Source of the DNA: Algoriphagus aquimarinus
GTDB taxonomy: Bacteria; Bacteroidota; Bacteroidia; Cytophagales; Cyclobacteriaceae
Direction: 5' to 3'
DNA length: 64,000 bases
Assembly: GCF_007997215.1 (NCBI RefSeq)
Contig: NZ_VORW01000008.1
Location: forward strand, 1-64,000
Shown: positions 1 to 64,000 of the stretch, piece after piece
How positions within the stretch are numbered: position 1 is the stretch's first letter
Layout: every line of letters begins with the position of its first letter
Notes under the pieces: generated by a model
What the model was told of the DNA's origin: nothing
Seen by the model: the letters and a program-made list of their open reading frames with translations, nothing else
The model's database searches: none
Made by a program: the position numbers and the translations under genes

Positions 1-353
1 GTCAAAAGTGAGTAAGGGGGTTCTAAATAGAAAGTCCATCTGTTTTTAGCTAGAAAATGCGACTTGTGTCCTAGCTAAGTAACTTATGGGGACAAATGAC
101 AAGGTTTTGTTAAAATTTGGGTCAAACTGCTTACTGTTATGGATGAAAGCAGAACACTTTAACTGCCACAATAGCAGACGAGAATTTTAGCAGTTCTACG
201 CTAAGCGCGGGAGTACTGTATTCAAAGCAAGTCCACAGAATCCACAGAATCCACAAATTCCACAAAGAGTTTGATCATTCACCTAAGCATGTAAGATTTG
301 GGAACATAAGTTATTGTCCATCGGCGGAATGGAGGAAAGTATCAAACACAGAA
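1..353. other. Intergenic stretch at the window edge
   Basis: I see no convincing gene here. At about 231-266 there is a short tandem array of a TCCACAGAA-like unit (three to four copies). A purine-rich GGAGGAAAG at about 333-341 precedes the small gene at 354 and could act as its ribosome binding site, which is unusual because most genes in this window lack one. Confidence 0.5.
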
Positions 354-584
354 ATGGATTTCTTCACCCGCTATAAACATCTTCAAATCATGCCAAAGAA
401 AAGATGCATAGTTTATCCTAAAGATGTACAGAACATCACGGGAAGAAGCGAGCGCTACGGACAGTTGCTGCTTCAGAAAATCAGAGTTTTCCATAACAAG
501 AAACCTCATCAATATGTCACTATACAAGAATTTTCAGATTTCTCCGGAATACCACCTGGCGATATCACCGACTATCTGTACTAG
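354..584 (+). CDS. Small conserved Bacteroidota protein, possibly HTH-like
   Basis: This 76-residue protein has the pattern YKHLQIMPKKR, then VYPKDVQNITGRS, a basic helix, QYVTIQEFSDFSG and a final helix. I recall closely similar small proteins, often in several copies, in Bacteroidota genomes, all without an assigned function. The spacing of helices and the TGRSERYGQLLLQKI segment suggest a small helical DNA-binding fold, but no HTH family can be named with confidence. Translation could start at 354, which has the GGAGG element upstream, or at the internal ATG at 390 (MPKKR). It stands alone, followed by about 245 bases without a gene before the DUF6266-like cassette, so a regulatory link to that cassette is only a guess. 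Confidence 0.6.
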   Translation: MDFFTRYKHLQIMPKKRCIVYPKDVQNITGRSERYGQLLLQKIRVFHNKKPHQYVTIQEFSDFSGIPPGDITDYLY

Positions 585-830
585 AAAAAGCAGCCTAGGT
601 AATGATAAAACTTAGTGCTGCCCATGCCGCAGTAAATCCCCAGTAACTAATCATTCGGGGTTCCTCCCAGTCTCCTTCCTATTTTCGTCCTCCTATTTCC
701 CTTTGGACTGAGAGTAGAGCGAGTGTAGCGTAAAAGAAGTGGGGTGATATATACAAAGAGGGAATTACTGCGAATTCACTTCCAAAATATCTATAAGTTA
801 ATCAGTTGTTCACTTTGAAAATCAAAAATA

Positions 831-1472
831 ATGGGGATAATACATAGCAGCCTATTGGGGACAATAAACGGATCCATGGGCAATCTGGTGTTTTACCAGT
901 TGAACGGAAAAACAGTGGTCAGACAAAAGCCAGGGCCCAGAAAGAAACCTGCCAGTGAAAGGCAGCTTTACCAGCAAAAGGCTTTCAGTGTAGGCCAGAA
1001 ATTCGTGACTCCGCTTAGGGAAGCATTGAATTTTACGATGAAAAAAAAGGGTTCAAGTTTTGAATCCGGAACCAATAGGACACTGAGCTGGCTGATTAAA
1101 AATGCCATTCTCCCTGAGGAAAATGCTCCCGTGCTTTATCCGGAACGTGTCAAAGTATCCAAAGGATGGCTGGTGGGTTTGGAAGAGGGATTGGCAGAAA
1201 GGGAAGGTACCTCTATAAGAATCACATGGCAACCCAATGCCTGGCAGGGTTCAGGAAGAAATGAGGATAGTTTGTTTGTTATTGCTTACGCACCTGGATC
1301 AAAGCGAGTGTATACGCTATATAAAGGAAATTATAGAAAAGCAGGTGTTCAGGTGTTGGACCTACCATGGAGTGAACCTGAACTTGGACAGGTGTTTGTT
1401 TACGCTGCCTTTTACGCCCAGGATGGCTGTGTTCGTGAGTTTTCAGATTCTATTTGTCTTGGCAAGATATGA
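831..1472 (+). CDS. DUF6266-like protein, first copy
   Basis: This 213-residue protein has no signal peptide. Its N-terminus (GTINGSMGNLVFYQLNGK, then VVRQKPGPRKKP) matches the pattern I associate with DUF6266: a short beta hairpin with an FY-x-x-NGK core followed by a basic stretch and a helical region (QQKAFSVGQKFVTPLREALN). The C-terminal half (from about residue 100) is beta-rich and includes ITWQPNAWQGSG and FVIAYAPGSKRVY, resembling an Ig-like or fibronectin-like strand pattern. The family has no known function; it is common, often in tandem, in Bacteroidota. It is followed 127 bases downstream by a second, longer relative and then by DUF5675 and two small membrane proteins, so it probably acts with them. 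The call as DUF6266 is from memory of the family. Confidence 0.6.
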   Translation: MGIIHSSLLGTINGSMGNLVFYQLNGKTVVRQKPGPRKKPASERQLYQQKAFSVGQKFVTPLREALNFTMKKKGSSFESGTNRTLSWLIKNAILPEENAPVLYPERVKVSKGWLVGLEEGLAEREGTSIRITWQPNAWQGSGRNEDSLFVIAYAPGSKRVYTLYKGNYRKAGVQVLDLPWSEPELGQVFVYAAFYAQDGCVREFSDSICLGKI

Positions 1473-1599
1473 GAAGGCTGCGTTAAATAAATCAAAATCC
1501 ACCTTTTTGCGAAGCTTGCGAACAGACCGCATATTCCATTGATAGTCAATATAATAAAATAGAATTTTCCTGCATGTTACACTTAAAACCCATATACAT

Positions 1600-2346
1600 A
1601 TGGCAAAACAAGCAGGAGTAATTACACTAAATGGAAAAGTAGGAAGACTGTCTTTCTACAAGACCAAAGACGGGTATTTGGCCCGTGAAAAAGGAGGCGT
1701 AAGCAAGAGCCGCATCATGAACGATGCCCGCTTTGCACGTACCCGGGAGAACCTCAAGGAGTTTGCCGACAATGCTACCTCGGCCAAACTATTCCGGGAT
1801 GCACTTCGTCCAGTGATCGCCAAGATCGGAGACAGCAGACTGAACCTGAGAGTAACCCAGGTAATGATGAAAGTCCTTCAGTCAGATCTGATCAATAATC
1901 GTGGTGAACGCATGGTGAGAGCAGGAGACTGGACTTTGCTGAAAGACATGGAGCTGAATGCTGCAAGTTCTCTGGGAAGTACGCTCTTTTTGGAGATTAC
2001 GTACACCGATACCCTTACGGAATGGGCTGCGGCTATCCCGGCATTTGTCCCGCAGGATTATATAGCCTTGCCTAAGGGTGCAACCCACCTGAGAATTACA
2101 GCCACTGGAGTAGGGCTGGATTTCACAACTGGTGGTAGAGCAGTGCAGACCAGTGTTTCAGGCTTGCTTCCAGTGATAGATCCGGTTCTGGCAATTAGTC
2201 TTTCAGTAGACAAAGCATTGCTGCCAGGTACACACCGAGCCTTTGTGCTGAGTGTGGAGTTTGTTCAGATGGTCAATGGCAGCGAGTACTCCATCAACAA
2301 TGGAGCGCACAATGCTGCCAAGATCACTGGAGTAGAGCAAGTCTAA
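1600..2346 (+). CDS. DUF6266-like protein, second copy
   Basis: This 248-residue protein begins with VITLNGKVGRLSFYKTKDG, the same hairpin core as the upstream gene (G-x-x-G-x-x-x-FY), followed by FARTRENLKEFADNATSAK and LFRDALRPVIAKI, a helical block typical of DUF6266 proteins as I recall them. The remaining 150 residues are predicted from composition to be beta-rich. There is no signal peptide or membrane segment. The two copies differ strongly outside the N-terminal core, so the pair is an old duplication rather than a recent one. The stop codon is followed after one base by the DUF5675 gene, so the two are translated together. No enzymatic motif is visible. Confidence 0.65.
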   Translation: MAKQAGVITLNGKVGRLSFYKTKDGYLAREKGGVSKSRIMNDARFARTRENLKEFADNATSAKLFRDALRPVIAKIGDSRLNLRVTQVMMKVLQSDLINNRGERMVRAGDWTLLKDMELNAASSLGSTLFLEITYTDTLTEWAAAIPAFVPQDYIALPKGATHLRITATGVGLDFTTGGRAVQTSVSGLLPVIDPVLAISLSVDKALLPGTHRAFVLSVEFVQMVNGSEYSINNGAHNAAKITGVEQV

Positions 2347-2347
2347 G

Positions 2348-2776
2348 ATGAGACTGGTACTTCACCGTAAGTACAGAGCAACTCTTACCCTTGGGAGATT
2401 ACTTCTTGGTCAAAACCAGATCTGCTTTACCCGGGAGCCTCCCAAGGCTTGCTTTGGAAAAGATATAGCATGTCTGGATGAAGGAGTCTATGAACTGGTA
2501 GCTATTCATTCCGAGGAAAGAGGCTGGGAGATAGGGATTGGCGATAGAGGCAAAATCTCCACCTACCAAAGAGAGGGAAAGTTGGAATCCAATTCCATCT
2601 ATCCTGTGACCAGCTATCGAGCCGATGGTACTCCACTATTCACCAAACTCGCATTTCTCAAGCTGATGGAAAGGCTGGAGCGGGAATGGGAGAGGGGAGA
2701 AATAGTTGAGTTGCAGATAGTATCAGAGCGAATTCCTTATCTCCTGGAATCATGTCTGGAGCAGAGCTATTGCTGA
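2348..2776 (+). CDS. DUF5675 family protein
   Basis: This 142-residue protein starts MRLVLHRKYRATLTLGRLLL and continues with CFTREPP, CLDEGVYELVAI and a terminal PYLLESC segment. The order (basic beta strand, short turn, T-x-E-P, then C-L-P/D-E-G-x-Y-E-L) fits DUF5675, which is found in phages and in phage-derived loci, often next to lysis genes. No biochemical activity is established. Here it sits in a tight row: one base after the DUF6266-like gene, and its last 25 bases overlap the start of the next small membrane protein. That coupling argues for a joint function. DUF5675 normally has conserved His/Cys residues; H6, C27 and C43 are visible here, but I cannot confirm which are family-conserved. 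Confidence 0.65.
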   Translation: MRLVLHRKYRATLTLGRLLLGQNQICFTREPPKACFGKDIACLDEGVYELVAIHSEERGWEIGIGDRGKISTYQREGKLESNSIYPVTSYRADGTPLFTKLAFLKLMERLEREWERGEIVELQIVSERIPYLLESCLEQSYC

Positions 2777-2985
2777 GTTTGGCGGGAGGAGTAATTGCGC
2801 TCCTCCTTTCTGTCATCGCCTATTTTCTGAAACTCCTGATTCAGGATTCCAGACAGATGAATACCGAGCTTTCCCGAATGAAAGAATCGTTTATCCGACT
2901 GGAAGCAGAACAAATACTGATGAAGGCTATCCTACAAAGGAATACCAAGTCCACTTCCCGCAACCGAACTCTCAAATGGGATTGA
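2752..2985 (+). CDS. Small single-pass membrane protein with coiled-coil tail
   Basis: This 77-residue protein has an N-terminal hydrophobic helix (about residues 5-29, LLLSLAGGVIALLLSVIAYF) followed by a charged heptad-like segment (MNTELSRMKESFIRLEAEQI) and a short basic tail. This layout (TM helix plus coiled coil) is common for holin-associated or hemolysin XhlA-like phage proteins, though the sequence itself is not recognisably XhlA. Its start overlaps the end of the DUF5675 gene by 25 bases in another frame, so translational coupling is likely. It could be a spanin- or holin-like partner of the following two-TM protein. The function is inferred from layout only. Confidence 0.55.
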   Translation: MSGAELLLSLAGGVIALLLSVIAYFLKLLIQDSRQMNTELSRMKESFIRLEAEQILMKAILQRNTKSTSRNRTLKWD

Positions 2986-3095
2986 AATCAGTTTGTTGAA
3001 CCCGAAACCGGACATCCGACATCCAACACCGGACATCCAACATCTGTCCGCCGTGGCGTAACAAACAACAAACAACAAGCAACTAACAACTAAAA

Positions 3096-3338
3096 ATGAA
3101 CATACTAACCGAAATAAAAGACCGGGCATTAGCCCCTACACCGCCGTTTTTCCAGAAAGTGAAAAAGGCCGGATTGATCATCGCAGCTATTGGTACCGCA
3201 GTACTGACAGCACCAGGATTGGTGCCTGCTGTATTGCTCGCCTACGCTGGATATGCCGTGACAGCCGGAACTGTCTTGGTAACGATCTCTCAATTAACCG
3301 TCGACGACGGAGCATTTGAGAAGTTGTTGATGCATTAA
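3096..3338 (+). CDS. Small membrane protein, holin-like
   Basis: This 80-residue protein carries an amphipathic basic N-terminus (EIKDRALAPTPPFFQKVKKA) and then two closely spaced hydrophobic segments (LIIAAIGTAVLTAPGLVPAV and LLAYAGYAVTAGTVLVTISQ). Similar proteins are frequent in Bacteroidota next to phage-tail-like or DUF5675 genes, and two-TM proteins of this size are typical of class II holins. It lies 110 bases after the preceding gene and just before a strong terminator at 3360, so it closes the cassette. There is no sequence-level proof of pore formation. Confidence 0.5.
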   Translation: MNILTEIKDRALAPTPPFFQKVKKAGLIIAAIGTAVLTAPGLVPAVLLAYAGYAVTAGTVLVTISQLTVDDGAFEKLLMH

Positions 3339-3359
3339 CTAGAATCTATTGATAATATT

Positions 3360-3391
3360 AAACCGGAGGGGATTCCTCTCCGGTTTTTTTG
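3360..3391 (+). terminator. Rho-independent terminator of the DUF6266/DUF5675 cassette
   Basis: The stem CCGGAGGGG / CCTCTCCGG has a short ATT loop and one G-U pair and is followed by seven T. It lies 22 bases after the stop codon of the small membrane protein. Confidence 0.85.
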
Positions 3392-3403
3392 TGATTCTAA
3401 CCC

Positions 3404-3465
3404 ATTCTGACCTCTTAGGCCAATGTGAACACCGTATCCATGTAGGGGCGAATAAACATTCGCCC
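3404..3465 (+). repeat. Direct repeat copy 1 ending in GGGCGAAT hairpin
   Basis: The unit begins ATTCTGACC, passes through GGCCAATGTGA and CCGTATCCATGTAGG, and ends in GGGCGAAT-AAAC-ATTCGCCC. It differs from the copy at 3687-3748 at only a few positions. Confidence 0.85.
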
Positions 3466-3686
3466 AATTAACATTTTGGGTGTCAGCCTGAGCATTTGAG
3501 AGACGAGATTCTCGAAATCCAAGGATCATCGAAGGTTTTTGATTCATACATTCCTTGCCACCGTTTCTGCCAATGGTCACGGTTCAAATTGATTTTGTAT
3601 TACGCCTCCGCCACAGCGGACAGGCATTACAGGGCTAGAAATCGGTACTATCAAATTCAGCGATGGGCTGCACCCATCGCTAGGCT

Positions 3687-3748
3687 ATTCTGACCTTTCA
3701 GGCCAATGTGAAAACCGTATCCATGTAGGGGCGAATAATCATTCGCCC
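3687..3748 (+). repeat. Direct repeat copy 2 ending in GGGCGAAT hairpin
   Basis: It has the same order as copy 1, with loop AATC. A shortened third copy lacking the hairpin is at 4367-4406 (GGCCTTTCAGGTCAATG, then CCGTATCCATGTA). Confidence 0.85.
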
Positions 3749-3757
3749 TATTAATCC

Positions 3758-3807
3758 ACACCGTGGTCTGTGTCTCACAGACCATTTTTCCATATGGATT
3801 CGTTTCC
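3758..3807 (+). repeat. GGTCTGTG hairpin element, copy 1
   Basis: The hairpin GGTCTGTG-TCT-CACAGACC (3765-3783) is flanked by CACCGTG upstream and by CCAT...GGATTCGTTTCC downstream. The same hairpin with the same flanks lies at 21536-21582. Confidence 0.75.
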
Positions 3808-4431
3808 ATTCCTCGGCAGAATTATCCGTTTCCCATGATGATCTAGGGCCGAGGGAAATGGCTACTTTAACTTTTTTGACCATGGGTTTCACCCATGGCT
3901 ATTAATGGTTTCACCCCTTCAGGGTGATTCTCACACCTCTCTATTTTCATATATTTTAAACTTCCAATTACTCATTTTAAATTTTCAATTTCTTTCATTT
4001 TAAATTCTCAATTCCCTCATTTTATCCTGATAGCTATTGGGACCTTCATTTTAAATTCCTAATTCCCTCATTTTAAATTCTCCCAAACAACCAACAACCA
4101 TATTCCGTTGTCCTGCTTCTCCAGAAGCTGGACGGATCCGACATCTCGTTTCCATCCCTTGCCTGTCCGCCGTGGCGTAGCTACCCATAGTGCCTACCTA
4201 TGGCAGGCTTCCTAATCTCCAGCTCCTCATTTTAACCCGATATCTATATGGACCTTCATTTTAAATTCCTAATTCCCTCATTTTAAATTCTCCCAAACCA
4301 ACCATTAACCAATAACCAACAACCAATAACTCCCGATTGCTATCGTGGACACCCATCTCTATGTTATTTTGGCCTTTCAGGTCAATGATATTACCGTATC
4401 CATGTAAAATCCCTGTATTTTCAATTTAAGC

Positions 4432-4465
4432 TTGGTTTCGAAAAATTTAAAATTTATTATCTTTG
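4432..4465 (+). promoter_or_regulatory. Putative Bacteroidota promoter
   Basis: A TTG at 4432-4434 and an exact TAnnTTTG -7 element (TATCTTTG, 4458-4465) lie just upstream of the ATG at 4470. The spacing of 23 bases is a little longer than the usual 19-21. Transcription would begin at or near the start codon, giving an almost leaderless message. Confidence 0.5.
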
Positions 4466-4469
4466 TTGT

Positions 4470-4631
4470 ATGGGGACCAAAAAAGATAAGCTTACAGTGC
4501 AGATAGAAGATTTGACTCATAAAATGAAAAGCCAGATGCCGCGCATTAAAAAGGAGATCTGGATATATGAGCAGAAAGTTGCCATGGGCACATTGACAAA
4601 AAATCCTAAGGTGTCTCCACAGTTTAACTAA
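4470..4631 (+). CDS. Predicted 53-residue small protein
   Basis: An ATG directly after an exact TAnnTTTG element opens a 53-codon frame that reads MGTKKDKLTVQIEDLTHKMK and ends NPKVSPQFN. It is rich in Lys and Glu, predicted helical in the middle and soluble, with no signal peptide. I do not recognise the family. Its stop codon overlaps the ATG of a second micro-ORF (TAATG), the arrangement expected for coupled translation, for example in small toxin-antitoxin or leader-peptide pairs. It is the only stretch between 3.4 and 5.1 kb with coding-like composition. Confidence 0.45.
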   Translation: MGTKKDKLTVQIEDLTHKMKSQMPRIKKEIWIYEQKVAMGTLTKNPKVSPQFN

Positions 4632-4714
4632 TGGTAAAACTCCAGCTTGGTGAATTGGTTAAAAAAGCTGATCTCCCATTTTTTATTAGAGGATATAATT
4701 TCTACGCTGTATAA
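4631..4714 (+). pseudogene. 27-codon micro-ORF coupled to the preceding gene, possibly a truncated remnant
   Basis: The frame starts in a TAATG overlap and encodes [20 protein letters not shown] followed by GYNFYAV and a stop. It could be a genuine tiny peptide or, more likely, the N-terminal remnant of a longer downstream gene lost to deletion, since the following 375 bases are repeat-like and noncoding. No family is recognised. Confidence 0.3.
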
Positions 4715-5089
4715 ACAGTCAAAGAGTTAATCGTATATTTCTATTTCTCATTTTAAATTCTAACAAATCCACAGTATTCGATATTCAAAACTGTTTATAA
4801 TTTATTATTTCCACTGTTTTTATTCCAGTCTTCCGACCTGCCTGCCTCAGACAGATTTGTGCTTTTGATATTGCAGTCTACCGACTGCCTCCAACTTCAT
4901 CATTCATCATTCAGATATTCAACATTCAAAACTCCTACTCCAAGGGGGAGTCAGATCCGTTTCCAACTTCCCGACTCTTCAATTCCAACCATTTTAAATT
5001 TTAAATTCATCTCATGTTAAATTAATAGCACCCAATAACCAACAACTAACAACCGCTCTCTTCAGTATCGGAGCTACAAACCTGCTTCC
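4715..5089. other. Noncoding, repeat-derived stretch
   Basis: No gene is seen. It holds degenerate copies of elements found elsewhere: a TTTTTATTCCAGTC segment (about 4817-4832, related to 12541-12560), TTGATATTGCAGTCT (about 4865-4880, related to 12718-12733), and a GGGGGAGTCAGATCCGTTTC box (4944-4963, repeated at 20040-20059). Confidence 0.6.
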
Positions 5090-5665
5090 TTAAAAAATAA
5101 AATAGGATACAAGTGCATAGCAAAGAACATTCGTTTTCTGAAGTGCAGCTCTGAAGTTATGTAAGGCGAGATTAAGGTGGTTCTCTACAGTCTTGGTGGA
5201 GATACCCAACTCTTCGGCAATTTCTTTATGAGATAATCCCTTAATTCTGGAAAGTTCAAAAACCTCTCGCCTTCGTTCTGGAAGGTACATCAGTGTCTCT
5301 TCTACCAGGTTTTTCAAATCTAGGTAATCCATACTCTCCTCTACATTATTGCTCGGCATGATCAAACTCATCTGATACTCTTGGGTTGCTTGAGTTTTAA
5401 TCTTCTTCTTGAATTCATCAATGATCACATTCTTTCCGATTTTGTATAAATAGGAGTTGATGCTTTTTTCAGAATCAAGGGTGTTTCGGTATAGCCACAA
5501 CTTCACAAAAACCTCCTGAGTGATCTCCTCTGCATCCATTTGAGAAAGACCGTAGTTAAGGCAGAATAGATAAATCTTCTTATGAAAAAGGCCATACAAT
5601 TCATCAAAGGCCATTTTGTCCCCCTCTTTTAACCTACATACAAGCTCCTTTAAATGCTGACTCAT
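5090..5665 (-). CDS. ECF-type RNA polymerase sigma-70 factor
   Basis: This 191-residue protein fits the Bacteroidota ECF sigma family that works with FecR anti-sigma factors. Region 2 is at about residues 10-78 (DELYGLFHKKIYLFCLNYG, then AEEITQEVFVKLW), and region 4 at about 120-172 (LPERRREVFELSRIKGLSHK, then EIAEELGISTKTVENHLN, a clear helix-turn-helix). The C-terminal LCYALVSYFIF tail is hydrophobic. It is transcribed away from the fecR gene, with 199 bases between the two start codons, whereas in most Bacteroidota loci the two genes run in the same direction. By family knowledge it should direct transcription of the neighbouring susC/susD genes when the cognate TonB receptor signals through FecR. 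Confidence 0.92.
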   Translation of the reverse strand: MSQHLKELVCRLKEGDKMAFDELYGLFHKKIYLFCLNYGLSQMDAEEITQEVFVKLWLYRNTLDSEKSINSYLYKIGKNVIIDEFKKKIKTQATQEYQMSLIMPSNNVEESMDYLDLKNLVEETLMYLPERRREVFELSRIKGLSHKEIAEELGISTKTVENHLNLALHNFRAALQKTNVLCYALVSYFIF

Positions 5666-5864
5666 TAATATTGGAATTGTCTAAAAACTGTGGCTAGTTG
5701 AGAATAAGGAATATTTCTTAAATATATAAAACCTAAAGTAAAAATTTTACGGAATAGGTAATTCCATTACTATTTTATTGTGTAAATCAGTTTGGGCAAC
5801 TTGCACAAGATTTATTTTTTCAACTCGCTTGGGGGGTACATGCCTTTTTCCAGTATTACTATAA

Positions 5865-6926
5865 ATGAAATCAATGGACCCAGAATTAATTAGGAAATTC
5901 TTTGACGGAAAATGCTCTCCCGAAGAGGTACATCAGGTGTTGATCTGGATTAATTCAGAGGAAGGTGCAAAGGATTTACAGGAGAAGTTTGAAAAATTCG
6001 AACCTACCAATAAGCAAGTGTACATCAATAGTCAGTCAGTATTAGATAAAATCCATGACAGAATAGAGCTGGAAGAAAATGAATCACTTTCCGCCAAGGA
6101 GAATAATGTAAGAAATATCCCTAGTAAAAAAAGGACTAAAAATACGCTCCTTAAACGATGGAAATTGGGGATAGCAATGTCCTTTTTACTCACTGTTATG
6201 GCATCTGCGGTTTGGCTGTTTTCAAACAGGCGACATGAGGAATTACTGACTTTAGATAAGGAAAATCAGATCGAGTACCTGACAAAACAGACTCAATCAG
6301 GGGAGAAGTTGACACTTAAACTAAATGATGGATCTATTATTCAGTTGAATTCAAATACTACAATCCGTTTCCCGAAACATTTTGAAGGGAACACCAGAGA
6401 AGTATACATGGAAGGACAGGCATTTTTCGACGTACATCGGGATGAAAACAAACCTTTCATAGTGCACTCCAGGGACTTAATTACAAGTGTGCTTGGTACT
6501 TCTTTCGCTATACTAGAAGATGCTGCCACTCAAGTCAGTCAGGTTGCCGTTCTGACCGGAAAAGTTAAAGTCTCTATGAGTTCAGAATCAGACCTTGAAG
6601 AAGCTGACGACCTCTACCTAGACCCAATGGATGCTGCTAGTTTTAATGGAGTACAAGGATCATTCGAAAGAATCAAAGTGGATTACGACAATGCTTTTGC
6701 ATGGAAGGACAATGTGATTGTATTTCAGAATGCAACATTTATTGAGGTCCTAAAAAAATTGGAGGATTGGTATGGCGTCAACTTCCAACTGAAAAGTTCT
6801 TTCAAAGCACACAAAGATTACTCAGGAAGATTTGACGATCAGACGCTCGAAGAAATACTGATAGGGCTTTCCTTTACCTATGACTTCGAATATGAAATCA
6901 AAAACGATACAATAATTATTCACTAA
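5865..6926 (+). CDS. FecR-family anti-sigma factor
   Basis: The 353-residue protein has a cytosolic N-terminal region (about 1-98) that should bind the sigma factor and includes a DGKCSPEEVHQVLIW motif. One membrane helix follows (about 100-120, LGIAMSFLLTVMASAVWLF), then a periplasmic FecR domain (about 140-235, SGEKLTLKLNDGSIIQLNS, then EVYMEGQAFFDV) and a C-terminal DUF4974 domain (about 280-350, FIEVLKKLEDWYGVNF). It transmits the state of the outer-membrane receptor to the ECF sigma factor. The susC gene starts 137 bases downstream, so fecR, susC and susD probably form one transcription unit. An alternative start at 5874 (MDPE) cannot be excluded. Confidence 0.93.
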   Translation: MKSMDPELIRKFFDGKCSPEEVHQVLIWINSEEGAKDLQEKFEKFEPTNKQVYINSQSVLDKIHDRIELEENESLSAKENNVRNIPSKKRTKNTLLKRWKLGIAMSFLLTVMASAVWLFSNRRHEELLTLDKENQIEYLTKQTQSGEKLTLKLNDGSIIQLNSNTTIRFPKHFEGNTREVYMEGQAFFDVHRDENKPFIVHSRDLITSVLGTSFAILEDAATQVSQVAVLTGKVKVSMSSESDLEEADDLYLDPMDAASFNGVQGSFERIKVDYDNAFAWKDNVIVFQNATFIEVLKKLEDWYGVNFQLKSSFKAHKDYSGRFDDQTLEEILIGLSFTYDFEYEIKNDTIIIH

Positions 6927-7063
6927 AAACACTGCCTATGAACAGATAGAAGTAGCCGAAAAAACAAAAAGACCATCAATCAAAGCTGGATTTTGCCGTG
7001 CAGCGATGACCAATGATCTGATTGATTACAGACAACAGAATATTATCCATAAACAGAATTATT

Positions 7064-10000
7064 ATGAAAGCAAAGTTACTGAAAAAAATTGTAACCATGG
7101 GAAAATACGCCTTTCTCGGAATGGTCCTTCAGTGCTTATTTTTAAGCACTTTATTGGCTAGTGAGAGCAGTGGCCAGACTAAAATGGAAGAAGTTTTTGT
7201 TTCTATAGAGCAAAAACAAATGCCTATTGAAGAAGTATTCAAGAAAATCGAAAGGGAAACGGACTTCCTGTTTTCTTTTAGAAAGCAGGACCTCAAGGAC
7301 GCTGTGTTTACCAATGCAAATATTGGTGAACAGATCTCCATTGAAAGCCTTTTGCATGAGATTTCAAAAGAATCTAATCTTAAGTTTAAACAGGTCAATA
7401 ATACCATTCACGTAGGAATTAAGAAATCTTCCTCAGCTGAAACAGCACTGGAGAAAGGGGTACTCGTGAAAGGTACTGTGGTGGATGAAAATCAACTACC
7501 TATGCCTGGTGTAACTATCTCCGTCATGGGAACTAACACAGGTACCGTTACCGATGTAGATGGGAATTACTCAATTGATGCACCCGCAGGATCTACTCTC
7601 GTTTTTTCTTTCATTGGTTATGTCAACCAAAACATTGAAATCGGAAGTCAAAGTATCATCAATGTCACCCTTGAGGAAGATACCCGCTCGCTGGACGAAA
7701 TTGTTATTGTAGGTTATGGTACTCAGAAAAAAGTAAATCTCACCGGAGCAATTACTTCTGTGAAGACAGGGGATATCAATGAAATTCCAGCTACCAATTT
7801 ATCCAATACGCTTGCAGGTAGAGCACCTGGTGTGAATGTTACTGGAACATCCGGCTTATCTGGAGCTTCTTCATCCATCAGAATACGAGGGAGCTTTGGT
7901 GACCCTTTATACGTCATCGATGGTATAGTACGCGATAAAAGTGCATTTGATGCGCTTAACTCTAACGAGGTTGACAACTTGAGTTTCCTTAAGGATGCTG
8001 CTTCCGCTTCTATCTACGGCTCTAGGGCTGGTAATGGAGTGGTATTGGTTACAACCAAAAAAGGGGTAGAACAGAAAATGACTATAGGTTTTCAAACCTC
8101 ATACTCTACGTTTAGACCTACGCAGGAATTGCTTTCTGATAAAACTACTGCAACAGATGAACTGATTTACCAAAATAGAGTTGCTGAATTTTTAGGAACC
8201 GCTCCTCCAAATGGTCCTGAGGAATTTGCCTATTTTGAGAATACCAGCTATAACGTGAATGATTTTATTTGGCAAAATCCAAACAGTCAAAACTATGTGT
8301 TGAGTGTTAATGGAGGGAATGAAAAAGTCACTTACTATTCTATGTTAAGCTTTCTTGGCGAACAAGGAGCATACAAAAGTGTAGACCACGGCAAGTTTAA
8401 CCTTCGTAGTAATGTGTCTGCAAAAATCACAAACAGAATCACGCTTGATCTCAATATAGCCGCTACTCAGCAAAACCATGATCGCTTTTACTGGCCGTTC
8501 TCAGGGGATGACGATTACGATGTATCGGATTTGTATAGAGTGAGTTTCAACTGGCCAAAAGTCTATCCTTATTATACTGAGGCAGACGGAACTCCTGCAG
8601 ATCATGTCACTGAATTCCCTCTTCAGACTCCAATGGGAAGCTGGCAGGCATGGAGTGTAATTGACCAGATAGTAGGGGATCGCTACATCAAAACCAGAAA
8701 ACGTCAAGTCAATTCTATTCTATCTCTGAATATAGATTTGAGTGATATGATAGATGGACTTTCTACCAAGGTCGTCGGTAGCTACCTAGCCACAGATTAC
8801 ATGAGAAAGAAGTACCTGACTTACCAGAAAAATTATGTGTTTACGCAGGCTGATCCAGATGGAAATAGATTTATTCCTGCTGCTCCGGATCCTGATAATT
8901 TCAATATTTTTAATTTTAGCCAGAACCAGGAGTTTTTAAGCTATGATTTGGAGACTGGTTGGAGTTACCAGTTTGATTGGTTTTTAAATTATGTAAAGAC
9001 CTTCAATAAGCATGGCATCAATGCTATGCTTGTCTATGAGCAGGCTGAAAATGGTGCGTATGGAGCTTATTCCAAAGCAGAAGACCCTGTTACCAATTAC
9101 GATCAGGACTTTGTTTATTCTCAGGATTCTGAACGCAGATACGGAAGTGGATGGGAAAACGTAGGAGCTAGACAATCTCTGATTGGTAGAGCCAATTATA
9201 ATTTTGACGAAAAGTATATCGCTGAATTCTCCTTTAGATACGATGGCAATACGCTGTTTCCAAAGGGTAACCGCTGGGGCTTCTTCCCTTCAGTGTCTGC
9301 TGCCTGGAGAATAGCTAGTGAAGATTTTATGGCTGGCACCTCTAGCTGGTTGGACGACCTCAAATTGAGAATGTCCTACGGTACCACGGGAAATGACTTG
9401 GATGTTTACAATAACAGAATCAGTCCTTTCTCCTATGTCAATACCTATAGCAACGGTGGTAGCTACATTTTCGGAGATGAACTTTACACCAGTATTGTTC
9501 CGGGAGCTACACCTAACCCCAATCTGACTTGGGCTACTTCCACCACCTACAATGTAGGTTTGGATTTTGAACTGATAGATACCAGACTTTCTGGAACCAT
9601 GGATGTGTTCTACAAGCAAGAAGTTGATATTCTTGGTTCGAGATTAGTTACACTTCCTGATAACTATGGTCAGTCTCTAGCACCTGAAAATTATGCGGAA
9701 AGATCCTGGAAGGGTGGAGAACTTTCACTCCTATGGAGAGATCAATCTGCTGGCGGTAAAGTGAAGTATTCTCTTTATGGCAACTTGGGCTATGCGCGAG
9801 ATCAATGGGATAAACTGGATCAAGATCCTATCTACCTAGCTGGAGGCAACCGCGAAATGGAATCGCAGATTGGTCAACCTAGTGGTAGAATATTTGGACT
9901 TCGTTCCCTCGGAATTATCAGAACGCAAGAGCAACTTAATACGCTTTTGGAATCTGGCTTAAAACAATACGGAAGAGATCCGTACTTGGGTGGATTATAT

Positions 10001-10576
10001 TTTGAAGACGTACGTGGAGACGGTTATACTCCAGGTCCAGATGGGAAAATTGATGGAAATGACTTCCAACTACTTTCTAACAATGCTACTCCAAGGTTGA
10101 ATTATGGCTTTGGTTTTAACCTAGACTGGAATAATTTCTCAATTATTACCCATTTCCAAGGAGTAGGAGTGTATGATCGTATAATCAGCAACCAAGAAGG
10201 TGCGGGTATGAGACAACATGGAGGTTCAATTAGGCCATATTACCCTATATGGGCGGATGATGTGTGGACCCCAGATAGTCCAAATGCCAAATACCCTCGC
10301 CCAGTTGGTAAAAACTGGTATGAATCAGGAACTGGCTCCACTTCCTTCTGGATCAAGAATGGAGCCTATTTAAGACTTAAAAATCTAAATATTGGCTACA
10401 ATGTCCCAACTAAAGTACTCTCGAACTTTAAGATCGCCAGTGCTAAACTCTTCTTTAATGGCACTAATCTCTTTGCTATCTCAGAAGTAAAAGAATTCCA
10501 AGACCCAGAGCAAAAGAACTACGATTCTTTCCCTTTGATGAAATCCTTCACACTTGGTCTTGATGTTAAATTTTAA
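7064..10576 (+). CDS. SusC/RagA-family TonB-linked outer membrane protein
   Basis: I start this at ATG 7064 (MKAKLLKK), which gives a normal signal peptide; an upstream TTG at 7022 is possible but unlikely. The protein of about 1170 residues has a secretin/TonB short N-terminal (STN) domain for contact with FecR, a carboxypeptidase-regulatory-like domain (KGTVVDENQLPMPGVTISVM), a TonB-box region (LDEIVIVGYGTQKK), a plug (SIRIRGSFGDPLYVIDGIVR) and a large beta-barrel. The STN domain marks it as a signal-transducing receptor, consistent with the adjacent fecR and sigma genes. It imports a ligand together with the SusD protein encoded 10 bases downstream. The substrate cannot be read from sequence, and no glycoside hydrolase, peptidase or sulfatase is attached to the locus. 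Confidence 0.95.
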   Translation: MKAKLLKKIVTMGKYAFLGMVLQCLFLSTLLASESSGQTKMEEVFVSIEQKQMPIEEVFKKIERETDFLFSFRKQDLKDAVFTNANIGEQISIESLLHEISKESNLKFKQVNNTIHVGIKKSSSAETALEKGVLVKGTVVDENQLPMPGVTISVMGTNTGTVTDVDGNYSIDAPAGSTLVFSFIGYVNQNIEIGSQSIINVTLEEDTRSLDEIVIVGYGTQKKVNLTGAITSVKTGDINEIPATNLSNTLAGRAPGVNVTGTSGLSGASSSIRIRGSFGDPLYVIDGIVRDKSAFDALNSNEVDNLSFLKDAASASIYGSRAGNGVVLVTTKKGVEQKMTIGFQTSYSTFRPTQELLSDKTTATDELIYQNRVAEFLGTAPPNGPEEFAYFENTSYNVNDFIWQNPNSQNYVLSVNGGNEKVTYYSMLSFLGEQGAYKSVDHGKFNLRSNVSAKITNRITLDLNIAATQQNHDRFYWPFSGDDDYDVSDLYRVSFNWPKVYPYYTEADGTPADHVTEFPLQTPMGSWQAWSVIDQIVGDRYIKTRKRQVNSILSLNIDLSDMIDGLSTKVVGSYLATDYMRKKYLTYQKNYVFTQADPDGNRFIPAAPDPDNFNIFNFSQNQEFLSYDLETGWSYQFDWFLNYVKTFNKHGINAMLVYEQAENGAYGAYSKAEDPVTNYDQDFVYSQDSERRYGSGWENVGARQSLIGRANYNFDEKYIAEFSFRYDGNTLFPKGNRWGFFPSVSAAWRIASEDFMAGTSSWLDDLKLRMSYGTTGNDLDVYNNRISPFSYVNTYSNGGSYIFGDELYTSIVPGATPNPNLTWATSTTYNVGLDFELIDTRLSGTMDVFYKQEVDILGSRLVTLPDNYGQSLAPENYAERSWKGGELSLLWRDQSAGGKVKYSLYGNLGYARDQWDKLDQDPIYLAGGNREMESQIGQPSGRIFGLRSLGIIRTQEQLNTLLESGLKQYGRDPYLGGLYFEDVRGDGYTPGPDGKIDGNDFQLLSNNATPRLNYGFGFNLDWNNFSIITHFQGVGVYDRIISNQEGAGMRQHGGSIRPYYPIWADDVWTPDSPNAKYPRPVGKNWYESGTGSTSFWIKNGAYLRLKNLNIGYNVPTKVLSNFKIASAKLFFNGTNLFAISEVKEFQDPEQKNYDSFPLMKSFTLGLDVKF

Positions 10577-10586
10577 AGAAACTATA

Positions 10587-12347
10587 ATGAAAAGATTACT
10601 ATATATACTCGGATTTATTGTGTTCTCCTTTGGCTGTAATGACATTCTTGAAATTGAGGATATCAACCATTACAGTCCTGAACTTGTGTGGGGTGATGAA
10701 AACCTTGCGAATGCTTACATGGCAAACCTTTATGGTATGTTTGGGAATTGGGATACCGGGGCGGATAGAACCAGTCAGCAAATTGCCGGTATTACCTGGT
10801 ATGCAGATCGGATCACTATCTCCAACGGAGATTATAAGGATTGGAATTATAACAGAATTCGGCTTATTAATCAGGCCATTGTGGATGTAAATGGAGGCGG
10901 ACTCGATCAGGAATTGAAGGATAATATTACTGGCCAAGCCTTGTTTATGCGTGCATTTACCTACTTCAACATGGTGATGTATCATGGGGGAGTACCTTAT
11001 GTGAAAGTGCCTCAGGATCGATATGAAGATGATTTGTTCGTTGCAAGAAATACAACTGCCGAATGCTTCGATTTTCTTATTGAGGACCTAGATCAGGCTA
11101 TTAGTTTGCTACCTGAAAGTATATCTTCAGGTTCTGGAGATTACGGAAAAGTCGATGCTAGTTTTGCCCTGGCATTCAAAGCTAAAGTACTGCTTTATAA
11201 AGCGTCCCCACAGTTCAACCCCTCCAATCCTTGGGAGAATAGCTACTGGACAGAAGCCCAGACAGCCAACAAAGCAGCTTATGAGTCTCTATCTGCACTC
11301 GGTTATGGGTTGGAAGATATGTATTCGGACATTGCTTTAGATGAAGGAAACAGAGAAACGGTGTTTTCTGTCATTAACAGCTATCCTAATAAGTCTGCCA
11401 ATTGGGACTTTGGAGTACGCCCAGGTTCTGAGAGTAGAGGCCCTGCTTCAGCTTGCCCTACTTGGGAGTATATCAAAGAATTCCCCATGCTGGATGGGAA
11501 ATTATACAATGACCCCACTGGACAATATTATATGACTGATGCCGAGTTTCTGCAGAATTACTGGAAAAACAGAGATCCTAGGTTCGACCAATCCATTGTA
11601 TGGAATGGAAAAGTGTATGAAGTTTCAGGCAAATCCGGAAAAAGGCAATATACCTCACTTGGAATAGCGCATGAGCTGGACGACTTTGGTGTTAATCCGA
11701 ACGCAGGTATCAATTCTACTAATCTGGATAGATATACAGGTTTCTTTATACTGAAGAATAGTATGTTGGATTTGACTCAACCAGAAGTTCAGCAATATGA
11801 TGTGGATTATGTATTGATGCGTTTTGCAGAGGTCATGCTGAACTATGCTGAGACTTCCAATGAAACTGGCGATATGACAACCGCCAAGAATATTCTAAAG
11901 GAAATCAGAGAGAGAGCCGGAATACTTCCTGGAGTCGATGGTAACTATGGAATTGTGGCCACTACGCGTGAGTCTATGAGAGAAGCAATCTTAGCTGAAA
12001 GAAATATAGAATTTGCTTTTGAAGGTCATAGGTTCTGGGATTTACGCCGATTGAGAATGCTTGATAGGTTGGATGGACAGACTAAGCATGGGGTGGAAGC
12101 AATTGCAATTGACGAAAATGGAACAGAAATTTCTTTAAGTGTTGGAAGACAATTAGCCTCTAGCTATTCACTTACAGAGAAAAACTTCAAATATCAAGTG
12201 TTACAGGTTCCAAGGTCTGGTGTTCAAAGTAGCGTATTGCCAGAAAATTACTATTTCTTCCCTATACAGAAAGCCGTTTTGGACAGAAACAAACAAATGG
12301 AGCAAAATGTAGGTTGGGGCGGGACATTTGATCCTACCTTAGAATAA
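10587..12347 (+). CDS. SusD/RagB-family nutrient-binding lipoprotein
   Basis: I start this at ATG 10587 because it yields MKRLLYILGFIVFSFGC, a type II signal peptide with the lipobox cysteine followed by Asn-Asp; the longer frame from 10554 would ruin it and overlap susC. The protein of about 586 residues has the TPR-like N-terminal half of SusD (ALFMRAFTYFNMVMYHGGVP) and the C-terminal RagB/SusD block (ILAERNIEFAFEGHRFWDLR), a very typical motif. It is surface-exposed, caps the SusC barrel and captures the ligand. A strong terminator follows at 12376, so the susCD unit ends here. Confidence 0.95.
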   Translation: MKRLLYILGFIVFSFGCNDILEIEDINHYSPELVWGDENLANAYMANLYGMFGNWDTGADRTSQQIAGITWYADRITISNGDYKDWNYNRIRLINQAIVDVNGGGLDQELKDNITGQALFMRAFTYFNMVMYHGGVPYVKVPQDRYEDDLFVARNTTAECFDFLIEDLDQAISLLPESISSGSGDYGKVDASFALAFKAKVLLYKASPQFNPSNPWENSYWTEAQTANKAAYESLSALGYGLEDMYSDIALDEGNRETVFSVINSYPNKSANWDFGVRPGSESRGPASACPTWEYIKEFPMLDGKLYNDPTGQYYMTDAEFLQNYWKNRDPRFDQSIVWNGKVYEVSGKSGKRQYTSLGIAHELDDFGVNPNAGINSTNLDRYTGFFILKNSMLDLTQPEVQQYDVDYVLMRFAEVMLNYAETSNETGDMTTAKNILKEIRERAGILPGVDGNYGIVATTRESMREAILAERNIEFAFEGHRFWDLRRLRMLDRLDGQTKHGVEAIAIDENGTEISLSVGRQLASSYSLTEKNFKYQVLQVPRSGVQSSVLPENYYFFPIQKAVLDRNKQMEQNVGWGGTFDPTLE

Positions 12348-12375
12348 AGAATTTGCGTAGAATTTAATACAGGTA

Positions 12376-12409
12376 AGAAGGCTGGTCGAATTTCGACTGG
12401 CCTTCTTTG
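12376..12409 (+). terminator. Terminator of the susCD unit
   Basis: The hairpin GAAGGC-T-GGTCGAA / TTCGACTGGCCTTC has a very short loop and is followed by TTTG. It lies 30 bases after the susD stop codon. Confidence 0.8.
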
Positions 12410-12943
12410 TAATTAACTGTTTCAGGGTGCTAAAAACTCTTCTTCATTCAACATTCGGGATTTTAAATACCTTCATTTTAAATTATACCCCCCTCCACAG
12501 TAGTCGGTCTTCATCCTTTTTCACAATTTATCATTTCCAATGTTTTTATTCCAATCCTCCTTATGTCCGGCGCGGAGGGCTGTCAAAATAGCGGGCCAGC
12601 GTCCGGCCTTGCGCGGGGAAGCATTATTTTGACGATGGTTTTTGGGTACTTTTGGCCGAAACCAAAAGTGCCAGAGAAATAAAGGGCTCATCTAGAGCAA
12701 TTCTCCAGAGTTATGCTGTTGATATTGCAGTCTCCAGACTGTCTTCCAAATTCAACTTCCTCTCATTTTAAATTTCCAATTCTCACATTTTATCCTGATA
12801 GCTATCGGGACTTTCATTTTAAATTCCTAATTCCCTCATTTTAAATTCTCCCAAACCACCAACCATTAACCAACATCCGACAACCAACAACTCTCACGCC
12901 CAATTAACCTTCGTGAACATCAGTTTGGAGAGGGAAGATCTTC
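12410..12943. repeat. Repeat-rich noncoding region
   Basis: No gene is seen. At 12582-12633 a GC-rich core (GGGCCAGCG, CCGGCC, TTGCGCGGGG) is enclosed by GTCAAAATA / TATTTTGAC arms. At 12645-12672 a second hairpin GGTACTTTTGG-N6-CCAAAAGTGCC follows. At 12763-12850 there is a run of CATTTTAAATTC-type units interrupted by a CCTGATAGCTATCGGGA palindrome, then a CAA-rich tract (ACCAACCATTAACCAAC) to about 12892. Confidence 0.7.
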
Positions 12944-13834
12944 TCAGGAGCTGATTTCAAGCTTATAGCCTTTGCCTCGTATAACTACAATGTTGATGTT
13001 CGGATCAACTTCCATTTTTTTTCTGAGTTTTGATATAAACATATCAAGACTGCGGCCTACAATTACACCATCGTCCTCCCAGATCTCTTTTTGTAGCCGA
13101 CTCCGCTCTATAACCTCGTTAGGAAACAACGCGAAAATTTGCAATACACGGGTTTCAGTTCTGGTCAGTTCGATGGTCTTTCCATTTATCATGAGCTTGC
13201 GAGTCTCTGCATCGAATGACATGGATCCCCAAGTGAACAAACTAGTATTCCGACTGTAGTGTGAGGACCTCCCCGGCTTGACAGATCTCAAAAAAACAAA
13301 ACCAACAAATACTATTGCCAGAAGAGATCCAAATAAGTACACATTTTTTGCCAAGGAGATGCCCGCTGGATTAAATTGAATGTTGACCGTGTAACATCCT
13401 ATAGGTTGCCTTCTTCCTAGGCAGGCTATAATGTCATCTTTCTTGTTTTTTGATATTGCATATCCATAAACTACACTGGCATCGGTACAGTTAACTACGT
13501 TCACAACATAATCACGTGCAAACGGACCTTCGGCTAACAAACGTTGTATAGTATTTACGAGGGAGTCGGGCTGAAAACTAAGCTCATTCTCAAAACTGAC
13601 CTGATATTCATTTTCGGCTATCTTTTTTACCGGAAGCACCCGTGATGTACTGTCGCCTGACTGTAAAAGTATCTCATGCCCAATTCTGCGAAGTAAAACT
13701 TCCTGCCTGGCAAGATCAAAGTCATCACTGCCTACCATGCTGAATCCCACGCAGATCAACGAGATAAAGATAACCAGTACTGATCCATACAAGTAGTTGT
13801 GTTTTTCGGAGAGGAGCTTTTGTATGAGATCCAT
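12944..13834 (-). CDS. Membrane-anchored winged-helix transcription regulator, C-terminal DNA-binding domain
   Basis: This 296-residue protein has an N-terminal membrane helix (about residues 16-34, LYGSVLVIFISLICVGFSMV), an extracytoplasmic domain of about 130 residues with two conserved-looking Cys (in VNCTD and ACLGRR), a second membrane helix (about 163-182) and a C-terminal OmpR/PhoB-type winged helix (about 205-294, LTRTETRVLQIFALFPNEVI, RSLDMFISKLRKKM, VVIRGKGYKLE). It resembles ToxR/CadC one-component regulators, but the order is reversed: in ToxR the DNA-binding domain comes first. The two membrane passes put both N- and C-termini in the cytoplasm. There is no phosphoacceptor domain. 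It is divergent from the propeller lipoprotein gene at 13953, a plausible target. Confidence 0.85.
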   Translation of the reverse strand: MDLIQKLLSEKHNYLYGSVLVIFISLICVGFSMVGSDDFDLARQEVLLRRIGHEILLQSGDSTSRVLPVKKIAENEYQVSFENELSFQPDSLVNTIQRLLAEGPFARDYVVNVVNCTDASVVYGYAISKNKKDDIIACLGRRQPIGCYTVNIQFNPAGISLAKNVYLFGSLLAIVFVGFVFLRSVKPGRSSHYSRNTSLFTWGSMSFDAETRKLMINGKTIELTRTETRVLQIFALFPNEVIERSRLQKEIWEDDGVIVGRSLDMFISKLRKKMEVDPNINIVVIRGKGYKLEISS

Positions 13835-13952
13835 CGTGTCAATAGTTTATTTACAAAGTTTACATTCTTCTTTACAATCAGGATTCTTCGGACGGAGGAT
13901 ATCAAAGTAGATTCGTTGAATGAAACAATTGTAATGTAATAAAAACGATAAA

Positions 13953-14969
13953 ATGATAAAATACTTTTCAGTCAACGCTTTATTCTTGATGTTAGTTTTT
14001 CTTACCTCCTGTGAACAAAACCAAACGAAGGAAACAAAAGAAATTATTAGCCCTATAGTTATCAAGCCCGAAATCAAAGACTCAATTACTACATACGTTT
14101 GGGATATCAAGCAAGACAGAAAAGGAAACATTTGGTTTGCAGCTAGTGATGGCGTTTACCGATACGATGGCAAATCGTTTATTAATATCACAGGTAAACT
14201 GATCTCAGTTTTCATTTTTTCTATTTTGGAAGATAGCAAAGGAAATTTTTGGTTCGGTACCTATGGCTCAGGTGCTTATTATTACGATGGAAAAACCTTT
14301 CAGAATTTCACAACCCAGGATGGGCTTGCACATAATTCGGTAAGGCCTATTTATGAAGATAAAGATGGTATTATTTGGCTTGGAACCGAAGGTGGAGTGA
14401 GCCGTTTCGACCCTTCGGTTCCGCTCAGGATAGGTGGGAAATCGTTTCAAAATTTTACAACCTCGGAAGGATTGACCAATAATGATGTTCATGCTATAGT
14501 TCAAGACAAAACAGGAAAAATGTGGTTTGGCACAAGGGGAGATATGACCATTTATGATGGAAAAACATTTACTACTCTTACCGATAAAGACGGCAAAACT
14601 TTTAAGAATGTATGGGCTATAATCAAAGACAAAAATGACAATATCTGGTTCGGTGCCGATGCTCTTTGGCGCTATGACCCTTCGGCTTCGCTCAGGGCGG
14701 GTGGCAGTGCCTTTACCCAAATTGATCAGATAGGTGCTGGTGTTATAATCAATGATAAGAAGGGAAACGTCCTGACTAGTATAGGTGGCCCCATTTTCCG
14801 GTATGATGAACATACATTGTCTGATAATAAGCCAGATGTAACAGTAATAAAGACAAAATATGAAGGACGTAGTATGCCTTTTGGATTGTTAGTGGCCGAT
14901 GATGGAAGTATTTGGATTAGATCTGAACGTTATAGTTATGATGGAAAAACCCTCACTTTGTCTAAGTAA
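13953..14969 (+). CDS. Reg_prop-type beta-propeller lipoprotein with in-frame repeat insertions
   Basis: The 338-residue protein starts with a lipoprotein signal (FLMLVFLTSC) and consists of repeated blades of the two-component-regulator propeller type: a W-F-G/A turn, then YDGKSF or YDGKTF, then FTTQDGL and N-x-V. Full-length Reg_prop sensors in Bacteroidota have about 14 blades plus a Y_Y_Y domain and a kinase; this one has only about six or seven and no kinase, so it is a stand-alone lipoprotein, possibly a truncated sensor. In two blades the expected YDGKSF is replaced by FDPSVPLRIGGKSF and YDPSASLRAGGSAF, an in-frame gain of eight residues encoded by a palindromic repeat (14411 and 14678). 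It is divergent from the membrane regulator at 12944. Confidence 0.8.
   Translation: MIKYFSVNALFLMLVFLTSCEQNQTKETKEIISPIVIKPEIKDSITTYVWDIKQDRKGNIWFAASDGVYRYDGKSFINITGKLISVFIFSILEDSKGNFWFGTYGSGAYYYDGKTFQNFTTQDGLAHNSVRPIYEDKDGIIWLGTEGGVSRFDPSVPLRIGGKSFQNFTTSEGLTNNDVHAIVQDKTGKMWFGTRGDMTIYDGKTFTTLTDKDGKTFKNVWAIIKDKNDNIWFGADALWRYDPSASLRAGGSAFTQIDQIGAGVIINDKKGNVLTSIGGPIFRYDEHTLSDNKPDVTVIKTKYEGRSMPFGLLVADDGSIWIRSERYSYDGKTLTLSK
14411..14438 (+). repeat. CCCTGAGCG-type dispersed repeat inside a coding sequence, copy 1
   Basis: The segment CCCTTCGGTTCCGCTCAGG followed by ATAGGTGGG lies inside a propeller blade and adds eight residues (PSVPLRIG) in frame. Its reverse complement has the CCTGAGCGNAACCGAAGGG form of a repeat that is widely dispersed between genes in Bacteroidota. 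Confidence 0.75.
14678..14704 (+). repeat. CCCTGAGCG-type dispersed repeat inside a coding sequence, copy 2
   Basis: The segment CCCTTCGGCTTCGCTCAGG followed by GCGGGTGG inserts PSASLRAG in frame at the equivalent place of another blade. It is nearly identical to the copy at 14411. Confidence 0.75.
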
Positions 14970-15086
14970 AATCACTAAATGAACTTTTAGAATATGAAAT
15001 CGAGCATGAAGAAAAACTCCACACACTGGCATGATTATCAGCTTTGCGAGAATCCATGTGACAATTGAAAATCAAATTATAAACAC

Positions 15087-15659
15087 ATGAAAAATAAAAG
15101 AAAAGTTTTGTCCTGCCTGATTATCCTGTTAACAGGAGTAATCTATTTTGCCGTACATGCTCAACAAAAAAATGACACGCAACGCGCTGACTTTTCCGGT
15201 GTATGGAAATCCAAAGAGTCTATAAGTATGGGCGGAAATATTGTTTGCAGCTTCGATTCAGGTGATCGTATGCTGGCTAATTTTATGAAAATATCACAGC
15301 AGGAAAATGCTCTAAATATAGAAATATCAAGCTCTTTTCCTGGTACAGCGCCAGTTGCAGGCAAGGAAACACTAACCTTCGATGGAAAAGAAAGCCAAAT
15401 TAATCATGGTCCGGAAAGAGGAAAAAAATTTAGCGTAAAGTGGTCAGCTGATGGACAAACTATGACTGTTAACTCAACTGTACACCTGATGATTGCCAGT
15501 CCTTATAAAGTAAATTCTCATGAACAAATGATTGTTTATGTAACAGAGGTTTGGAAGTTGAGCAATGATGGCAAGTCTATTTCTGTTCAGGCCAAAGCAA
15601 AATCAGACTCCCTTGGGGAAGAGCGTTTCTGGACTACCGTATTCGATAAAGCCAATTAG
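15087..15659 (+). CDS. Exported protein of unknown function, lipocalin-like
   Basis: This 190-residue protein has a signal peptide (about residues 1-25, LSCLIILLTGVIYFAVHAQ), then DFSGVWKSKESISMGGN and alternating beta strands such as ALNIEISSSFPGTAPVAGKE and KKFSVKWSADGQTMTVNS. The D-x-SG-x-W start and the all-beta pattern with W-x-L/S-DGK turns resemble lipocalin-like exported proteins that measure changes in a signal, for example DUF-type proteins near propeller sensors. I cannot name the family. It lies 117 bases after the propeller lipoprotein on the same strand and ends at a terminator, so the two may be co-transcribed. Confidence 0.6.
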   Translation: MKNKRKVLSCLIILLTGVIYFAVHAQQKNDTQRADFSGVWKSKESISMGGNIVCSFDSGDRMLANFMKISQQENALNIEISSSFPGTAPVAGKETLTFDGKESQINHGPERGKKFSVKWSADGQTMTVNSTVHLMIASPYKVNSHEQMIVYVTEVWKLSNDGKSISVQAKAKSDSLGEERFWTTVFDKAN

Positions 15660-15680
15660 TATTCAACGACCTATTTGTGC

Positions 15681-15703
15681 AAGCTCGAGGTTCGGGCTTT
15701 TTT
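15681..15703 (+). terminator. Terminator after the exported protein
   Basis: The hairpin AAGCTCGA-GG-TTCGGGCTT is followed by T residues, 22 bases after the stop codon. Confidence 0.75.
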
Positions 15704-15921
15704 AAACATGCTTGTTTCCAGCTGTTTGTTAACATTTATCCACAATCCACTATGTTGCTTTTGTAGTTAATTGAGATTAATGTTTTTCAAATGGCCCGAC
15801 TTTATAACGAATCATTGATTTTATATCCCTCCTCCGCCTTTTTTCTCAGCAATTCCCACCAGAACCATAGTAGAGGAAATGCTACTCATTTGTTCGAAAC
15901 CCTCAAAGCTTTGTCCCTTTA

Positions 15922-16470
15922 TTATGCCCAGGCATTTTCGCCATTATAAGGTATACAACCTTCAAACCTGCCCGGAATAGGGTTATAACGAAGTGCCTTT
16001 GTGGCTCCTGGCTCTGAAGTAAAATACCCCCATATGCTTAACTCTTTCATCATGGTAAAGAAATGAGGTTTATTGCCCAGTTGATTTTTCTTAGCATCTC
16101 TATCAAACTTGGATAATAATGCTAGTCTTTGCGGTTCTGAAAGATCAAGAAACCCTTTACCATAAGCAGTGTCAGCTTCCTTATCAATTGTTTTCAGGCC
16201 TTTTATGAAAATCTCTGCTTCCTCCTGATCATAACAGTCATTGACCATTGCTTTCATAAACTCACCTATGTGCCCTGCCTTGGCACCCGGGGACTGTTCA
16301 GTGTCAGGAAGAATGGTTTCACCTATTTCATCTAGTAAGGGCAAATCAGTGTCCCACAGCAAGGTTGAACTCTCCTTGGGAGTAGAACAGCCCGATAAAA
16401 ATAACGGAGAGCCAATGACACTACCTCCTAGTAGGCTAGCTGTAAGTTTTAAAGCTTCTCTTCTTTCCAT
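15922..16470 (-). CDS. Gluconate 2-dehydrogenase subunit 3 family protein (Tat-exported)
   Basis: I start this at 16470 (MERREALKL); a longer frame to 16560 would run through a dispersed repeat. The protein of about 182 residues has a twin-arginine-like signal (RREALKLTASLLGG) ending in a lipobox-like LFLSGC. It continues with LPLLDEIGETILPDTEQSPG and HIGEFMKAMVNDC, the typical opening of gluconate 2-dehydrogenase subunit 3 proteins, and ends SEPGATKALRYNPIPGRFEG. In the family this small subunit escorts and supports a GMC-type flavoprotein dehydrogenase through the Tat system. The GMC gene lies upstream in the same operon, with the Gfo/Idh gene between them. Confidence 0.88.
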   Translation of the reverse strand: MERREALKLTASLLGGSVIGSPLFLSGCSTPKESSTLLWDTDLPLLDEIGETILPDTEQSPGAKAGHIGEFMKAMVNDCYDQEEAEIFIKGLKTIDKEADTAYGKGFLDLSEPQRLALLSKFDRDAKKNQLGNKPHFFTMMKELSIWGYFTSEPGATKALRYNPIPGRFEGCIPYNGENAWA

Positions 16471-16528
16471 AGTACTATTATTAATTTTATGTATATCCGC
16501 TTTGTTACCAGTAAGGAACTGGTTAAAA

Positions 16529-16608
16529 TTAGCATTTAGGCCACTTCGGTCACCGGTCACCGGTCTTCAATCCTAACATGCAAAGAAACTATGGCTACTG
16601 GCATCATA
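16529..16608 (+). repeat. Dispersed 80-95-base repeat, copy A
   Basis: The element reads TTAGCATTTAGGCCACTTCG, then CGGTCTTC, then GCAAAGAAACT and CTGGCATCAT, in the same order as 32931-33025. This copy carries a tandem CACCGGT pair where the other copy carries a CCCGATTGCTATCAGG palindrome. It sits in the gap between the gluconate dehydrogenase subunit 3 and Gfo/Idh genes. Confidence 0.75.
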
Positions 16609-16636
16609 CTATAGCTATAGGATCCGTATAATCATA

Positions 16637-17725
16637 TTAATTTATACGCTCTTTCCATAGTTTATACGGCTTATCTACATCAGATTTGAAAGGTAACATC
16701 ACCTTTTTTCCAGTGCCTGCGGATTCATAGGCTGCAAAAATTACTTCTAAAACAGCCCTGCCATCTTCTCCTGTCACTAAGGGTTGCTTGTCATTTTTAA
16801 CGCAATCCACAAAATGTTCAAACTCCTGAGGGAAACCGTAGTTCCAACTTTCTTCATACATAGTATAGCTCCACCCGATGGTGTTTCCCGCTTTTTCTAC
16901 AGCATAATCAACTCCCTTATTACTGTAAGTTTGAATGGAGTTACCCTGAAGCACATCAGCATAGGCTACTCCTTCTGACCCATGTATCTCTGCTTTATCA
17001 TCCATGCCGCCCAGTTTGGTCCAGCTTTCCTCCATCACAGCTACTACCTCATCTTCAAATTCCAGGATCACAATGGAGTTATCGTCTCCCTTGGTTTTAT
17101 CTTTATGTACGCTCGTCATCATTTGAGCATACACAGATTTGATGGCCTTGCCCGGATGCAGCCAACGAAAGAATTGTATGGCATGACAGCCCATGTCCAT
17201 GGTCACCCCACCTCCCGACAGTTCTACATCCCAAAAGTGATCGGCATGTGGCCCATCATGTTTCTCTGACTGCTTGAAAAGTACAGGTTTGCCTAAAGCT
17301 CCCTGGTCGAGCAACCCCTTCATACGTACGTACTTAGGCGTAAAACACAACTCCTCAGCATACATGAGTTTGACATCGGCTTTCTTACAAGCTTCAATCA
17401 TTAAATCAGCTTCTTTCAAATTCATGCAAAATGGCTTCTCCACCACCACATGTTTACCAGCTTTGGCAATCTTCAATGTGATTTCACAGTGCAAATAGTT
17501 AGGCGCTCCGATCACCACCATATCTATACCTGGCATTGCCAACATTTGATCCAAATCGGTAAAGTGATTTGGAATGTTAAACTTTTCTGCAAAACTCCTG
17601 GCATGTCCAGCTGATGGTGACATCACTGCCAAAACTTCCGCATCTTTTACCTTACTTAAAGCATCTGCATGTATGCTTGATATAAACTGTGAACCGATTA
17701 ATCCTACTCCAACTTTCTTATCCAT
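16637..17725 (-). CDS. Gfo/Idh/MocA family oxidoreductase
   Basis: The 362-residue protein has an N-terminal Rossmann fold (GVGLIGSQFISSIHADAL, with G-x-I-G-x-x-x-x-x-x-H) for NAD(P), the EKP motif (VVVEKPFCMNLKEADLMIEA) and a C-terminal Gfo/Idh domain with GGGVTMDMGCHAIQFFRWLH, where D and H match the catalytic Asp/His of the family. It has no signal peptide, so it acts in the cytoplasm. The substrate is not predictable; members oxidise or reduce sugar and inositol derivatives at carbon 3 or 1. It lies 17 bases downstream of the GMC oxidoreductase gene, so the two act in one pathway, possibly 3-keto-sugar metabolism. Confidence 0.93.
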   Translation of the reverse strand: MDKKVGVGLIGSQFISSIHADALSKVKDAEVLAVMSPSAGHARSFAEKFNIPNHFTDLDQMLAMPGIDMVVIGAPNYLHCEITLKIAKAGKHVVVEKPFCMNLKEADLMIEACKKADVKLMYAEELCFTPKYVRMKGLLDQGALGKPVLFKQSEKHDGPHADHFWDVELSGGGVTMDMGCHAIQFFRWLHPGKAIKSVYAQMMTSVHKDKTKGDDNSIVILEFEDEVVAVMEESWTKLGGMDDKAEIHGSEGVAYADVLQGNSIQTYSNKGVDYAVEKAGNTIGWSYTMYEESWNYGFPQEFEHFVDCVKNDKQPLVTGEDGRAVLEVIFAAYESAGTGKKVMLPFKSDVDKPYKLWKERIN

Positions 17726-17742
17726 AGCTAAATTTTAATTGA

Positions 17743-19434
17743 TTATAATTCGCCACTTTTAAATTGCTCCACCGCATAAGTTGCCGCACGGGCAGTAAGT
17801 GACATATATAAAATAGAAGGACTCTGATTACCGGTACTGCTCATACAAGCTCCATCAGTGACAAATACATTCTTACAGGCATGTAGCTGATTAAATTCAT
17901 TCAAAAGCGAAGTCTTGGGGTCATTGCCCATTCTTGCTCCGCCCATTTCATGAATATCCAGCCCGGGTGCTTGTTTATTATCATAGGAGGTAAGATCTGT
18001 ACAACCCATTTTCTCAAGCATTTTTCGGCTTTCCTTTAGAAAGTCCTTGACCATTTTTTCATCATTGTCATCATAACCTACATCCGTCACCAGCAGAGGT
18101 ATACCCCAATCATCAGTTTTATCAGGACTTAAATAGACTCTATTGGAGGCTTTGGGTATGGTTTCACCTTGCATGTACATATAAATGCGCCAATCACCAG
18201 GTTTACTCAGTTTGTGCTTAAAGTCGGCTCCAAGTTGAGCTTCATTATCGGGCACTTGTTCTGTTCTGTTTCTATACGCTCCCGTGAAAATTGTATACCC
18301 ACCAACGAAGTCGGTATCCTGCTCCTTCAAATTGCGATAGTTAGCGATGATACATTCTGTAGGGTTTTTTCCATAGAAATAGCTGTCCTCAAAACCATCA
18401 ATCTTACCACCAGCACCTGCTCTATAGTTATGAAAGCTCACATATCTTCCTAATAGGTCATTATCGTTGCCCAACCCATTAGGAAAACGGGCTGACTTGG
18501 AATTGAGTAAAATCAAGCTGGAATTAAGCGCTGAAGCATTTACGAATATAATTCTGGCATTATAGATCATCTCCTCCTTGGTATTTGTATCTATTATCTT
18601 AACTCCGGAAGCTTTGCCGGAGGCTTCATCATAGATGATAGAATGCACCACAGAAAATGGCCTCAAAGTAAGGTTTCCCGTTTTTTCAGCCCAAGGCAAG
18701 GTAGAGGTGTTAGAACTGAAATAACCTCCAAATGGGCAACCCCGCATACACAAATTTCTACATTGGCACTTGCCTCTTCCCTGATCCAAATGGATCTGCT
18801 TGGGTTCGCTTACCTGAGCCCATCGTCCCTGTACCAAATGTCTTCCAGGAAAGTTTTCTTTGAGCGTATCCTGCATGTGTTCCTCCACACAATTAAGCTC
18901 ATATGGGGGTAAAAATTCACCATCAGGCATGGCTTCTATACCGTCATTATTACCGCAAACTCCAATAAATTTTTCAACATGGGAGTACCAGGGAGCAATG
19001 TCATCATAGCCAATAGGCCATTCTATGCCATAGCCGTACTTTTTAGGAGCTTTGAACTCATAATCACTCCAGCGCTGACAGGCCCGCCCCCAAATCAGGG
19101 ACTTACCACCCACCTGATAGCCCCGAATCCAGTCAAATGGGCGCTCTTGCACGTATGGGTGATCAGCATCCTTTACAAAGAAATGAGCGGTATCTTCTCC
19201 AAACCCAGCCGCCTTTGTAATTAATGGGTTTTCTAGATAAAACTCTTTAGGCATGCGGCCCCTATGCTCAAAATCCCATGGGGCCTTGGTCATGGTGGGG
19301 TAATCCTTCAGGTGCTTTACGTCTCTGCCTCTTTCCAAAACCAAGGTTTTTAAACCCTGCTCACAAAGCTCTTTGGCTGCCCAGCCTCCTGATATACCTG
19401 ATCCAATTACAATGGCATCAAATTGCTTCTCCAT
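17743..19434 (-). CDS. GMC family flavoprotein oxidoreductase
   Basis: The 563-residue protein starts with the FAD-binding dinucleotide motif (DAIVIGSGISGGWAAKELCE) and an ERG motif (LVLERGRDVKHL). It contains GGKSLIWGRACQRWSDYEF, a cysteine-rich CQCRNLCMRGCPFG segment that is typical of sugar dehydrogenases of the gluconate/fructose/glucoside 3-dehydrogenase branch, and the C-terminal GMC_oxred_C domain with HEMGGARMGNDP and the final GNQSPSILYMSLTARA. It probably oxidises a sugar or glycoside in the periplasm, travelling with the small Tat subunit encoded two genes downstream. It is the first gene of a three-gene minus-strand operon. No cytochrome c gene is attached. Confidence 0.93.
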   Translation of the reverse strand: MEKQFDAIVIGSGISGGWAAKELCEQGLKTLVLERGRDVKHLKDYPTMTKAPWDFEHRGRMPKEFYLENPLITKAAGFGEDTAHFFVKDADHPYVQERPFDWIRGYQVGGKSLIWGRACQRWSDYEFKAPKKYGYGIEWPIGYDDIAPWYSHVEKFIGVCGNNDGIEAMPDGEFLPPYELNCVEEHMQDTLKENFPGRHLVQGRWAQVSEPKQIHLDQGRGKCQCRNLCMRGCPFGGYFSSNTSTLPWAEKTGNLTLRPFSVVHSIIYDEASGKASGVKIIDTNTKEEMIYNARIIFVNASALNSSLILLNSKSARFPNGLGNDNDLLGRYVSFHNYRAGAGGKIDGFEDSYFYGKNPTECIIANYRNLKEQDTDFVGGYTIFTGAYRNRTEQVPDNEAQLGADFKHKLSKPGDWRIYMYMQGETIPKASNRVYLSPDKTDDWGIPLLVTDVGYDDNDEKMVKDFLKESRKMLEKMGCTDLTSYDNKQAPGLDIHEMGGARMGNDPKTSLLNEFNQLHACKNVFVTDGACMSSTGNQSPSILYMSLTARAATYAVEQFKSGEL

Positions 19435-20401
19435 AAGTAACTATAATTTAAGACTTCTTCTTTTTATTTTAACGCCTAACAAACTCTACTATTCAATTTC
19501 TGGCTTCCATAGCCCTTACGTCAACCTTGTTAGAGAGCTTCCATGTGCCGCACTTCATAGCCTGATTGACACAATCTTCCATTGGTTTGCTCTGAAGCCA
19601 ATCTTATATAATTCGGCTCCTATATTATCTGCAGAAATGCTGTTGGCTTTAATAATCAGAGTTTAAGGTAGCAATTCTGTATTACTAAATTTAGTAGAAC
19701 TGGGATCTAAAGGCGATCGAGCCTATAGAACCCAACATAATTTCCTCTCATTTTAAATTCTCCATTCCCTCATTTTAAATTCTTCGCTCCAGCACTCAAC
19801 TCCATTCTCCCCTTTAGGGGTCGGGGGTCACCACCTCTGCGCCGTTGCGGAACCAACCAACAACCAACAACCAACAACTAATAATCTCCTCTCATTTTAA
19901 ATTCCCAATTCCTTCATTTTAAATTTTCAATTCTTTTCATTTTAAATTCCAAATTGGTTCATTTTAAATTTCAGATCGTTTAAAATCCCCCTAGCCCCCT
20001 TTGAAATCAATTTTCTTCCATTCAAAGCTCCTACTCTAAGGGGGAGTCAGATCCGTTTCCAAACCTCCCAACTTCCTCTCATTTTAAATTCTCCATTCCC
20101 TCATTTTATCCTGATAGTTTGCGGGACCTTCATTTTAAATTTTCAATTCTTTTCATTTTAAATTCCCAATTCCTCCATTTTAAATTCTCCCCTCCGCGAT
20201 AACTATCGGGAAGGGGTCGGGGGTTGCCACCTCTGCGTCCTTGTTCTCCTCGGTCTGGGGAAAGTTTGTCTGTTATATAAACAGTACTAATTGTCTTTTT
20301 TTGCTTACATGGACTTAAAGCATGATTACCATCATTGGTAAGTGTTTTGATTACTTATAATAAGCTTGATGAAAATTTAGTTTATTAAACTTCATTCTTC
20401 T
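19435..20401. repeat. Repeat-rich noncoding region
   Basis: No gene is seen in nearly 1 kb. At 19748-20188 there are about ten CATTTTAAATTC-type units in direct orientation, interspersed with a CCAACAACCAACAAC tract (about 19856-19880), the GGGGGAGTCAGATCCGTTTC box (20040-20059), a CCTGATAGTTTGCGGGA variant (20109-20125) and GCGATAACTATCGGGA (20197-20212). The last 100 bases are AT-rich and presumably hold the promoter of the gene at 20402, but no exact TAnnTTTG element is evident. Confidence 0.7.
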
Positions 20402-21058
20402 ATGACTTCAAATTACTGTCAGGATAAAGTCCTATGGTTCCCTGTAGGAAAGAAAGAGGAAGTTCAGATGGAGATTTCATTGTTAGAGAGAAAGAAAATC
20501 AAATCGATTAGAGTAGGTATAAGTCATGTAGATTTTAATACAGCACAAGGTGCACTCTGGTATGATTGGTTGATGTCAGTTTTGAGTAAAAAATTTGATC
20601 TTGAACTCTGTTTCGATAAATATTCCCTGGATCAACCTTCAAATAGCAATTCTGCGAACAATTCCCTATGCGAATTGGTTGAGTTGTTCATATATAAGTA
20701 TGGACACCAATTTGATCATTTAGAATTGTGGAAAAATCCCCTGGATAAGTTTATTCCTATTACATCTTCTACTAATATCTATTCTGATGAACTGGTATTT
20801 GCAGCATCTTGGGCTATCTTTTTAAATAAAAAGGTCAACATTGGTGGGATTCAGGCTGGAGATTTTGAATGGTTGATCTTGTTGATTCATTCAGGGCTTC
20901 TCCGGAATGTAACCGCTATTAGATTAGATTCTGAAGGTGATCTGTGGAGTACTAATACACAGTTTTTTGCACAATCTATTAGAAGTATGTTGAAGGAAAA
21001 TGGATTTAAAACACTTGTGTTTGATAACGCACCGACTATAAGCATGGAGTCCGTTTAG
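20402..21058 (+). CDS. Truncated or degenerate TIM-barrel protein related to glycoside-hydrolase-like partners of CDP-paratose epimerases
   Basis: This 218-residue protein reads IKSIRVGISHVDFNTAQGAL, WYDWLMSVLSKKFDLELCFD, then YKYGHQFDHLELWKNPLD and NIGGIQAGDFEWLILLIHSG. The order (W-F-x-x-G, R-x-G-x-S-x-x-D-x-x-x-x-x-G-x-x-WYDWL, H-x-x-x-x-ELW-N-P, GG-x-x-x-x-x-x-WL) matches a family of TIM-barrel proteins, often annotated as beta-xylosidase, that sit beside or fuse to CDP-paratose 2-epimerase-like proteins. In that family the central motif is ELWNEPNN, with the catalytic Glu; here it is ELWKNPLD, so the acid is lost. The protein also stops short of a full barrel. No epimerase is nearby. It may be an inactive relic or a repurposed binding protein. 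Confidence 0.5.
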   Translation: MTSNYCQDKVLWFPVGKKEEVQMEISLLERKKIKSIRVGISHVDFNTAQGALWYDWLMSVLSKKFDLELCFDKYSLDQPSNSNSANNSLCELVELFIYKYGHQFDHLELWKNPLDKFIPITSSTNIYSDELVFAASWAIFLNKKVNIGGIQAGDFEWLILLIHSGLLRNVTAIRLDSEGDLWSTNTQFFAQSIRSMLKENGFKTLVFDNAPTISMESV

Positions 21059-21222
21059 ATCTTGCAAAAGCTGACTGAAAAATAAAAGGACCAAGTAAAG
21101 CAGACATATCTGGAGTCCAAACCTGCTGAGAATAATGTCTATAACCTGATTTCTGCCTCAATAATAAGTGATCATATATGTATCCATACATTGAAATTTT
21201 AAACATATAATTTTCTGTAGGT

Positions 21223-21465
21223 ATGGAAGAAATCGAGCGTATGCTTTTGTCTACGGTATTTGAGGAGCTTGGAGAGTTACTAAAGAATCGTGCTACTGGA
21301 GTAGATACTGATAGTTTCGTATATAAATATTTGTTTAGAAGAATGCCCCAGATGTTCGAGAAGCATCAGGTAGACCTTCGTTCTCTTTCTATAATCTCCT
21401 TCACAGATTACTATTTGGTGACGGTCAATTTTAAGCATACTGCTAAGTTAAAATTGAAACCTTAG
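21223..21465 (+). CDS. Small protein of unknown function
   Basis: This 80-residue frame starts MEEIERMLLSTVFEELGELL and ends YYLVTVNFKHTAKLKLKP: a helical N-terminus followed by a short beta hairpin. It has no signal peptide and no recognisable family. It lies 164 bases after the degenerate TIM-barrel gene on the same strand, and codon use looks coding. It ends where a repeat cluster begins. It could be a stand-alone small protein or a fragment of a longer one. Confidence 0.4.
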   Translation: MEEIERMLLSTVFEELGELLKNRATGVDTDSFVYKYLFRRMPQMFEKHQVDLRSLSIISFTDYYLVTVNFKHTAKLKLKP

Positions 21466-21898
21466 GCGATCTCATCAATTACCTCATAACTGAAGCCTAA
21501 AGTGCAAAGGGGATGATTTCAGCTCCTTGTTCAACCACCGTGGTCTGTGTCACAGACCATTTCCCATTAGGAATTCGTTTCCTTCCCTCGCCTGCCCGCC
21601 GCGGCGCAACTACCAACCACCCAACTCCATTCTCCCCTTTAGGGGTCGGGGGTCACCACCTGTCCGCTGTGGCGAACCACCAACCACCAACTTCCCACTT
21701 CCCAACTTCCATCCATTTTAAATTATCCATTCCTTCACTTTAAATTCCCGACTTCGACTCCTGTCACACTGAGCATTTGAGAGACGAGAGTCTCGAAATC
21801 GAAGTGTCAGTCTGACAAGTTGCACATGTTCAGCAACTAAAAACTCCCCAACCAACAACCACCAACCAACAACCACCAACCAACCCCTCTCTCTTCAA
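21466..21898. repeat. Repeat-rich noncoding region
   Basis: No gene is seen. It contains a second copy of the GGTCTGTG hairpin element (21536-21582), CCGCC/GGCGG boxes at 21591-21607 and 21661-21674, CATTTTAAATT units (21715-21750), a long element at 21762-21817 that starts TGTCACACTGAGC and ends GTGTCAGTCTGACA with a GAGAC-N4-GTCTC hairpin inside, and a CAACCACCAACC tract to about 21885. Confidence 0.7.
21762..21817. repeat. CTGAGCATTTGAGAGACGAG element
   Basis: The element begins TGTCACACTGAGCATTTGAG, has an inner GAGAC-GAGA-GTCTC hairpin and ends GTGTCAGTCTGACA, so its outer ends are also imperfect inverted repeats. A shorter relative (TGTCAGCCTGAGCATTTGAG, then GAGACGAGATTCTCG) is at 3481-3520. 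Confidence 0.7.
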
Positions 21899-22792
21899 TC
21901 AATTAACCTTCTTTTCCTCCAGACTGTCGAATAATATCTCTGTAAATTTCTCCCCACCTTCTTTATCCAAATGATCCATGTCTCTAAACATATAGTCTTG
22001 TTCCATATATAGACTATCAAAATCTATAACATGTAAATTGTTGATTATCAAAATACTATCTGCATTATAGCTTTCATTGTCCAAAATACCTAAATATGTC
22101 TTGGTCAATGGAAATCTCAAACCAATTAACTCTATATTGTTTGCCTTACAAATAGCTATAATCCTTAGCAAGGAACTTGACATTACTACTGAAGGCAAAG
22201 CAAATTCAAAGTAATTATTTATACGGTCTGTACTTATTTCTTTTTGCTGCAAAGCGGACATATCCTCCCAAGAATTCTTAGATCTACTTCCTCCCCACTT
22301 TGAGATATCAAACAATTCATTCTGCAGGAAATTTTTTATTATTAAACTATACCTATCATTCACAAACACACAATAATAGTTAAGGTACTTATCATGTATG
22401 AATTCCTTATAACTTGAATAATCCTCTCTATCACTATAATAAGCAGATCTGTCCAGGTTATTTTGATCCTCTCTCGTTGGGGATAGGGTGTGGTCATCTA
22501 CACTGATATAGATTTTGTTTACGGTGGTATGTCGTATCAGAAATCTCAACTTACGCTCCATATCAAGATAGGAATCGCTTTGACCCGAGAAATTATGTAC
22601 ATCATGGATTTCAGTGAAATCACCTAGGGGAGTGCCATGGGAGTCCGCAAGAAGGTATTCTGAATACCCTAAATCAACTTGATCATAATCTCTAATATAA
22701 AATGCACGGATTAAAATGAACAATAAGAAATTGAGCACTACTAATAATAAGAGGAAAATAGAAACTTGTTTGAGGAACAGTTTTATCATCAT
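21899..22792 (-). CDS. Membrane-anchored SGNH/AlgJ-like partner of the MBOAT acyltransferase
   Basis: The 297-residue protein has an N-terminal membrane helix (about residues 8-30) and then an extracytoplasmic domain. YLLADSHGTPLGDF resembles the G-D-S-H block of AlgJ/AlgX and other SGNH-type O-acetylation partners, and the conserved Asp-Ser-His is present. A C-terminal HVIDFDSLYMEQDYMFRDMD and HLDKEGGEKFTEILFD carries the D-x-x-H pair expected near the end of SGNH enzymes. It starts only four bases after the MBOAT gene, so the two form an operon and probably transfer acyl groups to an exported polysaccharide or cell-wall component. Confidence 0.7.
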   Translation of the reverse strand: MMIKLFLKQVSIFLLLLVVLNFLLFILIRAFYIRDYDQVDLGYSEYLLADSHGTPLGDFTEIHDVHNFSGQSDSYLDMERKLRFLIRHTTVNKIYISVDDHTLSPTREDQNNLDRSAYYSDREDYSSYKEFIHDKYLNYYCVFVNDRYSLIIKNFLQNELFDISKWGGSRSKNSWEDMSALQQKEISTDRINNYFEFALPSVVMSSSLLRIIAICKANNIELIGLRFPLTKTYLGILDNESYNADSILIINNLHVIDFDSLYMEQDYMFRDMDHLDKEGGEKFTEILFDSLEEKKVN

Positions 22793-22796
22793 AATA

Positions 22797-24251
22797 TCAA
22801 AAGTTGAAATATATAAACTCTATTTCTTCTGAGGTATTCCCGAATATATCGATGATCAGGATGATCAGGAAATAAATGGACCATCTGTGGGCTTTGCTCG
22901 GCATTGCTTGCATCCTGGAAATGGCATATTGACCAAATCTGCCCTTCCATTCCACTACAAGAAATCCGAAGATCAATATCAATATGGTAAGTGCTCCGGG
23001 GAACACCGAGAAGTCAGGAACCTGAAATAGCTGTGCAGTAAATATCCCGGATATGTAGCTCATGGCATGACTCATACTCTCAGCCCTAAAAAATATCCAT
23101 GAGAACACGGTCAATGCAAAAGTGCCTAGAATAGAAGAAAATTCCCTCAAACTCGGACGTCTCTTGTCCATTGCTACAGTCTCAAGATTTTTTCTGTTGG
23201 TACCAAACAACAACAATGGAATAAAATAAATGGCGTTCAGAGCTCCCCAAACTATAAAAGTCCAATTTGCACCGTGCCAAAATCCACTGACAAGGAAAAT
23301 GATGAAGATATTCCTTATCTGCTGCACCTTACTTCCTTTACTGCCACCCAACGGGATGTATAAATAATCTCTAAACCAGGTGGAAAGTGAAATATGCCAT
23401 CGGCGCCAAAACTCTGCTATATCCCTTGAGAAATAAGGGAAGGCAAAATTCTGCATCAAATTGAACCCAAATAATCTTGATGTTCCAATTGCTATATCAG
23501 AATAACCCGAAAAATCCCCGTAAATCTGGAAAGTGAAAAATACTGCGCCCAGCACTAAAGTACTACCTCCATATTCAGTGGAGTTGTTAAATATCGTATT
23601 GGCAAACTCTGCACAGTTGTCTGCAATAACTAATTTCTTGAATAAGCCCCATAGCACTTGTCGCAAGCCATCCTTTGCTTGTAAATAATCAAACTTTCTT
23701 CTTTCAAAAAACTGTGGAAGCAAATTAGATGCTCTCTCTATCGGACCGGCTACAAGCTGAGGGAAAAAACTAACGAATGCTGAAAAGGCTACCAAGTCTG
23801 TCGTAGCTCGTAATTTCCTTCTATATACATCTATAGAATAACTCATGGTTTGAAAAGTGTAAAAACTAATTCCAACCGGTAATATAATATTCAGGCTATT
23901 AGCTTTTATAGGCATGCCCATAAATGTAAAAGCTGTAATAAAATTATCTAAAAAGAAATTGTAGTATTTAAAAAACCCAAGCAGTCCTATATTGACTAAA
24001 ATACTCAAAACCAAGAGACTCTTACGTAGGTGACGATCTTCCGCTTTATCCAGTTGTTTCCCTACTATAAAATCTACTAATGTGCTGAATGCTATTAAAG
24101 CCAAAAACCTCCAATCCCACCAGCCATAGAAAAAATAACTCGCGATTACAATTAGAAAGTTTTGTGACCTGATGCTTTTTTTAAAAACAAACCAATATAA
24201 TACAAATACTATTGGTAAAAATACAGCAAAGTCAAGTGAATTGAAAAGCAT
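22797..24251 (-). CDS. MBOAT family O-acyltransferase (AlgI-like)
   Basis: The 484-residue protein has about ten or more hydrophobic segments and the characteristic MBOAT motifs: LVAGPIERASNLLPQF, the RRWHISLSTWFRDYLYIPLG block with the conserved Arg/Trp/His, and GFWHGANWTFIVWGALN with the catalytic His. It begins SLDFAVFLPIVFVLYWFVF as usual for AlgI-like proteins. It passes acetyl or other acyl groups from the cytoplasm to a periplasmic acceptor. It is followed by its SGNH-like partner. No polysaccharide synthesis genes lie close by, so the acceptor is unknown. Confidence 0.93.
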   Translation of the reverse strand: MLFNSLDFAVFLPIVFVLYWFVFKKSIRSQNFLIVIASYFFYGWWDWRFLALIAFSTLVDFIVGKQLDKAEDRHLRKSLLVLSILVNIGLLGFFKYYNFFLDNFITAFTFMGMPIKANSLNIILPVGISFYTFQTMSYSIDVYRRKLRATTDLVAFSAFVSFFPQLVAGPIERASNLLPQFFERRKFDYLQAKDGLRQVLWGLFKKLVIADNCAEFANTIFNNSTEYGGSTLVLGAVFFTFQIYGDFSGYSDIAIGTSRLFGFNLMQNFAFPYFSRDIAEFWRRWHISLSTWFRDYLYIPLGGSKGSKVQQIRNIFIIFLVSGFWHGANWTFIVWGALNAIYFIPLLLFGTNRKNLETVAMDKRRPSLREFSSILGTFALTVFSWIFFRAESMSHAMSYISGIFTAQLFQVPDFSVFPGALTILILIFGFLVVEWKGRFGQYAISRMQAMPSKAHRWSIYFLIILIIDIFGNTSEEIEFIYFNF

Positions 24252-24932
24252 GTGTAATTGAGGTTAATCCTTAATTGAAAAATAATTTACACTTAGTGCT
24301 GATCTATAAACATATGTATAAGTTTCTCCCTTAAAGTGTGTTACCAAAATTATTGCTCTTCATAGAATTATTTTTTTTTTATAGGAATGAATAGTCAAGA
24401 AAATATCATCCTCCAGATTCACTCACGCTCAGGTCCTTTCCTACTTCAACAAATCATGTTGATGCTAATTTTCCCACATCAACACGAATTCTTTAACTAT
24501 TCCGGAGCTTTTTTTCTCCCTGCAGCTATCGCAAAGCCTTTATTAACGTACCTCTGGTATTTCAGCTCCAAGTAAACGAATTTTTGTCAGCTTTATCATT
24601 TTGCTCACTCATCCAGCTCATGTTCCCATCCACCAGTCCGTGGATTTTGAAAGGACCGTATACTTCTTAGGCATGGATAATTGATTCGAAAAATAGGAAG
24701 ATAAAAACTAAAAGATGCCATTTCTTGGACTTTAAAATTTGACATCAACTCCCACTAATCCATTTCCTGACTTCTTTCATTTCCATTCCGCACCTTTAGG
24801 CCTGGGCTATTATTTGATCCACCTCCTCTGTAGCGGAATCAAGAGGCAAGAATCAAGTCATAAGAATCAAGATTTAACTTGATTTTCTTCCCTAGAGCTT
24901 TGGTACTTAGGTTCAGCCTTCTGCCTTACAGT
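24252..24932. other. Intergenic region without a supported gene
   Basis: I see no convincing gene. A run of eleven T at 24371-24381 follows AT-rich sequence. A 62-codon frame at 24387-24575 has no recognisable features. At about 24838-24880 there is a tandem AAGAATCAAG-like tract. Confidence 0.5.
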
Positions 24933-26117
24933 TTACTTTTTAATTTGATTTTCGAAGAGGAAAATGCCATTCTTATTTGCGATTACGATGTCAGGTTTGC
25001 CGTCCTTGTTCATGTCTTCTACGGTGATATTCAGCCCAGCGCCCGAGTCATTGTCTATGATATGCTCGCGGAAAAAGGGACCTATCATGGGTGTGAATTC
25101 TATATAAAACAAATAAGGAGTATCAGCATCACCGGCGTCATTTCCATTATGCGCCAAGTATCTTTTTCCTGTAATCATTTCCTGATCTCCGTCACCATCC
25201 AGATCAGCCATTACCGTGGCATGAGTTTGTGCCGTTAGATTTGTGATTAGATGAGTTTTGAAAGTAGAATCATCTAATTGCTCCTGCCACCATACGCCAA
25301 GAGAATGCGCTGATGCACTGACCACATCATTTTTCATATCCCCATTTACATCTAGAATCTGCATGTGCGAAGCAGGTTCGCTGATTAGGACAGGGTGAAA
25401 AATCCAGTCGCCAGATTTCTGATTGGCTTTACCTTCAAACCAGCCTTCAGCTATCACTACATCATTGATTTTGTCACCATTGATATCACCAAAGCCAAGA
25501 CCATGTGAGTAGCGGTCAGTTCCCGGTACATTTTCTCCCGAAAGAGCAAAGCGCTTCCATTTGGTTTCTCCGGGTTTGGTAGGAGCCTGAAGCCATATAA
25601 TTTGCTTCTTTTCCGGATCTCCGCAAAGTATATCCAGTCGTCCATCTCCGTCTATATCAATGAATCCGGGCGATTCAATTGAAATCCCAACTGAATCAGC
25701 AATGATATGCTTTTGCCAACTGCTGCTTTCAGTTTTTGGGTTTTCAAACCAATAGCCGGGAGTTCCGGGATAATCTACAATTACTACATCATCCCAGCCA
25801 TCCAGATTGACATCCATGCCAAGATTCAGGAAGGAATTACTGTATTCCTTTCTAGGGTCAAAAACCCGAGATGGTGAGATTTCATGTCGCGTCCAATTAG
25901 GCGCTTCAAACCAGAAATATCCAGCAACTATATCCATCAGGCCATCCTTATTTAGGTCAGCTACCGCTACTCCTTCGGAAAGGAAGTCGCGGGTAATTGT
26001 CGTTTTCTTGAAGTCAGACTCATGTTGTTCTTGACTAAGAGCTGGATTTGAAAAGAAGGAAAGAGCCAAAAGGCTAAACAGTCCTGTTCCGGAAATTTTA
26101 AAAATTTTACTTTTCAT
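24933..26117 (-). CDS. FG-GAP/VCBS repeat exported protein
   Basis: The 394-residue protein has a signal peptide (about residues 1-28, ending NPALSQEQ) and a chain of FG-GAP/VCBS blades, each with a Ca-binding D-x-D/N-x-D-G motif: DLNKDGLMDIV, DVNLDGWDDVV, DIDGDGRLDIL, DINGDKINDVV, DVNGDMKNDVV, DLDGDGDQEMI and DMNKDGKPDIV. These form a seven-bladed propeller as in integrin-like domains. It has no enzymatic motif; such proteins are frequent in Bacteroidota and Planctomycetota beside PVC-type dehydrogenases. It lies 28 bases after the cupredoxin-PVC gene and is the last member of the minus-strand run. Confidence 0.88.
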   Translation of the reverse strand: MKSKIFKISGTGLFSLLALSFFSNPALSQEQHESDFKKTTITRDFLSEGVAVADLNKDGLMDIVAGYFWFEAPNWTRHEISPSRVFDPRKEYSNSFLNLGMDVNLDGWDDVVIVDYPGTPGYWFENPKTESSSWQKHIIADSVGISIESPGFIDIDGDGRLDILCGDPEKKQIIWLQAPTKPGETKWKRFALSGENVPGTDRYSHGLGFGDINGDKINDVVIAEGWFEGKANQKSGDWIFHPVLISEPASHMQILDVNGDMKNDVVSASAHSLGVWWQEQLDDSTFKTHLITNLTAQTHATVMADLDGDGDQEMITGKRYLAHNGNDAGDADTPYLFYIEFTPMIGPFFREHIIDNDSGAGLNITVEDMNKDGKPDIVIANKNGIFLFENQIKK

Positions 26118-26145
26118 AATGTTGTTTAATTATGTCTGAGGGTTT

Positions 26146-29001
26146 TTAAGGTTCTAAGGTGATTTTAGCTAATTGCATTTTCAACTCATGATTGCTGTGA
26201 GAATCAGATTCAGCTAATGATTGCTTGAGTTTTTGCAAAGCTGCTGTTGATTCTGCAGTTTTTAGCTCACCAAGTTTCTGCACGGTGTATTTCAGAATCA
26301 ATGGATTTGAAGCTTTTTCTGCCAAAGCCAAAGCTCGGTCAGCATCAAGATCTGCCAAGGGTTCTACTGCATACCAAAACATCAACGGCATATTGTGATC
26401 ATCCATGTCTTCGGATCGCTGAACCAATGCATCCATCACTTCCCAACGCATAGCAGGTTCCAATCGAAGCATAGCAGAAGTTAAATAGAGTCTCACTAAA
26501 GCTGATTGATCTTTTTTAGCCATGCTGGCGAATTGTGCCAAAGTTTCAGTTGATACCCTTTCATCTTCCACTTCTAGTTGAATTGCCCAGCTTCGGATGT
26601 ATTCATCAGGATCTGAAATCAATTCATTTAGGTCTTTTTCCGAAAGACTATTTGTCACATGCAATGTCCATAGCGCTCTTAGCCTGTTTGTCGTTTCTGG
26701 ATTGCTCGCCAAAATGTTCTTTAGCACAGCCACGGCTTCCGGAGTCGCACCTCGTTCTTGTAGGATGGTTCTAGCTTGGCGGGCATACCATTCGTTTTTA
26801 TGCGTTTGGTAAGTGGCAAGTTCTACGCTGCTGGCTTTGGATAAATCCACTTTTACCCAGACATCATTTTCATGGGAAATCTTAAAAATTCGCCCCAATG
26901 ACTTGTCATGCACGTCTGGATTTGGGCTGTGACACTGGTTTTGATCATACCAGTCAATGGCGAATACTGAGCCATCTGGGCCATACTTGAAATTGAGCCA
27001 TTGTGACCAGGAGTCGTTCATGGCCATAAAGTCATCCTGATGTTTCGCCACATAGCCAGATCCATCTCGGGTAAGTTGATCAATATTCAGTCGAGAGCCA
27101 TTGATGTTATTCATGAAGATATTGTCGCGATATTCTTTGGGCCAGGTATCTCCACCCAAGTAAATCATGGCACCGGCATGTGCATGTCCGCCACCTGCAG
27201 ATGCTGAGCGGAAGTTGCCGGCATGTGGCCCACGATCGCCTACCCAGTGCACATGATCTGCGATGGTTTTGATATCATCATAGGTGTAAGGGTTGAAATG
27301 TTTTCCGGCTTGTCTTTGGTAGCGAGCTCCCTGAATGACATGATACATATGAGGAATCACACAGACAGTGATGAATGGATGTCCGTAGCTATTGAAATCA
27401 ATGCCCCAAGGGTTGCTGCTGCCTTCGGCAAAAACTTCAAACTCATGTCTCGTCGGATGATAGCGCCAAACTCCGGCATTGATTTTCGTACGCTCATCAT
27501 CTGTGGATCCGGGCTTGCCTACATTGGAATGGGTGAAAACTCCATGAGTTCCATACAGCCAGCCATCTGGACCCCATCTCAGATTATTTAGTACCTCGTG
27601 GGTATCGTCTGTTCCCCAGCCATCAAGTAGTTTGACCGGTGGGCCTGTAGGTTTATCATTTTCAAAATCTGCAGGGATGAATAAGAGGTAAGGAGCTGCT
27701 CCAAGCCATACTCCACCCATTCCGACTTCTATTCCACTGACCAGATTGAGTCCTTCGGAAAATACTTTTCTGGAATCCAAGGTGCCATCGCCGTCAGTAT
27801 CTTCGAAAATTAAGATGCGATCCTTTCCATCACCTTCTGGCGCTGGAGTAGGATAGGTGTGCCCTTCAACTACCCAAAGTCTACCCCTAGGGTCAAGTGT
27901 AAAGCTGATTGGTCGGATGATATCCGGTTCGGCGGCTGCAAGTGTGATGGTGAATCCTTCCGGTGGAGTCATGGCTTTGGCAGCTTCGATTCCAGAAAGT
28001 CCAGAGTTCAAAACTGGATCCAATGGAGGTAGAATGATAATGTCTTCTTGTTTTAATTCATTGGGAAAGTTTGGACGGCTTGCATAAAACTGGAAATCAT
28101 CAAAGTTGATATGAGCCCATTTGTCATCTGAGATGTATGGGATTTGGGAGATGCCTGTTTCCTTGTCGATGATTCGGATGAAAATAGACTTGTCTAGATA
28201 GGAACTTAAATCCACCACAACTGGCTGTAGCGTGGCGCGACCTTGCCCTGTGGATTTGTAAATCACTTCATTCGATTCTGCTAATACCAGTTCTACTCGT
28301 GTATCTGCCAAGGCTCCTCCCGAAACCAAAAAACTTGCAAATGGCTGAGTCACCTGAAAAGGAACTGAAGTCAGCGTTCCTGTCAATTTATAATTCTTCG
28401 TTCCGCCGCTACTTAGGAAGTCTTTTCCCTCAAAGTTTATCTTATCCTCTTCGCTGTGAACGGGAGAAGGATCAGTAGTGAAAATAGGACTGACAAATGC
28501 ATCTCCAGAAGCTGTCCAATCCTGAAGCGTACCTGTTTCGAAATTTAGATTTAACGCCTTTCCATCCTTCTGCGGGATAGTTCCGTTTATTTTGGTTTTG
28601 GTTTCATCTCCTTTTATCAATTCGAATCTCCCTACCATACCTGCCGCTCGGTGTCCCGGAATGGAGCAGAAATACGTGTCATCGCTAACAGCAATGAAGG
28701 TGATGCTTGTTGTTGAGCCTTTTTCCAGAATGGTTTCACTTTTGATTCCAAGCTTTTCCATGGCTACATCGTGCGTCATGATCTCTCCATTCGTGATGGT
28801 AATGGTGATTCGGTCACCTTTTTTCGCCCTAAGGGTAGGATTTCTGGTGCCATCTGGAGCAAAATATCCCAGGATCGTAGCTTGTAATTTGAATTCTATA
28901 TCTGCAGGAGGATCATTTGGATCTATAGATGTGGCTTTTGAGGAAAAAGAATTGGCGCATAGAATGACGCAAAAAGCCATTAGTAAGCAATTTTTGATCA
29001 T
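26146..29001 (-). CDS. Cupredoxin-PVC-type propeller dehydrogenase fusion with C-terminal HEAT repeats
   Basis: The 951-residue exported protein has a signal peptide (1-23), then a cupredoxin domain (about 33-130) with the type 1 copper ligands H77 (MTHDV), C112, H117 and M122 (CSIPGHRAAGM), a beta-rich carbohydrate-binding-like domain (about 150-310), and a PVC-type membrane-bound dehydrogenase propeller (about 345-740, PPEGFTITLAAAEPDI, VFEDTDGDGTLD-like IFEDTDGDGTLDSRKVF, VGDRGPHAGNF). It ends in HEAT-like repeats (about 780-950). Related PVC-type proteins usually end in a CxxCH cytochrome c domain; none is present here, and copper may replace heme as electron carrier. It is followed by the FG-GAP protein and preceded by DUF1080. 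Confidence 0.85.
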   Translation of the reverse strand: MIKNCLLMAFCVILCANSFSSKATSIDPNDPPADIEFKLQATILGYFAPDGTRNPTLRAKKGDRITITITNGEIMTHDVAMEKLGIKSETILEKGSTTSITFIAVSDDTYFCSIPGHRAAGMVGRFELIKGDETKTKINGTIPQKDGKALNLNFETGTLQDWTASGDAFVSPIFTTDPSPVHSEEDKINFEGKDFLSSGGTKNYKLTGTLTSVPFQVTQPFASFLVSGGALADTRVELVLAESNEVIYKSTGQGRATLQPVVVDLSSYLDKSIFIRIIDKETGISQIPYISDDKWAHINFDDFQFYASRPNFPNELKQEDIIILPPLDPVLNSGLSGIEAAKAMTPPEGFTITLAAAEPDIIRPISFTLDPRGRLWVVEGHTYPTPAPEGDGKDRILIFEDTDGDGTLDSRKVFSEGLNLVSGIEVGMGGVWLGAAPYLLFIPADFENDKPTGPPVKLLDGWGTDDTHEVLNNLRWGPDGWLYGTHGVFTHSNVGKPGSTDDERTKINAGVWRYHPTRHEFEVFAEGSSNPWGIDFNSYGHPFITVCVIPHMYHVIQGARYQRQAGKHFNPYTYDDIKTIADHVHWVGDRGPHAGNFRSASAGGGHAHAGAMIYLGGDTWPKEYRDNIFMNNINGSRLNIDQLTRDGSGYVAKHQDDFMAMNDSWSQWLNFKYGPDGSVFAIDWYDQNQCHSPNPDVHDKSLGRIFKISHENDVWVKVDLSKASSVELATYQTHKNEWYARQARTILQERGATPEAVAVLKNILASNPETTNRLRALWTLHVTNSLSEKDLNELISDPDEYIRSWAIQLEVEDERVSTETLAQFASMAKKDQSALVRLYLTSAMLRLEPAMRWEVMDALVQRSEDMDDHNMPLMFWYAVEPLADLDADRALALAEKASNPLILKYTVQKLGELKTAESTAALQKLKQSLAESDSHSNHELKMQLAKITLEP

Positions 29002-29051
29002 GGTGTTTGGGTTGATTGATAAATGAAGTAAATCCTAAATCAATCTATAAT

Positions 29052-29699
29052 CTATTCTTTTTGAGGCAGTTCTTCAATAAAAATATCCTTAAATGCTACT
29101 TGAGCTTTTCCACCTCCATGAATTTGTAATCCAATCAAGCCTGATTGGGGAATTGTTTTGTCTTCTTCTGTATAATCTACCGTCTGATGTCCATTGATAT
29201 AAAGCTGAATTCGTCCATTTTCAGCATGAACTTTATAATCATTCCAGTCATCTACGTTGATCCAAGTTATTACTTGAGCAGAGTCTGGGGCGGTCAAGGT
29301 GAGGTTTCTCCGGGATTCGTCATACAAACTCGCCCAATATCCTTTGCCCCAGTCAGCCTGATAGCCCTCCATTTCGTAAGCAGGATTTGTTAAACGTTTG
29401 CTGTGAAACTGAACTCCTGAATTAATGAAGCCTTCGTCTCCAGTCAGTTTGATTTTTAAGGTCAGGATGTAATTCTCATAACTTCGGTCGGTGACTAGGA
29501 ATTCATTAGTTGGCACTGTTTCATCCAAAGAACCACCTACAATCATCCCGTCTTCCACACGCCAGGTATTCACCGTATCTCCTTGCCACCCAGCTAAGCT
29601 TTTGCCATCAAAAAGAGAAAGGGGCGAATCCACTGAGCTTTCTCCACAACTCATCAGGATGAATAAAAAAACAGCGAAAATCATATGGGTGGCTTTCAT
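29052..29699 (-). CDS. DUF1080 family (3-keto-disaccharide hydrolase) lipoprotein
   Basis: The 215-residue protein has a lipoprotein signal (FAVFLFILMSCGESS) and one DUF1080 domain: LSLFDGKSLAGWQGDTVNTW, RVEDGMIVGGS, then NSGVQFHSKRLTNPAYEMEG and GLIGLQIHGGGKAQVAFKDI. This is a concanavalin-like jelly roll. Family members cleave 3-keto-glycosides in the gut Bacteroides pathway, which gives the current family name. It lies 50 bases upstream of the cupredoxin-PVC gene and 99 bases downstream of the creatininase-like gene on the minus strand. It fits functionally with the GMC/Gfo-Idh operon about 10 kb away. Confidence 0.92.
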   Translation of the reverse strand: MKATHMIFAVFLFILMSCGESSVDSPLSLFDGKSLAGWQGDTVNTWRVEDGMIVGGSLDETVPTNEFLVTDRSYENYILTLKIKLTGDEGFINSGVQFHSKRLTNPAYEMEGYQADWGKGYWASLYDESRRNLTLTAPDSAQVITWINVDDWNDYKVHAENGRIQLYINGHQTVDYTEEDKTIPQSGLIGLQIHGGGKAQVAFKDIFIEELPQKE

Positions 29700-29798
29700 A
29701 TGTATTTGATTGAAATGGAGTTTATGTCCTTATTATATATAGCTGTTACTAATTGATGAAACTTCGAATGTAGCATGTGAAATTTCGAATAATGAAGA

Positions 29799-30608
29799 CT
29801 ACAAACCAGCCAAATCCCACTTTTTGATGATCTCTTGGATGAAGGCTGAAACTTTAGCATTTACTTTTTTGAAATACTCATCGGCCTGTTCCTGATCAAA
29901 ATTTGGATAGCCCTGACCTGCCTTGTAAAGTCCGATTGATGATGGGAACGGACTAGCAGACCATGTTCCAGCAGCAGGATATGCTGTGGTCATCTCAGCA
30001 CTGTATTTTTCCTTGTGCACCAAAGTTGGATCGATAGCCTGTATGTAGGCAGTTTCGTTTAACCCAGCATGTCCACCGTCTTCATCGAAGACTTCAAATG
30101 TGACATCCGAGGCAAAAGACCACCAGTTCAGCACGAGAGTTCTCACGCCGAGCTCATTGGCTACTTCGGCAGCTACTTCTTGAAGGACTTTAGTTTGTCC
30201 ACCTCCGTGTCCGTTGAGAATGATGATGTTTTTAAAACCATTTTTGGCTAGACCTCTTAGAATATCTCTGATGAAAGGACGATAGGCTTCTTCGGTGATT
30301 TGAAATGCTCCTGGAAAAGCTGCCATGCTTCCCGTAATTCCATAATTCAGAGTAGGAGCAATGAGTGCATTGAGATCATTTGCCATATCTCTGGCCATAG
30401 CCTCTGGGGCGCTATTATCAGCTCCATTGTTTATTACACCATGAGGTTCTAGTGTTCCGGTGGGTAAAAGCACGGTGGTGATTTTCTCTGGTACGAAGTC
30501 TGCAAACTCCATCCAGTTGATTCTATTCATTTCCCGGGTGGTTAATTGTTGGGAGAGAAGAGGCAAGGAAGTCAAAAACGCTAGAGTAAGTAGAATAAGA
30601 GGTTTCAT
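29799..30608 (-). CDS. Exported creatininase family hydrolase
   Basis: The 269-residue protein has a signal peptide (about 1-19, ending LPLLSQQ) and a creatininase fold: VLLPTGTLEPHGVINNGADN with the metal-binding Glu, His and Asp, NIIILNGHGGGQTKVLQEVA with the second metal His, and EDGGHAGLNETAYIQAI with His/Glu. The family hydrolyses amide bonds in cyclic or linear amides with a binuclear metal site; export suggests action on an environmental or cell-wall substrate. It starts 28 bases after the histidine kinase stop codon, so the two are probably one transcript. Confidence 0.92.
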   Translation of the reverse strand: MKPLILLTLAFLTSLPLLSQQLTTREMNRINWMEFADFVPEKITTVLLPTGTLEPHGVINNGADNSAPEAMARDMANDLNALIAPTLNYGITGSMAAFPGAFQITEEAYRPFIRDILRGLAKNGFKNIIILNGHGGGQTKVLQEVAAEVANELGVRTLVLNWWSFASDVTFEVFDEDGGHAGLNETAYIQAIDPTLVHKEKYSAEMTTAYPAAGTWSASPFPSSIGLYKAGQGYPNFDQEQADEYFKKVNAKVSAFIQEIIKKWDLAGL

Positions 30609-30636
30609 TATATTTGGGTGAATATGGACTTATTGA

Positions 30637-32577
30637 TTAAGATTCAACATTCTCGTTTGAGGAATCGATTTTCTCAAAGCTAAGGATGATTTCAGTTCCT
30701 TCGTTTGGTTTACTTTGGATGCTGAAAATCCCTTGGTTTTTCTCTGTAAACTGTCTTACGAGTAGTAATCCCAAGCCGGTTCCTTTTTCCTTATGGGTGC
30801 CTTCTGTTGATTTGATTCGAACCAAATTAGAGGAGATTTCTTCCATTTTGTTTTCAGAAATACCTACCCCTTCATCCTTAATATGAAGATTTATAAATCC
30901 ATTCATCTGATTTACTGAATTCCATAATTTTATTTGACTATTAGGATTGGAGAATTTGATGGAGTTTTGAAGGCAGTTTTGTAAAATAATACGTAAGTGC
31001 TGAGGATCTACAAGTATGTGGATATCTTCAGAAATCAATGAAAAATCAATAGTGATATTTTTGGCAATCTTCTGGTAATCCAATTGGTCTACCTGTTCTT
31101 TTATAATTACAGAGAGGTTAGTCGGGGTTCTTTTTGTGAGAATTCCATCAAGCTGGGCATGGGACCACCGAAGTAGTTTTCTTAGCATCTCATCTGTATC
31201 GGAAACTTGTTTGATAAGAAGTTTCCTGACACTTTTTTGTTCGTCTTCATCTAGCAATCCTTCTTCTTCCAGTTCCAACAGTTCTTTTACAGACTTAATA
31301 GGAGCTTTGAGATCATGTGAAAGAATCGAAAATAGTTTGTTCTTTTCTGCATTGATGGCTTCAAGCTTTCCATTTTGGATTTGAATTTCCTTTTGCTTTT
31401 CCAGAAGAACTTGGTTTATTTTTTCTTTTTGTTTGATCACTCTTCCATAGAGGATAATCCCTATGATCAGCCCGATTAGGGCTATTATCAGAATGAAAGT
31501 AAATTTTTTATTGAATAGAGCATTGCTTTCTGCCAGTTCTTTTTCCTGTAGTAGGTTTTGATTGTCTGAGTTGGTCAAAAGAAGCTGCAGATAGCTGATT
31601 TCGGCATTTTTATTTTCATTATATAGGCTGTCCGAATAGGATTTATAAAGTTTGGAATGCTCAAAGGCCTGAACATATTGATCATGGGCTTCATAGATAG
31701 TCATCAGTGCTTTAGATAATCTAGCTTTGTCCCAATATCCCCGGGTTTTGTTTACGTAGCCTTTGGCAATATTTGCCAGTTCTAATGCTTTTCTTTGGTT
31801 TCCTCTGGCAATTTGTATTTCTGCCAATCCAGTGTAGGCAAATGCTTTTGCCCAATTGCTCAGCTCTCCAGTATAATTCAAAACACGGTTATAATAATCC
31901 TCAGACTCTTTCAGTTTTCCCTCATCAAAGTAGATCTTACCGGCTCTATTCAAAGTCATCGTGTAGATCACCCGATCATGATGCTCTTTTAGGTATTCCA
32001 AAGCCAAATCAATCGAATGATGGGCCTTTTCAAACTGACCGAGGTCAGACTCTCCTATACTTCTGTTGAAATAATTTTTGCCAACCCCGTAAGTGTCTCC
32101 CAGCCCTTTGTTTATCTCAATACAGCGGTCAAAAATTTCAATGGCTCTTTCAAGCTCATTCTGGCTAAGGTAAATAAGCCCCCGTCCGTTGAGGGCATAG
32201 CTCAAGCCTGATTCATCTAGGGTTTTGTTGAAAATTTCGCTTGCATTGGAATAATATCTCATAGACCTCACATAGTCACCTTCGACGTAATATAAGGTAC
32301 CAAACAAGTTGGCTATATTTCCAACTTTATTGTCTTGTTCTAATAGTCGAGCGAGAGAGTCTGCTTGGGTGAGGTAGGCAAATGCACTATCCCATTCTAC
32401 ATATAAATAATATTCACTTTTCTTGATTAGCGAATCTAGAATCGCATCAGATTCCATTTCAGTAGTACTTTTTTGTTGAAAAGTGGTGAAAGCCCAAAGC
32501 AGGGAGATCAATAAAAAAGAATGGGACATTAGGTGACGTATGGAAATAAACTGTTTTAAAGGGGTAAGATAATTCAC
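30637..32577 (-). CDS. TPR-containing sensor histidine kinase
   Basis: The 646-residue protein has an N-terminal membrane helix (about 18-32), five to seven TPR repeats (about 45-330, for example YALNGRGLIYLSQNELERAI and AFAYTGLAEIQIARGNQRKA), a second membrane helix (about 355-374, FTFILIIALIGLIIGIILYG), a coiled coil and a kinase core. The H box is FSILSHDLKAPIKSV, the N box LQNCLQNSIKFSN, and the G boxes DEGVGIS and KGTGLGLLLVRQF. The TPR sensor is extracytoplasmic. No response regulator is encoded nearby, so the partner is elsewhere. It is the first gene of a minus-strand run ending with the FG-GAP protein. Confidence 0.93.
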   Translation of the reverse strand: MNYLTPLKQFISIRHLMSHSFLLISLLWAFTTFQQKSTTEMESDAILDSLIKKSEYYLYVEWDSAFAYLTQADSLARLLEQDNKVGNIANLFGTLYYVEGDYVRSMRYYSNASEIFNKTLDESGLSYALNGRGLIYLSQNELERAIEIFDRCIEINKGLGDTYGVGKNYFNRSIGESDLGQFEKAHHSIDLALEYLKEHHDRVIYTMTLNRAGKIYFDEGKLKESEDYYNRVLNYTGELSNWAKAFAYTGLAEIQIARGNQRKALELANIAKGYVNKTRGYWDKARLSKALMTIYEAHDQYVQAFEHSKLYKSYSDSLYNENKNAEISYLQLLLTNSDNQNLLQEKELAESNALFNKKFTFILIIALIGLIIGIILYGRVIKQKEKINQVLLEKQKEIQIQNGKLEAINAEKNKLFSILSHDLKAPIKSVKELLELEEEGLLDEDEQKSVRKLLIKQVSDTDEMLRKLLRWSHAQLDGILTKRTPTNLSVIIKEQVDQLDYQKIAKNITIDFSLISEDIHILVDPQHLRIILQNCLQNSIKFSNPNSQIKLWNSVNQMNGFINLHIKDEGVGISENKMEEISSNLVRIKSTEGTHKEKGTGLGLLLVRQFTEKNQGIFSIQSKPNEGTEIILSFEKIDSSNENVES

Positions 32578-33040
32578 TTGTGATGAATTTATTAAAAAAT
32601 AACTGTAAATACTTTTTAAAGAGATTACTATTTAAAAGCTAGAAGCATAGTGGCTTACATTCTTTTCTGATTTGGAAAGATTGCTTAATGGTTTCTTGTG
32701 ATAGTATTTCGAAGCAGTTAGTTTGGAGAAGCGGTTATGTGGAGTATATAAGTGATCACTCATTGCTGATTTTTCACTCTGATCCATTTTTCAACGGCAA
32801 TAATTATAATCTAATAATTAGGGTAAGTTTTTTAGCTGTACGTGTTTGTTTTATTCCACGCATTATTTTTTTATGTATATCTCCTTTTCTGCCAGGAAAG
32901 AGACTAAAGCATCATAGAATTTAGTAAATATTAGCATTTAGGCAACTTCGGTCTCCCGATTGCTATCAGGACCTCATCGGTCTTCCTGCCTTATAAGCAA
33001 AGAAATTTTGAGACTGGCATCATTGCGGATACACATAAGT
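32578..33040. other. Intergenic region upstream of the group II intron
   Basis: There is no supported gene. The first part (32578-32700) is AT-rich and should contain the kinase promoter. The last 110 bases hold a dispersed repeat (32931-33025) directly next to the intron 5' end. Confidence 0.5.
32931..33025 (+). repeat. Dispersed 80-95-base repeat, copy B
   Basis: It follows the same order as the copy at 16529-16608: TTAGCATTTAGGCAACTTCG, CGGTCTTC, GCAAAGAAATT and CTGGCATCAT. The palindrome variant TCCCGATTGCTATCAGGA is nested in its middle (32954-32971). The intron starts about 15 bases further on. Confidence 0.75.
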
Positions 33041-33568
33041 GTGCCTTGAAGCGGAGGAATAAGTCCAACGCATGCTGTTGAAAAGATGATGGTAGGCCCA
33101 TCGTGCAGGCTGTCAGCCAGACTTCACAAACCACTTTATGGTGCGTTTCACCGAAAGGTATTCGTATTGAGCGATAAAGAAAAGGCAGAAGTCATCTGTC
33201 AGGTGGGTAACGGGGAGCTGAACGAAAGTGAACCTCCATAGTAAAACATCGATATATCCATAGACCATACTGAAACTGAGGGGGTTTATGTGTCCTCAGG
33301 AATAAAGTCCGGCAGGAGTAAGCTGTTATTGGCCGGACAGTATGCGGTGTAAAGGAGGCAGGAACCCGTTACAGGCTTTTCAACGGAACAAGGGAACTCT
33401 TTCAGCAGTGCTAAGGGAAAGTACAAGCAGGGAACCTGTAAGGCGAATACCGAAATGCTGAAAGGGGGCGGATTCCATCGTAGTAGTTACGATATTCTGT
33501 GAAAGCAGAGGGGAGCGAAGGGTGGAACCAGAGTCGGTTTACATGGTAACAACAACTTGTAAAATGGG

Positions 33569-34849
33569 ATGATTGATTATTATGAAACAAAGGAGCATCC
33601 TGTAAACAGGATAATGGTACTGGAGGCCTTCAAAAAGGTCAAGTCCAGCGGTGGAAGCGGTGGAATAGACGGACAGAGAATCAGCGACTTCGAGGAGGGA
33701 CTAAACAGGAATGTTTACAAACTCTGGAACCGTATGAGCTCAGGAAGCTACCACCCTTCAGCGATCAAGGAAGTGTTGATTCCCAAGAAATCGGGAGGTA
33801 CCCGAGGACTAGGGATCCCGACAGTTTCGGACAGGGTATGTCAACAGGTGGTCAAAACCTATCTGGAACGTATAGTAGAACCGACGTTTCATCCTGACAG
33901 CTATGGCTATCGCCCTGGGCGGAATGCTCATATGGCGATCCAGTCAGCAACCAGGAGATGCAGCAAAATTGGATGGGTACTGGACATCGATATCAGTGGA
34001 TTCTTCGATAACATCCCCCACGATTTATTGCTGAAAGCGGTAGAACACTATACTAAGGAGAAATGGGTTCTGATGTACATCGAGCGTTGGCTTAAGGCTG
34101 ATGTTGTGAAACAGGGAACAGGATTGATTGAAAGACGAGAGAAGGGTACTCCTCAGGGAGGGGTTATCAGCGGGCTGTTGGCAAATATGTTTCTCCACTT
34201 TACGTTCGATAAGTGGATGGCGAAACATTTTCCAAAAATACAGTTTGAAAGATACTCGGACGACATCATCGTTCACTGCGTAAGCAACAAGCAAGCAGCA
34301 TTCATGAAAACCCGATTAGCGGAGCGACTGAACGAGTGCGGATTGTCAATGAATGCGGCAAAGACAAAGATTGTCTACTGCCGAAACGACCGAAACAGAG
34401 AGAACCCTGAGACGGCATCCTCATTCGACTTTCTGGGATATACGTTTAAGCCCCGCTATTGTCCTACAAAAGACGGACTGAAACTGATCACCGCTGCGTG
34501 TATGAGTGAATCTTCCAAGACCTCAGTCAGGGATAAACTCAGGAAATTTTCGATAAGGAAATTCAGAGGAAATATCCAAGAACTGTCGTCTGCTATCAAT
34601 GTCATGTTAAAAGGCTGGATTAACTACTACTGTAGATTCCACAAATGGACAACAGTGGGGTTATGGTTTTGGCTAAACAGGAAACTGATAGAATGGAAGA
34701 TGGCACAGAAACGAAGAATGGGTAAGCGGAAAGCAATCAGGTGGCTGGAAACAGTTTACCAAGGAAAGCCAAATCTGTTTGCCCATTGGCAATTAGTACC
34801 TCCAACTCTTGGCAGAAACAGGAGGCCTGACTTTGGAAGCGCCGTGTGA
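33569..34849 (+). CDS. ltrA: Group II intron reverse transcriptase/maturase
   Basis: The 426-residue protein contains the reverse transcriptase palm with SGGIDGQRISDFEEGL, RGLGIPTVSDRVCQQVVKTY, GYRPGRNAHMAIQ, DIDISGFFDNIPHDLLLKAV, GTPQGGVISGLLANMFLHF and the catalytic YSDDIIVH (YADD variant). The maturase X domain follows, with ELSSAINVMLKGWINYYCRF. There is no HNH endonuclease domain. It helps the intron splice and retrohome. The stop codon (34847-34849) lies inside the first stem of domain V, so the reading frame extends into the catalytic RNA; usually the gene lies entirely in domain IV. Confidence 0.95.
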   Translation: MIDYYETKEHPVNRIMVLEAFKKVKSSGGSGGIDGQRISDFEEGLNRNVYKLWNRMSSGSYHPSAIKEVLIPKKSGGTRGLGIPTVSDRVCQQVVKTYLERIVEPTFHPDSYGYRPGRNAHMAIQSATRRCSKIGWVLDIDISGFFDNIPHDLLLKAVEHYTKEKWVLMYIERWLKADVVKQGTGLIERREKGTPQGGVISGLLANMFLHFTFDKWMAKHFPKIQFERYSDDIIVHCVSNKQAAFMKTRLAERLNECGLSMNAAKTKIVYCRNDRNRENPETASSFDFLGYTFKPRYCPTKDGLKLITAACMSESSKTSVRDKLRKFSIRKFRGNIQELSSAINVMLKGWINYYCRFHKWTTVGLWFWLNRKLIEWKMAQKRRMGKRKAIRWLETVYQGKPNLFAHWQLVPPTLGRNRRPDFGSAV

Positions 34850-34872
34850 TGGGAGACTATCACGCACGGTGC
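34839..34872 (+). ncRNA. Group II intron domain V
   Basis: This 34-nucleotide hairpin has arms GCGCCGTG and CACGGTGC with internal bulge, upper stem TGATG / TATCA and a GRRA-like loop (GGAGAC). It is the most conserved intron segment and overlaps the last codons of the maturase gene. Confidence 0.85.
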
Positions 34873-35093
34873 TGTGAGAGGTTTGGGGTGAAATTCCCCT
34901 TACCTACTCGACTTTTTAAGAATTTACATCATCTGAAATAGGTAGATAATTTTTTTTTAAGTGTACTCAATCCAGTCGCTCACTCTACTTCGTAAATCTT
35001 TTTCAAATCACCCAATCGAAGCAAATCCCGATAAGTGATTGAATATTTTAAGATGAAAACCAAAACCGGATTATTAACCTAAACACTCAGAAA

Positions 35094-35792
35094 ATGAAAA
35101 ATGAATTAATTAAGCCCCAGGGACTGGTGAAAAATGCAAACCGCAGACAGTTTCTAAAAACAGGCTCACTTTCAGTAGCCGCCGCCGGACTTTTTTTGGT
35201 AGGCTGTAACGACGATGACGACATGATGCCTCCTATGGATGGTGGAGTGAAGCTCGGATCGGGTGATATTGGAATTTTGAATTATGCATATGCATTGGAG
35301 CAGTTGGAAGCGGCATTTTATGCTGCCGTACTTACAGGAAGCTATTTCGCTAATGCAAGTGCAGAAGAGAAGACCATCATGGGGGATTTGGAGAAGCATG
35401 AAAGAGCTCACAGAGAGTTTTTCAAAGCGGCTTTAGGTGATGCAGCTATTGCTGATCTGGAAGTTAATTTCAGCGCTATTGATTTCAGCAATAGAACATC
35501 TGTATTGATGGCCGCTAAGACGTTTGAAGATTTGGGAGTTGCAGCATATAACGGCGCAGGACAATTCATCGAGAATGTAGATTACTTGGTGATTGCCGGT
35601 AAAATTGTTTCTGTAGAAGCAAGACATGCTGCTGCGATCAGAGATTTGATCAATCCAGGTTCTGCTGATTTTGCAGGAGATGATTTGATTGATGCAAATG
35701 GACTAGAGCGTACGCTAAACTTTACTCAGGTATTGACTGCTGCGAGCGCATATGTCACCACACCAATTGACTTCAGTCAATTGCCTTCATAA
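35094..35792 (+). CDS. Ferritin-like domain protein with Tat/lipoprotein signal, first copy
   Basis: The 232-residue protein has a Tat-like signal (NRRQFLKTGSLSVAAAGLFL) ending in VGC, followed by an Asp-rich linker. The ferritin-like four-helix domain (PF13668 type) carries LNYAYALEQLEAAFYAAVL, EKHERAHREFFKAAL and SVEARHAAAIRDLI, supplying Glu/His ligands for a di-metal site: E-x-x-E, E-x-x-H and E-x-x-H. The biochemical role of exported ferritin-like proteins is not settled; metal storage or oxidative-stress protection is the usual proposal. The gene lies 181 bases after the intron and 25 bases upstream of a second member. Confidence 0.88.
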   Translation: MKNELIKPQGLVKNANRRQFLKTGSLSVAAAGLFLVGCNDDDDMMPPMDGGVKLGSGDIGILNYAYALEQLEAAFYAAVLTGSYFANASAEEKTIMGDLEKHERAHREFFKAALGDAAIADLEVNFSAIDFSNRTSVLMAAKTFEDLGVAAYNGAGQFIENVDYLVIAGKIVSVEARHAAAIRDLINPGSADFAGDDLIDANGLERTLNFTQVLTAASAYVTTPIDFSQLPS

Positions 35793-35817
35793 TCCACCAC
35801 TTTAAACTACACAAGAC

Positions 35818-36636
35818 ATGAACTTATTAAAATTGCTAGATAAAATGTGCCCGGATACCAATAGTCCGGAAGAGAAAGATATGTTTTTCTCCAGAAGAGA
35901 GGCTTTCCGCCAGTTTGGAGATATGAGTAAAAAAGTAGCGATGGCTGCTGTACCACTTGGACTTTTGTCGGCTTTGCCAAGAGTGGCAAAGGCAGATACT
36001 GCAAGTTTGATCGGCGTATTGAATTTCGCCTTAACCTTGGAGCATTTGGAGTACAGATACTACCAGACTGGTATTGAGTCAGGAGTAATTGATGGAGCAG
36101 ATGCTGCGATTTTTAACAAAATCAGAGATCATGAATTGGCTCACGTAAACTTCTTGACTGAAGTAATCTCGAATGTGCTAATGGGTACGCCTGTAGCAGA
36201 GCCGGGATTTGACTTCACAGCTGGAGGCAACTTCTCTCCATTCACTGATTACCCTACATTTTTGGCCCTTTCTCAGGCATTTGAAGATACAGGAGTGAGA
36301 GCTTACAAAGGCCAAGCAGGTAATGTGATGGAAAATGATGTGGTATTGACTGCTGCGCTTTCGATACATTCTGTGGAGGCAAGACATGCTTCTATGGTAA
36401 GAAGATTAAGAACTAAGAAAGGTCAGGATACTGTAAAAGGTTGGATCACTAATGGATCTAACGGAACCCTTCCGGCTGCGACACAAGCAATCTATACGGG
36501 CGAAGAAAACGTCACGCATGGGGGTGTAAACGTCGTTAATTTGACTGGCATAGATGCTGGTGCTGTATCCGAAGGATGGGATGAGCCGCTTAGCAAAGAT
36601 CAAGTGTTAGGAATTGCTTCACTTTTCCTAGCCTAG
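35818..36636 (+). CDS. Ferritin-like domain protein with Tat signal, second copy
   Basis: The 272-residue protein has a twin-arginine region (SRREAFRQFGDMSKKVAMAA) cleaved near PRVAKADT, and a ferritin-like domain with LNFALTLEHLEYRYYQTGI, RDHELAHVNFLTEVI and SVEARHASMVRRLR. The ligand pattern is the same as in the upstream gene, but the first copy is a probable lipoprotein while this one is probably soluble. The two are a co-transcribed pair; a hetero-oligomer is possible. A terminator follows at 36668. Confidence 0.88.
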   Translation: MNLLKLLDKMCPDTNSPEEKDMFFSRREAFRQFGDMSKKVAMAAVPLGLLSALPRVAKADTASLIGVLNFALTLEHLEYRYYQTGIESGVIDGADAAIFNKIRDHELAHVNFLTEVISNVLMGTPVAEPGFDFTAGGNFSPFTDYPTFLALSQAFEDTGVRAYKGQAGNVMENDVVLTAALSIHSVEARHASMVRRLRTKKGQDTVKGWITNGSNGTLPAATQAIYTGEENVTHGGVNVVNLTGIDAGAVSEGWDEPLSKDQVLGIASLFLA

Positions 36637-36667
36637 TAAAAGGTTATTAGTTGGGGTTGAGTGGTTT

Positions 36668-36703
36668 GATGTCACTTCCGTTTGGAGGTGGCATCTTTTT
36701 TTT
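36668..36703 (+). terminator. Terminator after the ferritin-like pair
   Basis: The hairpin GATG-T-CACTTCC-GTTT-GGAGGTGGCATC is followed by eight T, 31 bases after the stop codon. Confidence 0.85.
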
Positions 36704-36713
36704 GATTATTAAT

Positions 36714-36747
36714 CTCCCGCCAAGGCGCAACGGCGTAAAGTTATTTT
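36714..36747 (+). repeat. CTCCCGCNAAGGCGCAA element, copy 1
   Basis: CTCCCGCCAAGGCGCAACGG followed by CGTAAAGTTATTTT lies just after the terminator. A closely related copy in the opposite orientation is at 50761-50797. A second noncoding repeat with CGCAGA units (CGCAGAAAGACGGAG, CGCAGATTTCCGCAGATTT) is at 36865-36907. Confidence 0.6.
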
Positions 36748-36957
36748 AATCATTCACTTGGTTACTCAGGTGAAATCTAAGTTCTAGCCTTTATAGTCTT
36801 GCTTTTATTGTTATACTGCTTCTCCAGAAGCTGGATTTTACCTGAACTTTCTTGAAAATTTCCCGCAGAAAGACGGAGATAAAATTCGCAGATTTCCGCA
36901 GATTTTGTTCCGCTTATCACTTAACATTCACTAACTGACAATATTCACGTTGAAAGG

Positions 36958-37491
36958 TTATAGCTCAATCTTATATAAACTACAGGGCTGCAATCTCGGA
37001 TATTCCAAGAGGTCGGGATGCTCAAAATCATATTCGTAGGTCATACCAATTTTTTGCATCACACGGACGGAAGCTGCATTCTTAGAAGAAGCTAAAGAAT
37101 ACACTTTCTCAATCCCCAATTCTTTGGCAAATTCAAGACATCTGCTTGCTCCTTCACTGGCAAAACCTTGATTCCAAAACTTTTTCTGGATTCTCCAGCC
37201 TATATCCACGCAAGGCGTGAAGGGAGCGATGAAAGATTTTGTGCCTAAGCCTATCATTCCTAAAAACTCCCCACTTCCCAGAATCTCAACAGCAAAATAG
37301 CAATGGCCTCGATCAGCATAGAGTCTCGCCATCCTATCCATCAAAGCTTGGGATCCCTTTTTTGAAAGCGGATGCTGGAAATAAGTCATGGTCTCCGGGT
37401 CGGCGTTCATTGCAGCAAACGCTGGCAAATCTGAAGGATGCCAAGTGCGGAAACCAAGTCGCTGACTTTGGAATAAATAGGGTGAATCCAT
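36958..37491 (-). CDS. GNAT family N-acetyltransferase (RimJ/RimL-like)
   Basis: The 177-residue protein shows a GNAT fold of the Acetyltransf_3 branch: RLGFRTWHPSDLPAFAAMNA, YFAVEILGSGEFLGMIGLGT, DIGWRIQKKFWNQGFASEGA (acetyl-CoA pyrophosphate loop region) and VRVMQKIGMTYEYDF. It has no signal peptide. The acceptor (a protein N-terminus, small amine or antibiotic) is not predictable. It is divergent from the ABC transporter operon with about 100 bases between them. Nothing suggests a functional tie. Confidence 0.9.
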   Translation of the reverse strand: MDSPYLFQSQRLGFRTWHPSDLPAFAAMNADPETMTYFQHPLSKKGSQALMDRMARLYADRGHCYFAVEILGSGEFLGMIGLGTKSFIAPFTPCVDIGWRIQKKFWNQGFASEGASRCLEFAKELGIEKVYSLASSKNAASVRVMQKIGMTYEYDFEHPDLLEYPRLQPCSLYKIEL

Positions 37492-37560
37492 TGCTGAATT
37501 TAATAGATTCCAAAAAATAGTTGATCGAAATTTTTGATTTTCAAACTTAGTTTATACTTT

Positions 37561-37592
37561 AGTGTCATAATACACTATGACAGTATAACACT
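37561..37592 (+). promoter_or_regulatory. Putative GntR (YtrA-type) operator
   Basis: The inverted repeat AGTGT-N6-ACACT (37561-37576), plus a further ACACT half-site at 37588-37592, abuts the ATG of the ABC gene. YtrA-type GntR regulators are known to bind AGTGTA/TACACT inverted repeats, and such a regulator is encoded in this operon, so autoregulation is likely. Confidence 0.6.
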
Positions 37593-38450
37593 ATGATCGT
37601 TTCAGTCAAAGATTTGAATTTTTCTTACCGTAAAAGGCCCATGCTTTTCGAAGGACTTCAGTGGTCTGTTCCCGAAGGTTCGGTGGTAGGTTTACTTGGT
37701 AAAAATGGAGCTGGTAAATCCACCTTGCTTCATTTGCTTTCCGGATTATTGTTTCCTAAAAGTGGGACAATAAACCTTGGGCAACATATTCCAAAAGATA
37801 GGAGGCCAGCTTTCTTAGAGGAGATATTCTTCCTGGCCGATGATGCCGCCTATCCGGGAAATATGAGCATTGGAGAATACCAAAAGTTAATGGGGGCTTT
37901 TTATCCAGCGTTTGACTCCTCCCAGTTTGATCAGATTTTGTCTGACTTTGGGCTGGAAAAGAAAGTCAAACTGAACGAGCTTTCATTGGGAGAGCGAAAG
38001 AAGGTTTTTCTTTCCTTTGGACTGAGTACGAATTGCAGGTTTTTGCTTTTCGATGAGCCGACTAACGGGCTGGATATTCCTTCCAAAAGTGTCTTCAGAA
38101 AAGTAGTGGCGGGTAATCTCAAGGATGAGCAGACCTTGATAATTTCAACGCACTTAGTAGCGGATGTGGAGAAGTTGATTGATCGAGTGGCCATTTTAAA
38201 TGCTGGTAAGATTCAGCTGGATGCTGATTTATTGGAATTATCAGATCACTTGCTTTTCGGCAATTCTTCAAGTCTTCCTGATGATGGGTTGTATGCTGAG
38301 AAGTTTGGGACGGGCTACCAGTTTATCCGGTCTAGAAAAGAACAGGAAGCGCAAACTCCTATCAGTCTGGAACTGCTTTTCAATGCCGTTCTGAACAAAA
38401 GTTTAAGCAGTAACTCAATTTTTCAAACTCAAAATGCCGAAGTCCTATGA
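37593..38450 (+). CDS. ABC transporter ATP-binding protein
   Basis: The 285-residue ATPase has Walker A (LLGKNGAGKSTLLHLLSG), a Q-loop region, the signature LSLGERKKVFLSFGL, Walker B (FLLFDEPTNGLD) and the switch His (STHLV). The C-terminal part after about residue 215 is variable. It matches the YtrB/CcmA-type single-domain ATPases of drug- or bacitracin-type efflux systems. Its last four bases overlap the next gene, a membrane protein that forms the permease. The start is adjacent to the putative operator. Confidence 0.93.
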   Translation: MIVSVKDLNFSYRKRPMLFEGLQWSVPEGSVVGLLGKNGAGKSTLLHLLSGLLFPKSGTINLGQHIPKDRRPAFLEEIFFLADDAAYPGNMSIGEYQKLMGAFYPAFDSSQFDQILSDFGLEKKVKLNELSLGERKKVFLSFGLSTNCRFLLFDEPTNGLDIPSKSVFRKVVAGNLKDEQTLIISTHLVADVEKLIDRVAILNAGKIQLDADLLELSDHLLFGNSSSLPDDGLYAEKFGTGYQFIRSRKEQEAQTPISLELLFNAVLNKSLSSNSIFQTQNAEVL

Positions 38451-39295
38451 ATGCTAACGCAATTAGTGCACGTCGTATAATCAATCTATTTCGCTTTGAG
38501 TTTTCGATACATCGTAAGTTTTATGAGATGGGTATACTCGGTATTTTTTTCATAATTACAGGTTTATTTGTCCTTATTTTTTTCGCCAATCGATATACTA
38601 CAACCTTTGGACAATCACAATTCACTCTTTTATTTTATGTGGAACTTTTATTCTTAGTGTTTTTTGGAGTAGGGTTTAGCTTTGTTGATCTCCGAACCAA
38701 AAGGTCCTCGTTAGTTTATCTTTCGATGCCAGGCTTAGCCACAGAGAAGTATTTTGTTCAGTTCTTTACAAGAGTTTTGATGTTTCCTGTTCTTTTTACT
38801 GTTATGTATATTCTTTCAATATCAGTTTCTAAAAACTTGTTTCGGATGTCTGATTTTACCACTACCGATGTTGGTACTTCCTCTGTTCTGCTGGTGATAG
38901 ATAACTTGGATATATGGGAGATGCTTGTTCCATTTTATTATTATTGGAATAAGTCTGCGATGGCGTATTTTTTCTTATTCGGGATTGCTGGATTATTTAT
39001 TTCATTGATGTTTTCCGGAGGCATTATTTTCGGAAAATGGAATTCATTACTGATGCCATTGGTGTTTATTAGTTTTTGCGGATTGATTGCTTGTACTCCC
39101 GTAGTTTTGTCATGGATAGTAGTAGGTATACCTGAAGATCCTTCAAAGATTTTTACTCCGCAAATACATTTTCGACAACCGAAATTTTTTGAAAACACCC
39201 CATTGTTGTTGTTTGTCTTCACTGTTTTGGCTTGGGTGGCAATGGTTTTTTTCTATTGGATTACTTATTTAAAGCTCAAAGAGCGGGAGGTTTAA
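38447..39295 (+). CDS. ABC transporter permease protein
   Basis: The 282-residue protein has about six hydrophobic segments, including GILGIFFIITGLFVLIFF, LLFYVELLFLVFFGVGFSFV, VLMFPVLFTVMYILSIS, AYFFLFGIAGLFISLMF, LMPLVFISFCGLIACTPVV and LLLFVFTVLAWVAMVFFYWI, consistent with a type-2 ABC permease. It starts inside the ATPase gene (ATGA overlap) and is followed one base later by the GntR regulator, so all are translated from one message. The transported compound is not predictable. Confidence 0.85.
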   Translation: MNANAISARRIINLFRFEFSIHRKFYEMGILGIFFIITGLFVLIFFANRYTTTFGQSQFTLLFYVELLFLVFFGVGFSFVDLRTKRSSLVYLSMPGLATEKYFVQFFTRVLMFPVLFTVMYILSISVSKNLFRMSDFTTTDVGTSSVLLVIDNLDIWEMLVPFYYYWNKSAMAYFFLFGIAGLFISLMFSGGIIFGKWNSLLMPLVFISFCGLIACTPVVLSWIVVGIPEDPSKIFTPQIHFRQPKFFENTPLLLFVFTVLAWVAMVFFYWITYLKLKEREV

Positions 39296-39296
39296 G

Positions 39297-39674
39297 ATGG
39301 AGTTTAACGAATCAAAAAACATCTTTCTTCAGATTAGGGACTGGGTAGCGGACCAGATTCTTCAGGGGAAAATTGTAGCAGGAGAGAAGATTCCATCGGT
39401 CCGGGAACTGGCCGTGGAGATGGAGGTAAACCGCAATACGGTGATGCGTAGCTATAGCTTGATGGAGGAAGAGGGGATCATCGAAAATAAGCGCGGGATA
39501 GGTTTTTTCGTAGCGACTGACGCGAAGCGAAATTTGCTCAAGATGCAAAAGCAAACATTTTTAAGTGATGAATTGCCTTCTATTCTACATCAGATCGAAG
39601 TGCTCAAACTTAACTCAGTGGATCTACAAATCCTGATTCAAACCATTCAATCCAACGACCATGAAAACCAGTAA
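39297..39674 (+). CDS. GntR family transcription regulator, YtrA subfamily
   Basis: The 125-residue protein begins MEFNESKNIFLQIRDWVADQ and contains the GntR winged helix (about 10-75) with KIPSVRELAVEMEVNRNTVM (recognition helix) and RSYSLMEEEGIIENKRGIGF. The short C-terminal helical tail (about 50 residues) instead of a large effector domain is the mark of the YtrA subfamily, whose genes sit with ABC transporters. It likely represses the operon through the AGTGT/ACACT sites at 37561. Its end overlaps the next gene by 14 bases. Confidence 0.93.
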   Translation: MEFNESKNIFLQIRDWVADQILQGKIVAGEKIPSVRELAVEMEVNRNTVMRSYSLMEEEGIIENKRGIGFFVATDAKRNLLKMQKQTFLSDELPSILHQIEVLKLNSVDLQILIQTIQSNDHENQ

Positions 39675-40341
39675 TAAATATATTTTTTCTTTTTTGTCAT
39701 TTGCTTGGCTAAGTATTATTGCTGTTATGCTGATTTCATATGAATTGGATGATTATGAACCTAAAGTGGTGAAAATCAAGACAGATTTAGCAGATTTTTC
39801 GGTTATTAAAATCGAGGAAGCATCAAGCCTACAGATCTTTCCTAGCGATAGCAATCGGTTGGATTATGATGAGTTAATTGGAGATGGAATTAAGCCTCCC
39901 AACACCGAACCAATTCAAGATTTTACAGTGAAAAATGATACGCTTTTTATTAAAAATCTTCGCAATACTAGTAATGGTGGTTACACTTTAAGAGTAAGTA
40001 ATCTGCAGCATTTGATAGTTAAGAATACCTATAATATTGATTTGATAGGGTTTTCTCAGGATTCTCTTTTGATCACTTCAGAAAACAGTAATGTAACTAT
40101 TTCTAAGAACTCTGAATTTTCATTTCTGTATCTTAAATCAGAGCCAAAATTCGATCTGACTTTTAAAGCTGTGAAAGAATTTAGCCTGTCACTAACAGAG
40201 GATAATTGTAATGTTTTTGGTGAAATCGAGGAGATTTCGGGAACAATAGGGAATTATGCCGGACTTGGTATTCCTAGAAAAACAGAAAAAGTGGATGTTG
40301 ACACTACGATCAATGGAAAGATACACTATGTATTTAAGTAA
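39661..40341 (+). CDS. Membrane-anchored protein with GIN-like beta-helix domain
   Basis: The 226-residue protein has one N-terminal membrane helix or uncleaved signal (about 8-26, IFSFLSFAWLSIIAVMLISY) and then strand-rich sequence: FSVIKIEEASSLQIFPSDSN, TVKNDTLFIKNL, YTLRVSNLQHLIVKNTYNID and LLITSENSNVTISKNSEFSF. This resembles DUF2807/GIN putative auto-transporter head domains, small right-handed beta-helices found in Bacteroidota next to YtrA-type operons. Its start overlaps the GntR stop region by 14 bases, so it is the fourth operon gene. Its role is unknown; sensing envelope state is possible. Confidence 0.65.
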   Translation: MKTSNKYIFSFLSFAWLSIIAVMLISYELDDYEPKVVKIKTDLADFSVIKIEEASSLQIFPSDSNRLDYDELIGDGIKPPNTEPIQDFTVKNDTLFIKNLRNTSNGGYTLRVSNLQHLIVKNTYNIDLIGFSQDSLLITSENSNVTISKNSEFSFLYLKSEPKFDLTFKAVKEFSLSLTEDNCNVFGEIEEISGTIGNYAGLGIPRKTEKVDVDTTINGKIHYVFK

Positions 40342-40404
40342 GTCTAGGATATTAATCTCTGTAAATTAATCCGCGTTGTCGTTGAAATTTTAAACTACTC
40401 AATC

Positions 40405-40509
40405 ATGAAAAATATTTTTGCACTACTGTTTCTACTAACATCTCTGAATTGCTATACTCAGCAAGCTGATAAATTCATTCTGGGAAAAACTGAAACTGGA
40501 CGTATATAA
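40405..40509 (+). pseudogene. Truncated exported-protein remnant, 34 codons
   Basis: An ATG opens a frame with a clean signal sequence (NIFALLFLLTSLNC), then YTQQADKFILGKTETGRI and a stop. A signal peptide followed by only about 18 residues suggests the start of a longer exported gene cut short by deletion or an early stop. Alternatively it is a tiny secreted peptide. It lies between the ABC operon and the convergent molybdenum enzyme genes. Confidence 0.35.
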
Positions 40510-40571
40510 TTGAATAATTCATCGAGTTATTGAGCGTAGTGTACGTCCTTTGAACTTGGCTTCAGCTCAAA

Positions 40572-42791
40572 TTAACCCAATATCTTTTCTGCTGTAATGG
40601 GTAAGTCATACACACGCTTACCACAGGCATTATATACTGCATTGGCGATTGCTGCCCCGGTAGGCGGCATGGAAACTTCACCGCCGCCTTCTGCTGCTTC
40701 ATTGGGGCGATCGATCATAGCTACTTCCACTTCTGGGATATCAGAAAAGCGAAAGACAGGGTATTTCCTCCAGTCTGAGCTAGTGATCTTATTGTCTTCA
40801 AATGTTACCTCTTCTTTCAGTGTCCAGCTTGCTGCTTGAAGCATGCCACCTTCTATTTGGTTGATGATTCCATCCAGATTGATTATTTCTCCTACGTCTA
40901 CTGCAGCCCACATTTTTAGGAGTTTGATAGTTCCAGAAGCTCGATCTACGCTCACTTTTGCTGCCGCAGTTGCATAAGCCGTGGTGTTTTTATACCGAGA
41001 AAAAGCATAGCCAATCCCTTCTCCTTCTTCCAGTTTTTCGCCATTACACATCTCTTGGATTTTATTGATGACTGCGATGGCTCTTGCATCTTCCAAATGT
41101 GCCAAACGGAATTCTAAAGGATCTTTTCCGGCTTTTTCTGCCAATTCATCCATAAAAGATTCAATGGAAAAAATAGTAGTATAAGAGCCCAAGCTTCTCA
41201 GAGAAGAAACGCGAAGTGGGCCATTAAAGAAATGAGCGTTCACCTGCATGTTTGGAATGCTATAATAAGGGTCAGCATTTCTGTGTCCACCTCCTAGGTA
41301 TCCTCTGCCTTTTAACTGCACAGGATTCTCCAAATATCTAGTGTCTAAAAGTGTGGCTGGATCATTATCAGGCCGCATGCTATGGGAGTCTGTCCAAACA
41401 TCTGTTTTCCAGGTTTTGATTTTTCCGTTAGCATCCAAACTTGCCTCCAATTCCATGATCATGGCAGTTCCATAAGGATCCCATGTGTGTTCGTCGTGGC
41501 GAGACCACTGTACACGAATGTGTTTTCCGGGATAAGACAAAGCCAGAATTGCAGCATCTGTAGCGGCGTCATCCGCTGTACTATGCCCAAAGCAACCAGC
41601 TCCGGGGACAGCAATTACGTGGAGTTTCTCCTGCTCCATTTTCAGCATCGCAGCGATTGCTCGTCGCATGGGGTATATCCCCTGACTATGTGACCAGATA
41701 TGCAGAATTTCCCCATCGTACATCGCAATTCCACAGGCAGGGCCTATTGAGCCATGTTTGAGATAAGGTTTGGTATAACTTGCCTTGAAAGTATCTGTGC
41801 CGTTAGGTGTCGTGGTTATATCTCCTTCATTTCGAATGCTCTGAGGCTTTTCGGCAATGGATTTTAGATGAGCGAAAAGGGTTTCTTGCTTAGGAAATGA
41901 TGGGCTTGGAGTCCATTCAGAATGTTTTCTTAAATATGCTTCTGCCTTTACTGCCTGATATTCTCTATCGGTGATTACACCTACAAAACTACCATTTACT
42001 ACAGTTTTGATGATTCCAGAAATGGCTGTTGAAAGTCCGGAATCGTCAACTTTTACCAATTTAGATTGGTAGCCTGCTGGGCGTAAAACCCGCGCATGCA
42101 CCATGCCTGGAAATCGTAAGTCCTGAATATAGACCTCTTCTCCCCGAACCATTTTCTCAATATCCTTGCGGGGAATGGCTTTGCCGACGTATCTATAGCC
42201 AGATTTTATTTTTAGAGGAACGGGCTTGGTTACCTCCATGTCAATTTGCGCCCCTTCCAGTATCTCTGCAAAATTCAGAGATTGATTGCTTTTTTTGGAT
42301 TTCACTTTTCCGTTGTAAAGGATCAGATCTTCCTCAGCAATATTCAGTTTTGCACTTGCCAATTCCAATAATTTCTGTCTGGCAGTTGCTGCTGCATAGC
42401 GAACCGACATCGCACTGTTCGGGACAGAACTACTTCCAGCAGTATAGCCTTCGTCAGGAGTCACGCCTGTTTCTGCCAGATGTACTTCTACTTGATCCAG
42501 CTCCAAGTCCAATTCTTCTGCGGCTACTTGCCGAATTGCTGTTCTGATTCCTTGTCCTAATTCTACTTTTCCGGAAAACACCATCACCCGTCCGTCTTCC
42601 AATACGTGTAGCCAAGCGTTTACTTTACTTGCATTCCGCATACTACCAGGCAAATCACCTTCATAATTAACTCTAGCAGCGACTACTGGGTCCTGCTCTC
42701 CAAAACAGGAACTGAGCAGAGGGAAGCCCACGCTGATGTAGCCGATGTCTCTGAGGAATTTCCTTCTGGAGGTTTTTGAGAGTTCGATCAT
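40572..42791 (-). CDS. Molybdopterin-binding subunit of an aldehyde/isoquinoline-type oxidoreductase (Tat-exported)
   Basis: The 739-residue protein has a Tat signal (SRRKFLRDIGYISVG), an aldehyde-oxidase a/b hammerhead domain (about 190-300, YVGKAIPRKDIEKMVRGEEV) and two molybdopterin-binding domains with GIYPMRRAIAAML, AGCFGHSTADDAATDAAILA, the GGGHRNADPYYSIPN segment and the C-terminal GGGEVSMPPTGAAIANAVYN containing the probable catalytic Glu. It fits the IorB (isoquinoline 1-oxidoreductase beta) branch of the xanthine dehydrogenase family. Its start overlaps the 2Fe-2S subunit gene by four bases. The substrate is probably an aldehyde or N-heterocycle. There is no FAD subunit. Confidence 0.92.
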   Translation of the reverse strand: MIELSKTSRRKFLRDIGYISVGFPLLSSCFGEQDPVVAARVNYEGDLPGSMRNASKVNAWLHVLEDGRVMVFSGKVELGQGIRTAIRQVAAEELDLELDQVEVHLAETGVTPDEGYTAGSSSVPNSAMSVRYAAATARQKLLELASAKLNIAEEDLILYNGKVKSKKSNQSLNFAEILEGAQIDMEVTKPVPLKIKSGYRYVGKAIPRKDIEKMVRGEEVYIQDLRFPGMVHARVLRPAGYQSKLVKVDDSGLSTAISGIIKTVVNGSFVGVITDREYQAVKAEAYLRKHSEWTPSPSFPKQETLFAHLKSIAEKPQSIRNEGDITTTPNGTDTFKASYTKPYLKHGSIGPACGIAMYDGEILHIWSHSQGIYPMRRAIAAMLKMEQEKLHVIAVPGAGCFGHSTADDAATDAAILALSYPGKHIRVQWSRHDEHTWDPYGTAMIMELEASLDANGKIKTWKTDVWTDSHSMRPDNDPATLLDTRYLENPVQLKGRGYLGGGHRNADPYYSIPNMQVNAHFFNGPLRVSSLRSLGSYTTIFSIESFMDELAEKAGKDPLEFRLAHLEDARAIAVINKIQEMCNGEKLEEGEGIGYAFSRYKNTTAYATAAAKVSVDRASGTIKLLKMWAAVDVGEIINLDGIINQIEGGMLQAASWTLKEEVTFEDNKITSSDWRKYPVFRFSDIPEVEVAMIDRPNEAAEGGGEVSMPPTGAAIANAVYNACGKRVYDLPITAEKILG

Positions 42792-43267
42792 TTTCCTGAT
42801 AGGTTTTTAGAGGCGGTTTTGACCGCTTGGATGATTCGGGTATGTGCACTGCAGCGGCATAGGTTTAACTGCAAAGCATCTCTAATTTCGGAATCATTTG
42901 GATTGGGGTTGTCATTTAGCAAACCTACAGAGGCCATTACCATTCCATTCAGGCAATAGCCACACTGGGCTGCCTGCTCTTGGTTAAAAGCGTCCTGAAC
43001 TGCATGTAGTTTTCCATTCTCGCTAGCCAGCCCTTCCAAGGTTGTGATCTTAGAATCTCCGATTGATGCAATGGGTCTCATGCAGCTGGTAACAGCACTT
43101 CCATCTACCAAAACCATACAAGCACCACATTGAGACAGGCCACAGCCGAACTTCGGCCCGTTAAGTTCTAGGTTATCACGAAGCACATAAAGCAGGGGAG
43201 TATCGGGTTCAGTATCAATTACTTTTTGCAAACCATTGATATGAAGGGTGAATTTGGGCATGGACAA
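42788..43267 (-). CDS. 2Fe-2S subunit of the molybdenum hydroxylase
   Basis: The 159-residue protein carries two [2Fe-2S] motifs: plant-type ferredoxin FGCGLSQCGACMVLVDG plus SC downstream (about residues 38-62), and the helical domain QCGYCLNGMVMAS with LCRCSAHTRI (about 100-148). It has no signal and is expected to leave the cell with the Tat-tagged large subunit. It is encoded directly upstream of the large subunit with a four-base overlap. This two-subunit form (IorAB type) passes electrons to an external carrier instead of FAD. Confidence 0.94.
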   Translation of the reverse strand: MSMPKFTLHINGLQKVIDTEPDTPLLYVLRDNLELNGPKFGCGLSQCGACMVLVDGSAVTSCMRPIASIGDSKITTLEGLASENGKLHAVQDAFNQEQAAQCGYCLNGMVMASVGLLNDNPNPNDSEIRDALQLNLCRCSAHTRIIQAVKTASKNLSGK

Positions 43268-43433
43268 ATAGGTTGAATTCTAAGATAAGGATTAGAAAAG
43301 TTATTTGAGAAAGATGGGCAGAAAAGTAGACGAAATAGTCTTTTAGATCCTTAAGGAATGTGAATAAATTAAAGATTATTGATTCGTTTTGCTGAGAAAC
43401 ACTTGGAGTTGGCTTTGCACAAGTGGATGGTGA

Positions 43434-43458
43434 CAACTAACTGTATTACAGTTAGTTG
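43434..43458. repeat. Near-perfect 25-base palindrome upstream of the Mo-enzyme operon
   Basis: Arms CAACTAACTGTA and TACAGTTAGTTG flank a single central T. It is 167 bases upstream of the 2Fe-2S subunit start and lacks a T-run on either side, so an operator is more likely than a terminator. Confidence 0.65.
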
Positions 43459-43533
43459 TTGGTGAGTGAATTGATGATAATTCGCTGGTGAAAAAAGGAG
43501 GATGTCTTCAATACTTGCACCACTTTAAAAAAG

Positions 43534-43572
43534 AAAACCCTAACTATTAATATTTCAAATAGTTAGGGTTTT
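43534..43572 (-). terminator. Terminator of the tRNA-Ser gene
   Basis: An uninterrupted inverted repeat AAAACCCTAACTATT / AAATAGTTAGGGTTTT with an eight-base loop lies just past the 3' end of the tRNA. On the minus strand the arm ends in TTTTCTTTTTT. Confidence 0.85.
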
Positions 43573-43578
43573 AAGCTG

Positions 43579-43667
43579 TAGAGAGTGGGGGATTCGAACC
43601 CCCGGTACGCGTTGAGGCGTACGACAGTTTAGCAAACTGCTGGTTTAAGCCACTCACCCAACTCTCT
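43579..43667 (-). tRNA. tRNA-Ser (anticodon GCU)
   Basis: On the minus strand the acceptor arm AGAGAGT pairs with ACTCTCT. The D arm, the anticodon loop TTTGCTAA (anticodon GCT), a long variable arm (TCGTACGCCTCAACGCGTAC) and the T arm GGGGGTTCGAATCCCCC follow in order. The long variable arm confirms Ser. CCA is not encoded. A terminator follows directly. Confidence 0.95.
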
Positions 43668-43943
43668 AGATATTTTTATTTGGCTTAGTTTTCGTTTTAC
43701 TGACAAAGCACCCTTTCGGTGTTTCTCTGAATATGTGGCTTATTTCATTGCCATATTCATTTTGTAAAGCGATGCAAATATAAGTCAATTGAATAGATTT
43801 TAACAAGTCATTACCAGATAGGAATTCAATGATTAGATCTTTTTGTCTAATAGTCTGAATATCAAATAAAATAATTTGACAGTTAGTTTCTGGAAACATG
43901 AAAAATACCTTGTATAGGGTATGTTTTATTGAAAATCTCGCTC

Positions 43944-43951
43944 TAAATTTG
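43944..43951 (+). promoter_or_regulatory. Exact TAnnTTTG -7 element
   Basis: TAAATTTG lies 24 bases upstream of the ATG at 43975. A -33 TTG at the normal distance is not evident, so this is a partial promoter match. Confidence 0.4.
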
Positions 43952-43974
43952 ATTTTAATTCAAAGCCGGAAACT

Positions 43975-44229
43975 ATGATAATCCAAACAGCTACAGCAAA
44001 TTTCATGATTGAGAGATGTGAATCTAAAAATGGTTGCATTACAATCCGCTCAAATTCCCAAGAAGAACTCCATAGGTTTTTTGGTTCTTTGGAAATATCT
44101 GAATCAAATGATCCATTCTATTCATTTGCTGTCCTAGCTTGTAAGCAGGAATTTGCAAACGCGATGATCATAATGGTGAAAGAAATTGATTATTCTGAGT
44201 TCTCTGAATTCAGCTTTCAAACTGCTTAA
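43975..44229 (+). CDS. Small protein of unknown function
   Basis: The 84-residue protein reads MIIQTATANFMIERCESKNG, CITIRSNSQEELHRFFGSLE and PFYSFAVLACKQEFANAMII, with no signal or membrane helix. An exact TAnnTTTG element at 43944 supports expression. I do not recognise a family; the alternating strand-helix pattern resembles a small alpha/beta fold. It is convergent with queA (26 bases apart). Confidence 0.5.
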   Translation: MIIQTATANFMIERCESKNGCITIRSNSQEELHRFFGSLEISESNDPFYSFAVLACKQEFANAMIIMVKEIDYSEFSEFSFQTA

Positions 44230-44255
44230 GAATCCTTTAATTTTTTCAAGTCCAT

Positions 44256-45467
44256 TTACTCTATCCATAGTAAACTGCTGTCTCCGTAACTTAGAAAACG
44301 ATAATTATTTGCTAGCGCATCCTTGTAAACGTGTCTCCAATCTTCCCCAAGAATAGTAGCAATTAGCAAAATTAGGGTTGAGCCAGGCTGGTGGAAGTTC
44401 GTAATCAATCCTTTGACAATTTTAAACTCATATCCTGGGAAAATAAAAATCTCAGTGGTACCCATGATTGTTTGAAGACCTTTTTCTTTCATATGTATAA
44501 GTATGGCTTCGTAAGATTTCTGGGCTGAAGGCAAATTTTCTCTGTCTTCATAAGGAAAAAGCTTTTCAATCCTCAATTCCTCACCTTTTCCTTCAAGTAG
44601 CTTTACACCATACCAATATAGACTTTCCAGCGTTCGAACTGATGTTGTTCCCACGGTTACAATTTTGCCCAGATTAGGGATGATTGTTTCTATAGTTTTC
44701 CTATCCACATGGATTTGCTCGCTGTGCATAGGATGCTCAGTGACTTGACTTGCCTTGATAGGCTGAAAAGTGCCTGCGCTTACATGGAGTGTTACTTGAG
44801 CTTCTTTTATTCCTTTCGTTTTTAAACGTTCAAAAATCTCAGGAGTGAAATGCAATCCGGCAGTTGGAGCTGCGACGGCTCCTTCTTTTTCTGAGTAAAC
44901 TGTTTGATACCTTGATTTATCCTCTTCTACAGGCTTGCGGTTCAGATAGGGAGGAAGAGGAACTTCTCCACTTGCTTCTACTACATCTACAAAGGCCACT
45001 TCTGCATTATCCCATGAGAATTCCACTTGCCGGCTTTCTCTGTCAATTAATTTGGCAAAAAGTGTGATTGTGCTTCCCTGGAATGGAATCACCCCTTTCA
45101 ATATCTCTCCGTCTTTCCATTTTTTAGAATTTCCTATCATGGTTTCCCAGATGACTGGATGCTTTGCCAGCATGATTTCAGGAATGACTGTAGTAGGAGA
45201 AATAGGCTGAAGTAAAAAGATCTCAATGCGTGCACCTGTTTCCCGCTGAAAAATCAATCGAGCAGGAATTACTTTGGTGTCATTGTAAACGAGTAAGGTG
45301 TCCGCAGGGAGTAAATCCGGAATGTTGCTAAAATTCAGATGCGAAATCTGACCATCTTTGTAGTGCAAAAGTTTCGAAGCATCTCGTTTTGCCAACGGGA
45401 ACTTCGCGATTTTTTCCTCGGGTAATGTATATTCGTAAGCGGTTAAATCAATAGCTGGGATTTGCAT
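44256..45467 (-). CDS. queA: tRNA preQ1(34) S-adenosylmethionine ribosyltransferase-isomerase
   Basis: I start this at 45467 (MQIPAIDLTAYEYTLPEEKI), where homology to QueA begins; the open frame extends upstream to 45650 but that part overlaps menC on the other strand and looks unrelated. The protein of about 403 residues has LLVYNDTKVIPARLIFQRET, the AAPTAGLHFTPEIFERLKTK motif and GLITNFHQPGSTLILLIATI, all typical of QueA. It transfers the ribosyl moiety of S-adenosylmethionine to preQ1 in tRNA, giving epoxyqueuosine. It is divergent from menC, 70 bases apart. Confidence 0.95.
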   Translation of the reverse strand: MQIPAIDLTAYEYTLPEEKIAKFPLAKRDASKLLHYKDGQISHLNFSNIPDLLPADTLLVYNDTKVIPARLIFQRETGARIEIFLLQPISPTTVIPEIMLAKHPVIWETMIGNSKKWKDGEILKGVIPFQGSTITLFAKLIDRESRQVEFSWDNAEVAFVDVVEASGEVPLPPYLNRKPVEEDKSRYQTVYSEKEGAVAAPTAGLHFTPEIFERLKTKGIKEAQVTLHVSAGTFQPIKASQVTEHPMHSEQIHVDRKTIETIIPNLGKIVTVGTTSVRTLESLYWYGVKLLEGKGEELRIEKLFPYEDRENLPSAQKSYEAILIHMKEKGLQTIMGTTEIFIFPGYEFKIVKGLITNFHQPGSTLILLIATILGEDWRHVYKDALANNYRFLSYGDSSLLWIE

Positions 45468-45537
45468 ATAGGCTGTTATTCTGCCTGCAAATATAGCCCA
45501 AGTCACTTCAAGTACCTTCCAAAAGCAGTCATAATCC

Positions 45538-46620
45538 ATGTCCAATTCGTCCAAAATTACTTTTGAATACCTTAAGCGGACGCTGATTTTTAAATTTGAT
45601 GCGGGTACTTCTAGAGGAGTTTTGAAGACTAAGGATGTATTCTGGATCAAAGCTTTCCATTCAGACAGACCTGAAATAATAGGCTGGGGAGAAGCCGCTC
45701 CTTTGGTGAAACTGAGCTTGGATGATCGCCCGGATTTTGAAGAAGTTCTTCGAAAAACATTAGATCAAATGTCTCAATTGCATTTTGGATCAGGCGAGGA
45801 AAATGTTTTAAACCAGTTAAGGGAGTTAATACCTTTTGAGTTGCCAAGTATTCGGTTTGCTTTAGAAACAGCGATTCTTGATCTGAGTGAAGGCGGGGAT
45901 AGGAAGATTCTTGGAGATGGTTTTTATAAAGGAGTAAAGGCGATTGCCATCAATGGATTAATCTGGATGGGGCAAAAGGACTTTATGTTGGATCAAATCA
46001 AAGAAAAGCTCGAACAGGGATTTGACTGCATTAAGATGAAAATCGGCGCTATTGATTTTCAGCAGGAATTAGATCTTCTTGATTATATCCGAACTCGCTT
46101 TTCTAAAGATCAAATCACACTTCGGGTAGATGCAAACGGCGCTTTTTCGGAGAAAGATGCATTGTTTAAACTCCAGCAATTAGCTACGTATGAGTTGCAT
46201 AGCATAGAGCAGCCAATTGCCGCTGGGAATTGGGAAACAATGAAGCAGCTTTGCGCAGCCACTCCGCTTCCCATTGCGCTAGATGAGGAACTAATAGGGG
46301 TTAAGAATAAGGCTGAGCTTTTGGATGAAATTCAGCCTCAGCATATTATTCTAAAACCCACCCTGCTTGGCGGGATCCTCGAAACAAAAGAATGGATACA
46401 GCTAGCAGAACGCCGTAAAATAGGCTGGTGGATGACCTCGGCTTTGGAGAGCAATATTGGATTGAATGCTATTGCGCAGCTTGCTGATAGCTTGGATGCT
46501 ACTGTTCCTCAAGGTTTGGGTACAGGTAAATTGTACCAGAATAATCTGAAATCTCCTTTGGAAATAGAGGAGGGGAAAATTCATTATAATCCTCAGGTCG
46601 ACTGGGAGCAACCTTCCTAG
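45538..46620 (+). CDS. menC: o-Succinylbenzoate synthase (menaquinone pathway)
   Basis: The 360-residue enolase-superfamily enzyme contains the KxK base (CIKMKIGAIDF), metal ligands in RVDANGAF, SIEQPI and ALDEELI, and the second Lys in ILKPTLLGGILET. WWMTSALESNIGLNAIAQLA near the end is characteristic of Bacteroidota MenC. It converts SHCHC to o-succinylbenzoate in the cytoplasm. Dipeptide epimerases are close relatives, but this C-terminal pattern favours MenC. Other men genes are not in the window. Its last four bases overlap the end of the convergent lactonase gene. Confidence 0.85.
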   Translation: MSNSSKITFEYLKRTLIFKFDAGTSRGVLKTKDVFWIKAFHSDRPEIIGWGEAAPLVKLSLDDRPDFEEVLRKTLDQMSQLHFGSGEENVLNQLRELIPFELPSIRFALETAILDLSEGGDRKILGDGFYKGVKAIAINGLIWMGQKDFMLDQIKEKLEQGFDCIKMKIGAIDFQQELDLLDYIRTRFSKDQITLRVDANGAFSEKDALFKLQQLATYELHSIEQPIAAGNWETMKQLCAATPLPIALDEELIGVKNKAELLDEIQPQHIILKPTLLGGILETKEWIQLAERRKIGWWMTSALESNIGLNAIAQLADSLDATVPQGLGTGKLYQNNLKSPLEIEEGKIHYNPQVDWEQPS

Positions 46621-47756
46621 TCACCAAGTCTGAATAAGTAAACTGGACTGTGTACACTCACTTTCCAATCGGTCTGGGTAAGTATTCCTGTCTCCAGATC
46701 TCTCTCAAAAATGATCACATCATCACTTGCTTGATGAGCAGCAAGTAAATACTTGCCATCTGCAGTCAAATTGAAATTTCTTGGCATAATTCCTCCCGAT
46801 AAGATCTGCTGAATGAATTCGTATTCCCCAGAAGCTTTCTTGCTGATCACAGAAATGGTGTTTGCATCACCTCGATTTGAAACGTAGATGTTTTTGCCGT
46901 CAGGAGATAATCTCACTTCTGCAGCTCCGACTCCACCTTCAAACCCTTCCGTTACCAATGATATTTTCTGTATAGGACTGATTTTTCCAGCATCAAAACT
47001 GAGAATATCCAGAGAAGCAGACATCTCTTCTACTAGCATGATCTCTTTTCCATCTTTAGAAAAAACCAAGTGTCTTGGTCCATCTCCAGGAGTGACTTTG
47101 TGTATATTGTTTAAAGTCAATGGCTTTGCTGCATCCTGATCAAAATTATAAACATAAACCTCATCGGTACCTAGATCCGCTACTAGCAAGAATTTACCGT
47201 CTGGACTGAATACTGTGCTATGTACATGTGGGGAATTTTGTCTGGCTTGGTTGATGCTGCTACCTTCGTGCTGAATAGTCTGTAAGTGAGTTAAATTTGC
47301 GTTTTCTCCAATTTTATAGGCACTAAAATTCCCTCCGCTGTAATTTGCAACAGTTAGAAATTCCTCGTTGGGAGAGAGAGCGATATAGCAGGGATGATCT
47401 CCGAAGCTAGGTAATTCACTTAGTTTTGAGAGCGATTGATCCTCTGAAGTCCGGCTCAAACTGATTATATTACCTCCTGGGACATTGTCTATTTCCTCTA
47501 AAGTAAAAACCTTGTCTCCTGCTGAATTTGCTAATACGAAGGAGGGATTTTGAATACCGGGGAAAATTGTCCGAACTTCTAGTTTGTTTTCCGAAGGAGT
47601 AAAATCAAGTTGATTTATGCCTTGGCTTGCATCATCTGTGTAGGTCCCTACCAAAAAAGAGTAAGTAATCGGGGTTTCGGTCATTTCTGTTGTTTTGTCT
47701 GTGGTGCAGGCGAAGGAGATGGCTAAAAACGCAGTTATTAAAAGTGATTGTTTCAT
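46617..47756 (-). CDS. Lactonase family beta-propeller lipoprotein (6-phosphogluconolactonase-like)
   Basis: The 379-residue protein has a lipoprotein signal (LITAFLAISFACTTDK) and then a seven-bladed propeller with YSFLVGTYTDDASQGINQLD, HPCYIALSPNEEFLTVANYS, PHVHSTVFSPDGKFLLVADL, GPRHLVFSKDGKEIMLVEEM and EVRLSPDGKNIYVSNRG. The motifs match the YbhE/Pgl lactonase family (PF10282). E. coli Pgl hydrolyses 6-phosphogluconolactone, but here the protein is exported and the true lactone substrate is unknown. It is convergent with menC. Confidence 0.9.
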   Translation of the reverse strand: MKQSLLITAFLAISFACTTDKTTEMTETPITYSFLVGTYTDDASQGINQLDFTPSENKLEVRTIFPGIQNPSFVLANSAGDKVFTLEEIDNVPGGNIISLSRTSEDQSLSKLSELPSFGDHPCYIALSPNEEFLTVANYSGGNFSAYKIGENANLTHLQTIQHEGSSINQARQNSPHVHSTVFSPDGKFLLVADLGTDEVYVYNFDQDAAKPLTLNNIHKVTPGDGPRHLVFSKDGKEIMLVEEMSASLDILSFDAGKISPIQKISLVTEGFEGGVGAAEVRLSPDGKNIYVSNRGDANTISVISKKASGEYEFIQQILSGGIMPRNFNLTADGKYLLAAHQASDDVIIFERDLETGILTQTDWKVSVHSPVYLFRLGD

Positions 47757-48043
47757 GTAGTTATAATTTGCTTTTCTAAAGTTACCCCGATAAGCCGGGG
47801 CAGGCTATTGAATCTCGCATGGCTGAAAATCATTCCAATGTGAGTCGGATACGATATGCTCGATTTCATGCCGGAAAGATATTGAAATATCTGATATGAG
47901 GTTTTTGCATTTTTATCTGATAATTACTCATTTGGTTAATAAAAAGGAAGAGAATAAGTTTATTTGTTAATGAATACTCAATAATTATTTCAGTTTTTAG
48001 AATTTTTACTAATTTGCTTAACCATTAAAACGGAAGATGAATA

Positions 48044-50581
48044 ATGTATAAAACCTATGATACCCAAGTAGCCAAGCGCTTCACTATTTACAACAGTTTA
48101 TTTTTAGATCTTCCCTTCAATGACATCTACCGCACGGGAACATTGCTTCCGATCTTGGGGACAGCATGTCAAAATGGTTTCCAGAAAGGATTAACTCCAA
48201 AGGAAATTATTGCAGGGTTTTTCGATGAATTGATGCCTGACTCTACGGAATCTCAGCAATCTGATTTGCTTTTCCAGATGATCCAATATGTAGAAAGACA
48301 AGTAGTACTGTTTGATTCTATTGAGGATGCTGCCTATGAGAAGATCCATGATCTGAATGGAAAAGGAACTATCAAAGCTTTGATTGACCGAACAGACAAT
48401 GATAACAAGCGAGAAGAGCTAGTAGAAAAGTTGAAAACTTTCTCTGTACGACTAACACTAACTGCTCACCCTACTCAGTTTTATCCTGGGAATGTCTTAG
48501 CAATCATCACTGACCTTGAGAATGCCATTCGTACCGATGACATTGGTAAGATAAATTCCTTATTACAACAGTTAGGGAAAACAGGTTTCACCAAACGAGA
48601 GAAGCCAACCCCTTACGATGAAGCGGTAAGTTTGATTTGGTTCTTGGAAAATGTATTTTATCATAGTATTTCTGATATTATGATTCGCTTATTGGGGTCT
48701 TTAAATATCCCGCTTCATGACTGGGAAAATCCAGGTTTGCTGAAGATTGGTTTTTGGCCAGGTGGAGACAGAGACGGGAATCCATTTGTCACACATACCA
48801 TTACCAAGCAAGTAGCTGAGCGTCTGAAGAAGTGGGTGTTGAAATGCTACTACCGCGATGTGCGTAAAGTGAGAAGAAGGTTGACTTTCAAGCATGTAGA
48901 GGAAATCCTGATCAACATTGAGCGTGGTCTATATGCTACTCTATTTGAAAATGACCCTGTTTACAAGAGCAAAGATCAATTGCTGGCAGATTTGCTTTCA
49001 GCCAGAGAAGGTTTGATCAAATATCACGAGGGACTATTCCTGGATATATTGGATCAGTTTATTCTTAAAGTAAAAATATTTGGTTTTCACTTCGCATGCA
49101 TGGATATGCGACAGGATAGCCGTAAGCACGATGTGCTGATAGAGGAGATTTTCCAACTTCAGGGCAAGGAGCTTCAGGGGACAGAAGATGAGCAGATAGC
49201 TCAGATCATGAGCCTTACTTCGATTCCAGAAATTGCTTCTTTCCAAGATCCGTTTAACCAAGAGATGTTGCAGTCATTTGGCGTGATAGATTCAATCCAA
49301 CAGGAAAGTGGAGAGGAAGTTCTGAATCGCTACATCATCTCAAACTGTCAGTCAAGAAAGCATTTGCTGGAAGTGTTCAAACTGGCAAAATTGACTCTTG
49401 GTGCTGATAAGGAAGATCTTCCATTGGATATTGTGCCACTTTTTGAGACTATAGATGATTTGGCAGAAGCACCGGAGATTATGACGAGTCTTTATAATCT
49501 TCCAGAGTACCAAAAGCATTTGGCATTCAGAGGAAATAAGCAAACGATCATGCTTGGGTTCTCTGACGGAACTAAAGATGGTGGGTATCTACAGGCCAAC
49601 TGGTCAATTCTTAGAGCAAAAGAGGAAATGACCAGAGTCTCCAGAGAGAATGGTATCGAAGTCGTCTTCTTCGACGGTAGAGGTGGACCTCCTGCACGTG
49701 GAGGAGGAAACATGCATAATTTCTATGCTTCTCTAGGTGAAAAAGTAGAAAATTCTGAAATCCAGGTTACTATTCAAGGACAGACAATTTCTTCAAACTA
49801 TGGTAAGCAGGCTTCTTGTACTTACAATTTTGAGCAACTCCTCAGTGCAGGCTTGGAGAACCATTTGTATGGCGGTGCAGATAAGAATCTAAACACTGGC
49901 CAACGCGCATTGATAGATGAACTTGCCGGAGAAGCATATGAAGCATATAAGAAATTCAAAAGCCATCCGATGTTTGTTCCGTATTTGGAGCATGTGACTC
50001 CATTGAAGTATTTCGGAATGGTAAATATTGGTTCCAGACCATTGAAAAGAGGTAAAGGTGGCGAAGGTCTAAAGTTTGAAGATCTAAGAGCTATTCCTTT
50101 TGTAGGATCTTGGGCGCAGATGAAGCAAAATATTCCGGGTTTCTACGGTGTAGGAGCTGCAGTTGAGGTCTTGGAAAAGAAAGGGAAATTAGAAGAGTTG
50201 AAAGAGCTCTATAACAATAGCCTTTTCTTCAGAGCCCTTCTTGGCAACTCTATGCAGTCGCTGACCAAGTGTTTTTATCCAGCTACAGCATATCTGAAGG
50301 ATGATAAGAACTACGGCGAGTTGTGGGAAATCATGTATGATGAATATCTCAGATCTATTGAGAAGCTCAAAGCAGTCTCTTCAATGGATGAATTGATGGG
50401 TGATAATAAAGTGATTAAAAAATCAATTGAAATTCGTGAGCGAATAGTATTGCCTTTGATTACAGTGCAGCAATTTGCCATTCAGAGAATTCTTGAAACA
50501 GGAAAGACTACGGAAGTGCTTCAAAAGTTAATCTTGAGAAGTATGTTTGGAATTATAAATGCAGCAAGAAACGCTGCGTAG
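48044..50581 (+). CDS. ppc: Phosphoenolpyruvate carboxylase
   Basis: The 845-residue enzyme carries RLTLTAHPTQFYPGNVL (catalytic His, with Q replacing the usual E), KIGFWPGGDRDGNPFVT, the FFDGRGGPPARGGGNMH loop that binds PEP, and the TISSNYGKQASCTYN region. The N-terminal section is typical of the longer bacterial type. It fixes bicarbonate to PEP to form oxaloacetate, feeding the TCA cycle. It stands alone with its own terminator at 50602. Confidence 0.95.
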   Translation: MYKTYDTQVAKRFTIYNSLFLDLPFNDIYRTGTLLPILGTACQNGFQKGLTPKEIIAGFFDELMPDSTESQQSDLLFQMIQYVERQVVLFDSIEDAAYEKIHDLNGKGTIKALIDRTDNDNKREELVEKLKTFSVRLTLTAHPTQFYPGNVLAIITDLENAIRTDDIGKINSLLQQLGKTGFTKREKPTPYDEAVSLIWFLENVFYHSISDIMIRLLGSLNIPLHDWENPGLLKIGFWPGGDRDGNPFVTHTITKQVAERLKKWVLKCYYRDVRKVRRRLTFKHVEEILINIERGLYATLFENDPVYKSKDQLLADLLSAREGLIKYHEGLFLDILDQFILKVKIFGFHFACMDMRQDSRKHDVLIEEIFQLQGKELQGTEDEQIAQIMSLTSIPEIASFQDPFNQEMLQSFGVIDSIQQESGEEVLNRYIISNCQSRKHLLEVFKLAKLTLGADKEDLPLDIVPLFETIDDLAEAPEIMTSLYNLPEYQKHLAFRGNKQTIMLGFSDGTKDGGYLQANWSILRAKEEMTRVSRENGIEVVFFDGRGGPPARGGGNMHNFYASLGEKVENSEIQVTIQGQTISSNYGKQASCTYNFEQLLSAGLENHLYGGADKNLNTGQRALIDELAGEAYEAYKKFKSHPMFVPYLEHVTPLKYFGMVNIGSRPLKRGKGGEGLKFEDLRAIPFVGSWAQMKQNIPGFYGVGAAVEVLEKKGKLEELKELYNNSLFFRALLGNSMQSLTKCFYPATAYLKDDKNYGELWEIMYDEYLRSIEKLKAVSSMDELMGDNKVIKKSIEIRERIVLPLITVQQFAIQRILETGKTTEVLQKLILRSMFGIINAARNAA

Positions 50582-50601
50582 ATTCCAATAATCATATATT
50601 T

Positions 50602-50638
50602 AAAAGCCCGAATGATTTGATAATCAGTCGGGCTTTTT
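50602..50638 (+). terminator. Terminator of ppc
   Basis: The stem AAGCCCGA-A-TGATT / AATCA-G-TCGGGCTT with loop TGAT is followed by five T, 21 bases after the stop codon. Confidence 0.9.
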
Positions 50639-50760
50639 GCTTTAAGGGAATTAACCACTGAGGCCAAAAAGAGATGCTCTCCAACCTTCGAGGTTTACAA
50701 AACCTAGACGGTTTTATTATAAGTCTAAGTAAGCGTTTGAATCTGCTACCCGTTCCCTAT

Positions 50761-50797
50761 AAAACTTTTCGCCATTGCGCCTTAGCGGGAGTTTTGG
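50761..50797 (-). repeat. CTCCCGCNAAGGCGCAA element, copy 2
   Basis: On the minus strand it reads CTCCCGCTAAGGCGCAATGG then CGAAAAGTTTT, matching 36714-36747. It sits immediately beyond the valS stop codon. Confidence 0.6.
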
Positions 50798-50799
50798 TT

Positions 50800-53433
50800 C
50801 TATCCTAGCTTGGCTAGACTTTCTTCCAAAGCTTTGATCTTGGCTTCTGCGTCAGCTTGTTTTTTGCGTTCCATTTCAATGACTTGAGCAGGTGCTCCCG
50901 CAACAAACCGTTCGTTGCTAAGCTTTTTCATTACTGAATTCAAGAAACCTTTATTATAATCGATCTCTTTCTGGATATTTTCTTTTTCCTCTTCCACGTT
51001 GATCGAGCCTCCCACTGGGATAAAGCACTCATCAGACTTCACCACAAAGCTGATTGCATTCTCTACTTTTTCACCAAAGTTCAGTGAGGATAGATTGGCT
51101 AGTTTATTTAATACAGTTGAGAATCTACCGTAAAGGGCTTCGTTTCTAGTATTGATCGTAAGGTCAAGCGCATCTTTCGGAGACATTCCTTTGGATGCAC
51201 GTAGATTTCTTACTTGTGATACCACTTCAAAAATCTGTGAAGCATCCTCTATGATTTGTGAATCATACCCTTTTTCTCTTGGCCAAGAAGCCAGAATCAA
51301 GGATTCCTCTACAGATCTTTCTTTGATCTGATGCCAAAGTTCTTCCGAAATAAACGGCATGAAAGGATGAAGAATTCTTAATATGTCTTCAAAAAGAGCA
51401 ATAGTCTTGTCGTAAGTCTGCTGATCGATAGGATGCTGATAAGCTGGCTTGATCATCTCCAAGTACCAAGAACAGAAATCCCCCCAAACCAACTTATAGG
51501 TCGTCATGAGCGCATCGGAAATTCTGAATTTCTCGAAGTGATCATTGATTTCCACCAAAGCCTGATTGAAGCGGTTCTCGAACCATTCTATACTAGAGGC
51601 ATTGGCAGATCCGTCAAGGTTTGGATCAATTTCCCAGCCTTGAACAAGACGGAAGGCATTCCATATTTTGTTAGAGAAGTTTCTTCCTTGCTCCACCAAT
51701 TTGTCGTCATACGGCAAATCATTTCCGGCAGGAGAGGAGAAAAGCATTCCTGTACGAACACCATCAGCTCCGTTTTGAGCGATAAGATCTAGTGGATCAG
51801 GAGAATTACCGAGCGACTTGGACATCTTTCTACCCAATTTATCCCGTACGATTCCCGTCAGGTACACGTTTTTGAAAGGCTTTTCGCCAGTATATTCATA
51901 GCCGGCAATAATCATACGTGCCACCCAGAAAAATAGGATTTCAGGAGCAGTCACCAAGTCATTAGTAGGATAGTAGTATTTTAGTTCTTCGTTCGGTTTG
52001 CCAGTGGTAAATACTTCTGGGTCAAAAACCGAGATAGGCCAAAGCCATGAGCTGAACCAGGTATCCAATACATCCTCGTCTTGTTTCAGGTCAGCTAAAG
52101 TGAATTTGCCATCATATTGCTCATTGGCGATTATCAAGGCTTCCTCAGCAGTTTTTGCTACTACAAATTCTCCGTTTGGAAGGTGGTAAGCTGGGATTCT
52201 GTGTCCCCACCAAAGTTGGCGGGAGATACACCAATCACGTACATTTTCCATCCAAGAGCGGTACATGTTCTTGAATTTTGGTGGATACAACTGGATCACA
52301 TCATCCATTACCGCACTTAGTGCAGGCTTGGTGATTTCGTCCATTTTCAAGAACCATTGCAAGGAAAGCTTAGGCTCAATCACTGCATCAGTCCTTTCGG
52401 AATGACCAACGTTGGATTTGTAGTCTTCGATTTTCTCCAATTGATCTACTGCCTTAAGTTTTTTGGCAATCATTTTTCTAGCCACAAAACGATCTTCTCC
52501 TACAAGAATCTGAGCTTTTTCATTGAGTGTGCCATCATCATTTAAGATGTCGATCACTTCCAGTTTATGCTTAAGTCCTAATTCGTAGTCATTGATGTCG
52601 TGAGCAGGAGTCACTTTCAAACAACCTGTACCGAACTCCATATCTACGTACTCATCCTCGATGATCGGAATGGCTTTGTTGATCAGAGGAACGATGGCTT
52701 TTTTACCTTTTAAATGAGTAAATCTCGGATCATTTGGATTGACACAAATCGCTACATCGGCCATGATGGTCTCAGGGCGAGTAGTCGCAATAGTCAGGAA
52801 TTGATCTTCCGTCCCTTCGATCTGGTATTTGATATAGTAGAGCTTAGACTGAATTTCCTTAGTGATTACTTCGTCATCGGACAAAGCCGTTTTGCCTTGC
52901 GGATCCCAGTTTACCATGCGGATACCACGATAGATTTTTCCTTTTTTGTGGAGATCTACAAAGACAGAGATTACTGCATCACTCAGATCAGCATCCATCG
53001 TAAAGGCAGTGCGATCCCAATCGCATGAAGCGCCAAGCTTCTTCAGTTGCTCTAGGATAATTCCTCCATATTTATCTTTCCATTCCCAGGCATGTTCCAG
53101 AAATTTCTCACGAGTCAGAGATTTCTTGTCTATTCCCTGCTCTTTTAGCATGTTCACTACTTTGGTCTCTGTAGCAATAGATGCGTGATCAGTACCAGGC
53201 ACCCAAAGTGCATTTTTGCCTTGCATACGTGCTCGGCGAATCAAAACATCCTGTATGGTATTGTTCAGCATATGCCCCATGTGCAAAACGCCTGTGACGT
53301 TTGGTGGAGGCATAGTAATAGTGTACGGTTCTTTGGAATGATCAACTTTCGAAGAAAAAAGCTTGTGCTCCATCCAGTAAGCATACCATTTGGCTTCGGT
53401 AGATACTGGATCGTATTTGCTGGCAATAGACAT
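50800..53433 (-). CDS. valS: Valine--tRNA ligase
   Basis: The 877-residue class I aminoacyl-tRNA synthetase has the HIGH-type motif in PPPNVTGVLHMGHMLNN (about residues 42-58), the editing domain (ATTRPETIMADVAICVNPND), KMSKSLGNSPDPLDLI (about 540) and the anticodon-binding domain with a C-terminal coiled coil (EKENIQKEIDYNKGFLNSVM) typical of ValRS. It starts at 53433 (MSIASKYDPVSTEAKWYAYW), the normal N-terminus. It is a single gene. Confidence 0.97.
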   Translation of the reverse strand: MSIASKYDPVSTEAKWYAYWMEHKLFSSKVDHSKEPYTITMPPPNVTGVLHMGHMLNNTIQDVLIRRARMQGKNALWVPGTDHASIATETKVVNMLKEQGIDKKSLTREKFLEHAWEWKDKYGGIILEQLKKLGASCDWDRTAFTMDADLSDAVISVFVDLHKKGKIYRGIRMVNWDPQGKTALSDDEVITKEIQSKLYYIKYQIEGTEDQFLTIATTRPETIMADVAICVNPNDPRFTHLKGKKAIVPLINKAIPIIEDEYVDMEFGTGCLKVTPAHDINDYELGLKHKLEVIDILNDDGTLNEKAQILVGEDRFVARKMIAKKLKAVDQLEKIEDYKSNVGHSERTDAVIEPKLSLQWFLKMDEITKPALSAVMDDVIQLYPPKFKNMYRSWMENVRDWCISRQLWWGHRIPAYHLPNGEFVVAKTAEEALIIANEQYDGKFTLADLKQDEDVLDTWFSSWLWPISVFDPEVFTTGKPNEELKYYYPTNDLVTAPEILFFWVARMIIAGYEYTGEKPFKNVYLTGIVRDKLGRKMSKSLGNSPDPLDLIAQNGADGVRTGMLFSSPAGNDLPYDDKLVEQGRNFSNKIWNAFRLVQGWEIDPNLDGSANASSIEWFENRFNQALVEINDHFEKFRISDALMTTYKLVWGDFCSWYLEMIKPAYQHPIDQQTYDKTIALFEDILRILHPFMPFISEELWHQIKERSVEESLILASWPREKGYDSQIIEDASQIFEVVSQVRNLRASKGMSPKDALDLTINTRNEALYGRFSTVLNKLANLSSLNFGEKVENAISFVVKSDECFIPVGGSINVEEEKENIQKEIDYNKGFLNSVMKKLSNERFVAGAPAQVIEMERKKQADAEAKIKALEESLAKLG

Positions 53434-53669
53434 ATTCGGATTATTAATTAGAGGGGCAAAAATAGGGAATTTATACTTTGGAAGAAGACTATATGGTATA
53501 GGAAACAGCCTTTTTCAAATCATGAGCTACTTTTTAAACAAGAATAAACTTAGGGTCGATGAAAACCACTTAAGATTTATTTTATGTCGGGGATTGATTT
53601 GGTGGAAAAATTACTAGCCTAGCTCCTCTGCGGAAGTAGTGACACCTGTTGTACTTAAAGTAGTTGATA

Positions 53670-53693
53670 AAAAAAAGCAAGTGATAACTTGCC
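53670..53693 (-). terminator. Terminator of the folP-cdaA operon
   Basis: On the minus strand the hairpin GCAAG-TTATCA-CTTGC is followed by seven T, about 6 bases after the cdaA stop codon. Confidence 0.7.
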
Positions 53694-53697
53694 GTTT

Positions 53698-54579
53698 TTA
53701 TGTTGTTGACTTACTAGTCATTGCGAGTTTTCTTCGCTTTTTCATCTCATATTCTTCGAGATCTTCAAAACGCGTATCAACATCAAGATTATTAAGATAA
53801 TCATTGATTGTTTCTCTTATTTCTTGGAAGGACATATTATGGATGATTTTTCCATTTTTGGACATAGATAATTGTCCTGTCTCTTCAGATACAATCAAAA
53901 CAATAGCATCTGTAGCTTCTGACATGCCTATAGCAGCTCGGTGGCGAAGTCCAAATTGCGCAGGCACTTCGCGCTCTGTTACTGGTAAAATACAGCGAGC
54001 GGCTTTTATTTTTCCGTTGTGGATGATGACAGCACCATCATGAAGCGGGCTATATTTATTGAAAATGGAGATTAGAAGTCTTTTAGATAGTTCGGCGTCC
54101 AAAATATCTCCACTTTCTGCATAAAATTTCAATTCAGTACTTTTTGAAATAACCATCAAAGCTCCAGTATTACTGCCTGCCAGCGTTTTAGATGCGTCAA
54201 TGATAGGGCTAATATTGAAAAGAGAATTGTCCTTTTTTCTCCAGAAGAAAAGCATATCCTTCCAGACGTTGTCATCTGATAATAAAGAAGATCGGCCAAT
54301 TAAGAGAAGGAATTTCCTTATTTCTGGTGCGAAAATAATGATGGCTGCTATTACACCCACTCCCATGAATTGGCCTAAAATAGCAGAAAGAAGCTCCATT
54401 CTAAGAGCTCGTACCAATAAGTAAATCAGATAGATAGAAAGAAAGCCAAGAAAAATCTTGATTGCTACACTTCCTTTAAGAAGTTTATAGACTTGATATA
54501 ATAGGGCTGCAACCAAGGCAATATCTATGATATTGACGATGGAAATGTCTAAAAATCCTATTTTGAAAAGTAATGTCAA
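53698..54579 (-). CDS. cdaA: Diadenylate cyclase (c-di-AMP synthase)
   Basis: The 293-residue protein has three N-terminal membrane helices (about 14-90) and a DisA_N catalytic domain with the hallmark LHDGAVIIHNGKIKAARCIL (DGA motif) and FGLRHRAAIGMSEATDAIVL (RHR motif). It joins two ATP into c-di-AMP, which controls osmolyte and potassium balance and cell-wall homeostasis. Its start overlaps folP by four bases (ATGA-type), so both are on one transcript. No CdaR or GlmM gene is adjacent, unlike in Firmicutes. Confidence 0.95.
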   Translation of the reverse strand: MTLLFKIGFLDISIVNIIDIALVAALLYQVYKLLKGSVAIKIFLGFLSIYLIYLLVRALRMELLSAILGQFMGVGVIAAIIIFAPEIRKFLLLIGRSSLLSDDNVWKDMLFFWRKKDNSLFNISPIIDASKTLAGSNTGALMVISKSTELKFYAESGDILDAELSKRLLISIFNKYSPLHDGAVIIHNGKIKAARCILPVTEREVPAQFGLRHRAAIGMSEATDAIVLIVSEETGQLSMSKNGKIIHNMSFQEIRETINDYLNNLDVDTRFEDLEEYEMKKRRKLAMTSKSTT

Positions 54580-55460
54580 GGGTATAAAGTGTTGTATAAT
54601 TTTAATGTTTCGTTTGCTTCTTTAACGTCGTGAACTCGCAGGATGTTTGCCCCATGACACAAAGCAAACATATTTAATGCTGTAGTGCCATTAAGTGCTT
54701 CTCCAGCTACTACATCTAATGCTTTTGATATCATGGATTTTCTCGAAATACCTACGAGCACTGGTAATGAAAGCGCTTGGAACTGATGAAGGTTCCGTAG
54801 CAAGAAATAATTTTGTTCGAGAGTTTTTGCAAATCCAAACCCAGGATCAATTATTACATCTTTGATGCCAAACTTTCTGAATTGTTCCAGTTTTTCAGTG
54901 AAATAATACAATATTTCTCCCAAAATATCTGAATAATTCGTTTTTTTCTGCATGTTTTGAGGATTTCCTCTCATATGCATCGCTACATAAGGAACTTGAA
55001 GCTTTCCTACAGTTTGTAGCATTTCCTCATCCAAATCCCCTGCCGAAATATCATTTACGATATGAGCGCCTGAAAGTATCGCCTCCTCAGCAACTTTTGC
55101 ACGAAAAGTATCAACTGAAATTAATGTGTCCGGATAATTAGATACAATCCATCTGACAGCAGGAATTACTCGGTCGATTTCTTCTTGCAAACTTACCTCA
55201 GCTGCTCCTGGTCTGCTACTATATCCTCCAAGATCCAGTATGCCAGCGCCATTAGAGATGTGCGATCTGACTAATTTCGCAACTTTATCTATTGATTTCT
55301 CGGCTCTACTTCCTTCGAAGAATGAATCTGGCGTTAGGTTTACTATTCCCATCAGCTGAGGTTTATCCCAGCTGATAAGCCTTCCATCGATTAGAAGGGT
55401 GTTTTTTTGGGGAAATAATTTATCTTCGATTTTAGAAGACTTGCCCGGTAGAGGAAACAT
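54576..55460 (-). CDS. folP: Dihydropteroate synthase
   Basis: The 294-residue TIM-barrel enzyme has LMGIVNLTPDSFFEGSRAEK (pterin-phosphate site), GAGILDLGGYSSRPGAAEVS, ISVDTFRAKVAEEAI, IVNDISAG, YVAMHMRGNPQNMQ and VIIDPGFGFAKTLEQN. It condenses p-aminobenzoate with the pterin pyrophosphate and is the target of sulfonamides. It is the first gene of the folP-cdaA pair and diverges from the DUF1599 gene 14 bases away, which makes a very short shared promoter region. Confidence 0.97.
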   Translation of the reverse strand: MFPLPGKSSKIEDKLFPQKNTLLIDGRLISWDKPQLMGIVNLTPDSFFEGSRAEKSIDKVAKLVRSHISNGAGILDLGGYSSRPGAAEVSLQEEIDRVIPAVRWIVSNYPDTLISVDTFRAKVAEEAILSGAHIVNDISAGDLDEEMLQTVGKLQVPYVAMHMRGNPQNMQKKTNYSDILGEILYYFTEKLEQFRKFGIKDVIIDPGFGFAKTLEQNYFLLRNLHQFQALSLPVLVGISRKSMISKALDVVAGEALNGTTALNMFALCHGANILRVHDVKEANETLKLYNTLYP

Positions 55461-55474
55461 TAAACAAATATACT

Positions 55475-56020
55475 TTGGAGACGCAAACGAGTAACGAATA
55501 TAGGGAAGTTATCAGCCGTTGTAAAGAACTATTTCGTAAGAAGACTATAGATTATGGTACAGCATGGAGAATTTTTCGGCTCTCCTCCATCACAGATCAG
55601 ATTTTCATAAAAGCTCAACGTATCCGCTCTATACAGGAGAAAGGAAGTCAAAAAGTAAATGATCCTATTGAAGATGATTTCGTAGGGATTATTAATTATT
55701 GCCTGATTGCTCTACTTCAAATCAGTTATTTGAAAGATAAGCGGATGGAGATCCCCTTTGAGGAACTGGAACCCGCTTACGATCACTGGGTAAATGAAAC
55801 GCGTGGTCTTTTGGAAAATAAGAATCACGATTATGGAGAAGCTTGGCGAGATATGAGGGTGAGTTCGATGACGGATATTATCTTGATGAAATTGTTACGG
55901 ACAAAACAAATAGAAGATAATCAAGGAGAAACATTAGTGTCAGAGGGTATAGAAGCTAACTATCAGGATATGATCAATTATGCAGTGTTTTGTTTAATTA
56001 AATTAGACTATCATGTTTAA
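55475..56020 (+). CDS. DUF1599 domain protein (nucleotide modification associated domain 1 type)
   Basis: The 181-residue protein holds two related halves: CKELFRKKTIDYGTAWRIFR with SSITDQIFIKAQRIRSIQEK, and GLLENKNHDYGEAWRDMRVS with SMTDIILMKLLRTKQIEDN. Both fit the DUF1599 repeat. The only usable start is TTG at 55475: no in-frame ATG or GTG exists between the upstream stop and the conserved N-terminus. The domain occurs in phage nucleotide-modification loci, but in Bacteroidota it is a chromosomal neighbour of folP and BT_3928-type genes; its role is unknown. It overlaps the next gene by eight bases. Confidence 0.88.
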   Translation: METQTSNEYREVISRCKELFRKKTIDYGTAWRIFRLSSITDQIFIKAQRIRSIQEKGSQKVNDPIEDDFVGIINYCLIALLQISYLKDKRMEIPFEELEPAYDHWVNETRGLLENKNHDYGEAWRDMRVSSMTDIILMKLLRTKQIEDNQGETLVSEGIEANYQDMINYAVFCLIKLDYHV

Positions 56021-57113
56021 GCAAGGGTTTTTATGGGTGATTCGATTTATTGTCGGAGGCCTTTTTATTTTTTCAGGACTGATTAAAGTCAATGATCCTG
56101 TAGGAACAGCGATCAAATTGGAAGAGTACTTTGATGTGTTCTCGAATGATATAGCTGGTTTTTTCATCTATTTGAAGCCAATTGCATTGGAGCTTGGGAT
56201 ATTTCTAGTTGTGGTAGAAGTAGTTCTTGGTGTGATGCTGATATTGGGAGTAAAGAGCAGATTTACTGTCTGGGCACTAGGCTTAATGATTTTGTTTTTT
56301 ACGTTTCTCACTTTTTACTCCGCATATTTCAATAAAGTGACTGATTGCGGGTGTTTTGGTGATGCAATTAAATTGACTCCGTGGGAATCTTTCTACAAAG
56401 ATTTAATCCTATTGGTATTGATTTCTATACTCTTTTTGTTTCAAATGGATTTGCCAAAAACATTTCCGAAATGGGCTAAGGGTGTAACAGTAGTTGCCAT
56501 GGTATTATCTTTTGTTTTGGCGGTATTAGCTGTTCGCAATCTCCCTTTTATAGATTTTAGGGCATATAAAATAGGGGTGAATATTCCTCAAAATATGCAG
56601 CCATCTTCTCCTTTGCAGTATTCCTACGTGATGAAAAAGGATGGGGAACTTCTGACTTTTGATCAGTATCCATCTGATGAAAGTCTGGAGTTTGTAGAAA
56701 TGAATTTGAAGAACCCGGATGCATTACCGAAAATTTCGGATTTCGCAGTTTGGAACGAGGATGGTGATTTTTCTGAAGAAGTTTTCACCGGAAACAAAGT
56801 ATTGATTTTAGTAAGTAGTATGGCTAAGCTGAATGATTCCAATCTAGATAAAATTGATCAGATGGTTAAATCACTAAAAGGCTCTCCTGTTCAGCCGGTA
56901 TTTGTGGCTGCAGCATCTCAGGATGAAATCCAGAGTTTTACCAAATCAAGGGGCTGGGATGTGCTTTCACTTCAGGCTGATGCCACTGTAGTCAAAACAA
57001 TAATCCGATCTAATCCGGGAATACTAGTGCTTAAAAATGGTGAGGTACTGGGAAAATATCATCATAATAACACTCCTGAGGCAATTGAAGTCTTGGATTT
57101 ATACATGAAATAG
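56013..57113 (+). CDS. BT_3928 family protein: DoxX/MauE-like membrane domain plus periplasmic domain
   Basis: The 366-residue protein has four or five membrane helices in its N-terminal part (about 8-165), opening with LWVIRFIVGGLFIFSGLIKV, where the FSG-x-x-K pattern is typical of the DoxX/MauE group. A DCGCFGDAIKLTPWE motif between helices is redox-active (CxC-type) and typical of MauE-like proteins. The C-terminal part (about 195-366) is probably thioredoxin-like (VLILVSSMAKLNDSNLDKID). It is probably involved in envelope disulfide or redox chemistry. It sits in a tight run with the DUF1599 and shikimate kinase genes. Confidence 0.85.
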   Translation: MFKQGFLWVIRFIVGGLFIFSGLIKVNDPVGTAIKLEEYFDVFSNDIAGFFIYLKPIALELGIFLVVVEVVLGVMLILGVKSRFTVWALGLMILFFTFLTFYSAYFNKVTDCGCFGDAIKLTPWESFYKDLILLVLISILFLFQMDLPKTFPKWAKGVTVVAMVLSFVLAVLAVRNLPFIDFRAYKIGVNIPQNMQPSSPLQYSYVMKKDGELLTFDQYPSDESLEFVEMNLKNPDALPKISDFAVWNEDGDFSEEVFTGNKVLILVSSMAKLNDSNLDKIDQMVKSLKGSPVQPVFVAAASQDEIQSFTKSRGWDVLSLQADATVVKTIIRSNPGILVLKNGEVLGKYHHNNTPEAIEVLDLYMK

Positions 57114-57116
57114 GAG

Positions 57117-57647
57117 ATGGGTAAGGATTTGAAAATCGTTTTGGTGGGACTTCCTGGTTCCGGGAAAAGTACGTTTGGAAAACAACTTGCTGCAGTGTTA
57201 CAGTTTGCTTACTATGATCTAGATCAGCTGATTGAAGATCGTTTTCAGATGACAATTCCTGATATTTTTTCAAGATATGGTGAAGGTAAATTTCGTGAAT
57301 GGGAGACAGAGGTTCTTCAGAAATTTTTGAATAGAGAAGATTCTTATGTTCTGGCTTCTGGTGGGGGCTGTCCCTGCTTCAATGACAACATGGACTTGAT
57401 TAATGAGAAAGCAGTGTCCGTGTATTTAGATGTGCCATTAGAGGAGATTTCAATGAGGCTAGGTTTATCCAAAGCGCAAAATAGGCCAATGTTTTCAGGG
57501 CTTGATCAGGGCGAAATCACCTTGAAATTAAAAAGTTTGCTAGTAGAGAGAGATTACTTCTACCGCCAATCAAAAATAAAACTCAGCGGTGAAGACTTCT
57601 CCGCTGAGTTATTAGTGTCTGAATTGATTCGTTTGCTTAGAAACTAA
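57117..57647 (+). CDS. aroK: Shikimate kinase
   Basis: The 176-residue P-loop kinase has VGLPGSGKSTFGKQLAAVLQ (Walker A), YYDLDQLIEDRFQMTIPDIF with the DxD shikimate and Mg site, GEGKFREWETEVL with the conserved Arg and Glu, VLASGGGCPCF and the LID Arg in AQNRPMF. It phosphorylates shikimate at the 3-OH in aromatic amino acid synthesis. It starts three bases after the BT_3928-type gene stop codon and is the third gene of the operon. It overlaps the convergent porin gene by 11 bases. Confidence 0.95.
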   Translation: MGKDLKIVLVGLPGSGKSTFGKQLAAVLQFAYYDLDQLIEDRFQMTIPDIFSRYGEGKFREWETEVLQKFLNREDSYVLASGGGCPCFNDNMDLINEKAVSVYLDVPLEEISMRLGLSKAQNRPMFSGLDQGEITLKLKSLLVERDYFYRQSKIKLSGEDFSAELLVSELIRLLRN

Positions 57648-59151
57648 GACCTAGTGTTAGCACTCCGTTTAGCTGGTTATTTTTTATATCAGTGACAGGA
57701 CCTATATTATTCCCCTGATTGTCTAATACTTGATAACTACTATAAAGTGTATTGAATTTTTGATTCACGAGTGCAAAGTCGACTGAGAATTTTTTAATTT
57801 TCATACCCAAGCCACCCGTGATTTGTTGTGAACTTCTGTCATAATCTGAATCAGCGATAGGGTCGCCATAGTAACCATAGCCTCCTCTAAATCTAAAGTT
57901 GTTAAGTCTATATTCTGCTCCAAATCTAAAATTAATAGTGCTCGTATAAAGGTTTTGAATTTCCAAATTGTCCGGACCTTCATCAAAATCTTTCGATTTA
58001 ATTCTAGCAGCGCTATAGTCTACCCATTCAACATCTGTGGAAAGGAATCCATTTTTCCCTAAGAAAACAGTAGCACCACCACCTATTTTAAGGGGAGTGT
58101 TTAGATTGTAAGAGCTAATGAATACGTCTGTAAATTCCTGATACTCTCCTAAAACTTCTTCGATATCTTCTGTTGGGTTATACACATACCCATCATAATT
58201 AGCATACATGTCAGCTGAGTATTCATCATTTAGGGCATACCAAGTTGGTGATTGAAATGTAAAGCCTAAATTCAAGTAGTCAATTGGTTTGTAAATCAGG
58301 CCTAAATTTAAGTTAACTCCACCGCCATTTATGGATAATCGCTCATTCAGAGATGAATTTATAAGAGGAGCATCAGTACCAAAAAATTCATTATAAACCT
58401 TAGTAGATGAGAAATTTAATGATCTTATGCCTACAGATCCGCCAACAAATAATTTATAATTAAAATTTGCTCCATAAGCGAATGTTATTTGACTAGAACT
58501 ACCTTCCTGACTAATATTCTCATCTTGCTGAGCGGTGAAATCTAAACTGTTTATTGGTAAATATTCACCTGAAATGGGTTGACCATTTGAGTTATATGCA
58601 GGATTGATCTGGTATGTTTGATAAGCTAGGTTAGTTAAACCTGAAAATCGTTCAACTGGGAAACCATTTGCGTCTTGGACGTAAAAATCCATAATAGAAG
58701 TTTCACCTGGTTGCACCGAGAAATATCCATATTCAGTATTAAAATTAGCTATTCTCTGAATACTAATTCCAAATGAACCTCCCTTGAATGCACCTCGCTC
58801 GAAATCATCTTTTGGATTAGCCATAACAAAACTCACATTAGGTAATGAGAAGTCGGTTGTATTATAGCTTTTGCTTTGCCCCAAATAATTGGTTTTAACG
58901 CCCCAGTCGGTATAACCTATAGTACCACTTGCCTCTGATGATCTAAAGAAACCTAAGCCTGCTGGATTTCCTGCAATATTAGAAACATCACCACCTAAGG
59001 ACCATTGTGTTCCTCCGACCCCCATTATACGGGCTGAACCAGCTAGTTTGACTTGGCTGAATCTGTAAGCATCTTCGTAATATCCACTTTGTGCGAAAAG
59101 CGACGATGCGGAAAATAAACATAGTGATAAAACCAGAATGGGTATTCTCAT
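57637..59151 (-). CDS. OmpP1/FadL-family outer membrane transporter
   Basis: The 504-residue protein has a signal peptide (about 1-20, ending SSLFAQ) and starts its mature part with YYEDAYRFSQVKLAGSARIM and GGTQWSLGGDVSNIAGNPAG, the N-terminal hatch typical of the OmpP1/FadL/TodX and PorV-like group (often annotated as hemin receptor in Bacteroidota). The rest consists of amphipathic strands, for example INFRFGAEYRLNNFRFRGGY, and ends with the C-terminal Phe expected of an outer membrane barrel (LTLGLSF). It probably imports hydrophobic molecules. No regulator is near. Confidence 0.85.
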   Translation of the reverse strand: MRIPILVLSLCLFSASSLFAQSGYYEDAYRFSQVKLAGSARIMGVGGTQWSLGGDVSNIAGNPAGLGFFRSSEASGTIGYTDWGVKTNYLGQSKSYNTTDFSLPNVSFVMANPKDDFERGAFKGGSFGISIQRIANFNTEYGYFSVQPGETSIMDFYVQDANGFPVERFSGLTNLAYQTYQINPAYNSNGQPISGEYLPINSLDFTAQQDENISQEGSSSQITFAYGANFNYKLFVGGSVGIRSLNFSSTKVYNEFFGTDAPLINSSLNERLSINGGGVNLNLGLIYKPIDYLNLGFTFQSPTWYALNDEYSADMYANYDGYVYNPTEDIEEVLGEYQEFTDVFISSYNLNTPLKIGGGATVFLGKNGFLSTDVEWVDYSAARIKSKDFDEGPDNLEIQNLYTSTINFRFGAEYRLNNFRFRGGYGYYGDPIADSDYDRSSQQITGGLGMKIKKFSVDFALVNQKFNTLYSSYQVLDNQGNNIGPVTDIKNNQLNGVLTLGLSF

Positions 59152-59277
59152 TTAGATTTGATTTGGATGTAGTAAATAAACGTAGGTACCTGATGAAAAT
59201 GTTTCTTTAATGTGGATTCTTTTTCCGAAAAAAACTCAATAAAGAAATTGAGAGGGGTCTATAAAATAGGTATTAAC

Positions 59278-59307
59278 AAATAAGGCAGTGAGAACACTGC
59301 CTTATTT
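59278..59307 (-). terminator. Bidirectional-looking terminator before the low-complexity lipoprotein gene end
   Basis: The perfect hairpin AAATAAGGCAGTG-AGAA-CACTGCCTTATTT lies 22 bases past the stop codon of the gene at 59330 (minus strand). T-runs on both sides fit either direction. Confidence 0.85.
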
Positions 59308-59329
59308 GTATTTAAATTACCAAAAGAAA

Positions 59330-60664
59330 TTAATTACCTCGACCTCCTCTAGTTGGAGTTGATGTAGTTCTTGTACCGCCTCCTGAAGTTCCAGTACTGC
59401 CTGAGCTTCTAGAAGGAGTGGTGTAAGTAGGTGCACTCATTCTTGTAGGAGTACTTGTTCTACTTGGAGTTACTGTTCTTGTATTTGTACCACCTCTGTT
59501 ATATGAAGGCGAAGAAGTTCTTGAAGGCACGTTACTTCTATTATATGAAGGGCTTGATGTTCTAGTATTGGATGGGGTTGCAGATCTTACTGTTCCACCT
59601 CTACCGGTATTGATAGATCTACTATTTGAATTACTTACACTAGGTCTAGCAGATGGCATTGCACTTCTTGAATTTGAAACAGATCTGCCCATGGCAGCTG
59701 AACCAACATTTCTTGTGCTTCCTTCTCTAGCTCTTGAAGTATAATAATCATTTTGAGATGAACTGAAGTCTCTAGCCGAAACTCTTGAATTATCAGAATT
59801 AGAAACTAACCGTCTTGAGGTGGCACTATTACTACTATTTAGGACTTCCCTTCTAGCTACTGCTCTAGCAGTACTTGGTTGAAGTGCAGCATTAGATACG
59901 CTTCCTCCTCTAGAAGCAACTAGTGATGAGCCTCTTGAAGGTCTTGCTCCTCTTACAACTCTACGATCTCCATATTCTCCGCCAGGAAGTACATAGACTG
60001 GATTGCTCGAGAACATTGGAGAATAACCATAACCTGGATATCCGTAACCATATCCACCCATGCCATAAACTGGTCCCCAAGGATCGTAAAATCCCATCAT
60101 GCCATAAGTCGGTCTATAATACATAGATCTATAGAAAGGATTACCAAAACCAAATCCTATACTCATATTAAATCCTGATCTAAAACCATAGCCCATGTAA
60201 GGATTGAATAATCCACCCATTCCAAATGAATTCATTCCATACATCATACCCATGTTAAAAGCCATGGAATTGCTGAAGTTGGAATTGTTTCCTGAGCTAC
60301 CTACCCGATAATTGTCGTAAGCGTTAATGTCTGGATTGTTTTCTTCTTCACCAGCTTCATCGAAATACACTATATCATCCTGAGTTGTATCTTCTTCAGT
60401 CTGATACCTAGCGATATAGTCTGGATTTACGTTTCTTGAACTAAAACTTTCCTGAGGAATTGTTTCAGTTGACGTTGATGAAAGTTTCTGGAATTGCTCT
60501 GGATTATTGTTTTGCACAGCATATTCAGTTGCTACTCTAGCATCTGAAGCCATGAAATACAAATTATCGTTAGTGTCTTTAGTAGCTAATTGGCTAGTGC
60601 TACACGATACTAAGATCAGCGATCCGAGGATAAATGAGGAGGTTATGATTGAGGAATTCTTCAT
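59330..60664 (-). CDS. Low-complexity lipoprotein (G/Y/M-rich then S/R/T-rich)
   Basis: The 444-residue protein has a lipoprotein signal (SSFILGSLILVSCSTSQ), an ordered acidic N-terminal region to about residue 115, a Gly/Met/Tyr/Phe-rich segment (about 130-230: MAFNMGMMYGMNSFGMGGLF, GYGYGYPGYGYSPMFSS), and a Ser/Arg/Thr/Asn-rich C-terminal tail with repeated SPSYNR and TPSRTS units. The tail is strongly basic. It is not similar to any named family I know. It may be an adhesive or matrix-forming surface protein, since such compositions resemble cell-surface glues and prion-like domains, but it lacks a secretion C-terminal domain. The composition suggests intrinsic disorder. Confidence 0.7.
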   Translation of the reverse strand: MKNSSIITSSFILGSLILVSCSTSQLATKDTNDNLYFMASDARVATEYAVQNNNPEQFQKLSSTSTETIPQESFSSRNVNPDYIARYQTEEDTTQDDIVYFDEAGEEENNPDINAYDNYRVGSSGNNSNFSNSMAFNMGMMYGMNSFGMGGLFNPYMGYGFRSGFNMSIGFGFGNPFYRSMYYRPTYGMMGFYDPWGPVYGMGGYGYGYPGYGYSPMFSSNPVYVLPGGEYGDRRVVRGARPSRGSSLVASRGGSVSNAALQPSTARAVARREVLNSSNSATSRRLVSNSDNSRVSARDFSSSQNDYYTSRAREGSTRNVGSAAMGRSVSNSRSAMPSARPSVSNSNSRSINTGRGGTVRSATPSNTRTSSPSYNRSNVPSRTSSPSYNRGGTNTRTVTPSRTSTPTRMSAPTYTTPSRSSGSTGTSGGGTRTTSTPTRGGRGN

Positions 60665-60727
60665 AGTAGAAGTTTAAATGTTACTTTCTTATACGAGAGC
60701 AGAAGTGAAGGGTTATACTTTTTGGTT

Positions 60728-60735
60728 TATATTTG
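60728..60735 (+). promoter_or_regulatory. Exact TAnnTTTG -7 element upstream of proS
   Basis: TATATTTG lies 51 bases upstream of the proS ATG. No clear -33 TTG is at the normal distance. Confidence 0.4.
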
Positions 60736-60786
60736 CCCCGCATAAGTTAGTAAAAATAACCAGAATCTGTATCTCAACCAACCACA

Positions 60787-62268
60787 ATGAGTAAAGGACT
60801 ACCTAAGAGAAGCGAGGATTATTCGCTTTGGTACAACGAATTAGTTAAAAAAGCCGACTTGGCAGAGAATTCCGCTGTCAGGGGTTGCATGGTCATCAAG
60901 CCTTACGGCTATTCAATATGGGAGAAAATGCAAGCAGAACTTGATCGGATGTTTAAAGAAACCGGTCATTCCAATGCATATTTTCCACTTTTTATTCCTA
61001 AGTCTTTTCTAAGCAAGGAAGCTAAACATGTCGAGGGCTTTGCAAAGGAATGTGCAGTAGTCACTCACTATAGACTCAAAAATGCTGAAGATGGAAGTGG
61101 AGTGATCGTAGATCCTGATGCTAAATTGGATGAAGAGCTAATCGTACGCCCTACTTCAGAGACAGTTATTTGGAGTACTTACAAAAATTGGGTTCAATCC
61201 TATAGAGATCTTCCGCTCTTGGTGAATCAGTGGGCAAATGTTGTTCGCTGGGAAATGAGAACAAGATTATTCCTACGTACTACAGAATTCCTTTGGCAGG
61301 AAGGTCATACGGCTCATGCGACTAAAAAGGAAGCTGAAGAGGAGACTATGCAAATGATGAATGTCTATGCACAGTTTGCTGAAGATTTTATGGCTTTGCC
61401 AGTAGTGAGAGGAAGAAAAACTGAAAGCGAACGCTTTGCGGGAGCTGACGATACCTTATGTATTGAAGCTTTGATGCAAGATGGAAAAGCTCTTCAAGCT
61501 GGAACTTCACACTTTTTGGGGCAGAATTTTGCTAAAGCTTTCGATGTGAAATTCGCCACAAAAGAAGGTGGCCTTGAATACGTTTGGGGAACTTCATGGG
61601 GCGTAAGTACTCGTTTGATGGGAGCATTGATTATGGCTCATTCAGATGATAACGGTTTGGTTTTGCCTCCAAAATTGGCACCAATACAAGTAGTGATTAT
61701 TCCTATATATAGAAAAGACGAAGAGCTGGATGCCATCACGGAGAAAGCTAATGAGATTATAGCTGAACTTCGCAAAGTTGGGGTTTCAGTGAAATACGAT
61801 AATCGTGATACGTACAAGCCAGGATGGAAATTTGCAGAGCATGAGTTAAAAGGTGTTCCGCTTAGAATTGCTATTGGCCCAAGAGATTTAGAGAATGGTA
61901 CCATTGAAATCGCCAGACGTGATACGCTGACCAAAGAGCAATTTGAATTGACCTCGCAGCCAATCTCAGATAAAATCACTGCGATGTTAGCTGAAATCCA
62001 AACTAGCATCTATTCAAAAGCTTTCAATTTCAGAGCTGAAATGACTACGGAAGTGAATTCATGGGATGAGTTTAAAGAAGTTTTGGAAGAGAAAGGCGGG
62101 TTCTTGTCTGCGCATTGGGATGGAACTGCTGAGACCGAGGAGAAGATCAAGGATCTCACTAAAGCAACAATACGATGTATTCCTTTAGATAGAAAAGAAG
62201 AAGCGGGAGTTTGTGTCTTTACAGGGCAACCTTCTACAGGCCGAGTCCTTTTTGCAAAAGCCTACTAA
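60787..62268 (+). CDS. proS: Proline--tRNA ligase (ProS type 3)
   Basis: The 493-residue class II enzyme has motif 2 ([20 protein letters not shown]), ATP-site [40 protein letters not shown], an anticodon-binding domain (about 280-395, [36 protein letters not shown]) and a C-terminal zinc-like/ProS-C domain with the terminal Tyr (FAKAY). The short eukaryote/archaea-like form without an inserted editing domain is normal in Bacteroidota. It begins at 60787 ([20 protein letters not shown]) and ends at a strong terminator. Confidence 0.96.
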
Positions 62269-62273
62269 TCAAC

Positions 62274-62300
62274 AAGCCCGGAAATATCCGGGCTTTTTTT
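62274..62300 (+). terminator. Terminator of proS
   Basis: The stem AAGCCCGGA / TCCGGGCTT with loop AATA is followed by seven T, 5 bases after the stop codon. Confidence 0.9.
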
Positions 62301-62368
62301 ATTTGTAATTGACGAGGGATAACTAGGAAACTTGTATTTTAGACATCTATTCTTTTTCTGAAAAGTCA

Positions 62369-62827
62369 ATGACAATCCTAGTCCTATCCAGTCTTCTTAT
62401 TATTGGTCTCGTCCTTTTACTCGCCGAAGTACTGTTTGTACCTGGGACTACGGTAGTTGGGATCTTTGGGCTTGCTGTGAGTTTGGCAGGGGTAGCCTAT
62501 GCTTTTTTGAGCTTTGATGCTGAGGTCGCTTGGTGGATTACTTCTGCTGCGGTGATCCTGAATCTTGTAGCTATAGTTTATGGGTTCAAATCAGGTCTTT
62601 GGAATCGTTTCTCCCTTAAGTCTTCTATGCAAGGTGGAGCCTTTGATGGCCGTACTGATGCCTTACAAATAGGAATGCCAGGCAAAACAATCTCAGACCT
62701 TAAACCGATTGGAAAAGCTAGCTTTGGAGATGTAGTATATGAGGTGAAATCAGAAAATGGTTTTATTGCTGTGGAGACTGACGTCACCATTATCAAAATC
62801 GAAAACAATAAAATTTTAGTAAAATAA
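62369..62827 (+). CDS. NfeD family membrane protein
   Basis: The 152-residue protein has an N-terminal hydrophobic part with two or three helices ([60 protein letters not shown]) and a C-terminal OB-fold NfeD domain (about 85-152, [40 protein letters not shown]). Short NfeD proteins partner with flotillin-like proteins to organise membrane microdomains. It lies one base upstream of the floA start region on the same transcript. Confidence 0.9.
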
Positions 62828-62828
62828 T

Positions 62829-63845
62829 ATGGAGAATTTAGATCCGAACAGTTCAATGTTCATCCTAGTGGCTGCGGTCGCAGGAATCGTCCTACTTTTC
62901 ATCTTTTTGTACTTTGTTCCAGTCAACCTCTGGATCACAGCTCAATTTTCCAATGTGAAAGTTGGAATAGGCGAGCTCATAGGGATGAGAATTAGAAAAG
63001 TGCCACCAAGTATTATTGTTAATTCTCTGATTACGGCTACTAAGGCAGGACTTGAGATGACGACTAATGACCTAGAGACTCACTACATGGCAGGTGGGAA
63101 TATCCCAAACGTGATCAGAGCGTTGATTTCAGCTGATAAAGCAAATATCAATTTGACCTTCAAGCAAGCTACTGCGATTGATTTGGCTGGTAGAGATGTG
63201 TTTGAAGCAGTTCAGATTTCTGTAAATCCAAAGGTGATCAATACGCCTAATGTAGCTGCAGTAGCTGCGGATGGTATTCAGTTGATTGCAAAAGCTAGAG
63301 TAACTGTACGGGCTAATATTGCTCAATTAGTTGGTGGTGCTGGTGAAGAAACTATTCTTGCTAGAGTAGGTGAGGGTATTGTTACCTCTATCGGTTCGGC
63401 TGCTACTCATAAGAGCGTGTTGGAAAACCCAGATAAAATCTCAAAACTTGTTCTTCAAAGAGGTTTGGATGCAGGAACTGCATTCGAGATTCTTTCAATT
63501 GACATTGCTGATATCGATGTGGGAACAAACATCGGTGCGAAACTACAAATCGATCAGGCTTCTGCAGATTTAAAAGTTGCTGAAGCAAGAGCGGAAGAGA
63601 GACGTGCGATGGCTGTTGCTTTAGAGCAAGAGATGAAAGCTAGAAATGTGGAAATGAGAGCTAAGGTAATTGAAGCTGAAGCAGAAATTCCAAAGGCTAT
63701 AGCAGAAGCATTCAGAACGGGTAAGCTTGGTGTCATGGATTACTATAGAATGGAAAACATCCAATCTGATACTTCCATGAGGGAATCAATTGCTAACTCA
63801 GACGAATCGAAGGATTCTGGTAAAGGCAAAAACGAGAAAAAATAA
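62829..63845 (+). CDS. floA: Flotillin-like protein FloA
   Basis: The 338-residue protein has an N-terminal membrane hairpin (about 10-32, [20 protein letters not shown]), then [20 protein letters not shown], a SPFH-like domain with [40 protein letters not shown] and a long Ala/Glu-rich helical region ([20 protein letters not shown]). This matches FloA/UPF0365 of membrane rafts. With NfeD upstream it forms the usual floA-nfeD type pair. A terminator overlaps the end of the convergent neighbouring gene. Confidence 0.94.
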
Positions 63846-63846
63846 G

Positions 63847-63870
63847 AAAAGGGGCTCAGGCCCCTTTTTT
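63847..63870. terminator. Terminator shared by floA and the convergent gene
   Basis: The hairpin GGGGC-TCAG-GCCCC with four A upstream and six T downstream fits termination in both directions. Its loop contains the stop codon of the minus-strand gene. Confidence 0.85.
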
Positions 63871-64000
63871 GTTTTTCTTTCCTGATTCTTCATTGAGTTG
63901 AATCACCGTAGGTATATAGCTGTTTTTTGTAAAAATCTGCTCATTAGCCCAATCCACAAGGATTTTTTCGTATGCCAAAGGAAGAATGATTTCTCCTGCC
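63856..64000 (-). CDS. C-terminal end of an unidentified gene (partial, continues beyond the window)
   Basis: Reading the minus strand from the window edge gives an open frame of 47 residues: AGEIILPLAYEKILVDWANE, QIFTKNSYIPTVIQLNEESG, KKNKKGA, then TGA at 63858-63856. Codon use looks coding. The stop codon sits in the loop of the terminator hairpin. The piece is too short to name a family; it is hydrophilic at the C-terminus with a Lys-rich tail. Confidence 0.6.
   Translation of the reverse strand, partial: AGEIILPLAYEKILVDWANEQIFTKNSYIPTVIQLNEESGKKNKKGA

What the first reader, a model, noticed from the sequence alone, without database searches (positions are those of the whole stretch)
14411..14704. 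A dispersed palindromic repeat has inserted in frame twice into a beta-propeller gene
Two blades of the propeller lipoprotein carry PSVPLRIG and PSASLRAG exactly between D and GKSF/GSAF of the standard YDGKSF blade. The DNA (CCCTTCGGYTYCGCTCAGG plus a GGTGG tail) is the reverse complement of the CCCTGAGCGNAGYCGAAGGG repeat that Bacteroidota carry between genes. The insert length (24 bases) keeps the frame. This resembles Rickettsia palindromic elements that live inside coding sequence. Seen directly: the insert position and repeat identity; the dispersal of the repeat is known from memory; insertion as the mechanism is inferred.
Basis: partly seen in the sequence, partly recalled or inferred. 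Interest (0 to 1): 0.75.

Follow-up and report, generated by a model that had tools for sequence, protein, structure and literature searches.

The report
Repeat-derived peptides inserted into propeller blades
A short scattered DNA repeat has landed twice, in frame, in the same hairpin turn of two blades of one bacterial surface protein; such events are a known kind, but this one has a clean empty-site comparison and recurs at the same turn in other bacteria.

Summary
The 338-residue Reg_prop beta-propeller lipoprotein at 13953-14969 (+) carries two 24-base inserts (14412-14435, 14679-14702), each between D and G of a blade. The syntenic Algoriphagus resistens orthologue (91.5% identical over aligned DNA) lacks both without a scar; two further orthologues lack them too. 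The inserts match a CCCTTCG..CGCTCAGG repeat scattered through this genome (25 other copies within 2 mismatches) and through the class. One correction: those 25 copies all read CGAC and 19 carry a GTCA flank, while both inserts read CGGY and end in RYRGGT, like copies in other Bacteroidota; so the immediate source is unresolved. The event is not unique. The same repeat sits at the same turn in propellers of at least four other genomes, and other short inserts use that turn. In this genome the repeat is also in frame in a restriction-methylase linker that is filled repeatedly in the genus. In-frame palindromic repeats are known (Rickettsia RPEs; intragenic REPs, PMC3733652). This is a new member of a known kind; the recurrent landing turn is its interesting part, seen in a sample biased toward filled turns. 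The mobilising enzyme and any benefit of the peptides are unknown.

The parts
13953..14969 (+). Reg_prop beta-propeller lipoprotein gene, 338 aa
   Evidence: ORF; PF07494 E 9.5e-30; AlphaFold2 model mean pLDDT 82.5, pTM 0.81
14412..14435 (+). insert 1, 24 bases, PSVPLRIG, between D153 and G162 (third D-G turn)
   Evidence: absent from L079, L080, L081; lies between strands 148-152 and 166-168 of the model
14679..14702 (+). insert 2, 24 bases, PSASLRAG, between D242 and G251 (fifth D-G turn)
   Evidence: absent from L079, L080, L081; lies between strands 238-241 and 254-258 of the model
14411..14429 (+). repeat core CCCTTCGGTTCCGCTCAGG
14678..14696 (+). repeat core CCCTTCGGCTTCGCTCAGG
12944..13834 (-). 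neighbouring gene, C-terminal part like response-regulator DNA-binding domains; syntenic in A. resistens (83% DNA)
   Evidence: (the listed matches are all below their models' cut-offs)
15087..15659 (+). neighbouring 190-aa gene, syntenic in A. resistens (83% DNA)

Best explanation
A 24-25 base REP-like repeat (core CCCTTCGGYTYCGCTCAGG with a tail ending GGT) was added in frame at the D|G turn of the third and fifth blades after this lineage split from Algoriphagus resistens. It survived because that turn, between the third and fourth strand of a blade, is a loop that can grow, because the repeat has no stop codon in this frame, and because its ends encode D-P...G-G, which fits a hairpin turn. 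Shown: the inserts, their absence in the orthologue, the dispersal of the repeat, and the use of the same turn elsewhere. Inferred: that each copy arrived as a repeat and not by copying from another blade or from a foreign propeller gene, and that the loops are merely tolerated.
For: Empty sites in L079 (91.5% identical over 966 aligned bases), L080 and L081. The window and L079 are sisters at 100/100 and share three syntenic genes. The repeat is dispersed in this genome, in 38 of 72 genus genomes at up to 1 mismatch, and in the exact CGGYTYCG form in 23 of 345 class genomes. The same repeat lies at the same turn in L191 (two blades), L283 (two blades), L177 and L086. A second in-frame acceptor exists in this genome, a Type ISP methylase linker. 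In the model the two inserts lie between strands that are kept.
Against: All 25 other copies listed in this genome read CTTCGAC and 19 of 25 carry a GTCA flank, unlike the inserts. The full 29-base form with tail was found, at up to 2 mismatches, in only 3 of 395 phylum genomes, this one included. The two inserts differ at 5 of 24 bases. The in-gene strands fold no better than shuffles. No target duplication is seen. No transposase is tied to the repeat: two PF01797 genes, no repeat core in their loci. In the L082 genome another 15-base insert sits in several blades of two neighbouring propeller genes and has no exact copy elsewhere, so spread between blades does happen. Of 35 other genus genomes searched, the closest listed match was only 36% identical, so the gene itself is patchy and may move.
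Confidence: 0.75

Rival explanations
1. Insert-bearing blade DNA was acquired by recombination with a foreign propeller gene, or copied between blades, so the repeat entered some propeller once and then spread with blades.
For: The inserts are not of the form of the 25 own-genome copies. The propeller tree does not follow taxonomy. L082, G914 and G922 carry one 15-base insert type in several blades, and in the L082 genome the exact 13-mer has no copies outside two neighbouring propeller genes. L283 has the repeat in two blades of one protein.
Against: The flanks of both inserts match A. resistens closely apart from the YD codons of site 1, so any exchanged tract is about the insert itself. The two inserts differ at 5 of 24 bases. 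L191 has the repeat in turns 2 and 5, the window in 3 and 5.
Confidence: 0.3
2. The inserts are ancestral and were lost in A. resistens and other orthologues.
For: Other orthologues carry other peptides at the same turns, so the turns do vary in length.
Against: Loss would have to be exact many times: of 23 aligned rows with data at turn 5 only the window and L191 are filled, and of 24 rows at turn 3 only the window carries this repeat, 8 others a different peptide.
Confidence: 0.05
3. The resemblance to the repeat is coincidence: a protein-level loop motif DPSA..LR.GG that happens to be encoded alike.
For: Reg_prop blades often read YDP..G (recalled), and some diverged loops share only the protein pattern.
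Against: Two exact 19-mers with 0 of 100 shuffles giving two hits; DNA matches of 20 and 23 of 24 to the repeat consensus, 0 of 500 shuffles each (the consensus was written by me with these inserts in view); the same DNA word lies between genes and in unrelated genes elsewhere.
Confidence: 0.02

Closest known systems
Rickettsia palindromic elements (RPE), coding copies
   Same: short dispersed repeat inside unrelated genes, open in frame, adding peptide; PMC3733652 (section 15 read) equates intragenic R. conorii repeats with RPE-4 and RPE-6 and reports a REP in its DnaE gene; here L214 has the repeat inside a DnaE-like gene
   Different: 24 bases only; Bacteroidota; homology of the sequences not tested; weak predicted hairpin
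Intragenic REPs, CGTC superfamily (PMC3733652)
   Same: dispersed short repeat, superfamily reported in Bacteroidetes, found inside ORFs, no linked transposase; REPs at about the same site in Xanthomonas recB genes
   Different: own-genome copies have GTCA rather than CGTC and a 5-bp predicted stem with a 12-base loop rather than 8-9 bp and 4-5; in-gene copies lack the tag
MITEs inserted in genes
   Same: small element adding peptide
   Different: far shorter than the 70-300 bp given in PMC3733652, and no target duplication at the empty-site comparison

Membership tests
Rickettsia-type coding palindromic elements | same repeat both between and inside genes | tested here: met
   own genome: 25 other copies; 17 touch no open frame of 90 residues, one lies in a domain-bearing methylase gene
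Rickettsia-type coding palindromic elements | in-frame insertion shown by an empty orthologue | tested here: met
Rickettsia-type coding palindromic elements | palindrome | tested here: inconclusive
   energy: in-gene copies fold no better than shuffles (120 and 154 of 200 as good), own-genome form 62 of 200; comparison: own-genome copies pair the outer stem as ACCCT/AGGGT or AGCCT/AGGCT, changes on both sides
Rickettsia-type coding palindromic elements | sequence homology to RPE families | not tested
   no RPE sequences compared
CGTC-tagged REP | unpaired CGTC tag at one end | tested here: inconclusive
   19 of 25 own-genome copies carry GTCA beside the core, not CGTC; the in-gene copies have neither
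CGTC-tagged REP | stem 8-9 bp, loop 4-5 | tested here: not met
   own-genome form: 5-bp stem, 12-base loop; definition from PMC3733652 passages
CGTC-tagged REP | no linked transposase gene | tested here: met
   two PF01797 genes, no repeat core in their 3360- and 3204-base loci; other transposase families not searched
IS/MITE insertion | target-site duplication | tested here: not met
   empty GAT|GG and GAC|GG against the filled sites show none
Reg_prop propeller | PF07494 match and propeller-like strands | tested here: met
expressed protein with the extra peptide | translation of the insert in cells | not testable with these tools
   only the open frame is shown

The most novel reading that the evidence does not exclude
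The turn between strands three and four of Reg_prop blades is a general landing place in Bacteroidota: several unrelated short repeats enter it independently and then spread from blade to blade, so that scattered repeats act as a supply of new surface loops on these propellers.
Probability: 0.3. Interest if true: 0.72.

Novelty: new member of a known kind. Interest (0 to 1): 0.5.

Why it matters
It gives a clean case, with an empty-site orthologue, of a scattered bacterial repeat becoming protein sequence in Bacteroidota. Because propeller blades repeat, one protein offers several equivalent sites, so one can ask whether insertion is targeted or merely tolerated. The methylase linker in the same genus is a second, independent place to ask it.

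Tried and rejected
Chance match: rejected. Ancestral state with loss: rejected on the orthologue rows and the tree. Strong hairpin as the driver: not supported by energy, though the outer stem shows two-sided changes among own-genome copies. RAYT-type transposase beside the repeat: none found. The 25 own-genome copies as direct source: not supported. The 15-base CCCRGACGGGCAG inserts as dispersed repeats: in the L082 genome only 3 exact copies, in two neighbouring propeller genes; G045 has 1, in the propeller; G064 (Runella, L085) has 4, of which 1 lies in the propeller; G059 (L080, no insert) has 8 against 3 for the control; the other 6 of 10 genomes have none. One search used a blended pattern with 3 mismatches; its counts are near the control in several genomes, so I use it only for G185 and to match the genome of L079 to G767. 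Literature: no paper holds the repeat letters searched; listings for Algoriphagus with palindromic and for beta-propeller with palindromic repeat or in-frame insertion showed nothing relevant among the 10 listed of 11 and of 130. Limits: the loci were fetched with queries that contain the insert, so filled turns are over-represented, and searches give only the best matches as loci. The hand-written motif gave 73 rows, most of them not inserts, and missed some inserts; I picked the inserts by eye. Only two of the 28 copies in L209-L236 named here for function lie inside catalytic-type domains (L214, L236); I did not compare them with empty orthologues.

Full report
What is there. The gene at 13953-14969 (+) encodes 338 residues with a Reg_prop match. 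Blades read YDGKSF or a variant; the third and fifth D-G turns read FD[PSVPLRIG]GKSF and YD[PSASLRAG]GSAF. The DNA is GAC|CCTTCGGTTCCGCTCAGGATAGGT|GGG and GAC|CCTTCGGCTTCGCTCAGGGCGGGT|GGC. The 19-base core is found twice in the window and nowhere else in it at up to 3 mismatches; no shuffle of 100 gave two hits.

Empty sites. The best match in the genome collection is L079, Algoriphagus resistens (very near records may be left out of that search). Its propeller and both neighbouring genes align with the window at 83-85% by blastn; over aligned bases only, the propeller genes are 91.5% identical over 966 bases. L079 has GAT|GGG and GAC|GGC at the two sites, with neither peptide. L080 (Larkinella) and L081 (a Sphingobacteriaceae MAG) are empty too. 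The tree of 23 rows, built after cutting listed loop peptides, joins the window with L079 at 100/100. The genome of L079 (G058) shares a repeat position and size with G767, a genus member, so I infer that the window is an Algoriphagus in the GTDB sense. The two inserts thus most likely arose after that split. The gene is patchy: among 35 other genus genomes the closest listed match is 36% identical.

The repeat elsewhere. In this genome 25 other copies lie within 2 mismatches, with 0 hits for the reversed control pattern. All 25 read CTTCGAC; 19 of 25 have GTCA beside the core. One further, more diverged copy beside L008 reads CTTCGGTTTCGCACTGAG. In the genus, 38 of 72 genomes hold a copy within 1 mismatch; among the places listed there the CGGYT form occurs only in the window gene and once each in G019 and G021. 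In the class, the exact CGGYTYCG form is in 23 of 345 genomes, up to 15 copies in one. The full 29-base form with its tail is rare: at up to 2 mismatches, 3 of 395 phylum genomes, this one included. Two copies outside propellers, L176 and L213, have the tail GGGCAGGT, like the window's GGGCGGGT. So the inserts resemble a form known from other Bacteroidota more than the genome's own.

In-frame copies in other genes. Of 28 class loci fetched with the exact core (L209-L236), 12 overlap an open frame of 150 residues or more on either strand. I scanned 8 of those 12 with Pfam and all 8 have a domain: among them a DnaE-like protein with the repeat inside the polymerase domain (L214), an asparagine-synthase-like protein with it between domains (L229), and a sulfatase-modifying-factor-like protein with it inside the domain (L236). 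The other 4 were not scanned and some look spurious. In this genome 8 of the 25 other copies touch an open frame of 90 residues or more; one of the 8, in a Type ISP methylase (L027; PF18135, PF07669), was checked and convinces; the other 7 were not checked.

A second recurrent acceptor. The methylase linker before FAPIDLLDYIY was read in 13 of 15 fetched genus loci, the own one included; L271 and L278 gave no row in the script. The repeat, intact or diverged, is read in the own copy (L268), L280, L281 and L282. L273 holds what look like its two halves around another stretch. L274 holds a different peptide, LTPNPSPEGDG, which I recall as another repeat-derived one. L269, L276, L277 and L279 have a short linker; L270, L272 and L275 have a longer linker without the repeat. 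L269 is the best match to the own protein (87%). Which states are gained and which lost was not tested.

The same turn in other propellers. L191 (G185) has two: YN[TSAPLSAG]SKS and YD[PSTELRAG]GGTF, matching the repeat consensus at 20 and 19 of 24 bases, against 20 and 23 for the window (0 of 500 shuffles in each). L283 (G1073, same family) has it in two blades, L177 (G429) once, and L086 (Emticicia) at 18 of 21 and, diverged, at 16 of 24. Other inserts use the same turn: 15-base CCCAGACGGRCAG types in L082, L202, L309 and L310; 15-base inserts of similar make in L085, L086, L287 and L292; and a type beginning GCCCGCCTGCC in L087 and L294. In the L082 genome the exact 13-mer occurs 3 times, all in two neighbouring propeller genes, so there it spread between blades and genes and is not a dispersed repeat. 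These loci were fetched with queries holding the insert, so I give no frequency.

Structure. The model (10 sequences, mean pLDDT 82.5) puts insert 1 between strands 148-152 and 166-168, ten-residue blocks at 74 and 79, and insert 2 between strands 238-241 and 254-258 with a short helix at 243-247, block at 69. A blade without insert has a four-residue turn there (strands 67-71 and 76-78). That this is the turn between the third and fourth strand of a blade, and exposed, is my reading of the strand order; I did not measure exposure.

Palindrome. By energy the in-gene strands fold no better than shuffles (120 and 154 of 200 shuffles as good); the own-genome form is slightly better (62 of 200) with a 5-bp stem and a 12-base loop. 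Among own-genome copies the outer stem reads ACCCT/AGGGT in some and AGCCT/AGGCT in others, two-sided changes that speak for pairing in the dispersed form.

Mechanism. Shown: insertion relative to orthologues, frame kept, dispersed repeat. Inferred: arrival as a repeat, tolerance in a loop. Unknown: the enzyme. Two PF01797 genes exist in this genome, neither with a repeat core in its fetched locus. PMC3733652 (abstract passages, section 15 and further passages seen) reports CGTC REPs in Bacteroidetes among other phyla, intragenic REPs in several species, intragenic R. conorii repeats as RPE-4 and RPE-6, and no transposase linked to CGTC REPs. The present repeat does not meet that family's stem and loop definition, so I call it REP-like and do not file it there.

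Verdict. The source and mode of copying are open. It is a new member of a known kind, raised in interest by the repeated use of one structural turn, which my biased sample suggests but does not prove.

Noticed in passing
L268-L282 (own genome G000:C55:120964-121278 and genus relatives): The Type ISP methylase linker before FAPIDLLDYIY holds the repeat, another repeat-like peptide, or neither, depending on species: a second recurrent in-frame acceptor.
   Followed up: partly
L013, L014, L023 (one core each seen in L024, L026), own genome: Pairs of the core in opposite orientation about 109 bases apart, with a CTCTCCCTCTCCCT-like stretch between, apparently a longer composite repeat.
   Followed up: no
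L273: The repeat in the methylase linker looks split by another short stretch, as if one insert landed in another.
   Followed up: no
L082, L285, L286 propeller genes: One 15-base insert type sits in up to three blades of one gene and in a neighbouring propeller gene; in the L082 genome it has no other exact copies, which suggests copying between blades.
   Followed up: partly
L087 and L294: A different insert beginning GCCCGCCTGCC at the same D-G turn (51 bases in L087, 21 in L294).
   Followed up: no
L008, own genome: A diverged repeat copy with the CGGTT form, CTTCGGTTTCGCACTGAGTGACA, beside other copies.
   Followed up: no
L079:1756-2895: A. resistens has an open frame of 379 aa between the regulator and the propeller that the window lacks.
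   Followed up: no
window 5865-12347: Genes that look like FecR, SusC/TonB-receptor and SusD types (recognised from memory, not searched) lie upstream.
   Followed up: no
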